Origin: Dermatophagoides farinae
Lineage: Eukaryota > Arthropoda > Arachnida > Sarcoptiformes > Pyroglyphidae
DNA: 64,000 nt
Reading direction: 5' to 3'
NCBI RefSeq assembly: GCF_024713945.1
Contig: NC_134681.1
Location: 3,111,001-3,175,000 of the forward strand
The notes under the pieces are model-generated. The model ran no database searches and was not told the origin of the DNA. It saw nothing but the letters and a program-made list of their open reading frames with translations. Of the stretch, positions 1-64,000 are shown piece after piece. How positions within the stretch are numbered: position 1 is the stretch's first letter; the number at the start of each line of letters is the position of its first letter. The position numbers and the translations under genes are program-made.

Positions 1-2406
1 CAAAATCAAAAGTTGGACAAGAGAAAAAAAATTTCTTTTCTCATTATTTTTCAAAAGAAAAATGACTAACGACGATAATGATGATGAAACACTTGAAACG
101 CATATGAATCAGAGATGAGAATGATGATGATCATGACAACAACAAAGTTCATTGCTTTGATTTTCATTGTTAATTCGTATATATCCACTTCAATTCTGGT
201 CTTTCTATCTCAGTTTTTTTTTGGCTGGTTGATGCATTGAATTTGTATCCAAATGCGATAAGCAGATGAAAACATTGCCAAAGAAATGAAAATGAAACAA
301 AAATAAATAAATTAGCTGCAGACAAAAACAGACTTTTTTCCTGATCAAGAAAAAAAAAACGAAAAAACGAAACCCGTGAATATCGAAAACTTTGAAACTA
401 AAAACTAACTTAATAATGGCTAACCAAGCCAACTACAGCCAGGAAAAATTTGTAGTTATTTTGTTTTCTGGAACAAAACAAAAAAAACAAATTTCAAAAA
501 CAAAATTAGACCCGAAAAAGCTGTTGAAAATTAATTAATAATTTATTTACAATAAAAGAAGAACAGAACGCAAAATGCAAAACCACGAATCTAATAATGA
601 CACACACAGAAAGAGAGAGACAGAAAGATAGCAAATGGTTAGCTAAAAAAATAATGAGACAGGAGCATTAAGCAAAACAAAAAATAGTTACAGAAAATTA
701 CTTCAAGTCGACACACGCAATGGAAAAATGCATTGCTTTGGATTGTTCACACACACACAAACAAACAAACCATTGAAGATGATGGCCAAGTTTACTTTCT
801 GGCCGAAAAGAATTCTATATGATGATGGTAAATCATAATAACAATAATGGAATGAAACTGAAAACAAGTCATCTCCAAAAAAATGATGATGAAATTTTTG
901 TTAAATTTCTTAATTTCTAAATGTTTCATTCATTCATTCTTGTCGGTTTTTGTTTTCATTGATTAAATTGAATCGATTTTTTTTTACAAAAAAAAAATTG
1001 ATGCTGCCACCACCATTGGCGAAAGACAGACAGATTGATTGAAAATCGATTGTGTTTCATACATGGCACAATGTTTGGTGGCAATATTATTAGCCGAACC
1101 CAAAGAGTTGTTGGTTGGTTGGTTTGAGAAAACCAAAAATTGCAAACTCTCATTGATCATTGGCAAAAAAATGGAATCTTTGTGAAAACAAAAAAGTCAG
1201 CAGAAAGAGAACATTTAGATCGATAATGATGATGATGATGAGCAAAGGGAAATAATTAAAAAGTTATTATATAAAATGTACATAAAATAAATGATGATGA
1301 TGATGATCAGGAGAATCTCAAGAGATCAAATGAAATGAACCAAAAAAAAAGAAGAAAAAAAACATTTACAAATTCGAATCATCATTCGAAAGTTTCATTT
1401 CATTTCATTTTATCATCAGGGAAAAAAGTCAACTTTTCATATAACTAGGGCAAAACCGGGGTGGTGACGATACCAGTTTCAATTGGAACACACTAAACAC
1501 ACATACACACACAATACAGCAACGAATGAATAGGGATCAAACAAAAAAAATTAGGAAAGCAAAGCAAAGCAAAAAAAATACTAGACAGGAAATAGTCAAA
1601 ATCTTTTTTTTTTGTTTTACAGACAATTTTTTTTTGTTTGAAAAAAAAACTTTTTTTCAAAATAGAAAAAAAAATCACAATGGACGAAAAAAAAGAATAT
1701 GAAACATTTCATTTGACATTCATATATTCATGTATACCGGGTGAGGCTATATTTTCACAAGGAACTAAAAATCATTTTCTTCATCTAGGAATCGGAAATT
1801 TTTTTTCGGAATCTTTTTCAGAAAAAAAAACTTTTTTTTATGAGCCAAAAAAAAAATAGTGAAAAACAACAGGCCGGGTAAATTTTTTTTTCTATATTTC
1901 CAAGGACAAAAAAAGTTTTGTTTTTCTGTCATCTCTCTCTCTCTTTGCTTATTGTTTTGAAGTTTTTTGGTTCATCCACAACATCATCATAAAGAAATCA
2001 ATGATCGAATGTGTGTGTGTGTGTGATGAATAGAAATAGCAAAACACCAATGATGCGAAACAAAACAACAACAAAAACAGAAAACAAAGTTGTTGTTGTA
2101 GTTGTTTTGTTTGACATGACTAAACTTTTAGGGAACCATTTTTATTGGTTGGTTCAATAGTTTATATTCGATATGAATGATGATGAATAGATTCTTCAGA
2201 AATAGATTTATTGGAAAAACTTAGAGCAGAGTAGTGAGCTCACAGAAAGAAAAGACGCAAACTTCTCTCTCTCTCTCTCTCCCTCTCTTCTATTACTATG
2301 CTATGGTATTATGAAATGGTTTTTCTGTAATAAAATTGTTAAAAATGATAATAAAAATGTTTTCGAAAAATTCGTGTCAAAAACAACAACAACAACGACA
2401 ACTTAC
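1..2406 (-). other. Plexin intron 6 (continues off the left edge)
   Basis: Downstream of the donor at 2406 on the minus strand I find no further plexin exon. The stretch holds A/T homopolymers, GAT/ATC triplets (about 1227-1305), a TC tract (2264-2287) and a short GT tract near 2011-2024. Short ORFs here are low complexity. Confidence 0.6.
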
Positions 2407-3304
2407 GTGTATCCGTCTGTATTAATGGTAATGTATCGGTTGATGGTGTTGGACAAAATACACCGGTTGGTGAACGTGTTGCATTCGTTGTCTGTGATTT
2501 ACCATACATTGTGAATACACAAAGATAATGGCCATTCTCTGTCATTGGTAAATTATCGATGACAAGATTGAGCTATATTTTTTTTTGCAAAAAAAAAAAT
2601 TGAAAATTGAATGATTATGTTTTGTTTCATCACCAATTCACGCACACACAGACACACACATACCGTTCGTGTTGTTGTTCGTTGTATTTGAGCGGGATTT
2701 ACATTTGAAATTGTTGTACATTTACCGCTTTTATATGAAAGCCAATATAACGGATCGGATGTTGCTTCGGCACAATCATTTCGAATGGAACATCTAAAAT
2801 GAACGAAAGTTAGAAATTCAAACCACATATCTAAAGAGGAAATATTAAAACAAAAACATACTTATTTTCTAATGAACACCAACCACAATATGGATCACGT
2901 GCACCAAGACAGTCCATACAAGTACGATGTTGATGACATTCTTGTACTTTGACCATTGTCACTCGCCTGGTTGTCATGACATAAAGATAACCATGAGCCA
3001 CGAACATATCCGGATTGATACGATGTCCTTGTTGTATGACGATATCGGCAAATTCATATGCTTTTATCGATACACGTGATTGATCCATATTAATCTGGTG
3101 ACGTTGTCCTTCAATCACTACTTTTTTCAAATGTCCATCATTGGTACCCAAAAATGCGACTGAATAATCATTAGTTGCAGTTGCAGCCACTGATGTAAGT
3201 AGCACATTATCAAACATTATTGCTGGTTCGGTTTCAATTGGATTTGTTGTTCCTAATGGTTGATTGACATCCATACCACAAAAATCTTCTTTTATTTGTA
3301 CTTG
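2407..3304 (-). CDS. Plexin coding exons 4-6: end of Sema, PSI, start of IPT region
   Basis: Exon 4 (3304-2862, acceptor TACAG, donor AA|GTATGT) finishes the Sema domain (NDGHLKKVVIEG, YLYVMTTRRVTMVKV) and starts the PSI domain. Exon 5 (2793-2664, acceptor TTTTAG, donor ACG|GTATGT) supplies the remaining PSI cysteines. Exon 6 (2572-2407, acceptor AAATATAG, donor C|GTAAGT) continues into a beta-rich segment ending VFCPTPSTDTLPLI. Introns are 68 and 91 nt. All phases match. Confidence 0.88.
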
Positions 3305-6300
3305 CTGTATTTTCCATTAGAAAAAAAAGAGAGAAAGAAAAATTCAAATTAGTGAAAATGAAAACCAAATGAAAAATTGGAATGAAAGCAAAGGATTGAG
3401 AAAATGGAAACAAATTGAATTAACAAACAAAGGAAAGAAAGAAAAAAAACCATTATGAAAATCATCCTATTGTAGAATGGATATCATGAAGAGAGAGAAA
3501 GAAAAATAGAAATAATCAAGTGGATTGATTCTCGAGAAGATTCTCTCTCTCTCTCTCCGTGTGTTAATGCATTCATTCTAGTTACAGTTGTTGTTGTTGT
3601 TGTTGTTGTCGTTGAAACTCTTTTTCTTTCTCTCTCAAAACGATATATATTGTTCCTGGAACAAAAAACGTGTTGTTGTTCATCTTAATATAAACAGTAG
3701 AGAGTGAAACACTTGAAAAATAATTGTAATAATTAACCCTTTGCTCTCTCTCTCTCACTTTTGCTGTCCGGGTATATTTTTTTATCCAAAAACAGTGAAA
3801 AATACAAAAGTCTGTACTTTCAAATGTAATGAGTCGGGTGATGTATGTTTGTTCGTTTTTAAATTGGTGAAAAACATACACCGATTACACACATAACATC
3901 CGAACATTTTTTTTTTTTGGAAATTATACAGACAAATTATTATTATTGTTATGCGACAACAATAATAAAAAAACAAACAAACGTGGAACAATTGTGAATT
4001 GAATATTGAATGAGTGAGTGTGGGTGAACGAATGAAACAAAACGGAAAAAAAATTCTGGACCAATCATAAAGTGACATTATGATCGTGGTGAGGCTGGTT
4101 CAATGGGTAGCAAGAAAAAAAAATTTATTGCATATTCAGCAAATGATTTTGTTTATAGAATATATAGAGTATAGAACGTACGATGGACATCAAAAGAAAT
4201 GAAATGAAATAACCGAGAATAATAATTTTTCTGCTGACATCAATAAGAACAAGAAGAAAAAGAATTTATCCAGAAATTCTTGTGTGTGTGTGTGATGATT
4301 TTTTCTATTCACTCAATTCTTTTGTTTGCTATTTGCTTCTCTGCAAATCGCGTGTCATCAAGGATTATCGAGTGCTTTTTTCTTGCCCCAGCCGTTTTTA
4401 TTTGCCTATTCTTAATCGACATTCTAAAAGAGTGTTCCGTACCAAAAAAGTAAAAAATTTTCATTTTGTTTGATTTCCAATGAAACAATGACGTAAAAAA
4501 CCGTAATCGTATGAATGAAAATGGATGATGAGGATGGTGATGTTTCCAAATATTTTCAAATATATAGAGAGACACGACGAGGGTATATTATTTTTGAGTA
4601 TCTAATTCTGTACACAAACACACACACATATTGGACATTATCTTAGCGCTGGTCAATGGAAATGGCTGGCTGCTTTTATTGAAAACTTTTTGGTTTTCGA
4701 TTTTTCGTTTTTGATGATTAAGACAAGGATGATGATGTTGATGATGATCACAAATCGAAATGTTAAAATTCTAATGATGATGATGACCAACGATATATAT
4801 ATATAGTCATAGTCATCATTGGGTAATAATAGTGAAATTCAATTGAGTAAGCAAAAAAAAAAGGGAAAAAGAAGATAGAACTTTCTCTCGGTGGCTTTAT
4901 CGTCGTCGTTATATCGTGACAATAGCGCAATGAAAAACAAAGCAAAATTTTCTATCCAAATGATGATATTTAAAATAAGAATCCTGATGGAAAAAAAAGA
5001 AAGAAAAGAACAAAAATCCAATAATGTCATCAACGACAACATTCATTTTCATTTCATTCTTGATCATCATCATCATCATCGTCATCAAAACCATAATAAT
5101 AAAATAAACAACAACAACGAAAAAAAACGCAAGAAGAACAAAAACAAAATAACAAAACAAAAAACAAAACAGAAAATTTGAAATCTTCGTCACACACACG
5201 ATAATGGAAACATTTTTGGAGTCTGTATGATGATGATAATTCGTTTAATTATAAATCGATTTTTTTTTGTTTTGTTTCACACATTCTTATCATCATGAAT
5301 GTATTGCTTTGAAAAAAGAAACAACAAAAATGATGTGAACAAGAGAATTCAATATAATTCAAGAATGGAATATTATAATCAATGTAAATGGATAGATAGA
5401 TAGAACAAACGAAAAAAATTTTAGGAAATTTTCCCGGAAATTTTTTTGCCCATAAATTTTTAGGATAAAAATTTTTAGGGAAATTTGGTTTTTTTAAACC
5501 ACGCGCCGGCGGCTACTGCACTAGTTTAAACTGGAAAATATTAGGTATATGTGTGTGTGTGAGTGTGAAAATTTCTCTTTTACATAATATCCAGGTATGG
5601 GTGATTATTTCACATTCATTATGATCATCATCACCATAATTCACACACAATAAACAGACATAGACATTTACTAGACATATACCAATTCAAAAAGAAGTAG
5701 CATCAATGCAGACGATGTTCGAATTCGACCAGTCCATCATCAATGGTATAAATACCGACATTCGACAACATCAAACTGTGGTAATTTGGTGGTTTAATGA
5801 CAGAAGAAAAATATACAGTTTTAAATTTAACGTGAAAAAAAACTTTTTGTTCACCTGTATCGGATTTCAATCATCTATTTTTTTCTGTTTCGAGAGAGGT
5901 AAGAAAATTTTGACAAATACCCAAGTTTTCATCAATCTAAACATATAATTTTCACCATCTTATTTGGTGATGTTATCTATTTTGAAAAGAAGAAATTTGA
6001 AACCACGAACGAAGATGAAGTTCAAACGAATTTTGGGTCGATTACGACATTCAATTCGTCGTCGTCGTCGCAATCATGGCTACTATAATGACGAAGATAA
6101 TTGTCAATTACAAAATATATTTGAAAACGAACACTTACAAGATGGATTAATTTTTCCTAAAGAAGAAAAACAAAAAGTTCCACCGAAACCGAAGCCTATC
6201 ATTACTGATGATAATGATAAAAAGGGTTTGCAAATTGTTCAATTGAAAGAACAACCACATCATTGTTATTATCGTCATTGTTCAGAAAATTATCGATTAT

Positions 6301-9300
6301 TCATTCGTGATCGTTATTCAAATGAATCGTTTCTGATCAATGGTGGCTCAGATATCTCATTGTTTCCAAATGAGATTCAATTTTGGAATCATTATCGATC
6401 GAAAGAATTGAAAAAATGGCAAAAACAATGCAAAAAACAGTACGGCGTTCAAATCAATGGTGCCAATATGGTATTTGGCGAAAGCCTTATTGGCACTGGT
6501 GATGATTGCAAGAAACAAGAACAAATGAAAATCACTGGAAAATTTTTCATTGCATTGGATTTTGGTTTTGGCCATGAATTTGTTTTTGAATTTTATCTTT
6601 GTGAAACTGAGTACCCGGTGATTGGTGCAGATTTTCTTGCTCATTATCATCTACTGCCGGATTATCTTTGCCAACAATTGATTGATTTTGATTATCATCG
6701 TAAAGTTGATTGCCAACTATTTCCTACAGTAGTGGATCGACGTAATGTACGTAGTTTGGTGAACATTCGTCAACCACCAAGCGAAATATGAACGAAACAC
6801 GAAAATTTTTCATCACAATCGCGTGGCCTTTGAAATTTGATATCGATCGATCGAATGATTTTTTTTCAATTTCAATTCAATTCATGTCAATTTTTATATT
6901 CTTGACCTCTAGTAGTTTGTAGTTACAATAATAAAAATCAAAATTCAAAATTTATGTGTCAAGATGATTTTTTAATAAAAAACAAATTCTTTTTGAAATA
7001 TTTATGTTCACTCCATTCGAGTAGTCGTGTTTTCCCTGCACTAGAATAATGCGGAAATTAAATGAATTGTAAACAGAAGAAACGAACGAACGAACCAACC
7101 ACCACCTCTTTCCTTCCTCGAGTTTGTTCTCGGTTTCTGAATATTGAGAATTGCTTTTTTTAGTTAGCTTTCTCTCGCTCTCTTTTTAAATCAAGAGGCT
7201 GACGATTGAATGAATAAAAATGAAATGAAGCCAACTGGAATAATTGTCAATTCGAGTGAAAAAATGCATAGAACCTGTATTGTTGTTGTTGCTGTATTGC
7301 GCCGATTAAAGAGAATTTGCCAGATACAACACAGACACACAGTGAAAAAACGATTCTTGAAACTTTTTCTTCTTCTTCCTCAAAGCTCTAGACAGTGATT
7401 CTGATCAAAGAAGAATAAATGAAATTATTGAAAAAAAAATAAAAAGAAAAAAGTCTTCACGAGACGTGTTAAACGTAATAACGATGAATTTTCTTTCTTC
7501 GAATAATTTTTAGTCTCACTATTAATTTAATATTGATTGACATGCGAAAGTAGGCAAAAAAAAAACGACAAACGCACGAACACATAAACACACACAAAAA
7601 AAATGAGAATTCTAAATCAATTTCATGTGTTCATTTTGGTCTAAGTATGTATCACAGCAAATGAAATAATAAAAAAAAAGTTTCAATGTAAAAAAGAAAT
7701 TTGATCCAAAAACATAAGTTGAAGCTCCGTTTGTCAAATTCATATGTACAACAACAATAATTAATTAATTCAATTCACATATAACGTAATAAAATGGAAT
7801 ATATATAAATAAACGAAAACCTCGATTTCGGGATTTCAGGATTTCGGTTCGTTTTTTTTTTATTCTGGTGAAGGACATAAAGCAAATAAAGCTAATAAAT
7901 AATGAAACTGTTAATATGTATGAATGGGAATTGAATAGAAAAAAAAACGTAGTAAAGTAAATACATTCTATCTACAATCCACCACAACCACTGCTAGATT
8001 GATTAAAAATAAACGAAATTGATCAATGTTGATCAATGATGATTGAGTGTATGGAATATTAACCAATTTCAATGTTTGATTATTTGTTTTTTTCTCAACA
8101 TATAGAATTATGCTTGAATCAAAAACTCATTATTGATTCATATGTTTAATTTCTTCACTTTCATTCATTACGGTAGTAGTGCCGTTTATATATCATTGAT
8201 TTTCAATGATCCATACTCAAAAACAAGAGTAAAAAATTTGGCTAATTTGATTTTCATTTGATACAAAAATCACAGTTGTTGTTGTTTTTGTTGTTGTTCT
8301 TAAATTGCAATTGATTTGACTATTTCGTTTGTGTGCGTTATGTAATATAATAATATGATCCTTGTCGAGCTGCAATGACAATCAATGGTCAATGTGGATC
8401 GTAGTTTTTATAATAATAACTGTGTTGTTAGTGTGTAACCGAATAAAAAAGAAATATAACACACACACAGAAACAGAAACAGAAAAAAGCAAGATTTGTT
8501 TTCGACTTTGAAATATAAAGAAAATGATTTTTCTTTCCTTTTTCTGTTTTCGCTCATTTTCGACATCGACATAATCATCATCATCATCATCATCGTGCCC
8601 GTGTATCGAATATAGAGATTATCGAATAAGTTTTCTATTCCCGTTTTTTTGGGTATTGAATTCATGTCTGTATTTGTTCTGTTTCGAGCAAAAAGAGAGA
8701 GAGAGAGAGAAGAAAAAACGATCCAGACCCAAAACAGCAACAAACTTTGAATCAACATTTTTTCGGAAAACATGGAATCAACCAGAGAAATTTGAGCGAA
8801 TAATATAAAGTGTGTGTGTATGTGTGTGCATGTGTGCACCAATTGGACAAATCAACACAACGAAAAAGAAAGAGAGAGAGAGAAACCTAATTATTAGCGA
8901 AACCAAAAAACGAAACAGAGAATGGGAAAATAAATATCACAAGGAAATGAATAAAAATAACAAATCCGAGACAGAGAAAAAAAAATCTCGAATAACAAAT
9001 TAATCAATAATAACGATAATAATATTGAGCAGAATCGAAAATGGCAAAATCAAATCAAATTCGAATCATGGTCTGGTTCATGAATTTCGAAATGAAATGA
9101 AAGAATGATCCAAATGTGAATGTGTGCTATTTATTTTTTTTTTTGTTGCATTGCATTCATTAAACGATGCCGTTTGTTTTGTCAGGATCATGGAATCTTT
9201 TTTTTCTGTTTGTCTAATGAATATTCCATCATTCATTTCACTTAATGATGTTTTGAATGTTTCCAAAAAAAATCATCAATCGGATTGAAGAAACAAAAAA

Positions 9301-12300
9301 AAGAACGAATGTAATGATGATATAGCTTCAGGGCTATTCATATAGAATGGAAAAAAAATTTCACCCGGTTTTTTTATTCATTTAACAACACAAATCTAGA
9401 CATCCACCAAAAAAAATCATTCATTTCAATTCATTAATTCAACATTTCACAATAATAATCGATCACAGAAAAAAAACCACAGACAACAAAAAAAAATTGA
9501 GGCTAATCGACGAAACAAAAAAAAAACCGAAAGAGCAAAGCTTCAAAAAAATCATTATCATTCAATTCAATTCAATTCGATTTGATTCGATTTTTCGTCA
9601 TTTCATTCACATCATCATCATCATTTTCGCGGGTAAATGAAAAAGTTACGATCGGCCCGGAAAAAAATTCGACGGATATATTGATTTGATTCACTAGAAA
9701 TAACAGAACCGATCAGGAGAAAAAAAACCATTCCATTCAAAAGCTCCAAGTTTACGAGAACATTTTCTGTTGGATCAAAAAAAAAAACAGAATAAAAGAA
9801 AAAAAACAAAATCAACAAAATTGTGACAAGTTTTTCTTTGGCGACGACCCCATTTGACAACCGAAACACATAAAAAAATCAATATCATAAATCCCATTCA
9901 AAGAGTCAAATCAAATAATAAAAAAAAGGTTTGAGTTTTCGGTGCTTGATCTTTTTTGATACTACACATACACTATCATCATCATCATTTTTTCAGGCTA
10001 ATTTATTTGTTCTTGTCGTCGTTTATCGTCCATCACCCGTTTATTGTGTGCGTGGATGATGGAATGAAAACAATAACGAAAAAAAAACCGAATAATTGTT
10101 AATCAGAATGTTGAACAAATTGGCCGCATGCGTATAGAGAGAAATATAAAAAAAAGAAAGTTTTTTTTTCATCATTTATCGATTCGATCAAAAAGTGTGA
10201 TTGACACGAATCGAATCGATAAATAGAAAAAAAAATTAAACCGGGTATTGTTTGATTTGTCGGAAACATTTTCTGTGTTTGTTTCTCGTTTTTTTTTCAT
10301 GGTGAAAAAAAATTCACAAACACCGTGGTAATTTATCTCACATCGAATGAATATCTTGTTGCCTTTCTGTTGTTACACTTTTATTGGAAAAAAATATGGA
10401 AATAACTTGATTAGACTTTATTTTTTATTTTGATCAAGATTATTATTGTTATTATTAAGGAAGAGGATCTCTGTTTCCACCAAACGATCCAGGATCAACA
10501 ACAACAACAGTGAAAACAATTTGGAAAAACAATTCTAAACACACACACACACGGAATTGAGGCAATGAACCAAACCGTATGTGATAAAAAAACTTTTGCA
10601 CATGAAACACATGAAAAGTCAATGTGTATTTGTCGACTAGAATACAAACGGCCATATTATTGTTATTTTGGTATTCGCAGTTGTTTTTTTTTCAATTTTG
10701 AATATACCATTTGTTTGTGTGTCACAGCTGAACTGAACGATAGTAGTGGGGAGGTGGTATATACACATTATTTTCATTGTTTTTCCACATAATATGGTTA
10801 TTAAATTTAATTTAATTTTTCAAAAAAAAAAATTATGATAATCAATCGAACCAAGGAGAAACAACACAAAAAAAATTATCATCCACAAAATTACGATTAA
10901 TTGATTGATTATCAATTGATGAAAAGTGGATTTGGAAATCGAGATCTCGTCTCAAAACACTATCCAAAAAAAGATAAAATTTTCAATTTCAATAATAACA
11001 AAAGACTTGACTAATCAATCAAGAAGGATTATAAAATGATCATCATCATCATCAAAAGCTCAAAGAATGATAATTGATGAAAAAAAAATTGAAAACATTT
11101 TTAACCATTCATAAGTGCGATTGATTCTTTTTTTTGTGGTCAACAAAATTTGTTTCTCTAACTCTGGAGAAAAAAAATGTATTCCATAATCATCAAAAAT
11201 GTCCACAATTGTGTCACCATCTTCATATTGATGGCCATCATCGTTACGCAAGGTGAGTGTTGTAAATTGTTTTCAATTTAAAAATTATAAAAAAAAAATT
11301 TCATTTCATTTACAAAACACAGTACAACAAGCAAAAGCAGCCACCACAACAGCCGAAGAAGATAAAATAAAACAACAATATCTTGATGAGGCTGAAAAAA
11401 TTGATGAAAAAGCAAGAAAATTGATTGAAAAATTTGAAAATAATAAAAATATCCAAAATCAAACTGATTTAGATGATCAAATATGGCGTTTGAAAACGGA
11501 AATAATTGAATTGGAAAAATCGATACGATTCATGAAAGAAACCGATATACGACAAACTGATCAATGGAATTTTTCAATCAAACAATTGAAAAAACATGAA
11601 ACCAATGTCAACGATATGATTGAAATGCTACAACATCATTATAATTTGGCTTTTTCCCTATTATTGGATCGAAAATTATTAGCCATCACCATTGTAATAA
11701 TCATTGTTTCATCAACATTTTTTTGATGAATTGACAAAATAAATAGCTCTTATTATAGAGAGAAAAAACAAAGATTACTCAAAAAAAAAAAAATTTTTTT
11801 GACATTGGATTCCGGTTCATTAATGATTACTAATCAAATAAATAGATAAGGAAAGGTGTTTGATTGAAAAGAGATTGAGTGTGATTGTCGTTGCTTGCTA
11901 TGTATGATATTGAAATCGTATGCGTATGCGTGTGTGTGTGTGTGTGTGTGAGTGTATGATCAATAAATCTGATAATCTCATCCATCAATAGTTGGTGAGA
12001 TAAATAAATCACTACCACTCAAATACAAGATCATTCTACTATTTGCAACCATACATTAAACATCATCAAAATCATAATTATTTTAAAAATTTGTGAGAAA
12101 AAAATGATGAAAACAAATTTCATTTTGGTGGCCACCGCCATAATTATGGTCATTTCATTGGTTACAGTCAATGCTGCCAATGGTAAGTGTGTAAGAAAAA
12201 AATTCTTGTTTTTTTCAAACTAAAATTTTTATTGTTTACCCAAATCAAAACCGAATACCCCTCAAAAAAAAGGAGAACAAAAAATGAAAGAAAGACAAAA

Positions 12301-15300
12301 AAAATTACTCGATGAAGCTAATGATATGGTGAAAAAAGCAAATGACTGTTGGAATGAAAAGGGTAAAGGCAAATTTGATGAAACAACATCAACATATAAA
12401 GAATATTATTTGCAAGTAATGGAAATTTCGAAATATGTTTACGATATTGAAAAAACAACTGATGACAAATATCTTGATATTTATGAGAAAGATATGCATA
12501 ATGATGAGGATATATTACGTGGTCGAATGTCTGATTTAGGCTGTTCAACCGGTGGTGGTACTATTGCAATCAATCTCAACACAATGACCGCTATGATTGC
12601 TATTTGTATGATGATGGTAATGAATTTTGTATTTTAATTCTGAACAGAAATATCTTGAAACTTTAAAACTGAAAATTAAAATAAAATTTTCCTTTATCGT
12701 TTTATAATGTGATGACGTTGTTTAATTTCAAAAAAAAAAATCGAATCAAACTCAGATTTATAATCAGAACTTGAATGTTGATGTTCTATTGATGTTATAT
12801 CAGATTACATTTTTCATATTAATCTCCAAGCATCATAAAAAGAATATAATATAATATATACATCGATGAAAAATGAAAATCACAGCCATGATAATAATCC
12901 ACATCAACGAAAAAAATGTAGAAAAAAATAGTGATTCACTTCACTTCATCCTCATTTTAATTAGCCAAAGAGATTTTCGAAAAAAGATTGGATCCAAAAC
13001 GAAAAAAAAATCCACAAATAATCATCTATTGGAACTATCAATCTCGATGTGATCGGTATCTAGTATCTAGTGTCACTATGACGACGACTATTATTACATA
13101 CCAGAAATGAAAATGCTAATACTCGCTTTGTGTGTTTGTTAGTCTGGGTGCGTATAATAAAAAAAAAATGCAATATAGATCTTTATCCTAATAATAACCT
13201 GGGCTGCAATAATAATAATAAAGATGAAAGTTAATCTCTCTCCTTTTTTGTAATGAATGTCGTAGTCGTCCTAGTCGTTATTTGAAAAACTGGATAAGAA
13301 AGATTGAGAACCACAAATAGCAACAACAACAACGACAACAACAAAATGAACTGAAGAATCGAGAAATTGAATGTATTCCATATTTTTTTTCAATAAAATG
13401 GAACATGTGTTTTCTCTCTCGTGCACATTTGATGTAAAACTTTTAAATGTTTGAAACGTGTCGACTATAATACGTGTATATATGTGTAATGTTCATCAAA
13501 CAGCAACTAGAAAATCGGATTTTCATTCATTCATATTTTTTTTTCTTTTGATTCTAGCTTATTGACACAAATGTGAATAATGAAAAACAAAACGAAAAAA
13601 CATTGAAATTCCGAATTGAGAAAAAAAACAGACATAGAATTTCAGTCACAATCACACACACACACACACACATAATGCTTCTTCTATTTGGTTTTCAATT
13701 TCATCATCATCACCATACATAATATCCATGATGATGACAATGGGTTTTTTCTCATTTCCCATTTTTAACAACAACAACAACAACAGCAGCAGTAAAAATG
13801 ACTTTTTTTTCTGTCATTGGAATTCATTTCCTGTATGAAAATAAAGCTCAAAGCTCAACAAACAAAAAACACAGACACAGCAGCAAAAGAAAAATATATT
13901 CTTCATTCTTCATTACATTTTCTTTCTCTCACAGCGTGTTGATAATGTTTATATTTCACAGTGAGAATATAAATAAATACCAATATCAGACACACACACA
14001 CACACACACACACACACGACAGGATATTGTTATTCTACCTGATTTAATTCAATTTGAAATGTTATATTGTATTGTGATGTGATGGATGAGAATAAAATGG
14101 ATGATGGTATTGTGTGTGTGTGCAACATAGCAAAAGAAAAAACCAACCAACTCACTCGCTCGAAATAAAACATTTTCATCCATCCAACTTTAGTTTTTTT
14201 TTAATAGTTACTAACACATAGTGGGGGGTGTCAGATAGGTAGGTAAAAAGTTGTATTTTCATTTTAGTTCCAACAACAAATCGCTCTCCTGATTCCTGTT
14301 TGATTTTTTTTTTTTTTTTTGGTAACATCAAGCCATGATAAAGCAAAAAAAAAGTGCACAGCATTTTGTAATATTTATATAGGCATCTTGTAATGATAAA
14401 TCAATGATACAACGTCCAAATAATTATTGTAAACAAGTGGAAAAATTTGAAAATGTAAAACTTGCACTAATAATTCAAAAACAACAACAACAATATTAAT
14501 GCAAAGATCAATTTGTTGTTCATTCATGTAAATTCATCGTGTTGTTGTTGGATATGAAAGAATTTAATACCAAACGCACACACACACAAAAGCACGAGTG
14601 CATATCATCATATCATGTAAACCAGGCGTCGGCAACCTGCGGCCCGCGGGCCGCATCTTCCATAGAGCTCTATGGGAAATGCGGCCCGCGGGCCGCAGGT
14701 TGCCGACGCCTGATGTAAACCAATAAAAACCAAACAAATATATAGCGGGCAACATCAACCGAAAAAAATACATGATAATAAATCATTGAGTGAAGACAAG
14801 GACTGCTTAGTTTGTTCTGTGTTTTGAAATAATGAAAATCATGGCTTTTTTTGAAAAAACAGACAGAAAAAAGCACTATACTAGACGTTTGAAGATTATC
14901 ATCATCATCATAATGATGAGAATAGGGATATCGATTGTAGTGTGACAGTTAATTTTCACTCATTCTTTTTCTCAAACAACAACAACGGCGACAACGAAAA
15001 CAACAAAAGGTAATTGAAAAAAGAATCGATAGAATGGGAAAAAATCGTGAAAATTAATAAAAATTGAATTATTTTGAATGTGAAAATTATTTTAGCAAAA
15101 TGTAGAAAAGAATTTCACAACTCACCGTAGGAACACATTTCTGCACGATGTTGATGAAATCCAATCCTTGCATTCCATTGCCATTGAAACAATGTTGGAT
15201 ATTTTTCGTAAATTGCCGATGAATGGTCGACAATGGATATACGCATAATGCAGAATGACTAGCAGGTCGTGGATCTTCCATGGTTTGTTCATCCACGGAA

Positions 15301-17841
15301 CGTGCAAATACCACATATAAATGATCATCATCATATCGTACGCCCGTAATATTGGCCAATTTCAATGATGGCCGTCCAATGAATGCAGCTTGTGCCAGAT
15401 TGAAATGTTTTTGTTGATGGCCTTGATGACGACATACCAGTGGTACTTCGGTATATGAATAATAATCCGGATCATTTTGACAAATACGCACTATTTGAGC
15501 AAATGAAGAAAAATAAAACAAATCAATGAATCAATCAGTTAACCATTACATTGATACATTACCTAATTTAGACATAAATGCCGATTGACCAGTATTACGT
15601 TTTTGAACGGTCAAAAAATAGCTAAAACCACGTGAATGAAATCCATAAATATATGTGATTGGATAACGATCACGTGCATATGCATTTATGATCAAACGGG
15701 TCCCGGTGCTAACACCAACCAATGCCAATTGGAATAAATCTATGAAAGAAAATAGAACAAAAAGAAAACGAATTAATAAATTGTGGATTTAGAAAACACA
15801 ACATCACAAATGAACTCAATTGAAATCCAATTCAATCGAATCGAATTCAACTAGCTGGTTTTAGAGTATTTTTTTTAATGATGTCGTCGTTGATCCAATA
15901 ATAATAGTGTTTTTTGAAACACAAACGAAAAAAAAACTAAAATAAAATTCAAGGATCATCATAATGATCGTAATAACGTTTTTTTTTTGTTTGCAATATT
16001 TGGTAAAAAATAATAAAAGTTAGCAAAGACTTACTTGTTTCAAATAATGATCTGGAACTAACAACGGGTAAATCGGATCGATATGATCCGGCGGTATAAG
16101 TGGCACCAACATATAATACTTGTTTATGTGGATCTGGACCCGGAGCAATGAATGCAACCGTCGATGCGGTGGCATTGTTCGCCACTACCGGTTCTTGTGG
16201 TTGATCAATGATACGCGAGATATTATATAAACTGTGAGCGGTACATGCACCTTGAAATAATGAACCACACGATATAAGCCATTGATGCATTTGATCCAAA
16301 ACCAATGCTTTATTGTAATAATTTGATAAACGCTTCTGCACCTCTGGCGCACAACCTTTCGATATTGGACAATCATTCGAATCTTCATATGGACCCATGG
16401 TAATTTTTTCCAATAATTTCAAACGTAAATTTAATTGATAAATCGTATTCACACCACCGATATATACAAAACCAATTGTTTCATTGATAACCATATGTGA
16501 AAAATAAATTTCCGTATTCGGTTCTTCAAAATATGTATAATTTAAATCGATAGCCCTATTAATCGATGATGTCAAGCCATTATTATTACCACCACGAATC
16601 AATGATAGTGATTGGTGTTGTTGTTGTTGTTGCTGCTGCTGCTGAGATGATGATCTATCAGCACCAGCACCAGAACCGCCGAAAAGACCATAACGATCAA
16701 ATAGGCCACGTTTAATAATTGTGTGATTATTATTATCATCATCATGATGATGATGATGATGATTCAAACATTTATTGCCCATATCATTCCAATCGCCATT
16801 TTCATATGCCATAACCAACATTGTTGATGATGATGGAAATAATTGCTGAAATGATAATATCCAAATCATTGTAATCATCGTCATCGCTGCTGAACTTTTT
16901 GTTTGTTGACGACGATTAATGATTTCAGCATTATGATGATGATGATGATGATGATATTTATTATTATTTTTCAATTCTGAGAATTGAAATTGCCGTTTTC
17001 GTTGATGATTTTGATGATCATGATGATGACTGGATTTATTATTTAACATTGATAAATAATATTGATATCGATATCGATGATCAAGATCAAATGATGTATG
17101 ATGATGGCACCAGATGAAAATATTGACAATTTTCATTAATAAATAATTTAAATTATTATTAATGATGATCAAGTAATAATGAGAATAGGCATTGATAAAA
17201 ACAACACATTTACAAAGGTAGAAAAATGTCGATAATGATGATGAAAAGGTGTTAATTAATGTTTTCATCATCATGATTATTATTATTATTGGGCACACTG
17301 TTATTGGTGAAATTGGCTTCATTTGCATAATCATTTTAAATGTTTGCAATGGCCAAAATAATAATTTCTTTATCGATCGATCTTTAATTTGATGATGATG
17401 ATGATGATGATATGTTTGTTTCAATTGTTTATGATGATGATGAGGATTGTTCATAAATGACGTATTCGTTCTATTATTGATATCATCATGATGAATTTTT
17501 GGCCTTTTTTGTTGTTGTCGCCTATTATTTGTATTCATTTCATCATCATTAGTATTGAAATCACGATTAATTTGATCAAAATCTGAGTAATAATTGTTGT
17601 TTTTATAGTTGAAAATTTCGTCATTATGTTGGATTTGTATTTTTGGACTAGAATTTTGTCGCTGATATCTCTGTTGTAGTTGTTGTTGTTGTTGAAGATG
17701 ATGAAAATTATCATCATCTTCTTCTGTTTCCGTATTCATCATCATTGTATTATTATTATGGCTTGTCGTTGTCGTCGTTTTCGATATCTGATGATGATGA
17801 TCATCATCATCATCATATAATGATGATGGTCTTAATTTCAT
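2407..17841 (-). CDS. Plexin (B-like), 5' part of gene: Sema and PSI domains
   Basis: Transmembrane semaphorin receptor used in axon guidance and cell adhesion. Six coding exons on the minus strand join in frame: 17841-16035, 15739-15563, 15490-15126, 3304-2862, 2793-2664, 2572-2407. They give 1029 residues before the gene leaves the window through a phase-1 donor. The Sema domain runs from about residue 424 to 900, followed by a cysteine-rich PSI domain with the motif CLGARDPYCGWC and the start of the post-PSI/IPT region. Intracellular GAP exons lie beyond the left edge. The post-PSI pattern (P-A-x-I, T-R, D-N-L-P, then V-F-C-P-x-P) looks closer to plexin-B than plexin-A, by remembered family features rather than alignment. 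Intron 3 is 11.8 kb and holds opposite-strand genes. Plexin identity is certain; the B subtype is moderately likely. Confidence 0.9.
5420..5545. repeat. Unclassified repeat-like block, possible Helitron 3' terminus
   Basis: Alternating T-rich/A-rich units (variants of AAATTTTTAGGAAATTTT) run into an isolated GC-rich stretch with the palindrome CGCCGGCG at about 5505-5512, followed by TACTGCACTAG then T. A GC-rich palindrome shortly before CTAG-T is what Helitron ends look like, but the stem is short and no 5' end was found. Confidence 0.25.
5747..5754 (+). promoter_or_regulatory. Candidate TATA box for the retropepsin-like gene
   Basis: TATAAATA, 216 nt upstream of the first ATG at 5970. A strong 5' splice consensus (AG|GTAAGA at 5897-5904) lies between the two, so a short spliced leader is possible. 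Position and sequence fit, but TATA-like strings are frequent in this A+T-rich DNA. Confidence 0.3.
5970..6791 (+). CDS. Retropepsin-like protein derived from an LTR retroelement, catalytic Asp missing
   Basis: Intact 273-residue ORF nested in plexin intron 3, on the opposite strand. The N-terminus is basic (RRRRR near residues 31-35) and not recognised. Residues about 110-245 follow the retroviral/Ty3-type aspartic protease layout: an active-site loop at FLINGGSDISLFP (residues 121-133), a flap-like middle, and the second conserved block YPVIGADFLAHYHLLPDY (about 215-232), very like the PILGxDFL motif of retroelement proteases. The loop reads Asn-Gly-Gly at 124-126 where active enzymes have Asp-Thr/Ser-Gly, so proteolysis is not expected. 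There is no flanking gag, RT or integrase and no LTR. A polyA signal AATAAA sits at 6930. ATG 5970 is the first in frame; 6015 is an alternative start. Domesticated gene or lone relic; an intact frame favours the former. Confidence 0.75.
   Translation: MLSILKRRNLKPRTKMKFKRILGRLRHSIRRRRRNHGYYNDEDNCQLQNIFENEHLQDGLIFPKEEKQKVPPKPKPIITDDNDKKGLQIVQLKEQPHHCYYRHCSENYRLFIRDRYSNESFLINGGSDISLFPNEIQFWNHYRSKELKKWQKQCKKQYGVQINGANMVFGESLIGTGDDCKKQEQMKITGKFFIALDFGFGHEFVFEFYLCETEYPVIGADFLAHYHLLPDYLCQQLIDFDYHRKVDCQLFPTVVDRRNVRSLVNIRQPPSEI
6930..6935 (+). terminator. Polyadenylation signal of the retropepsin-like gene
   Basis: AATAAA 139 nt after the stop codon, with another AATAAA near 6977. Confidence 0.45.
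10174..10224. repeat. Inverted repeat, 15-bp perfect arms
   Basis: ATTTATCGATTCGAT at 10174-10188 and its exact reverse complement at 10210-10224, with a 21-nt loop. Lies inside plexin intron 3. Confidence 0.7.
11030..11037 (+). promoter_or_regulatory. Candidate TATA box for the first small secreted gene
   Basis: TATAAAAT about 140 nt upstream of the ATG at 11177. Weak evidence in such A+T-rich sequence. Confidence 0.25.
11177..11726 (+). CDS. Small secreted helical protein A (mite group 5/21 allergen-like fold, tentative)
   Basis: Two exons, 11177-11252 and 11323-11726, joined in phase 1 across a 70-nt intron (G|GTGAGT ... ACACAG), encode 159 residues. Residues 1-25 form a signal peptide ending near VTQ. 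The mature part is almost entirely charged amphipathic helix: a first helix rich in Glu/Lys (EEDKIKQQYLDEAEKIDEKA), a second with DLDDQIWRLKTEIIELEKSI and a third around QWNFSIKQLKKHETNVNDM. It ends in a strongly hydrophobic tail (LLAITIVIIIVSSTFF) suggesting a GPI signal or membrane anchor. The size, three-helix pattern and spacing recall the Blo t 5/Der p 5/Der p 21 family by inspection only; the hydrophobic tail is unlike those allergens. AATAAA is at 11738. It has the same architecture and intron position as the next gene, so the two look like tandem paralogues. Confidence 0.7.
11738..11743 (+). terminator. Polyadenylation signal of small secreted gene A
   Basis: AATAAA 11 nt after the stop codon. 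Confidence 0.5.
12104..12637 (+). CDS. Small secreted helical protein B, tandem paralogue of A
   Basis: Two exons, 12104-12182 and about 12273-12637, joined in phase 1 by a roughly 90-nt intron (G|GTAAGT), encode about 147 residues. The signal peptide MMKTNFILVATAIIMVISLV ends near VNAAN. The mature chain is charged and helical (KLLDEANDMVKKAN, TYKEYYLQVMEISKYVYDIE, then YLDIYEKDMHNDEDILRGRM), with two cysteines and a hydrophobic C-terminal tail after TGGGTIAINLN, again GPI-signal-like. The acceptor is purine-rich, and three AG sites (12272, 12275, 12290) all keep frame, so the exact mature N-terminus is uncertain. The LDIYE...DIL segment recalls mite group 5 allergens; this is a visual impression. 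AATAAA follows at 12680. It lies 377 bp after gene A, same strand, inside the plexin intron. Confidence 0.7.
12680..12685 (+). terminator. Polyadenylation signal of small secreted gene B
   Basis: AATAAA 43 nt after the stop codon. Confidence 0.5.
13990..14017. repeat. (CA)n microsatellite
   Basis: About 14 uninterrupted dinucleotide units. Confidence 0.9.
14615..14622. repeat. Left 8-bp target-site duplication of the MITE
   Basis: ATGTAAAC immediately before the left terminal inverted repeat, identical to 14713-14720. Confidence 0.85.
14623..14712. mobile_element. hAT-type MITE, 90 bp, near-perfect palindrome
   Basis: The element begins CAGGCGTCGGCAACCTGCGG and ends with its reverse complement. 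The terminal inverted repeats extend through GGCCCGCGGGCCGCA to a short centre (CCATAGAGCTCTATGG), so almost the whole element can fold back. It is flanked by a perfect 8-bp direct repeat ATGTAAAC (14615-14622 and 14713-14720), the target duplication expected of hAT transposases. CAG-start, CTG-end and the CGGCAACC string match widespread animal hAT termini. It is strikingly GC-rich against the local background and encodes nothing. Confidence 0.85.
14713..14720. repeat. Right 8-bp target-site duplication of the MITE
   Basis: ATGTAAAC immediately after the right terminal inverted repeat, identical to 14615-14622. Confidence 0.85.
15126..15739 (-). CDS. Plexin coding exons 2 and 3: middle of Sema domain
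   Basis: Exon 2 is 15739-15563 (acceptor TTTCATAG, donor G|GTAATG) and exon 3 is 15490-15126 (acceptor AAATAG, donor ACG|GTGAGT), separated by a 72-nt intron. Both junctions are phase 1. Exon 2 encodes the blade segment with YIYGFHSRGFSYFLTVQ. Exon 3 opens with the highly typical plexin/semaphorin stretch VRICQNDPDYYSYTEVPLVC and continues through ITGVRYDDDHLYVVFAR and the CVYPLSTI strand. Exon 3 ends in phase 0 before the 11.8-kb intron. Confidence 0.9.
16035..17841 (-). CDS. Plexin coding exon 1: low-complexity N-terminus, signal peptide, first half of Sema
   Basis: The exon is open from the ATG at 17841, but the first 319 codons are runs of Asp, His, Asn, Gln and Met plus hydrophobic patches and do not look like a conserved domain. 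A good secretory signal begins at the Met at 16884 (MTMITMIWILSFQQLF, then ...MAYENGDW), so translation may really start there and the upstream part may be 5' UTR kept open by GAT/CAT repeats. The Sema part starts near 16570 and carries the paired cysteines of CPISKGCAPE and ISCGSLFQGAC and the strand motif VLYVGATYT. The donor is A|GTAAGT (phase 1). Confidence 0.85.
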
Positions 17842-20800
17842 CGTTTTTGTTTTTTTTCTTTCTGGATCGATCCAAAAAAAAAAAATAATTTATTCATTCA
17901 TTTATTCATCTTCATTAAATGGATATTATTATTTCTATTTAGTTGGTTGGTTGATTCTTGTTGTTCTAGTAGTGGTCCAGAAAACGAAAGTTGGAGAAAA
18001 AAATATTTATTTATTATAACGATGATGATAATAATGTTTTCGTGGTTTTTTGTTGCCGCTTTTTTTTCTTCATTCAAGGATCGATATCATCATCATATCA
18101 TAAAAATTTATTATGGTAACGACAATTTTCTCTTCACGGTTTAATAGCAAAAACGAACAAAAACAAAAAAAATTGATTCCGTATTCGACCCCGTATAGTG
18201 AACGATCTCGAATAAACCAACAAAGATGAAACAAAAATATTTCCCGTGGCGAACGAAGAAAAAAAACCTACAAACAAACAAACAAAAGAAAAAAGAAAAG
18301 AATATGAAATTAGAATTCTGTTTCAAAGGAATTCTCAGGCAAAAGAAAATTTTTTTTCCTTACAAATAATGCAATTGAATCGAAATGAAATGAATGAATC
18401 TCATACATAACAAATACGCACACACACAAATGAATTATTCAATTTTCTTTTTACACACACACACACAAGAAATGGAACCTCAAAAATTTTTGGCATGGTT
18501 GGTAGAAACAATTTTTTTTTCCATTGGAACCTGAGTGTGTGTATCATGAATGCAACAAACAACAACAACAACAGAAAAAAATGGATAGATTTGATTTATT
18601 TTATTCTCTTTGCTCTCTCGTCTCAACAATCAGAATCTGAACAACAATTCACACAAACGAGAAGAAAAAAAAACCAAAAAATATCCAGAAATAAAGCAAA
18701 ATGATACAAGATGGATGGATCATAAAATGAGAAAAAAAAAGAAACGATGATGATGATGATGAAATTCAAAATCAAAATTCGTCTGATATTTATTTTCATT
18801 TCTCCATAAATACATGTGTGTGTGTGTGTGTGCGTTTTAGAGAGTCAAAAATTGAAAAAAGGGCGAGTGTTATTTAAATTTTAAATTTCAAATTTTTTTT
18901 ATTTGTTTTTCGCTTGTTTGTCTGTTGTTACAGGAACAGGAAAAAATCATTGCAGATGTGTGCCACAAAAAAAAATGCTGTCTGGCCGAATGAATTGAAG
19001 ATGGAAACAAATTATTTTTTTGATTCCACACACACACATACACACACACACGTTTGAAGCATTGTGTGAAAATGAAAAAAAAAACATTCTGTTTACACAT
19101 CTCTCACTCACTGCCACCGAAAAAGAAAACATCAATAAATTCCGCATTGACTCTGAATTTATTGATATTTTTTTTTGTTTTTCATTCTCTGAACAGAAAA
19201 AAATTCAGTTTCAAATTTGATACATTGGAAATATTTTTATACAAGCATCAAGCTTCTTCATTTTCATATTCTCCAGCCATTTTTTTCAACGACAAAAAAA
19301 ATAATGATGGTGATAATTTAAATGGAAAATTCATTGAAATGAAACACGAGAGAAAAAAAAATTTAAAATCATAGCCCGAAGAAGAATAATTTTGTTCAGC
19401 TATGAAAATTGCATATCTAGTTCTTCTTATTTTTCATTACACAGTGTGTGTTTTGAGAACATGAATTTTACACATGAAGCTTGAGAAAAAAAAATTTCTT
19501 AAACGAAAAAAAAAAATAAAAACTCAAGAATTTTACTTTTGAACAACAACAACAACAATGATCCAGAAATGTTTCTCTGGAACACAAACACCAAGGCACA
19601 CTTTTAGAAAAGCTGAAAAATGGAAATATTTACGGTTTTATGACTTTGAAACTAATATTAAAATTCGTGTGTGTACGATGCGATACGATACTTTCATCAT
19701 CATCGGTAGTAGTATTACCGTTTTTAGAGAAAAAAGAAAAATTCCAGACAAGCAAAGCAAAGAAAGCAAGCATCATCATCTGTGTGTGTGTGTGTGTATG
19801 TATGACTATAGGGACATCAATTTTCATAAATTTTTTTCCTATTCTCATGATTCTCTCTTTCTCTATTTCGATTATATGGTGCCCCGTTAGAGCCATGGTT
19901 ATAATATGGGCAACAGTACCAGCAGCACCACTTAGCAATGATGACTTTTTGCAAAGAATCTTTTGCTATTATGTCAGTGTGTGAATAGTTTATACATGGC
20001 GTCTTGGAAAAAAAATGATAGGATAGTATAGAAAATCTATAATAATAATTCAAGAAGTGGAAAAAAAGAGAAAAAACATCAGAATAAAAAATGAACTAAA
20101 CCTAAAACGAAAATGAAAACGAAAATGAACCAGAAAAAAAACGAAAAAAAAATTCCAGTCCAAAAAATGTTCTAAAGAATTTCAAGACATACACACAGTG
20201 ATGGGATTGCATTTCTCATAATCATCCAAGAAACATTAGCGAATCGCACGAATATTCTGAATCAATCCAAATAGGTGAATTCTCTTTATTCGCAAGTAAA
20301 GTTGCATTTTCTTTTTTCCAAAAAATCTCCGAATCATTCGTTATGCATATACAGAGCATCATTATTATTAATTAGAAATTATTTTCATTATTATTCTAGC
20401 CAATTACTAAATCGGTCACACATAAGGAAAATGGTAGCAGCAACCCAGAAAATAAAATCTAAACGCATGGCTGTTTTTTTTGGAGGGGAAAAAATGTGAA
20501 GCCAATTAGAAACAAAATGGATCCAGAAGAAAAAGATTTCCATTTTTTATCATTTATATTAACATTTACTGCAATTATAATATCAAAAACTCCACTAATT
20601 GATTTTTCCTTTCCATCTTCTTTTTTTACCATTTGAAATTCAAGCCGCTTAATAATAAAAAAACAAAACAAAACAATAAAAAAATTCAACTCAAGCCTTT
20701 TCATTTTATTTCAATTCTGTGTCACACACACATACACACAAAATCATTATTAATATCGGCATCATCATCATTATATAATCGGATCCGAAACAAATTCCAC

Positions 20801-22913
20801 GGAATAAAAAGAGCGAACAAAAACGATATTACAATGAATACAATGAGGCGTGTTGATGATGGTGGTGTTTCAATCGATTTTAATAAGTATAACGATCGAT
20901 CAATCAATCAATCGATGTTCAATATCTACGTTCTAATAGATTTTTTTTCTCCATACACAGCTTTCGCCATTGTGTATAATATTGCTTCAAACATAGATGT
21001 CGCTATTGGTAATAGGCCATTATAATTATTTATTGAAAAAATTTATTAATATTCAACAACTTGCATTTCCATCTCATCATCATCAATTTGATTTCGATTC
21101 AAATTCATTCATTGTCTGTATTGAAAAAAAAATTTGGGATCGCCATATTTCTCTTTCTCACAACCAATATGAATACATTATTACACTCTGGTGTTAGACA
21201 TTCACATAACCATAACAATGATGATGATGATGATGAATAATAATAAAAAAAAATCATACCGAGTTTTCTCAGGTGGTGAACCGAACATTTTTTTTTTGTT
21301 TTTGTTCTTTCTATAGAAACCCGAGAACACCAATAATCATCATCATTATTATTGAGAATCAAATTTTTTTTTTAATATTGATTCATCGTTTCGTTTCGAA
21401 AGAAAAATAATGATGAACTTATGTTTTTTTCCACTCACACACACACACACATATTTAAATCCGATATACAAAACTGTATAACGATTCAACGATAAAAAAA
21501 AAGTAACAAAAAAATCTAAAATGTTAACGAAGCTTATTATTATTTTCGTTAGTTGCATCAAACATTTGTATCAAAAGTTGAAAAATCAGACTGAAATGGA
21601 AAAAAAATGTTCCATTTCCATTTCTACTCTCACTAGTTGTTGCCGATTTTTATCATCAATCGACGCCATTTCTCTTGACAACAGCAACAGCAGCAGCAAC
21701 AACAACAACATCTAATAAACTTATGGAACTTTGCATTATTTGTCGGTTGTGTCAAAAAAAAAAATCATGACAAAACATAAAACATCAAATGAAAAAAAAT
21801 GGAAAAAGTGAAAATTTCATTTCACACAAATGACAGCATTGAACAGAGTGTCATTTTCACACACACACACACACACACACATCTGCTTGTGTGGAATGGT
21901 ATGCGTTTCCCAAAATTAACGAAAAAAAAAAAATTTCAAAGGAGTGGAATCCAACAACAGAAATATAATCCAGGTGTGATGGGAAAATTTTACCACCATG
22001 GCCAACACCATTCTATATATGAAAAAAAAATAATATGGACACACCATGGAGATTGCAATACATGACCATCATCATCTCAAAACACGATAATGATGATGAA
22101 GAAAAATCAAATCAAAAATAAAATCAACACAAAAATAATAAATAAATAAAATAAAATAAAAAAAAATGGAGAAAAAGATTGAAAACTGAATTTCATTTCT
22201 TTGATTTTTTTCCCGAAGAAGAAGAAGAAGAAAAAAGGAAAGCAATCAAAAAACAAAAAAAAATTGATTCAATTTTCCGCTAGATAGAAAACAAACCAAA
22301 CAAACAAACAAACAGCCAGAAAATCAATTTCAAATATTTTTTTTCTGGCTGTTTGATATTGGCTTTTATTTATTTTTTTTTTTTTTGTTATCATCATCAT
22401 CATCATTATTATTATGATTTCGAGAATGAAAGAAAAACAAAAACAAAACAGAAAAAAAACAGAGAGAAAACGAAATGATCTGCACACAAAACAAAATATA
22501 ATAATATCAATTCGATCATCAAAATTGAAAATGATTTCGGAAATATAGACTATATATACACACACAGACCGACACACAAACAGCAGTCAGCATCTCCTTT
22601 GGGAGATCATGGATTCTAGATAGATCCACACATGATACACGTCAAACCATATATATATAAATCGGGATGGAAAAAAACAAAAAACAAAATTTCAATGACG
22701 ATGAAGAAGACACGCAAAATCATACATCCGTTTGATTATTGATTTTCTCTTTTTTTTTCACCAGAAGGTGTCAAATGAAAATTGAAAAAAATAAAGATTT
22801 TTGAACCTTGACACATGACACATGAGACATGTACATGATGATCATGTACATTATACAATCATCAACATATGGAATAAACCAAAAAAAAAAAAAAAAAAAA
22901 CAAGACAATCACA

Positions 22914-23102
22914 ATGATGGTAGCGGCAAGAAAAAAAACTATAAAGAAAAGAACAAAAATACACCCTGATTATGTCGACAGCACGACGATAAATCTGGAT
23001 CATCATCAAGCAAGCGAAACATCATTATTCAAGAGATTATGGTTGATTATAATTGCCAATATTATCATAATCATCATAATCATCATCATCGGCTTTTACT
23101 GA
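22914..23102 (+). CDS. Candidate 62-residue small membrane peptide (weak)
   Basis: The ORF starts at an ATG just after a 20-nt poly-A run. It has a Lys/Arg-rich N-terminal half (VAARKKTIKKRTKIHPDY), a polar middle and a C-terminal hydrophobic segment (LFKRLWLIIIANIIIIII...GFY) that would act as a tail anchor. The hydrophobic part is made of ATC/ATA triplets and may simply be a translated simple repeat. No homologue recognised and no clear polyA signal. It is the only ORF in this interval with a somewhat protein-like N-terminus. Confidence 0.15.
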   Translation: MMVAARKKTIKKRTKIHPDYVDSTTINLDHHQASETSLFKRLWLIIIANIIIIIIIIIIGFY

Positions 23103-23241
23103 CTTTAATCTTCTCCATCCATTCACTCAACACTATTTATTCACATTTTATGCATAATAATCACATATACATTGCCCATTTAGCCATGTTAACAATAAAA
23201 TTATGATTATCATCATCATCATCATCGTTTGTACAATGTAC

Positions 23242-23279
23242 AAATTGTTGAATTTCACATAAAAAAAATTCAACAATTT
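23242..23279. repeat. Inverted repeat, 14-bp perfect arms
   Basis: AAATTGTTGAATTT (23242-23255) and AAATTCAACAATTT (23266-23279) around a 10-nt loop. Confidence 0.65.
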
Positions 23280-26095
23280 CTCACTTACTGTGTTTATCAT
23301 TATTAAATAGGCTGAAGGTATTTTTTTTTTGACCTAACGGGTTTATAACCCACATCACATTGAAATCAATCAATTCAAAGAAAATGAAAAATTTCAAGAA
23401 TCAAAATCAAATAAAATTTTTATTTTCAACCAACCAATCAATCAATCAATCAATCAATCGTGGACAAACAAACAAAAAAAAGAAATCATTTTTTGCAATC
23501 ATGAAAAGAGTATGAAAGAAAAGAGAATATTTACATATGAATCGAGCAGAAAATTTACCAGAATTGGGAAATATGAATTTTTTTCTCTTCTTCTTTGACA
23601 TTTGATTATTATTAATGTTCGGGAAGAAGAAAAAAATAGGAATATTTTGGTTATTATTGACATGCAAAAAACACAGCATGTGAAAATCTTATATGTAAAC
23701 AAAATACATCATCATCATTTTGAAAGAAAGAAAAACGATCCAAAGGCGTTGTTGTTGTCGTTGTTTGAAAGTTTGATTTGGAAATTTTTTAATTTTGATT
23801 TTCAAATCCCATAAATTCAGACAGCCAAATTCAGCCGGAATGAAAATTATAATAACAACGAGCTACAGGATTTTTGATCAGCGTTTTCTGTTTTTTTTTT
23901 TTTTCGCCATGAAATAAAGATTATCAAAGATAAAGATGATGATGATGATTAACCTTGTGTAGTAATGTCTCACAATCTCACCAACAACAGCAACAACAGC
24001 AATATAAAATGTATCAAAAGTAGAAAAAAAAAATTTCTCAACTCAGACGATTAATCGATTAGATACAAAATATCGAAACAATTTTCCTTGTCAATAAATT
24101 GTTGTTGTTGTTGCTGTTAATGTTGTTGATATACAAACACACAGACAAAATCCATGATAATGATCCATAATAATGATTATGATGACTTGTTGTTGTTGTT
24201 TTAAACATCAACAACAACAATGTTGTTGCTGTCCATTCAATAATAATCGATTCAACATGATGAAAAAAAAAATGTTTGACCAAAAAGACACAAACAGTGT
24301 GTGAGTGTTCACTACACTACCACACGATAATCGATTTAAATTTTTCAAAAATGAAAAAAAAAATTTTGAAATTTAAATTTTTTCGATTGATTGTTTGTAT
24401 TTAGATTCAAAACGAAAATCACATCCTTTTTTTCAGAAAAAAACATATGCTCCAAGTTTGACATTATCAAACTAATTGCTTTTTGTTTCATTAAAAAAAA
24501 CGTCTATGAAAATACCATCATCACCATTAATAACAGGAAAATTTACGGAAAAAAATGAAAAGATATCCCGCCATTAAATTTCAATGGCTAGACATTCACG
24601 CATACACAAACACAAATGAATAATTTTCATCTATCAATCCATCTAGACAAGCCTCTAGATCTATAACAAACATCTAGATTATCATTACATAATGATGATG
24701 ATGATGATGATGATGATAATGATTCACCCAACGAATGATCATCATTATTTCAAAAACATTGTATTCGAGAAGAGAAGAGAGTAGAGTGAAAAAAAACCGG
24801 GACGCGAAATTAAAAAAAACGGCAAATTTTTATATTAGTAAACAAGAGCAATAAAAATGAATGAAATGAAATGAAATGAATTCATTTTGATCAGATTTCC
24901 AGAAAAAAGAGGTAATTTTCAGTGTTGGTAATGATGATGAAAATTTTAAAATTCGATAGATTAACAAACAAATTCATCATCATCATTAGTGGGCTGGACA
25001 AAAAACAAATTTTAACCCCTTAATGATGATGATTATAGATGGATCAATGTAATGAATGAATAAAATGGTTCTCTTGGGTGATGTTTTTCATCATCATCAT
25101 CATGTATGTCCACAACAAGGTAGAATCTTGTTATTTTGGAAAAGTAAAAAAATTCTTTCCTCACTCACAAAACATAAAAAATGGTACCCTTCACACACAC
25201 ACACACACACAACAAGAATAGTAGAAGTAGTAGTAGTCAAACCGTCGACTTTTCATTCCATTCATTTTTCTCAATTATCAATTGCACAATACAACCAACC
25301 AAGTAAACTGAACCAGAAAAAAATAACCATTTTCCATTTACTAAATGATGATCATCATTATATACTCGCTCACACACATACACAAATACAAGATCAGGCA
25401 CGATTCATAAGAAAAAAAAACGGTAACAAACATCATCAACATTCAAACATTAAAAAACACACAACAAGAGTAACAAACGCCAAACAACACGCCAACGCAA
25501 TAATACTACACACAAGTTGGAAATGTTATATGTGATGTGCATACAATTTTCTTTTTCTTTTTTTTCACTTCAATCCAATTTAGAATGGTGAAAAAAAAAA
25601 TTTTGCCAGTTACCTCGACCATATATTATTATATTTTCCGGTAAATTCGATTCAAAAAAAAACTTTTTTATACATCATCAAATGTGGGGAGAGAGAGAGA
25701 AAAATGTTCTTCATTCCTCACAAAAAAAAAAAAAAAAAAATTACAATTCACTTCACCATCATCATATCATAGATAGATGATCATTTCGTCAAATGACCAT
25801 CGGACATTGCACATATCATCGATGCATCGTCGATGATAATTGATAGCCATCAATCTTGTGTGTGTGTGTGTGTGTGTGTGACCAGAAAAAAAGTCTAAAC
25901 ATTCTATATAACAAAGTGAAGCAAAAAAAAAAAAAAAAACAAAATCAGCCTCACTACACCACATAACCTTTTGTGTGTATGTTGAGACTATTTTCAATGG
26001 TAGAATTTTTTTTCATTGTAAAAAAAAGAAAAAATTATGTTCTCGTAGAGCGAGCAAAAGCAAAACTACTATTATTGTCGATTGAAAAACACTAT

Positions 26096-26114
26096 CTATC
26101 TATCTATCTATCTG
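26096..26114. repeat. (TATC)n microsatellite
   Basis: About five tetranucleotide units. Confidence 0.8.
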
Positions 26115-29100
26115 TGCTGCAATACAATACACTCACACACACACACACACTCGCTAGGATTGTAATATTTTTATTCGGATCGATAACAAAAAACGGTTCA
26201 AAATGAAATAAAATTCAATTGAATTGAGAAAAAAATTTGTATAACCAACACACATACACAAGCATCACATATCATCATTTTTTTCGGGAAAAAAAAGCAT
26301 GATTTATCTACACACACACACATCTGCTACTACTACAACAAGGTTAACTCTTTTTTTTCTTTTTGCATTTTTCAAGATAATGGAATTTCCAATGAAAATA
26401 TCTATCTATCTCTACGAAAATGAAGAAAAAAAAAATTTTGTTAAATTCATGATGCACAAAAAAATATACATTCATTCATTGCGATTGATTGACCATTGGA
26501 GCAAGAAGCAAGCACTGGTGATAATATACGATTGATTTTCACGCATCCAGCATATACATAAATGCATACACACACATACAAGTATTGCTTAGTTGTTTGT
26601 TGTTGGCTGAAAAGATGAATATGGATGACTAATCGACATCCATTACAACCACCAAACACATACACACACACACTTCATAATCATTTTTTTTTCAAATGAA
26701 AAACTTCTTCTTGTTCACAGAAAAAAAACCTGATTTTCTTGCTTGTTTTTTTTTTGCTGCTACCACGACAACCACCATCCAAAATATAGCATCATCATCA
26801 TCATCATTAATTCCACCAAAAAAAAAAAATGGATTAATCAAAATGATAAAGTAGTGATTACCACCATTTTCATAAAACGAATCATCAAATGACAACATAA
26901 TTGAAATTTTTTTTTTTGGTGAGAAAAAAAAATTTGATTTAAATCAAAAAAAAAAAAAAAAAAAACAATTCAAATCAGCAAAAAAAAAATCGACCACTAC
27001 ACCATTTGTCATTAACCTAATACTACATTTGCGAGTGAATTATTTTTAGCTACAAACACCAAGAAAAAAAAATACAATACAATACAATAACATTATTCAA
27101 TTGAACGAACAAATCGATATCATCAATGACAGACACACACACACACAAAGACAACACGTGAGAATGAAGAGAAAAACAATTGAGAATTCAGTATAGTAAT
27201 ATGGAAAACCGAAACAAAATTACGAAAAAAAAACAATTCCAATTCAAATCATTGAGAAAACAAAACCAAATCTGGTAACCAGGTAATTTAGACCACCAAC
27301 AAAATTTATTTCTATCCGATTAATAAAATAATGATGATGATGATGATGATGATTATATTTCATTTCCATTCCATTCCATTCAATTCAATCGAATATATCG
27401 TGATTGTCGCGTCGGGTAAATAATGGGGTTAACAAGAAGAAAAACAACAACAACAACAACAACAATTTCAGTAACAAACAAATAAACAATGATGATAAAC
27501 TCTAGATAAGTAGATTAAAAAAATGATGAATGTCCAAATGATGATATATTTGTAAGTAATGGTGCAACTAACACACAAACACACACACAATAATCGAATA
27601 TAAAAAAAACAAGGTCAATTTATTTCGATAATTATCTCATTATATTTATCCCATATCATCATCATCATCATTACATCATAAACAAAACAAAACAGCAAGC
27701 TAAAAACACCCAAAGATCTATTTCGTTGTTGTTGTTGTTGTGCCTATACATTACATAACAAACAAAAAAAAAAGATGAGAGAAAACAAAACACAAAGAGA
27801 GAGAGAGAAAGAGAGAGCAAGATCAGTTTACACACACGAAAAAATTCCATTGGATAATGATCGGGATTGATCGACATCAACAACGATCATCATCGATATA
27901 TAAATGGTATTTCGGTTACAACAACTAAAACGACGACGATAAAAAGCAAAAGGGTATTTATATCATCAAAATGAAAAGCTAAAATTATCCAAAACGAAAA
28001 AAAAAAATTTATTGATGTTTTGACCCCCATTCATTGATACTATTATTTCAAACAGATACACAGAAAACATTGTCATATTACTGGATACTGTACTAAATTC
28101 GTCTCACTTTCAAAAACAAACAAACAAACAAACAAACAACAACAACAACAGTTTCCAAGAGCCAAATAAACAAACACAAAACAAATTGTCCGAAAATATC
28201 TTTTTTTTACAACGGTTACAAAGGTAGAGAAGAAAACAAAAGAAAAGTCAAACACACACACAACAAGAAACCAATCGAATACAATTGATGAAAATACGCA
28301 CGTACAATGGACACAACAATTTGAGAGAAAAAAAATATTCGATTTTTGTGTGTGTGTGTGTGATAAAAATAACTTGCAACAACAACAAATGACAGAGAAA
28401 TGGAAATTGGGAAAAAAAATCACAAAATATCGATACTCAATTCATTTCAAAAAAAAAAATAATCATAGTGAAAACCGATAAACTAAAATTGATTCGTATC
28501 AATCAATCAAATTTCAAAATAATGGAGAAACGGAAATCCGTATCCGTGATATGATATGGAAAAAAATAGTGATATGGATCATCATCATCAATCGAAATTG
28601 CTGTAATATGGCCGAATTTTGGAAAAAAAATTCAACTTTTTCCGCTGCTGCTGCTGCTACTCAAAAAGGATGATAATAATGTGCAATTTGCACAAAATTT
28701 AATTAATCACATATATACAACAATGCAAACAACAGCAGAAACAAAACAAATATATATAAATCGAGTCCATTCACGTATGACGTAAATTTGTTTTGAATCC
28801 AACAACAACGAAGCGAAGAAGACATTAAAAAAAACTAATTTTAGCTGCAGATTCAAAATACGAAAAAAAAAAATGAAATAAGCCTATGTGTTCATCATAC
28901 AAATATATGAAGCACGATTTTCACATCCAAAACGAAATGGAACAAATTTGCACACCGTCGCACATGTATTTTTTTTTGTTGTTCGGTTCTCGAATATAAA
29001 ATCCTTGGGATTCAACAAACAACAAAATGAAAAAATAAAAAACATAATTCCCACACACACACACACACACATAAACGAATAGAAAAAGCTAGCCAGCCAG

Positions 29101-32100
29101 CCAAGAAAAAAAATATGATGAAGAAATAAAAAACAAAAAATTTTTGGTTCGTTGACTTTGAAACTTTGGTTCGCTGGTTCGTTGTTGTTGTTCCAGAATT
29201 GAATTTGCTTTTTTTTGCTGCTGCTGTCATAATCACACCAAACTAGAACCATCATCATGATCATCATCTCATCCTCCCACACACACACACACACACACAT
29301 TAATATAGACGCCCAAAAAAAAGAAAAGCTAAATGTTTTAGTACAACCAACGACAACAAAATGGATCATATTCATTCATTCATTCATTCATTCAGTTTTT
29401 CTTATTATTATTTGATAAATATAGCCTGAATCCACAGCCAAAATAAACCAAGCGCCTAAAATAATAATAACAACATCAGGCCATCATCATATTGTGGAAC
29501 AAAAAAAAATTCGGCTTTTCACACACACACACACAAACACACAGAATGACATTATTATTATCATGGAACCCGTAAGAAGGCAAAAAATCCGGGTTATTTC
29601 AATGTGATGGAATAATAAAACAAGTGGATTGAATGAATAAAACGGGTACGATCAGAAGAAAAATCTTTGAATCGACAAAATAAAAATAAATAGCCTCAAG
29701 TTATAAGAACATTTAGCATCGACAACAACAACAACGATAATGATGATGATAATGATGATGACAATGGAAAAACAAACATACGAAAAACTAAATTGAATGG
29801 AAATGAAAATTAAATATAAAAAAAACTGAGAAAAAAGAGAGGAAAACATTACATTTTCTATGGAAAATGAATCCCAATAGAGAATACAAACGAATAATAA
29901 AGGTCGCCGGAAGCTTAGAAAGCCGAGAAAAAAAATATGTTTTGATTGATTTGATTTTTCACTGAGGAGAGAAAAAAAATGATTGTGATAATCAAATCCC
30001 ACATGTTTTTTGTGCTTGTGATGATGATGATGATGATGATGAAAACATAAGTAACACAATCATTCAGTGAGTGAATGAAAAATTGTTACATTTTTTACAA
30101 AAATCAAATCAAATCAAACAACATTTCCATTTTCTTCAGAATTCAGGAAAAAAAAACCGATCGAAATTGGTTTATCATTGGGCTAAAAAAAACGGGATTT
30201 CAATCTATTCAAATTCTGTTTCGAAATTGTTTTTTTTATACTTAATCTCACAGCATTCATTCAATCTGTTGTTTCTATGTGTGGTATTTTCTTTCACAAA
30301 AAAAATTGTTTTTTTTCTGTGTATGCAAAAATCTAATCACACACACACACACACACACACATAAGATGTTTGTTTGGTACAAATCTCTCATTTTTCTTTT
30401 GGGAATATGTGGAAGCAAAAGAAATTTTTTTTTGTTGTTGGAAAATCGAAAACAGACAAACAAATCATTATAATCAACAATAACATTATCATCATCATCA
30501 TCATTGTTGACCTGTGTGTGTGTGTGTGTGTGGAAATAAAGTTTATGCTCCAAATATTATCATCATCATCATCATCAAATAAACCTGTGTAATTGTGCTG
30601 TTAAAAAACATTTTATTCACCAATTTGATAAGTGATGAAATAATGATGATGATGATGATGATTCAAACAGAAGTGAAATATTTTTTTTTGTTATAAATCT
30701 TCTCTATCGTTTCATCGTTGTGGTGGTGGTGGTGGCGGTGGTCTACACGATTTTAAAGTCGCGGTCAGTTTGTTTTATTTTTCGAAAAATGAAAAAAAAT
30801 CCATCATCATTCAACATTAGCATCAAAAGTGGATTTTTCTCTCTCTCTCACAATGCTCGCGGTCAATTTATATTTTTCATTTGCAAATAGAAAAAAAATG
30901 ATGATGATGATGATGATGTTCCAGAAAAACAAACCATCATGATGACATTAGAGACCGAGCGAATAAAAATATTGAAGAAAAAAAAATATTAATATGGATC
31001 ATCATCACAATCATAATCATGGCCATAAATGGTTAAACAAAACAACAACAACAACAACATTTTATGGCCCATAATTTGTGTTGTTCCAATTTTTGATCAA
31101 ACAAACAACGAAAACAACAACAAATGGATGTTTTGTTGTTGTTTTCTGTTGTTTTGAATGAGAGAAAAAAAACTACTTAAAAAACATATGAAAAACAAAT
31201 GAACAGCAAAGACTTCTTTTGGCCAATACAAAACGGATATTGTTTTCTAATCAATCCATAACAAACAATGCACACAAAAATCAAAAGTTTGTCGTTGACA
31301 ACAACAACTTTATGTGTTCATTTTATAATAATCATCAATAAGTTCAATACACTCTCAACCAACCAAAAAAATACAAACTTTTAACACTTTTTCTTATGCA
31401 ACCAATACGGTATGCATATTTTTTAGCATCATTAGCAACAAGAATCTTGTCGAAAAAATCGATGAAAAAAAAACAAAAAAAAAAATCATCATCTCAATAA
31501 ATTACTTAATCCATAAAAAGAAAGAGTAAAAGATTAAGAGATTCTCCTAAGTAACGACGAGTTTGTTTGAAAAAAGATTGTAAATCGGAATTTTTTCTTA
31601 TCATAACAGGCACTGTTTGCTTCTTTTTTTTCTGGCGTCAAATGACACATCAAGGCGTCAAGCAATCAACGAAGAAAAAAAGTGTAACTTGATTAAATGG
31701 AAAAGAAAAAAAAAATACTTGATCAAAGTGCACACAAGAAGCCAGCGAAAAAAAAAGAAAAAAAAATCAACTATAATTCACATTGGATTGCGCCTGGTTG
31801 GATGACTTGTTGTTGATGTAATGTGTGACATGATCGTAAAGAGAAAAAAAATACTCGTAATCCGATAGTGTTAATAAACGAAAAATCTAAAAAAAGCTGA
31901 AGAAGCCGGTAAACAATTTGATGATGATGATGATGATGATGACATGGCCATGAGATTATTGATCAGGCCAGTAGCCACACACGTTTTCGGATATAATCCT
32001 GAATGAGAATCTTTGAATAACAGAAAAAAATGAGCAAATTGTCAAACATCCAGGAGAATAAAGTGTTTCATTTCATTTTTGAAGGCCAAAAAATGAAAAC

Positions 32101-32360
32101 AAAATGTAACTTTTTTTTCATTTAAAAATCCACAATATGTGCCACACACACACACACATTTTGAATATTTCAACGAAATATTGTCAAATGCAATTCAACA
32201 ATCATTCACCGAGATACAAAAAACTTGAATCTTATCCCTCTTTATTTTTCTTTTCGTCAACCAATCGAACATTTAAACAACAACAAGATATGTAAAGCAT
32301 CATCTTCTTGAAATCTTTGATAAGCAACGAAAAAAAAAATTCAAATCTATAAGCCCAAAA

Positions 32361-32386
32361 GAGAGAGAGAGAGAGAGAGAGAGAGA
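32361..32386. repeat. (GA)n microsatellite
   Basis: Thirteen uninterrupted GA units. Confidence 0.9.
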
Positions 32387-32554
32387 AGGAAACAAAAATT
32401 TCGTCTTTTTTTCAATCATCAATAATCAATCGATCGATCATCGAATAAAAAAAAAATCTGAAACTCTGATGATGATTTTTTTTTCGTTGTTGTCTGTACT
32501 TGTAAATGAAAACTTTTTCCTTTTCTTCTTCATTTTGATGATTGACAGTTTCAC

Positions 32555-32581
32555 TGTGTGTGTGTGTGTGTGTGTGTGTGT
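32555..32581. repeat. (TG)n microsatellite
   Basis: Thirteen TG units plus one base. Confidence 0.9.
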
Positions 32582-35500
32582 AGTATACTACGCAAGCAGA
32601 AAAAAATTTTGAATGAAATTTTCTAGCATTTTTTTTCGGTGGATAAATGGTTTTTCTAGGATAATTTTTTTTTCATTCAACAACAACAAGGTCATGTTTC
32701 ATACAAGTGTTAGTTTTTTTCAAGTCAAAAAAAAAATTCAGTAGTTTATTTCGGCCATTTCAAGAATCATCATCAGAAAATACGTGTGTGTGTCCTGATG
32801 ACCAACGATGATGATGATTGATTGATTGATTAAATGAATGAATGATCATTATTATCGTAGATTAAATCAAAAATCATCATCACTCTACAATGGATCATTG
32901 TGGCTGTTTAATGGATAGAAATCCATAATGATCCATCTGATGAACTCAAACAATAACAACGATGAATACAAAAAAAAATGAAAGTTGTAAAAAAGGTAAA
33001 ACTTTTATTATTGCGAACGGTGTGTTAAGTCGAATAAAAAAAAACTACTTAGAACTAAAGTGTTAGTTTTTCACAGTTTCCTATATATTGCAAAATGTGC
33101 GGAACATACATACACACACACACAGTATGTATATTTTATTCAAATTTTGTCGAAATTTTAAATTTTTTTTTTTCATTTCAAACCAAATCATGCTGTTTTC
33201 TCTGAAATAATTTGAATGATGATGATTTGTACAGATTTGATCAGAAGTTCAGGTTATGTTCAATCAATCAATTGATGGACCGAAATGAATATAAAAAAAA
33301 CACAATGAATGAATGAATGGATCGATTGCATCATCAATCAATCAATCAAAAACAAAAACAGAAAAAAAAGTCAAACCATGGCAGGTTTTTTAATTGTCAA
33401 GAGAGTGAACGACTACATTGCAAATAACATCATCATTACCATTGCACCAAAGAAAGAAATTAACCATTTTTTGGCTTGATTAAAAAAGCGTCCCATTTGG
33501 ATCATCTCAAATTATTGCATTTGTTTAATCTATACCTGGATAGGAAAAAACAACTTACTAACCATTATTAGTACCATATCGTCATCATTGTTCTATATCT
33601 CTAATCTAAGTAAGAAAGAAATTTTAGACAAACAAACAAACAAATGATCAAAATATTGAAGACATTTTTTTGTGGCAATTATGGTGGCAAATGATGTGGT
33701 GAAAAAAATGTCACAATCATCACCAATCATATGTGGATGTTGAACGGAAGTGAAAAATGAATGAAATACCAACCATATTATCATGATGGATATTTGTCAT
33801 CATTATTCCAATTGTATCATCATCATCATTAAATTGGAAAACCGCAAATTACTCTATTACAATTGAAACGTTTTGAATGTGTGCAAAAAAAAAACATTCA
33901 ACAATTTGAATAGAATTAAAATTCAAATCAAAAAAAAAAAAAAAAAAAAACAGATGACCCACCCTTGTTATATGATGACCAGCGAAATCATATCAATTGT
34001 GATCAATTGGTGGTCGTTGTTGTTGTTTTTGATCCAACCAATAAACCAAACCAACCAAAACAAAACAAAACAACCAAACACACATATAAACAAAAAGATT
34101 TTCCGGCTGAATATCGAAAAAACGAAACAAAAACAAGTTGAAATCACGAATTATTTTGAACCAAATAAGGACATTTGTTGTTTTTTTTCACCAGTTATTG
34201 CCGCATTCATTCATTCATTTCATTCAAATCAATTTCAAAAATTTTCAATTTTCATAAAAACTTACCCTTTATAATTTTTAATAATGGGCCAAAATGAATA
34301 AATTAAAAATCGATGAAAAATGTTCGATGATGATCAATATCAAGAAAAAAAATCACAATAAAAAAACACATACACACAAACACTGAAATTGATTGATTGA
34401 TTTTTGGCACTGGAAAAAAAACACGCACACAAAACACCAAAAAAAAAAAACAACACAATCGTTGTGGCTTAGGTCACCATCACCACCACCACCAACAACA
34501 ACAACAACAGTATACGGTAACGTCTTATGTTATTAATTGTTTTGTAGGGTTGCTATTAGAGATTCTGATGATGATGAGTAAAACAATAACAAAATAAAAA
34601 AAAATTGATCGAGTCAAGATGTGTGTGACATCAAAACACACACACAACAATGAAATAAGACGTATTTTTTCAAATGAATTTATTTCAAGTTGAAAGTAAT
34701 TTTTCTAATAAAAAAAATCAATGAAAATGGACATTGTCCATTGGATATGAATTTATTTCATTTTTAAAAACAATGTTTTTTTCAATAAAATTTCCAATTG
34801 GAACATTAACACAACTCAACACACACACACACACACACACCACCAATTGATTTGATTTTTCATTCCATTTTTAACATGATGACAATTGTAATTTATTTGG
34901 CCAAAGGATCCATGAATAATCACCAATAAAAAAAACGGTGGCGTGGACAGAATGTAAAAATGAAGGAGTGAAAAAAATTGAAGTATTTTCTGGTCGGAAA
35001 TTCAACGTCGTCGTCGTCGTCGCCGTTGTTTGAGATGATGATATATCAATAGGCCGCGCCATAAAAGTGTATGGTGGTGGTCATCACGGCATAATAATAA
35101 ATCGGAGTAGACGTCAATTCCATCGCGTGTGTGTCAAAATAGAGAGTTTGGTTTCGCCTTATGTTGTTGAGATTGTTTCAGAAATATTTTCATAGTAGTG
35201 GTATAGCCAGACAATATTTTTTTGTTTTTTTTTTAATTTCTGGAAATCCTACCTCATTCTTATGCTCAAAAATATCTACAAAAAAAAGAGAGAGGGTGAG
35301 CAGAAAAAAATGTGAAATCCATGATACAAACATTTTGGTAGAAGCATATAGAAGTGTGTGACTTAGTGTTGATTGGTGATTCAGCGGTGGTGGTCGATCA
35401 AAGCTCAAAAAAAAAAAAAAAAACAAAAATATCACATCAAAGCACGCATGCCACAAACGAAGGAACAAAGAAAAATTTCATTTACACACACACACACATA

Positions 35501-37834
35501 AGTGTGTTTGAGAGCAGCTAAGATGAATGATAATAAGTTTTTACACACAAACACATTTTAGCAAAAAATTTGTAGCCATCGACAAATGGTCAACATACAC
35601 AATATATGGTTAATAGTAGTGGCAAGTGACAGAAGCAAAAAAGAAGAAAAGGCGCGGTTCGATCATGGTTGCGGTGGTAGTGTGATTGCCAGATGATTTG
35701 TATGTATACTAGGGGTATATTTTTTTTGTTAGTTGAAGAAGGTCACCGATTTTTTTTTCATTTGCCCATCATCATCATCATAAAGCAAGAACCCACTACT
35801 ACTGCTAACTGCCATCACCAAAGTTCGTCGTACGATGAACGACGACGACGACGGCGACGTGTGTTCAATGTAAAAATCAAATCCAATGTGTCAATTTTTT
35901 TTCGTTGTTATGAATACGCATGCGTGTAGCAATTTTGAAATTTCCAATTTTTTTTCATTCTTTTTTTCATCATTTCATTCTTGATATAGCACCCTCTTCT
36001 CTCTCACTCTATCTATCTATTAGCAGATGATTGTATACGATTTGGACTTGTCCACGATACATTATCATGGATCATACACGCACACGCACATTTTACAGAG
36101 AAATTCTTTTAAACTTTTTTTTTATTATTTTGTTCCATTGAATTTTCGGTTTTTTTTTGTGTGTTGTTTTTGCAGTTGTTGAAATGATCAGTACACTTCT
36201 TGATTTCGGTATATATCTTAATCGGTAATAGCATTATTTAAACAAACACACACACACACACACAAAAGAAGGCACACTGTGTGTATATGGTGTTGATCTA
36301 AGAAAAGAGACCAACCACCAAGTGGTCCGGTCGTCGTCGTCGTCATTTGAATCCATTAACCGTGGTGGTGTTCCACAAGGTTTCAAAAAGAGAGAGAAAA
36401 GAAAAGAATTAGGGAAAATTTTTTTTTTCATAATTTGTCTTGAAAATAAGAAGAAAAAAACAATGGAAAAAAAGCTCTTTACCGATCGACCGATTGGATT
36501 ATGAAAAAAAAATCATCCATATAACATACGGTCGTCGTTTTCCATTATCATCATCATTGATGATGACCACCATCCACCCACCCACACACACCAAATGCAT
36601 GCACACGGTTGGTGTGCGAATCATTTCATCGTCGTCTTATCTTATACTTTGTCTAATAAGAATAATAATGATGATGATGATGATAATAAAGATGATTTTT
36701 TGGTTCGTTTTTGTTGTTTTGAGATGATAAATAATAATGGGACCACCCAGCGGAATCATTTATATGTACCGTACCATTGTGTCCATCTAAACCCAATGTG
36801 TATGTGCGTGTGTGAGTGAGAGAGAGATAAAGATAGAGATAGCCATTGTCATCTTAATATTTTCTGTGGATAGTAGTGGATGCGGCTGATCGACTTTATG
36901 AATCATTCATCTAAGTAATATTTTTACACTGCATGTGACATCAAAAATGAAACCAAAAAAAAAAAAAAAAAATTTTATCGAAATCAAATAATTGAAAAAA
37001 CATGGTGTACGTATCGCCATCTGGTTACAACCAGTCAAAACCTTTTTTCCAATTTTTTAAATTGAACAGAAATTAAAAAAAATTAAAATTTTTCTGTGTC
37101 AATCAATCAATCACACAATCATCTTGATCATTAACAGGACATTTTAAAAAGAAAAAAAAATTAAGCATTCACCCACTCACAAAAACTTACATTCCAGAAA
37201 ACACATCAACTGGATTTCTAGATTAGAACAATTGTGTGTGTTTGTGTTCACAATTTTTTTTTTTTTTGCTGCAACTTTAGGGATTAGTCATTTTTTTTAT
37301 TTTGAAGAGAAAGATGATGTTTGGTTTTATCAACGAAAACTGATAATCACTTGATGTATAGTAAAAACAATTGTCAATCATAAAAAAAACTGATAAAATC
37401 ATAGACATACACAGGCACACATACACACACATATACATACAATAATAATTTGTTCCAATGTGATAAAATGTCTATCACACGAATATCCAAACACAAACAT
37501 GAAAAACAAAATAAAGTATAAATTTTATCTTTGTCTATCAATGGAATGTGTGTGTCTGTGTGATGCATCGTATAACGAAAAATCGAATCTATCATATTTG
37601 ATGATGATATCGATGGCGATCAATCAATGATATGCTAATATAAACAGCCATTTTAACGAGAAAAATTGATTGATTGATTGATCCATACAAAGCAGCAGTG
37701 GTTTTTTTTATTGTTGTCGTTGTTTTTGTTGTTCAATTTGATGTGAGATACGCACACACACAAGCAAACAAACACGCATTTCATATGTGAAAATTTTTTT
37801 GAAAATTTGGCTTTTTTGTTCAAAAATAAAATTT

Positions 37835-38847
37835 ATGATTATGAATTCCATTAGATTATTACTATCATGTGGTTTATTTTCAACAATAGTAATTGATTCG
37901 ATTCAATCATTATCGATTAGCAGCCGCACATCAATGAATCAATGGGCATCGGAAGAGAAATTCTGTGCAAATATTCTACAACCATGTCAATGTTTTGTCA
38001 ATGCAGAAACAAATCTATTGAGGTCAGTTTTCAACGACAATTGGCTCTTTTTCTTTCAATTCTTTTTTTTCAATTTTTTTTTGACCAGATAGTGTCCATT
38101 GTAAAGGTGATGAACGAATCGTTAATAATAATTTGGATCAGATATTGATACGCATCGCTCAAACTGTTGATGATATTCAATTTGATGAATTAATTTTGGA
38201 AAATTTTACAAAAATCCTTGCAATAAATTTCACCAAAATTCAACGGGTTCCGGTGAAAACAATTCGTATATTTAATTGCCAACATTTGGAACGTTTTTCT
38301 GGTGATGATCGTTTTAATTTAACTTCAACATTAGCTCAATCATTGATTGAAATTGAATTATCCGGCAATAAGGCCATTGATTCGGATCAACTATTCAAGG
38401 TAAACTAAAAAAAAAAAATCTTAAAAAAGTGATTATTAATTGATTGATTAGTTTCTTTACACACAATTTCCTCGGTTACAATCAATAATTTTAAGCTCAA
38501 TAAATTATCAACAAATTCCGGTATTTAATCGGAATCAGAACAATAAATGTTTACCATGGAAACGTCTGATATTCAATCATCGTTGCACAAGTCCAGAACA
38601 ACAACGACAACCAATTATTATTGAACAAAAAGATCAATTTATTGATCTATGCAACGTACGATGGTTAGATTTGTCTTGTATGAATCTCAAACATATTAAT
38701 CAGATGGCCATAATGAAACTTTGTCAAAATCTAAATGTGACGTCGACGACAACGAATGGTAGACAATTACATGTGGATTTAAGCTATAATCCACTATTGA
38801 ATATTGATCAATGGACCGGTGATGATGATGTTCACATTGAATTTTGA
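37835..38847 (+). CDS. Small secreted leucine-rich-repeat-like protein
   Basis: Three exons, 37835-38022, 38093-38399 and 38452-38847, with 70- and 52-nt introns, encode 296 residues. Residues 1-28 are a signal peptide (MIMNSIRLLLSCGLFSTIVI...). A cysteine cluster CANILQPCQCF...VHC resembles an LRR N-terminal cap. Degenerate leucine-rich repeats follow (IDDIQFDELILENFT, SLIEIELSGNKAIDSDQLF, RLQSIILSS, VRWLDLSCMNLKHI, LHVDLSYNPLL). There is no transmembrane segment, so it is probably extracellular. In intron 1 the nearer acceptor would give a stop; the AG at 38091-38092 keeps frame. AATAAA lies at 39006. It converges on the sorting nexin gene, whose stop is 242 bp away. The specific orthologue is not recognised. 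Confidence 0.75.
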
Positions 38848-38926
38848 TGAAAACATTTTCATCATGCAACCAAAAAGCAGATCTCGAAACAATCAAACCT
38901 GGTTTTCTTTTGTTTTTTATTTTGCA

Positions 38927-38932
38927 TTTATT
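38927..38932 (-). terminator. Candidate polyadenylation signal of the sorting nexin gene
   Basis: AATAAA on the minus strand 157 nt past the stop at 39089; another lies about 10 nt further downstream. The two 3' UTRs would overlap if both genes use these signals. Confidence 0.35.
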
Positions 38933-39005
38933 CATACAAATAATAACATTTTTATCAACATTACACATCTATAATAATCAATAACACAAGAGCAATATAA
39001 AATTA

Positions 39006-39011
39006 AATAAA
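39006..39011 (+). terminator. Polyadenylation signal of the LRR-like gene
   Basis: AATAAA 159 nt past the stop codon, in the gap between the convergent genes. Confidence 0.4.
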
Positions 39012-39088
39012 AAAATTCCTGGAAAATGAGTGTATCACAGTAATGATATGCAACGCTAATTATCATCAACCGATTAATTTTTTTTGTT

Positions 39089-42000
39089 TCATTTGGAAAG
39101 TTTACGAAATTCTGGAAAATATTCCAACATGAATGCTTCAATGAATTCCTTTTTTTTGGTGTTAAAAGCAAAAGAAAAAGAGAGAGGGAGAGAGAAAAAA
39201 AATTAGAAAAAAATGTTCCCGGTAAACAAAACACAAACGCACACACACACACTTACATAAATAAGATGTTTATTAAGTTTTTGATATTGTAATATATCAA
39301 AACATTTATTCAGGCCACGATCAATATTTTGTTGCCCAAAAAGATGATTAATGATTGTGGGTACAGCGGCAAACAGAAGCTGTTTAGCGAGAATCTGTAA
39401 TTTACGTTCTTTAATCGATTCATCCGGATCTTCAACTAATGATGATGAATCATGATTTTCGATTTTTTTGCCAATATTTTCTGCTGCAATTTTTTCATCA
39501 TTTCTTGGCATTGATGTTGTTGACATCATTGCTTCTAATGAATCCGATGATGATGATGATGATGATGACGAAGACGACGATGGTCTGTGAGGTTGTTGTT
39601 TGGATTCATTTTGATCCATCATCATCATCATCATCGGTGGTGGTGAATGAATTGATGGATCATTTTCAAACGTCATCATTGTAGGTGTTGCCGGTGTTGT
39701 AGGTGTTGGCGGTTGATTTTCTAATGAACAAAGCAAATGATTCAATTCTTCTAGATAGCTATCAATTTGACTAGTTTCATTCATTTTCTTCTTCTGCTGC
39801 TGCTGCTGTTTTTGTTGTTGTTTGAAAATTTTTTCAGATTTTTCCATTGGTTCATTCTTCCGTTGATTTTCTGTTGAGGATAAATTTTCTGGCGAATTTT
39901 TCAACATTTTCTCCAGATGTAAATCAATCTGTGATAATAAATGGAAAACATTTTTCTCGGTAAATAATGATTCAAGAAATTGTTTATATGGACGTGACAT
40001 TTTTGATGAACCAAAAAATAATCGTGTGACAAACATTAATAAACGCCGTAATGTGCGTGTTACAGTATTGCCTTTTAACTCAAATATCTCAATGACAAGC
40101 TGAAAAAATGGCTCCAATAATTGAGTTTCATCTAATGACATCAACAGTAATGGTGGTTCATCATTTAATCCAGCAATCATTGCTTCATTCAACAAGATGT
40201 CAACATCATCATCAGTGGTATTTGTTGTTGCTGTAGTAGATTTTGTTGATGATTGACGAAACAGATTGGTAAAAATACCAATATTGCCGGTATTAAATAC
40301 CGTATCGAAAAGATTTGTTGATGATGAAACGGTTACTTGATCATCTTGTCCGGTTTGTTGTTCTAATATCTGTGCGTTGAATAGACGAAATTTCCGATTT
40401 GGCGACAACGATGATGGTTGTGTGGATAATGATGATGGTTGATTATTGGTGGTGGTCGATGACAATGAAATCTTTCGATTCTTGGAATGGTGACAATTCT
40501 TGCATGAGAATGATTCATTTTTTTCAAACATTTTCAATTGATCTAGACAATAATCAAAACAATCACGGGATGTTTTCTCCATCAATAATGAACGCATTTG
40601 TGCAAAAAACAATCGATTAGTTAGACTGTGCTTATTTATTATTGCAGAATCATCAAAATCATTCGCATTTGTTTCAGATTCAAAAATTTCATTATCAATC
40701 GGTTCATTCGATGATGATGATAATGATTGATCGGAATGTGTAATTAAATGTCCAATTATTCGATCCAATGATTCATCCAGATCATTATTAGGATCGAATA
40801 ACATACGAAACATATAAATCTGAACCAATTGATTAAGGCCGGAATCTTCATTCAAATCAAAAAGATAATCAACAAGAAAACAACGAATACACTGGATGGA
40901 ATCAATATCATTTTTAGCTGATGTTGACAATTTTGAATCTTCACAATCATAGCCAACAAGTTGTAGAAATCCAATCGATTTGACAACCAATTCTTGTGCA
41001 GTGATTTGTTGAAATAAAATATTTAACAATTTTTCCGTTCGTTCAATCATCTGATCAATGATTTGTGCGGATTTTTCAGATTTATTGTCGACGGCCAAAA
41101 CATTACCACCATCATTGGCAAATAATTCAATTGCATCTTGACCAATGTCCAGATCAATTTGAACCGATGTTGATGACGATGCAATTGTTTCATCGCGTTT
41201 AAGTAATTTTCGAAATGAAATTGAATTCAATGTTGTTGCATTTTTTGTCGTTCTCCGTTTTAAAAGTGTACTGTTTGTAATCGGTCGCTGTTGTTTTTTC
41301 TTCTGTTTCATAACGGTAACCATTGAACGATTCAGTTGTCGTATCTCCAAGAGGATTTGATTGCAACGATGTAAAAATGTTTCAAGAATTCTCAATTCAA
41401 AATTTGAGGAAAATTTTCCAATTTTTCGATTTTTATCACCAACAACACTAGTGGATGATGATGGTGATGATAAAAATTTAAGAATTTTTCCATCATTTTG
41501 TTGTCGATGTTGCAGATGATCAGTTATAGTGGAAAGATAACTATGAAGATTATAGCGTCCAAGGAACAAAATGAATCTCAGAAATGGTCGTATGGATTGT
41601 GAATAAAATTGTTGCAATTGTTCCAATGTCAATTCGATGGACCATTGATATGACCAATTTGACATTAAATCATTGCGTACAATAATTGGTAATAATTTTC
41701 TGGATGGATTACCATCATCATGATGATGATATTGAAAACGTGATAATAATGCTGTAATATTCATTTGAAATAGAAAATTTGCATTTGGATTTGATGATCC
41801 ATGATGATGATTATTATTATTCAACGGATTGATTGATTTCTGTTGTTGATTTGATTGTGATACAAATAAATTTTCGACAAATGCCATTATTTTTGATTCA
41901 GCTGTATTCGCTGTGGATGATTGTAATATTTCGGCAAAATCATTACGAAATCTAGAATCAGTTATAACGCAACTAAAATCAGCATTCAGCCAACAAAATG

Positions 42001-45000
42001 TACGAGCCAATATTCGATGTAATCGATTAATCGATCGGGATAATTGATCAATATCAGTCGAGATTATCGCAAGTAAATCACTGTGAATTTGATTCTGTAT
42101 GGAACCATCATCATCAGCAGCAGTCGTCATAATAATATCACGTATCCACGATTTTAATCGTAATCGTATAATTAGCAATAATTTCACAGTAGAAAGATAA
42201 CAAAATGGAAACTCAATCGAATTGAACAACATACGACGATTTTTATGCAGATCAATCAGTTTTTTTTCAATTTTTTCCACACGGCCATTTATTGTTGATG
42301 TTAGCAATGTTTTTCCAATCGGCCGCATACGTATAGCATGAATAAGTTTATGGAATTTTTTCGAGTTGGTTTGATTCTTCCAATAACTACACAATTGTTC
42401 ACTTGGAAGTTTTTCATAAAGATCAATAATAATTGATGATGATGAGGATGATTTACGTTTTTCAAAATATTCTGTCAACATTTGATCATATTCTTGTGAT
42501 ATTAGAAATTGTGGATAAAATTCTTGATGAAAACAATCAAATAAAATTTTCTCCAAACAAACCAAAACATCCAAATATTGTTGCCAATTGAGTCTTTCAA
42601 GTATGAAAAATGTTGATTTTTTCTTCATTTCATCATCTTTTGTGTCATCAAATGTTTGCAATAGAAATGTTTCTTTCTCATCATCATTATTACAATAAAG
42701 ATCAAAACGTTCTGCTGAAAGATCTAATGATTCAATTTCAATGTCACCAAGTAAAAATCTTTCCAATGACAACATCAATTCCGAAGAAATCGATAAAAAT
42801 TGCCGAGAAAATGTATAGAAAAAATGTTGATCAGTAATCATGGAGAAAATTTTTCGAAATGAATCTTCAAAGGATTCATGTAAAAGGTTCATTCGTTCAT
42901 CATCGTTGTGTGAATGTAGAAAAAATTGTTGAAAATTTCGAAATACCAACTGCAAATGTTCCCAGAATTCAAGCATATAAACCGTACAATCAACAAGTAA
43001 AACATCTTTACGAAATTTCATTAATGATGAACGTTTTGTAGTAGCCGGATCTGACTGCAATAATGATCTTTGTAGAAATGTTCTGAAATGATTACGTGAA
43101 AATTTGTTGGCCATAATTTGATGAAATTTGAAAATTTTTTTCTGTTTTGGTTTTTGAAATTGATTACTATTATCATGATGATTTTTGATTGATGATTGAT
43201 CATCACTGGATTTCGGTGGCAATTGATGAATCAATAATGAATCATCCAATGAAATAGACCGTACTAGATCAGATTGGAATGACAAATCATCATAGCTAAA
43301 ATGACGAATTAATTTTGTTTTTGATTGTTTCGACGTTGGTGATTGTTCATAGTGGTTATCATCATCATCATCTTGTTGATCAAAGATTTTAACTTCATCA
43401 AATGATGAATCAGAATAATCATGATGATGGTGGTGACCCACTGCTTGGGTCACCGGCAGCAATTCAGCCAACGTTCGTTTACGTATCTGAATTTTCTGTT
43501 CACACAATGTTTTTGCAAACCGTAATCGCGTAATCAAACGTTTAATATTTTTTTCTTGTTTAAATTTTTTAAATTTTAAATTTATCTGACCATTAAATGT
43601 AAAACATTCTCTTGGGTCTGATGTTGATTGATAAATGTCATTGGTTGTTGAACGATGTTGTTGTTGTTGTTGTTGCTGTGGTGAAAATCCTCGTTTTTCA
43701 TCAATTGTATTGATCATTCGATGATGATGATCCAAATGTGAAACAACAGCTGCATCCAATATTTCGGCAATCAATTTCAAACGGATATGTTTCAATAATT
43801 TCACATTATTACATTTATCAATCAATTCATATAGATGATCAAAATCGTTTGCCATGATACATTGTTTTGCTTCATTTAATATGAAAATATTTTTTCTACC
43901 ACCAAGATATTCGTCATTTTTACCATCATCGTCGTCATCATCATCATCATAAGAATCTGAACCGGAAACGAAATCTTCATAATTATCATCAAGTTCTGTT
44001 GGTTGTTTTAAATCCTGGTTATTGTTATTATAAGATTGTTGCTGAATTGTATCGTAGAAAAGTATGTCTTTGAGTAGGAAATATTTTTTCAATATTTTAA
44101 CAATTTGATAATTAATCATTTTTGGTTGTGTAATCAGATCGATTGTATCGTAAAGAATTTTGGCCAAAATTTCATTCAAAAATGAACGTATTGTTTGACA
44201 ATTTTGTATCAATAATAATTTTGATGATTCATATGTCGATGACGATGGTGAAAATTGATTCTGATAACCACGATTAATATCATTCAACAGTGTGGTCAAT
44301 ATAAAACTGGCCAAATTTTCAATCAGATTTTTCTCTGAATCCACGTCAGCTAAATGTGATGCCAATGGATAGATTATTGTTGCTTTGGTTGCTGCAGATA
44401 GTTTTGATTGAATCGGACCAATCACTTGTTTTTCAACGTTGTCGTAGTCGTCGTCGTCATTGTTCACTTGTGATTCAGAAACATTTGCCAATGGTGGATC
44501 GGTTGTTTTCAGAAATGGATTCAAATTCTGTAATAATTGTTGAGTTTTAGAATTTGAATTTGAAATAAATGATGAAAATTTTGATTTCATTAAAATTGGT
44601 CTATTATCATCATTTGGAAGTGTTGGAGAATCAAGATTGGTTTGCGATGCAGAACATGAAATATCACTCTCACAATCATCATCATCATCAGAAGAAGAAG
44701 ATTGTGAAACATTTGTCATGATAGATGAAATTGAATGTTGATTTTTTCGATGACCTAACCATGATTCAACCAGTGGAGATGCAGAAATTTCATTTCCATT
44801 TCCATCATCATCTTTTCTATTATGATTATGACTAATATTCTGAAAATGGTTTCGTAAACGTTTCACTAAATCTTGTGAAATAAATTGAACATGATTAACA
44901 TTGTAAAGCCGGTCAATGAAACATGATAATAATATCCAAATGTCATCTCTATAAGGGAACAAAAAAAAACAAATGTTTAATCGATTGAAATTTATGATGA

Positions 45001-45443
45001 AAAAAAGAAAAGAAAAACCTGAGTAATGTATGAAGACGTTGAACCAATTGTTTTCGAACATTATGTTGATAATATTGACAATCTGTATCATGCAACGAAT
45101 ATGACGATGAAATGATTAATGGACGATACCAAGTCATAACATAATATTCGACAATATTATCAACAATTTTACATAAAAGTTTATCAATTTCTTTTGTCAT
45201 CACAATACGATCATTGAATTTTGTTGTCGATGATGACGCTGATGATGACGGTGATGGACTTGAATTATCATTCGATGATGATGGTCTATTAGTTTGATGG
45301 TCATCATTTTGATAGAAACTGATTTGATCAGATGAATTTTCATAATTAAATTTCCAATATAAATATAATGATGTAAGTAAAGCAGCAAAGATTATGATTG
45401 GAATTAGAATGAAATAATATGATAAAATTATGACCAGATTCAT
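39089..45443 (-). CDS. SNX25/Snazarus-like sorting nexin (PXA-RGS-nexin C), 2058 aa
   Basis: Membrane-anchored sorting nexins of this family act at ER contact sites and endosomes in lipid and receptor traffic. Exons 45443-45019, 44948-39257 and 39148-39089 (introns 70 and 108 nt) total exactly 2059 codons. An N-terminal hydrophobic hairpin (residues 3-30) is followed by a PXA domain (about 84-430; DKLLCKIVDNIVEYYVMTWY, LNEILAKILYDTID), an RGS-like domain (about 760-960, ending CFHQEFYPQFLISQEYDQML) and a nexin C domain (about 1755-2058; FQLVIEIFELKGN, LRRLLMFVTRLFFG, LNKHLIY|EFIEAFMLEYFPEF). The last exon restores a normal nexin C end instead of a CA-repeat read-through. Length is about twice the family norm because of Asp, Ser, Gln, His and Met runs. 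I could not find the PX signature between RGS and nexin C. The intron 1 donor (GTTTTT) is weak. Confidence 0.8.
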
Positions 45444-46111
45444 GTTTCGAAGAAAAAAAAATGTAGTGGAATGAATTCATGAAAATTAAAAGAATCAATT
45501 AATTTGTGATCCAATAAAAATGATGATCATTTTATTGGTCGATGTATGAATACGATCTGTTGAGATTGAAAAAGAAAAAACAAAAATGAAAACAGTAAAA
45601 CAAAACAAGAACAACATTTACCATGTTGAACTAAACAGCCAAACCAAACGGCGAGGGAGGACGAATTTAATGTTTTTTTTTTATTGTTGATAATAAACAT
45701 ATCGATTTGATTTGATGATATGAAACATAATCATCATCAATGTTTCATATCGTTATAGCTAACGCGTAATTGTTGTTGTTGTTTGGAAATAATACATGGA
45801 AATATTTTCGATAAACAATAACAAAACACTTGCGGAATTTTTCTGAAAACGAAAATTGTTTTATTTTTCAAACCATAGATGGCGATATAGTATGTTATCA
45901 TTGAAACATTCAAATTTTTTTTTATTCAATTTCAGAAACAATAAACAATAATTCAATTATAATAAGTGATGAATTGGTTAGTGAATCATTCTAATTAATA
46001 TGAGTTGAGTTTGTTGATTATTTTTTTGTCTGTTTGAATCTAATAAGTAGCAATAATGAATTGAATAATCGCAATTTTCGTTGGTTAAATCAACGAGAAC
46101 CAAGAAATGGA
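45444..46111. other. Spacer between golgin-like 3' end and sorting nexin start
   Basis: Holds the presumed sorting nexin promoter and the 3' UTR of the golgin-like gene (minus-strand AATAAA at 45926-45921). It has a 12-bp-arm hairpin at 45717-45751 (GATATGAAACAT and its complement) and the motif CGCCATCTATGG on the minus strand (45884-45873). Confidence 0.5.
45717..45751. repeat. Inverted repeat, 12-bp perfect arms
   Basis: GATATGAAACAT (45717-45728) and ATGTTTCATATC (45740-45751), 11-nt loop, about 275 bp upstream of the sorting nexin ATG. Confidence 0.6.
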
Positions 46112-49100
46112 TCATGTATCATCATCTTCTTTTACCATAATAAATGGATCAGAATTTTGATCGACAACGAATTGTTGTTGATGATGATCATCATCTGCAT
46201 TTATGACAGGTGATTGGCCATGACCACCGCTGATTTGATTATGACTTTTATCCGAATAATAAATGAAAACCAAATAATGTATCAATAAAAGATAGACAAC
46301 GATAATGATGCGATTAAATTTTGATCTTGTCGATCCAAATAATAGGATATTTTTCTGCCGTCGTAACCATCGTTTCATCTTGGTATATAAAGACAGTTCT
46401 TGACCAGGATAACTTGGCTGAGAAGATGATGATAATGATTGTTGATGATCATCCATCGATAAAGCCAAACTTGATTGTGAATATGGATTATAGACATTTG
46501 TATTATTACTATGAAAATGATGATGATGATCATCCTGAATTTTAAATGGAAAAAAATTTAGTTTCAAATCCCAATCAATCGAATTATTAGATTACCTGTT
46601 GCCAAAAGTCCATTGATTGTAATTTACCATTTTTTTGAATATTTAGATTGTGAATAAGATTTTTATCACTTCCATCATTGCCATAATCATCATCGAGAGA
46701 AGTGAACAACGTTCGTTGATGATAATAATTATCAACATCACCATTATTATTATTGTTCAATGAATTCAAATAAAATGTTTCCAATTGTCTTCGTCGTTGT
46801 CTTTCATTTTCAAGCTGTTGTTCCATCTGGCGCAATTGTTCCTGTTGATCATCTAGCCGAGTGGTCATTTCTGTCAATTTTATTTCATTCAATGCTAATT
46901 CAGCTAACAGTTGTCCATCATTGGTTTGATCATCAATGTTTTCATTATTATCAGATTTATCGGGCTGTTGTCTTTGTCGTTGAGGTCGTGGCTTAAATTT
47001 TTCATTCAATACCACCACTTTTTCTTGCAGTTGTTTGATTTCATTTTCTTTCGATTTCAATTTAGCCATCATTTTACGGAAACGTTGTTCATATTCAGTT
47101 TTTTCACCTATGGTGGAAAGCGATCAAAAAAAGCATTCATTCATTTTAAAAAAAACAAAAAATAAAACTCACGTATCATTGAATCTTTCTCCTTTTTCAT
47201 CTGTTCTTTACATTGATCTAAATGTTTATCTTTCGAACGAATTGTTTGTTCAAATTGTTCCTGTTGTCTTTGTCGTTCTTGTTTTTCTTTATCCAATTCT
47301 TTCACTAGGCTATCGATTTGATTTTTATAATAGACAAATTCATCTTCAAATTCAGCTGATGCTAAAATGATTCGGAGTGAGAAAATTGGGATTATGTTCA
47401 GAAAAACAAAAAACCAAAACAAAGTTTACCCATATTTTTCAATGATGCTTCCAATTCATCAATTTTCGATCGCAATTCTTTCGCAACAGATTCCGAACAA
47501 GATAAATCTGTTTTTAAATTATTAATATCCATTTGATATTCATTTTGTTCATCATGAAGTTTTTGTTCCATTTCATTCAGCCGAGAATCAATCATTGTCT
47601 GTTTCTGTAGCTCTTCATATTTTAATCTTCCTTCCAATTCTTCAATTCGTGTTTGGAATTCAATCTCTGATTTTGCAGCCATTTTCAATCGTTCATCTAG
47701 TTTAAAATATCGTGCTTTTAAACTTTGCATTTTTTGCTGCAATTTTTCAATCAAACTTTCACGTTCATTTATGGCTGTACTGAAACTTTCAATTTCCAAT
47801 TCATAATTATGTTTCAGAATTTCCAATTCATATTGCACATCACTCAATGTGAATTCATCATCTTTGACTTTTTGATCCAAACGTTGATTTTCTTGTTCCA
47901 ATTCCATAATACGATTACGATATTCATTCTCTTTTTTCATCAATGTTTCAAGATCGTGTTGCATTTTAACAAAATGTTCATATGCTTTTATCGATGTTGT
48001 GACAACATCTTCATTTTCATTATCCATTATCATTGTCGTTGATGATTGTTGTTGTTGTTGTTGTTGATTATAATGGATTGAATCGATTGATTTTTGCTGA
48101 TTTTTCATATTTTCTTCTTGCTCATTTTGTTCTTGTTGTTCGTTTTCATCTTGTTGTTGTTGTTGTTGTTCATTTTGTGATTCCAAATGTTGTTGATGAT
48201 GATTCGACAATGTTAATGGAACTTCTACAACTGTTGCTGGTGTAGTGGAATTTAATGATTGTTCATTTTCAGCTAGTTTTCCATCATTATTATTATCGAT
48301 TGATGATGATTCATTTGTTGTTCCATCATTATTCAATATCAATGCCGGTAGCTGCTGCTGTTGTTCTTGTTGTTGTTGTTGCTGTTGATCGATAATGTAT
48401 GTATTTATATCATTCGATGATATTGAATTTCCATCAACATCTTTGTCAGCAACGTTTTCTTGGTGAGTAAAAAAAATCAAATCAAATTCAATTTTATCAT
48501 ACAAATCAAATTTGTAAAACTTGACTCACCATAATTACTAATTTTATAAGTACGACTTTGCTGTATTAATTGTTCAATTTTACGATATTGTACAAGTAGA
48601 TCATGATAGATGGCATCTTTCTGTTGATTATTATCTTTTGAAATTGAAGATGATGATTGTGTAAGTGGTGGTGGTGGTGGCGGTGGTATCAATGGTTTCA
48701 ACATCATCATCTGATCATCATCATCTATGTCAACCGTTTTTTCATCATCCAATTGTTGTTGTTGTTGTTGTTTATGACGTACAGCCGCTGGTATTATAGA
48801 TACTTCAGACAGGTAGCCTTCCGAAAATTTTCTTTCCATTTGGATCGATTGACCTTGTGTGTGTGTGCGTGAAAATAAAGTGAATAATAATAATAAAAAA
48901 CGAAACAAACAAAAAAAAAGAAGGAAGAGGAAAATTTAAATTAGAAAATTTTCCGAAAAAAAAACTAAAAGTGAAACTTTAGAAAATGAAGAAAGCAAAC
49001 AAAAAAATCAATAATTTTCTAAGGTGTTTCCATTTCATCATCAATGTGGAAATGAAAAAAATTGTTTTCTTTCGAATGATTTACAAAGAAAAAAACAATT

Positions 49101-50051
49101 TTTTTTTGTTTTTCCTATCATATCTCATCATCATCAGCAAAGCGGTATACCATTATTATTCATTAATTTCGATTCGATTGTTGATGATGATTGCAGTGGT
49201 TGTTGTGATGGTTGTTGGCCTTGGCAACCGATCAACGACGACGAAAATCCATGTCCTTGCCCCTGTTGCTGATGATGTTGATCCATAACAATCTGATGAT
49301 GAATACGTTCCAAATCATTAACACCAACCGGTGTTGATGATGCTTCTGTATTCGTGACTGATGATGCTGTCTAGAATGAGGAACAAAAATTGGAAACTTA
49401 AACAAAGCAATAGTTAGCCACCGAGTTAGATACCTTTAGATATTTAATTTCATTTTCCAAATGTGAATTTTTCATCGCCAAATGTTGTATTTTCGCTTGC
49501 ATTGTAGCCAATTCATGATTCATCAGAGTGATTTGTCGCATTTTATCCAATAATGCTTCATCACGTGAACGTATCTCGCGGGAAAATGATTCACAAACAA
49601 ATGAGTTACGTTGTTCAATCTCTTTCAGGATGGACAAATGTTGGTCAATATCGGTCAATACGTTGCGTAAATCATCATCACCACCCATATCCAATGATGA
49701 TGGTGTCGATTTCATTGATTGTGATGTCGGTGTAATCGTATTCATCTTTGGTGATAATTGTTCTTGATTATCGATTGTATAATTAATTCTTATGATTGTC
49801 TTGAAACGTTCCAATAATGTTTCCAATCTTTGTAAATGTTCATTAATCTCGATTTTGAAATGTTGAAATTCTTCAATCAATGGTAATGCTATTATTTCGG
49901 AATTTCGTTGTCGCTGTTGCTGTTGATTATCCGGAATCACTATTGGTCCGTTTGATTCCGATTTATTAAATGTTGATGATGATCGTTGCTGTGTGTTGGA
50001 TGTTGTTGTGGATGATGATGGATTTTTCGTGATGGAAATTTTCAAATCCAT
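46112..50051 (-). CDS. Tail-anchored coiled-coil protein, golgin/CASP-like, 1104 aa
   Basis: Golgins are long Golgi-surface coiled coils that tether vesicles. Seven exons (50051-49434, 49370-49151, 48853-48530, 48458-47430, 47361-47173, 47107-46596, 46534-46112; phases 0,1,1,1,1,0) join to exactly 1105 codons. The N-terminal third is polar with short helices; exons 3-4 begin with Gln/Asp/Pro-rich stretches (QQQQQ, PPPPPPP). Coiled coil runs from about residue 490 to 890 (LEQENQRLDQKVKDDEF, RIEELEGRLKYEELQKQ, MAKLKSKENEIKQLQEKVVV). A single transmembrane segment at about 1040-1057 (RIIIVVYLLLIHYLVFIYY) follows a basic stretch (KMKRWLRRQKN) and precedes a luminal tail of about 47 residues. Topology matches golgin-84, giantin and CASP, whose membrane segments also carry a LLLH-type motif, but I do not recognise a specific orthologue. 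The exon 2 donor (GTATAC) is the weakest junction. Confidence 0.75.
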
Positions 50052-51041
50052 TCGTATGAATGCGTATGGATAACGCACGATCGTTATTTTCGGTTATTTT
50101 TTCTCGGTCACTTAGACCAAATGTTACACACACACACACGCACAGATAACAAACACTTTGACGAAAAAAGATTCACACACCCATACAAGACATAAATAGT
50201 TGGATTTTTGCTGTGTGTGTGTGTGTGTGTGCGACTACTTGATTTTGAAAATAATTTTCTGAAATAAAATTCGTGAATATTTTCTTCTTAAGGTTTAAAC
50301 AAACCAAAGAAAAAACACTCACCAAGGTAACCGAATCCCAGATGAAAACTTTTGTTTCTGCAAATAATAAAAAAAAATTTAAAATGATTCAAAAAAAATG
50401 TTTTAAATTTTTTATGTTTTTTTTTGTTGTTGTGTATGGAATATTCTCGAAGAAGAAATAACAAGGACAATATATTGATCTGACCAATAAACGTTAGCTG
50501 AGTGCATGTATGTATGCATGTTCAGGTTATATCATTGTCATCATCAATTAATGTCGTGACTACCGACGATAAAACATACATTAAGGTGAAAATCGATTTC
50601 ATTTTCTTTAGATTGAACTGAAACAGATGGTGGAGCTGTTTTTCCTGAAGCCATCAATAGGTAGTAGTTGTTGTTGTTGTTGTTGTTGTTATTCTGTTTT
50701 TTCATAGCAACAACAACAACAATTAACTTTATCATTGGACTTTATTTATTGATTCAAATTCTTGATAACTTGAAAGTTTATTTGAGATTTATTTCATTTT
50801 GATAAATATTTTGATAATTTTAACGCATAAAAATTCTTAATGTTTGTCTGTCTGTTTGTTTGCATGTAAAAAGCATGATAATAATCAGATTAGTTTAAAA
50901 AATGGAAAAACAAATCAATTAAATTTAAAAGGAAAGAAATGGAAAAATTCATCGTCAAATTTTGTCTATACATGTGTTGAATGGGATGTGAAAAAGTAAA
51001 AAGAATCCAAAAAGAAAAAATACACTTATCAAACATGACCA
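50052..51041. other. Spacer between GTPase 3' end and golgin-like start
   Basis: Contains the presumed golgin-like promoter, GT/CA runs near 50126 and 50213-50231, and minus-strand AATAAA candidates for the GTPase gene around 50777-50793. No ORF is convincing. Confidence 0.45.
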
Positions 51042-52666
51042 TCATTTGATCGATTTTCGTTTGTTTTGTTCGGCAAGTATTGTTAATAATGGATTCAATA
51101 TCGATGACTGTGATTGTGACGATTGCGACGATTGGGATGATACAGTGGTGAAAATTAAATGATCCAGACATTGACAAATATTTTCCAATGCTAAATGAAA
51201 TTCATACATTGATTTTGGATCTTTTTTTAGTCGCGAAAAATCAATCGGTCGTAATGGACGAGAACCTGATTTACAAAGATGACAATTTCTGGATTGTGGT
51301 TGCTGTTGGTTATTCGAATCAAATTCACCACCACGCTGGGATTTTGTAAATATTTGGTTATTATTATCAAATGCAATACATGAATCATAAACAATGGTTG
51401 GACAATAACCAATTGTGCGGATGTATAAATCCAATAAATAATCACGATGAATAAAAAGTTGATTCAAACGATGTTTTCCATAAATATCATCCAATAAACA
51501 TGAACGCAATAGATCGATACCTTTATTCCACAAGTTTGATATATACAAATGTCTAATTCGATTATCATTAATCCATTTACGTAATCCATATGTTAAAGGT
51601 TGTGTTTGTCCTTGATCGATTTTGGTACCAACAATGTAAATTGATAACAATCTACGTTGTTCGATGGATAATTTTTTCAAATATTCTAAATTGAAAAAAA
51701 ATGAATTAATCAAATTTAATTAGCAAAAACAACAAACAAACACAAACTTTCAATTGGTTGACGAATCCTGTTCAATTCCTGCAAATCATTGGCATTATAG
51801 ACAGCAATCAATGTTTGTGGACGATTATAACGGTGATTAAGAAATATTTGCCAATTTTCTGGATGAACATCCCATATACGCATTATGATATTGGTTTCTT
51901 TCAAATAATTTAGATAATAATAATTTTCACTAAATAATTTTGCTGTACGATTCGATAATAAATAAAAAATTGATTTGTGACTATTCAAATCATTTGATAC
52001 TATTTTTGATGGTGATGGATTTGTACCAGTAGTCGATATTGTTATTAAGTTACTAGCAGTTTTTAACGATGATGATGATGATGGAGATGATACAAGCCAA
52101 TCCAAAAATTTCGATGAATGATCCATTTTTAGTTTTTGCTCAAGAATTTGATTCATACGATTCATTATTATTGAGTTTGAATTTGTTGGTAATGATGATG
52201 GTTGTGGTGATTGTAAAGATTGTCGAGAAGATGTTGTTGCTGCTTTCGAATCCGGTAATGACAATGATAATAATGATCTTGTTATATGTGATGTTGTCGA
52301 CGACGAAGATGATGATTGAATGGATAGCAAAGAAGATAAACGTGAACTGGACGACGACGACGAAGATGGTGATGATGATGATGATGATAAGGACGATGTT
52401 GTCGATATTGATAGCTGTGATAATTCACGTGTATGATCTGTTAATTCTTCATTAAAGTTAAAATTTTCAACATCAAAATATTGTAAATCCATTAATTTTT
52501 CAATCAATTTTGTTTTTCCTGATCCTGAAATAAAACCCAAAAAAAAATTTGTGAAAAAAAATGATTCAAAAAACACAACACTAAACAAATTACCTTTCAC
52601 GCCAATGACCAATACACGTTCACGGATGAAATATTCTAAAAGTCCACGTAAAATGATTGAATCCAT
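51042..52666 (-). CDS. Divergent Ras-like GTPase with a large serine-rich insert, 497 aa
   Basis: Exons 52666-52594, 52524-51748 and 51685-51042 (introns 69 and 62 nt, phase 1) give 497 residues. The P-loop GVKGSGKT (residues 22-29) is built across the first junction. Residues about 30-190 are a Ser-rich low-complexity insert. Then comes a G3-like site reading IWDVHPENW (W242-D243...), where Ras proteins have WDTAGQE: the Gly and catalytic Gln are absent. The G4-like site is TKID at 304-307 after IYIVG, and a G5-like ISNLWNKG follows. The C-terminal part has a CHLC pair and LENICQCLDHLIF; no prenylation CaaX is present (ends KRKSIK). It may bind nucleotide but slow or no hydrolysis is expected. 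Orthologue not recognised; Rab-like or other small-GTPase-derived families are possible. Confidence 0.7.
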
Positions 52667-53773
52667 TATTGAATTTTTGTTTTTTTTTCTGCAAACCACA
52701 AGATAAAAATGCGAATAAAACAAGATAAATGATTATCGATTGTCGATCGATGAGATGCGATTGTAAAATAAAAAGAAAATTGTAAATTGTATTTTTAAAG
52801 AAAAAAAAGAAACAAAAAACGTTTTTTTTTTGTTTGTTTGTTAATAAAACATGAGATAAAAGTGAATCACTTTAACAAACACAAAAACATTCAAGTGATA
52901 AATTTAAATTGATGATGATGATGATATTTGAGTCAGAGAAAGAGAGTTTCTCAGTTCATTTCATTTAACACTGAAAATAGCTCTCGATAATCAATTGAAA
53001 AAAAATTTTTGAAAAATTTTCGCAAAAAATTCATCATTTTTTTATTCTATGTTCAGTTTTCTTGTGATTTATTTTTTTTTCATCATCATCTTCGTCATCG
53101 TCAACATCATCATTGTCATCGTCATCATAATCGAAATTGAAATCGAAATCGAAATCGAAATCTACATACGATCTATTTGGTCCAGAATTTTTTACGTAAT
53201 TTAAATATAAAGTAATTTTAGTGAATAAGTGAATATGATAATAATAATAATAATTTTATTTGAAAATTTAAATGGCACGAAGTCCGAAGACTCTTGTACC
53301 GATGAAAAAGAAGAATATTTACAAAAAAGAAAGAATTAGTGTTGTGTCCTGTGTTGTATTCTAGTTAGTATGTATTTACATATGTGTGTAAATGCTATGT
53401 AGTTTTGTATTGTGTCTATGTATTGGTGTGGTGTTCTTGTGGTGAAAAATTTGGAGATTATGTTTTGTGTGTGAGTACAGTCCGTAAGCAAGTGAAGAGG
53501 AGTCTCTTCGCATAAGTGAATATGAGATGACTTGTGATGATATCTCAGTTATGATGATGATGATGATAACACACTAATCAACATAACAAATCGAAATCTA
53601 TTCTAATTGATCGAAAAAATATCAACAAACGTTTTACAAATGCAGTAAATGTTTCGAAAATGTTGCGCTAGCCACTTGCTCATGATCACGTGTTACCACC
53701 GGAACAATTCTATTAACCAGTATGTTTTTCTTCGTTCATATATATTATATATATTTATATATTAATATTATAT
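52667..53773. other. Upstream region of the GTPase gene
   Basis: Presumed GTPase promoter region. Contains a hexamer array (GAAATC)n at about 53131-53162 and an unexplained less A+T-rich block at about 53270-53560. No ORF of interest. Confidence 0.4.
53131..53162. repeat. (TCGAAA)n hexamer tandem repeat
   Basis: About five copies, the first one or two slightly diverged (TCGAAATTGAAATCGAAATC...). Confidence 0.8.
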
Positions 53774-53883
53774 TGTGGTGGCGTCATAACGTCATTAATG
53801 ATTAACCCCGAGTCGAACAGATGAGTGGGGATGAGTTACGTTTTGAGTTTAGTTGAATAAATGTAGTTATCGAATACACTACA
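53774..53883. repeat. Left LTR of the TRIM
   Basis: 110 bp, TGTGGTGGCGTCATAACGTC ... GAATACACTACA. Contains AATAAA near 53856 that could serve as the LTR polyA signal. Confidence 0.85.
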
Positions 53884-54028
53884 TATTGGTGACCACCGAC
53901 GTTGATTTTTTTTTTTTGTTTTTTAAATTATTAATTTTTTTTTTGTTTTGTTTTGTTGTTGTTCAAAATTATTTTTTTTTTCTTTTCCATATAATTTGAC
54001 GTCCTCCGGTTTGGGTTGGGGGGAGAAA

Positions 54029-54141
54029 TGTGGTGGCGTCATAACGTCATTAATGATTAACCCCGAGTCGAACAGATGAGTGGGGATGAGTTACGTTTTG
54101 AGTTTAGTTGAATAAATGTAGTTATTATCGAATACACTACA
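54029..54141. repeat. Right LTR of the TRIM
   Basis: 113 bp, same as the left copy apart from TTATTATCG in place of TTATCG. The low divergence suggests a recent insertion. Confidence 0.85.
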
Positions 54142-57100
54142 ATATATTATATTATAATACTACAAAATGAATGATCGTGCCATCTGTTGGCCGAATCAAA
54201 ACTTTGCAAATTCAATTTTTCAATCCACTTTTTTTTTGTAATTTGAATCCGGTAATAAAAACAAACCGGAAAAAAGATAGACAGATCGACAGTCAAAAAA
54301 AAGAACATTTTTATTTCAAATTGAATTAATTTCTATTTTTTTTCTAACCATTTCGTTATCAGATACATGCACACGCACACACACACACACAAATGGATTC
54401 TTTGATTTCTTTCTTTCTTTCATTTCATTTCACATCCAATTCAATTGTCATCATTTGCTATCTATCTATCTAATTGTTTTGTGTGTTACGGTGAAACTTA
54501 ATAACGAGTGAAATCGAAAAAAAAACTTTCGGTACTCGCTTCTTGTTGGTCATCATCATCATCATGATGCTGTCCAAATCCATTAGAAACACAAAAAAAC
54601 AAACAAACACAGATAGACAGTTGAAAATGAGTATAATTCTTACAAACAAAGCCAAAGAAAAAATTTATCAACAAAAAATTTTCCTTTTTCATTTGTTTCT
54701 TGAATGTACCGGAATATTAAGCTACCGGATTTCAGTGTGCACTGTTAATTCATTCATTCATTCATTCATAGAAATTGAACAAGCAAACAAAAAATTATTA
54801 TTCTCTTTAAATTGTAATTTAATTTTACTGTAAATTTTTTTGTTTTGTTTTGTTTTGTCTTGTGAAACCTCAGTCTCTGTGTGTGTGTGTGTATGAAATG
54901 TGGGTGTTTGACATCTAAGCTTTTTATTTTTTTGTTTTAGTGGATCTGAAATTTTTTTGGTCGTCGTCGTCGTCGTAGTGATGATTGTGTGTGTGTGTGT
55001 GTGATGTGGATGGATTTTATGAAACCAGGATATTTCAAGTGAAAAATAATTGAAAATTATAGCTTTGCACAAAAATAATTGAAAAGAATTTTTTAAAAAA
55101 ATCCATAATGGTCCATTTTGTTCCAGAATTTGTTGTTGTTTGTTGTCCGACAATCCCATCTGATGATCTATTATTATTACCAATAATTTCCTCGTTTTTT
55201 CTGGTGGACAAAATACAAGAAAAAAAGCAAACAATTATCGTATGTATCCAGGAGTAGAAACTAAAAAAAAATGTCAGCCGGATGTCAAGCATCGGATTTA
55301 TTTCGAAATTCATTCATCCACACATAAACACTGGTTTCAATAATAAAAAAAAATAAACTGAAAACTATCTGATCCTGGCCATTTTTTCTCTCTAGGTTTT
55401 GTTTGTTTTTTTTTTATTCCGCACGTAAATATTCCAAACAAATTGTGTTTATTAATTAATGTTTGTCCATCATCATCATCATCTACTTCTTTTTTTTTGT
55501 TTGTTTTCTGATTTCCATATTTTTCCTGTTGCACGTTAATCAATCCAAACCGATACATCATCATCATCATCATCATCATCACCATCAGACACCGGAAAAA
55601 ATGATTCCTTCCCATATACACAAATCATCGCGATTATTATTCTGTTGAATATCAAAATTCTGTAAAAAATGAAATGAATACCTTCGTGTGTGTATTAACC
55701 TCATGTTTTCTTCTTTTTTGTTGTTCCATTTTTTCCCATACTTTTTCTTTAATATTCCATATTCTGGTTATTTTGATTCTCACACAGGCACACATACACA
55801 CATACACCATTTTCATAATCATAATTTACCCTGAACCAAAACATTAAAATACATCAATCATCACCATCAACAACAACAACAACAATGACAACAACAACAA
55901 ATATAAAAGAACAACAGCAACCAGGCATGATTGAAATGACGATCAAGAAATCCATTGTGTGTGTGTGTGTGTTAGATGTTTAAGTGTTTCTTTCGTTTTT
56001 TTTCTATTCAATTTTATTTATCCATTCAACCATCAATCAGGAGTAGAAGGAGAATTTGAATTTTTCGCTCGGTTTATTCATGAAAATCAGCGAGTGAAAA
56101 AAACTGATGATTTCGTCAAAAAATTTGTTTTTTTCTTGTCATCCATACGGTTTTTGTGTGTGTGACGACGACAACGACGACATGAACATTAATTTTATTT
56201 ATCAAGAAAAATAAATCATTTTTTTCTTCGATAAAGCAATTTTCAATGAATTTCAAAAAAAAAGAACGGTGATGGCCACCATGACGATCATCATTCATAA
56301 AAGTTGTAGCCTTTTTTTTATTTCTAAATCTGATTGATTGAAATATAAGAAAAAAAACAAAAATTTATTCACAGAATTCATTTGAAAGCAAACAAACGAA
56401 AATCAGCATCGAAATGATAATCAATCAATGGATTTGAATAAACAAAAAAAAACACATCATTCATTCATTGTAGATTTAAATGTTTGTCCAAATGGTTGTT
56501 AATTTGGAAAAATCTTTTTTTTTCATTTTTTGTTCCATCCATAAATTTTGGTTTCACCTTTTTTTCTGGATCATTGTCCTAAAGTTGTTGTTGTCAGTTT
56601 TTTTTGTTTGATTTTTTTTTCGAGATAATTTTAAATGCCAATCAATCAATTTTACGTTTATATCGACTATGTATATATCGAATATGGAATTTGACAGATT
56701 TTTTTTCTTTCAGTTCCGGGTTTCATCATCATCGTTTTTAATTGGTCAATCGCTCTATACTCCCATTTCATTTCATTTTTTTTTTTTTTTTGGTTTTTCA
56801 ATTCAATTTCACATGTTGTTGTCGTGGTTCAAGTTGTTTTCTTGACAATTTTTTTTTGTTTGAAAATTTTTTTTGTCATTCAAATTGCCACGCCTAATCT
56901 TTTGATGCGTTTTTTGTTGTTGTTGTTGATTTTCTGTCATTTTTTTTTCTCCAAATCATCGACATTGTGGAGAAAGAAAAAAAGAGTGAGAAGAAAAAAA
57001 AACCAAAATATGAAATCGTAACCAGAATGACAACGAATGGAATTAGAATGTTTTTTTTCGAATTTGTAAAAAAAAAATTTTAAATTAGGTTTTTTTCTCG

Positions 57101-57178
57101 ATATTGGATTCATTTCATTCATTCTTTCTTTCTTTTACACTTACCTTTTTTTCAAATGTATCAAATATCTCTTTTTAT

Positions 57179-57181
<3 letters not shown>

Positions 57182-57209
<28 letters not shown>
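57182..57209. repeat. (CA)n microsatellite
   Basis: Fourteen CA units. Confidence 0.9.
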
Positions 57210-57214
<5 letters not shown>

Positions 57215-58427
57215 ATGATGCAAAGATTTACAATTTGAATTTGAATTCAATTGTGGAATGTACACACACAAAAAAATGAAATTTCAATTTTTTTTTCTTT
57301 TACCAAGAAAATCCTCTACTTTTCTTCGTCTTCGAATTTCGATTCACTACACTAGTTTTTTGTTCTCGCTGCATTCAATGAATTTTCGATTGGCGATGAT
57401 TGAATCATATATGATTTTCTTTAGGTGACTAACACACAAACACAATAAGCTTGTGCATGCAACGAAAAAAATGGGATTTTTTTTCTTCATTGTCTGAAAC
57501 GTGAGAATTGAATATATAAACATATTCGATAAAGAAGAAGAGAGACGATGCATTTTTTTTTCATTCGTTTCGTTTCGACAAACAACATTCCAAACAAAAC
57601 AAAACAAAAAAAAATTTGTCAACCAGAATATCAAATTCTAATTTCAAGACAACTTTTATTTGAATATTTTTTTACTTGACAAGAAAAAAAAATCAAACCG
57701 GGTATATATCACAAGTGTTCATCTTGTCATCTCATTAATCTTTTCTTTTTTTTGGTGATCGATTAAAATTTGATAATTTTAGGCTTTTTTTAAATTTTTT
57801 TTCCATCAGTTCAGCATGTGTTTCATTTTAAGCAGTAAAATTTTTTCTCTGCATTGCTACTTAATGAATATATTAAAATTAAGAAAAAATTTTCAAATAA
57901 AAATTTTATCGAATCAATTTGATTTTATCATCATCAACCAAAGAGATATTGATACGAGAACACGTGTCGAAATAATGTTAATTTTGATACAAAAAAAACG
58001 AAATTAACATTTTTCGCTGGAATCAAGTGAGCAAGAGAGAGAGATAGAGAGAAATTCTAATTTTCGGTTTATTCTCATTAACATCTTCATCATTCTCATG
58101 GAAGAATATATTGGCTACCATTATGTAGGAATCTTCTTCTTATTAAATATTATATAAATACAAACGGCAGATGTTTTTTTTTATTGCATCAAAAATTATT
58201 TCTCATTTTTTTTCTCTTTGTCAACGCATAATTCATTAAATGTAGAACGAATGCAGAAAAAATGGTTTTCGATGCTGCGATTATCATGATGATGATGACA
58301 TTCAAGTTTTGTCCAATGATATACCATACACATGCACAGAATTAAAAGAAAAATTATCATTTTTTTTCTGTTTGCGTGAAAGACTAAAGTTCTTTGGATG
58401 ACAATGTTTTAGAATTACATATGTGAT

Positions 58428-58428
<1 letters not shown>

Positions 58429-58475
<47 letters not shown>
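58429..58475. repeat. (AC)n microsatellite, longest in the window
   Basis: About 23 uninterrupted dinucleotide units. Confidence 0.95.
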
Positions 58476-58476
<1 letters not shown>

Positions 58477-61400
58477 CTTATTTCTAGATCTTTCGCTCTT
58501 CCATGTGTTTGTTCCAGTAGAATTTTTCATTTTCATTTGGTTCCATATTTTCCATCTAATTAAATTAGTGTTTGTTTGTTTGTTTGTTTGTTTGTGGTAA
58601 AAAGCTTTGTTGTTGTTGTTGCCAAGTTCTGTGGTCAATTGGATTGAAGTGCATGTCGATATCGATTTTTTTGATCATTTTTTTTCTGCTCAAGATTAGC
58701 CACATTTTCATTGCAGTCCAGAAAAAAAATAACCATGTATTCTTTTCTTTTTATTATTAGCCAATTCATAATTTGTATTTCTGTCGATGATGATGATAGA
58801 ATATTTGTACAAGTTTCTCTCTTTGGACCATGTCATCATCATCATCATCATCACCATTAATCTCAATTTTTTTCTCATTGCTTTCAACAATTCAAAAAAA
58901 AACCGAAAAAAAATTCAAATCATCTCTAGATTCCAGCAGTCTAATTGTTATAATTCACTAATGAGCTTTTCTCCTTTTTTTTCGATTCACCTCTTTTCAT
59001 TTATTTTCGATTTGGTTTTTCATCACTTTTTTTTCTCATCTTAATCATTAATTATAATCTTAATTTTCCACGTTTTTTTATATTATTCATTTCTGGTCTA
59101 GTTACAAAACTTTTCGTTTTTTTTCTGGTTAACAAATTGGTTTTGGCCAATTTATTATACATTCACATTCTCGTAATATTGCTTGCTTCAAATATTTGAT
59201 CTTTTCTTGTTGTTTTTTTTTGTTTTTGTTTTGGCCAGTGTTTTTTTCCCTTTGGGACAAATGTTATACATACACAACAACACGACATGTATAACACATG
59301 CAGATAAATCGGTCATTTTTTCACTTTTTTTCTTCTATCGTCATTTTGCTATAAGCAAGATGGATTTATCTGTCGCTGTTTTGCAATAAAAAAAAAACAA
59401 CAACCAATCGTTGGATTGATTCAAACATGATTTGATCGATGTGTTGCAATGGCAGTAGAAAAAAGGAAGAAACAAAAAAAAAGCAATCAAATGACAATAA
59501 ATTAACAAAGTAGATTAGAATTCTAAATATAAACTGAAAAAAAGAATAAGAATATTCTTTAATAAACTAGGGTTTATTTGCTTAAAAAACCACTCAATTA
59601 TTTGTACATTACACAATCATCATAATAACTAGATAACTAGAAATTATCATTTTTTGTTAAAAAATTATTCAGAAATTCACAAAATACAAGGAGATTAACT
59701 AAAGAACTAAAGTTTTTTTCTTGTTGTCGGTTTCGTTATTATTATCATCATATAACGAGTGTAACAGTAAATTTATTCTGTAAGTTTTGAATTGGATTTT
59801 TTTTTCCGTAGAAATTGTTAAATTGTGAGATTGTGAAACCGAAAGAAAATTAAAAAAAAAATTCAATAAATTTCAGCTAAATTTTCAATTCTATTTCATT
59901 CACTGGTCATTTTGATGTTGTGACTTGCAGAAACAAAAAAAAATGACCTTATTTTTCACACCAAAAAAAAAAATTACGCCATGCTGTGTGAAAAAAATAG
60001 GTTAGATTAGATCTCATATACAGTGTTGAATTCTTTACTCACACATTTATTTATTAATAAAAAAAATGTCTGTGTCGATCAATGTTTTTTTTTTCGTTTC
60101 TGTTCTTGCCCGTCTATCAGATCCGGATCAGATCTGGCTATTTTGCTGCTGTCCATCCATAATAATAATAATAATGAAAATGAACAAAAACCTATTGTGG
60201 GCCATCCATCTTCATCGCGTCTGAATCGAATTTTTTCTGTTTTTGTTTTTTTTTTCGTATTTTGGATCGATCGTTTTTCGATATTTCATTGAAAATATTC
60301 TATCGAGAGAGAGAGGGAGGTATATCTCCATTGTTTTATGTTGTTGTTGTTGTTGTTTTTTATTACCTCGACAATACCGACATCGACAACAACAACATCC
60401 ATTAAATAATAATAACAAATAACGGCCGTTATGTGTAGGAGTGGAGAAAAAAAGTGTTTTTCTTTATAAAATTTATGAAGAAAAAAAATTCAAATTTAAG
60501 TGTCGAATAAAGAAGAAAAAAAAGTTGTCTGCTTCTCAAAATAAAAAAAAAATTCCTGATTCCACATGCAAAGAATTTCTACGTTTCTTTAAATTTTTCA
60601 TGTGAAAAAAACAAAATTTTTTTTCAACAACAGTAAGTTGGCTGCTTGTTTGGTTGTTTTGTTGTCGAATTGAATGGAACAACTCTCAACATATAAGATT
60701 TTCATTTCTCTCTCTCTCTATCTCTCTGGTTTCCATTTCCATCATTTCTTTTTTGTCAATGAATCAATCAATGATGATGATCACTAGCGACGTGATTTGT
60801 GTTCAAGATTTCTATTTTCCAAGTTGTTGTTGTCGTTTAAGCCTGAAGCATAGTATAGAACACACACACACATGAAATTTATTTGTGTGTCCACGAAAAA
60901 AAAAATTCTATTCATTCTTTTCATCATTGTTCCCCATGTGCGTGTGTGTGTGCTTGGTCACCGGGAGCTAATTTCTGGTTTCTGGTTTTTGGGTTCTTTC
61001 TTTTGAAATGAATGAAAAGAATTTGGATGAAATGGAAAAATTTTTTTTTAAAGAATTTATTTTTTTTCCTCTCAAATCATCATTATTTATGGTGGTGGTG
61101 TGTTTGTTTGTTTGTGATGTTTTTTCTCATTCTCTTATTACTCTCACTCTCGCTTGCACGCTGCAATCGAATACATTTCGCAGTAGTATCCATTGAGATG
61201 AAATATTTTTTTTTTTCAATTGAATTCCTCATATATGTCGAGAGGAACGAGAGAATTTCTTTCTATTAGTTTCACCACATACACATTGGATGGAAATAAT
61301 TTTTTGGACAAAATCCTGTTGAATTTTGATTGACAAATGTCTATAAATAAAAAAAGCATTCCAATAAGGTATGATGATGATGATGATGAAAATGGTTTTT

Positions 61401-63058
61401 AAAATGAAAGTAAAAAAAAACGATATACACAAAAAAATTGTTTACTACAGCTAAATGGCATTTCATTATTATTATGTTCTTATGTATTGGCCAGTTTTTG
61501 GTGAAAATTCAAAATCTCATTGAAATAAGAATATTGTTTTTTTCCCTCTTTTCACTTTTAATGTATGACCATTATTATCAAATTTTATTAGATGGTAATA
61601 AAAATTTTTTTTTATTTATTTTTTTTTCACATCATTTTTATTTTTGTTTGTTTTGTCCATCGATGATGGTGTGGTGTAGGTGGCCATTTTCGTTTCGTTA
61701 CATTTTTTGATTTCAGATACAATGTTTTTTTTTCATCGTCATCCATTGAATTTTGGTTTTTTTTTGGATTTCATATTGAAAAATAGGATTAATTAACATT
61801 TAGGCTTTTGTTTCGTCTATTTAATACGATGGTAAGCGAATAAGTGGGTAAGCGAATACCATCATCTATCCGTGATGTAAAATGTTTTTTTTTCCATTGG
61901 TTTCAAAAATATCCAAAAAGAACGATAGAAAAAAAAACCATATGTATACCGAGCAATCTAATTCAAGAAATGAAATGAAATGAATATATCCATATGATGT
62001 GGTGATATAATCAAGAAAAAAAGAAATACAGGCAGATAGACAAATGCATATAATGCATTTTGAAGATAAAAAAAAAGAGAAAATTCTGGTAATGGAATAT
62101 CACTACTAGATGAAAAATTGTAACAAAAAATAAAAATAAAGCTAAAAACGACACAAGATGACAAGGATTTTTTTCTCCATTTGATTGAGAAACAACATGC
62201 AGATGATGAAATGTAAGAAACAACAAAAAAAAACAAAACAAAACAAAACCAGATAAAAGAAATGATACACAAACATTTTCTTCGATAATAACAACCACTT
62301 TTTCTCTTTTGTTCGAATTCAAATGCATTTCTGTTACTAGAAAAAAGATGGATACTCAACCAGGATATTATTTTACAGTCGAATTCATTTTCTGTTCCGA
62401 AAAAAAACACTTTTTCTCTGAAACTTTTCCTTTTTTCTCTCTTTGTACTTTTTCGAATAACCTGTATATAATGAATTCACAGAATTCCAAGGAATAGGAT
62501 TGATGGACCATTACGAATTCTGAATAAGTGAATATTGTTTAGGTGTGTGTGTGTGTGTGTGTGATGGTCTTCCAAAAAAAAACAGCCACTTAAAAAAATG
62601 TTGAAATATCTCAAGTATTCATTCAGTGTAAAAAAAAAATTTGAATTTAAATTTATTTTATAAAATGTTTCTGAAAATTTCGTGTGAAAATTTATGATGA
62701 AATTCTTCAATTTTTTTTTCTTTTTTTTTTGGTTAAATTTTTTTTCCACCCAATGTGATTATAATCAAATAAATTAAACGCAAAATAATAAAAAAAAACT
62801 AGCCGTCACCACACACACACACACACAACAATTGTAGTTTATATTTGACTAATAAATAAAAATGCCACCAAAAAATAATAATAAAAATGACCGCACACAC
62901 ACACACACACACACAAACAGAGGAATTTGAAACAAAATTCCGGATAATTAATAGCTTTTTTCGGATGTTGTTGTTGTTGTTGTTCTTGTTGTTGACGTTG
63001 TTTTTCTCTCTCTCTGACCGATGATTGTGTTCATGAATTGTGGGTCAGCTTTTATTTC

Positions 63059-63105
63059 TGTTTGTTTCAAATGATGAAATCAAATTTCATCATTTGAAAC
63101 AAACA
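63059..63105. repeat. Perfect hairpin, 22-bp arms and 3-nt loop
   Basis: The left arm ends ...CAAATGATGAAAT at 63080; after CAA the exact reverse complement runs 63084-63105. No target duplication is evident around it. Confidence 0.8.
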
Positions 63106-63971
63106 AGGCCACACAATGAGAATGAATTAGAAAACCAAAAAAAAACTTGGTAACCAAATACCAGAAATTGGGCCAAAACCGAGTATAACCTTCTCATTCA
63201 TTCATTTAACAGTAACGCAAGAGAAAAAAATGGCCATTCTGTTTTTTTTCTCTTTCTTTCTTCGCGGAGCCAATTTTGATCTCCATTGTCATTGTTTTTA
63301 TTCTGTTGAACAAGAAAAAAAAACCATAAATCATCATTCAAATATATTAGCAGCAACAACAATAATATGAAGCAAACCATGAAGAAAAAGAAGAAGAAAA
63401 TTTCAATTCCATTTTCTCAATGTCAATGGTCGTTGATTCTCGAGGTTTTTTTCGATTTCGTTTTTGTTTCTTGTCCAACAACAACAACAACAAACAACAA
63501 TAACAACAACGAAAATGTTGAAAAAAACACACTGAGACATGAAATTTTTTTTTTTTTTTTCATTTCTTATTTTTTGTTTGTTTGGTTACCTATATATTTT
63601 CTGTTTCAGCGGGCAAAAAAAATTGTTTATTTTCGTTGAAGGGGCTGAAAATTTATCTATTTATTCAATTTCCTTTCGCCCGCATCAGCACCGATTGTAC
63701 ATCATATCCAAATGACAATTTTGTGCAAAAAAAAAAAAACAAAACAGAACCACAACCATCATCACCACTCGAAGACGACAACATCCAATGAATTTGAAAT
63801 TCAGAAAAAAACCTCAAAAAAAAATTCCAACACAAACGAAATCAACAAGCACGAATGAATGAAATGAATGTAATGGCAAAAAAAAAATACATTGTAAATA
63901 ATTCAATAGAAATAACAGAATGGTGGTTATTTTTTTCTTTTGGAGGCAAATTTTGTTTTTTTTCTTGATTC

Positions 63972-63992
63972 GTTGTTGTTGTTGTTGTTGTT
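63972..63992. repeat. (GTT)n triplet repeat
   Basis: Seven units at the right edge. The same CAA/TTG triplet recurs across the window. Confidence 0.85.
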
Positions 63993-64000
63993 AACATCCA

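Follow-up and report, generated by a model that had tools for sequence, protein, structure and literature searches.

Retropepsins are homodimers with one catalytic Asp per chain, as stated in the accessible text of PMC11402058, which also presents mammalian ASPRV1 (SASPase) as a retroelement-derived protease domain turned host gene—one that is active and self-processing and has a Gag-like domain. The protease of PEG10 is likewise a domesticated retrotransposon protease derived from gag-pol, and is described in the accessible text of PMC7212762 as keeping Asp-Ser-Gly, together with gag and a frameshift. The gene considered here, termed the orphan, lies in a 64,000-nucleotide stretch of Dermatophagoides farinae DNA that was analyzed as a whole (the window). 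Like ASPRV1, it is probably a host gene derived from a retroelement protease (PR) domain; unlike ASPRV1, it encodes a protein without the catalytic Asp, and unlike PEG10, it stands alone. ASPRV1 gave a weak profile match to element-type PRs (E 0.0025), and its origin appears to be independent of that of the mite orphan.

The orphan gene and its genomic setting

The open frame is intact, as the initial annotation had described it: it runs from 5949 to 6791 on the plus strand, with 280 codons stop to stop and 273 aa counted from the ATG at 5970. Runs of 280 codons occurred in none of 200 order-2 Markov sequences of intron length (longest run 245) and in none of 60 such sequences of 64 kb (longest run 229), and a chance ORF was rejected. 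Composition differs among the three codon positions, as in the plexin exon fragments nearby. With respect to the start, the ATG proposed at 5970 is present, but the conserved start is the ATG at 6015 (Met16), at the equivalent of which both annotated relatives, LOC142645038 of D. pteronyssinus and BLA29_007593 of E. maynei, begin. The features are as follows.

3305–15125, minus strand: intron of a PlexA-like gene holding the orphan gene; GT donor 15125–15124, AG acceptor 3306–3305, putative boundaries read from the sequence
2831–3304, minus strand: ORF that includes a plexin exon covering the last part of Sema and the first part of PSI (Pfam)
15126–15530, minus strand: ORF that includes the plexin exon preceding this one (Sema; Plexin A is the closest solved chain)
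5747–5754, plus strand: TATAAATA, possible core promoter (weak)
5970–6014, plus strand: upstream in-frame ATG and 15 codons, either 5′ UTR or a D. farinae extension; absent from the two annotated relatives
6015–6791, plus strand: probable coding sequence of 258 aa and a stop, from the conserved ATG 6015
6015–6287, plus strand: basic N-terminal tail (MKFKRILGRLRHSIRRRRR...), predicted to be disordered (pLDDT mostly <50)
6288–6371, plus strand: residues 107–134, comprising the strands of the first lobe and the dead active-site loop
6336–6347, plus strand: Ile-Asn-Gly-Gly replacing Ile-Asp-Thr-Gly, with Asn124 at 6339–6341
6372–6533, plus strand: Lys-rich linker in the flap's place, poorly conserved between species
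6534–6722, plus strand: second lobe, residues 189–251, with IGADFLAHYHLL (6621–6656) and the orphan-specific FDYHRKV
6930–6935, plus strand, with a second copy at 6974: AATAAA, possible polyadenylation signal (weak)

The TATA-like box and polyadenylation signal of the initial annotation are present at 5747 and at 6930 and 6974, but carry little weight because both motifs are common: TATAAATA occurs 10 times in the window versus 6.0 expected, and AATAAA 37 times on the plus strand of the plexin intron.

The flanking minus-strand ORFs were assigned to Sema and PSI by Pfam, with Plexin A as the best PDB match (E 1.5e-31). Splicing at 15125 and 3305 would join the plexin frame directly, which places the orphan, as judged from sequence, within one 11.8 kb intron on the opposite strand. 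Two further ORF regions on the plus strand of this intron, 11232–11723 and 12008–12634, matched no Pfam family above the cut-off; the latter resembles, by eye, a small secreted protein of two exons with a hydrophobic C-terminus and a possible GPI anchor. A plus-strand ORF at 14500–14718 contains CGPRAA twice, and GC at 14001–16000 (0.334) is somewhat above that of neighboring intron stretches.

The element body that would accompany a protease in an LTR retrotransposon was not found around the orphan, in agreement with the initial annotation. No LTR-like pair was detected between 3000 and 11000, only low-complexity direct repeats; the 615 upstream bases (5400–6014) had no other match in the D. 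farinae genome; and the ORF list of positions 1–16000, judged by eye, held no gag, RT, or integrase near the gene. In the 62,435,336 bases of the genome searched, the orphan gene was found once, and the other matches to its protein were at least five PR domains. These copy counts being lower bounds, the gene has the single copy and the lack of mobility features expected of a domesticated gene. Of the five element PRs, the four scanned by Pfam have RT and RNase H downstream, and the fifth place, L005, has stop codons further on. The genome thus contains at least five PR-bearing places, among which L002 (G000:C2:1401909-1405082) has an open pol frame of 1132 aa.

Origin from a retroelement protease and loss of the active site

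The orphan derives from a captured retroelement protease domain. The framework with the second-lobe IGADFLAHYHLL block, noted in the initial annotation, was recovered in comparisons with element PRs, by hhalign, and in the predicted fold. Mite elements of the PR-RT-RNase H type (Ty3/gypsy-type order), for example L002 at G000:C2:1403340-1403918, are homologous to it over both lobes: the orphan matched the L002 protease domain of its own genome at E 3.1e-12, the E. maynei relative matched it at E 4.2e-20, and hhalign gave 99.4% (E 5.5e-21). The proposed comparison with protease profiles gave a divided result, with mite element PRs matched and curated Pfam families unmatched. A Pfam scan of the orphan ORF returned no family at E ≤ 10, and RVP (Pfam, E ≤ 1) matched 9 of the 23 rows of alignment A2, the window protein not being among them; homology therefore rests on the mite element PRs, hhalign, and the predicted fold. 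PDB searches by sequence yielded no protease match with the orphan ORF as query and no protease among the matches of profile A1; five A1 matches at E 0.09–0.6 (HSP70 proteins, myosin, P450) were taken as chance.

A retropepsin fold (MEROPS A2-like) was found in the predicted models, with the lobes mostly well predicted but the models as a whole of low confidence (pLDDT averaging 60.9 and 68.3); the alignments behind the models include element-type PRs, which draw them toward this fold. The closest solved folds to the models are the retropepsin-like domains of Ddi1 and Ddi2, with 8–19% identity among the matches listed, a structural likeness only.

The predicted loss of the catalytic Asp was confirmed, and it is shared by three species. 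At the catalytic position, 20 of 20 aligned element-type rows have Asp and three of three orphans have Asn (6339–6341 in the window), and at the next residue 18 of the 20 rows have Thr and all three orphans Gly. Of the 20 element-type rows, five are L002–L006 and the other 15 were taken from the 30 non-orphan proteins of the profile search described below; several of these 15 are short and uncharacterized (e.g., from Temnothorax), and some could be fragments or captured genes. The D. farinae loop reads L-I-N-G-G-S-D, and its second Gly and following Asp are lost in D. pteronyssinus and E. maynei (NGNSN). The element flap motif AANGS.I.TYG is replaced in the orphans by the Lys-rich linker, in which the models place helices with low confidence. 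Thus, the orphan lacks not only the Asp of the Asp-Thr/Ser-Gly found in active retropepsins, to which the initial annotation had drawn attention, but also the Thr and the flap. In the mite element, Asp-Thr-Gly and the flap are retained and RT and RNase H lie downstream; the orphan has none of these.

Relatives in other mites and conservation of the lobes

The search for relatives that the initial annotation had suggested located open-frame copies with the same Asn in two other pyroglyphid mites. Among 5.8 billion proteins searched at E ≤ 10, three matched: P0001, a near-identical 273-aa copy, and the D. pteronyssinus and E. maynei proteins. P0001 differs from the window protein at one residue, with Leu changed to Ile at residue 250 (6717–6719), at the end of the second lobe. 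A profile search at E ≤ 1 returned 33 proteins, namely the same three followed by PR-like proteins at 4.7e-12 and weaker; the named ones among the latter came from insects and a tick, and none of the 33 was a named protein from any other astigmatid mite. Of 115 pattern stretches in viral contigs, none encoded an orphan relative, and the main text of a paper on the D. pteronyssinus stage transcriptome (PMC12105342) does not mention LOC142645038.

The tree was built from 116 columns and 23 rows; neither it nor the alignment includes P0004, P0018, and P0019 (with RT) or P0022–P0033 (which match 9–22% of the query), and P0001 was excluded from A1 and A2. The orphans formed one group at 100/100, with a single origin in each of the 200 bootstrap trees, and within it D. 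pteronyssinus and E. maynei paired together. Branch lengths, in changes per column, are 1.25 for the orphan stem, 0.35 for the inner branch, and 0.10–0.14 for the tips. Their nearest rows are L002 and L006, at 88/86, a grouping left unstarred by the tool and including in L006 a long row (1.24).

Conservation is concentrated in the lobes, for which D. farinae is identical to each relative at 21/28 (first lobe) and 46/63 (second lobe) positions. With gaps set aside, the corresponding values are 8/36 and 6/34 for the linker and 22/68 and 20/64 for the N-terminal tail. This tail is basic, as proposed in the initial annotation, but not new, since it is partly common to the relatives. Among the 91 lobe columns, 63 are invariant in the three orphans; 21 of these keep a residue shared by 80% or more of the element rows, 34 differ from the element majority, and 15 hold a residue absent from every element row. 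The remaining 28 columns vary among only three species, so the constraint is real but not extreme.

Selection was gauged by protein-level proxies, namely regional identity, column counts, and neutral decay. Neutral decay was simulated over 195 codons with the window ORF as ancestor, kappa of 1, 2, and 4, and indels uncounted. At T 0.065, simulated identity (0.733, 0.742, and 0.751) was close to the observed 0.736, and all three copies remained open in 0, 3, and 1 of 2000 runs, respectively. The counts were 3, 2, and 8 of 2000 at T 0.055 and 0, 2, and 0 of 2000 at T 0.075; an earlier simulation that divided the branches differently had one open set in 400 at T 0.05 and none in 400 at any of T 0.1–0.3. 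When only the 91 lobe codons were considered, neutral copies escaped stop codons in 137, 220, and 293 of 2000 runs (7–15%; T 0.065), so the stop-codon test leans on the length of the frame. Moreover, openness is partly ascertained, because only open proteins were in the database that supplied the relatives.

Possible roles and comparison with known systems

The reading judged likely is that a retrotransposon protease became a host gene, lost catalysis ancestrally, and kept its folded body for use in binding or as a scaffold. The captured domain would be the protease of a PR-RT-RNase H type element, acquired in an ancestor common to D. farinae, D. pteronyssinus, and E. maynei, and catalysis would have been lost before the species split through Asp to Asn, Thr to Gly, and replacement of the flap by the Lys-rich linker. 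The folded body, as the retained part, may now bind or hold other molecules, perhaps remaining dimeric by way of its terminal strands, and the basic disordered tails may target the protein or hold an acidic partner. With the change of the protein-cutting residue shared by three species, the orphan seems, from its sequence, to be kept for something other than cutting proteins, and we infer a binding or structural role. The domesticated, protease-dead gene envisaged in the initial annotation is accordingly supported by relatives with the same Asn and an open frame, monophyly, conserved lobes beside variable linkers, and the retained predicted fold.

The young relic named there as the alternative fits badly. 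A decaying, functionless fragment open by chance would agree with the loss of catalysis, with openness being partly ascertainment, and with the survival of the lobe codons in 7–15% of neutral runs. The identical loss in three species, the contrast between lobes and linker, and the survival of three whole frames in only 0–3 of 2000 runs at T 0.065 led to its rejection, and the rest of the element left no trace nearby in the LTR search, the upstream flank, or the ORF list; this reading is very improbable. Scarcely credible is continued proteolysis through an unusual active site formed by Asn, another residue, or a partner chain. Both lobes persist, as does the predicted fold, but Asp, Thr, and flap have disappeared from three species, the second Gly and following Asp are also lost in two of them, and no acidic residue common to the three orphans replaces the Asp in the loop; on these sequence features the reading was rejected. 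Separate captures in different mites, making the copies non-orthologous, are just as implausible given the single clade with one origin in every bootstrap tree and the Met16 start and N-terminal motif common to the orphans.

Asp-to-Asn protomers are known to poison retroviral proteases, and by analogy the dead protomer might act as a trans-acting restriction factor, pairing with resident retrotransposon proteases and blocking maturation, or occupying their substrates. Because each chain of the retropepsin homodimer contributes one Asp (PMC11402058), such poisoning could work in principle, and other controls on transposons would be useful because dust mites are without the piRNA pathway, according to the accessible text of PMC5805368. 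The D. farinae genome carries PR-RT-RNase H elements with open frames, and the L002 and L006 PRs are nearest to the orphan clade, at 88/86 only. However, the stem is long (1.25), the search turned up only five places with a PR (a lower bound), and the lobes are conserved rather than fast-changing as an arms race would have them. The retropepsin dimer contact also involves the flap and the Thr adjoining the catalytic residue, and losing these should weaken pairing. Restriction is considered unlikely because of these losses and the conserved lobes, though less so than the relic, continued proteolysis, or separate captures.

Other known proteins differ from the host gene favored here. Ddi1 has an active-site Asp and a ubiquitin-like domain. 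The SMIPPs of the scabies mite are mite pseudoproteases that have lost catalytic residues, as in the orphan; they differ in having serine and cysteine protease folds, in forming expanded families, and in not coming from retroelements. No paper on a domesticated or dead retropepsin in mites was found in the open-access literature searched. The existence of a dead host gene alongside resident-element PRs in animals lacking the piRNA pathway makes it testable in mites whether a pseudo-retropepsin restrains retrotransposons or serves some other purpose. Overall, domesticated retropepsins are already known, and the two compared, ASPRV1 and PEG10, keep the active-site Asp; that at least three species retain a PR domain by itself after catalytic loss suggests that hosts can select for the retropepsin body as such.
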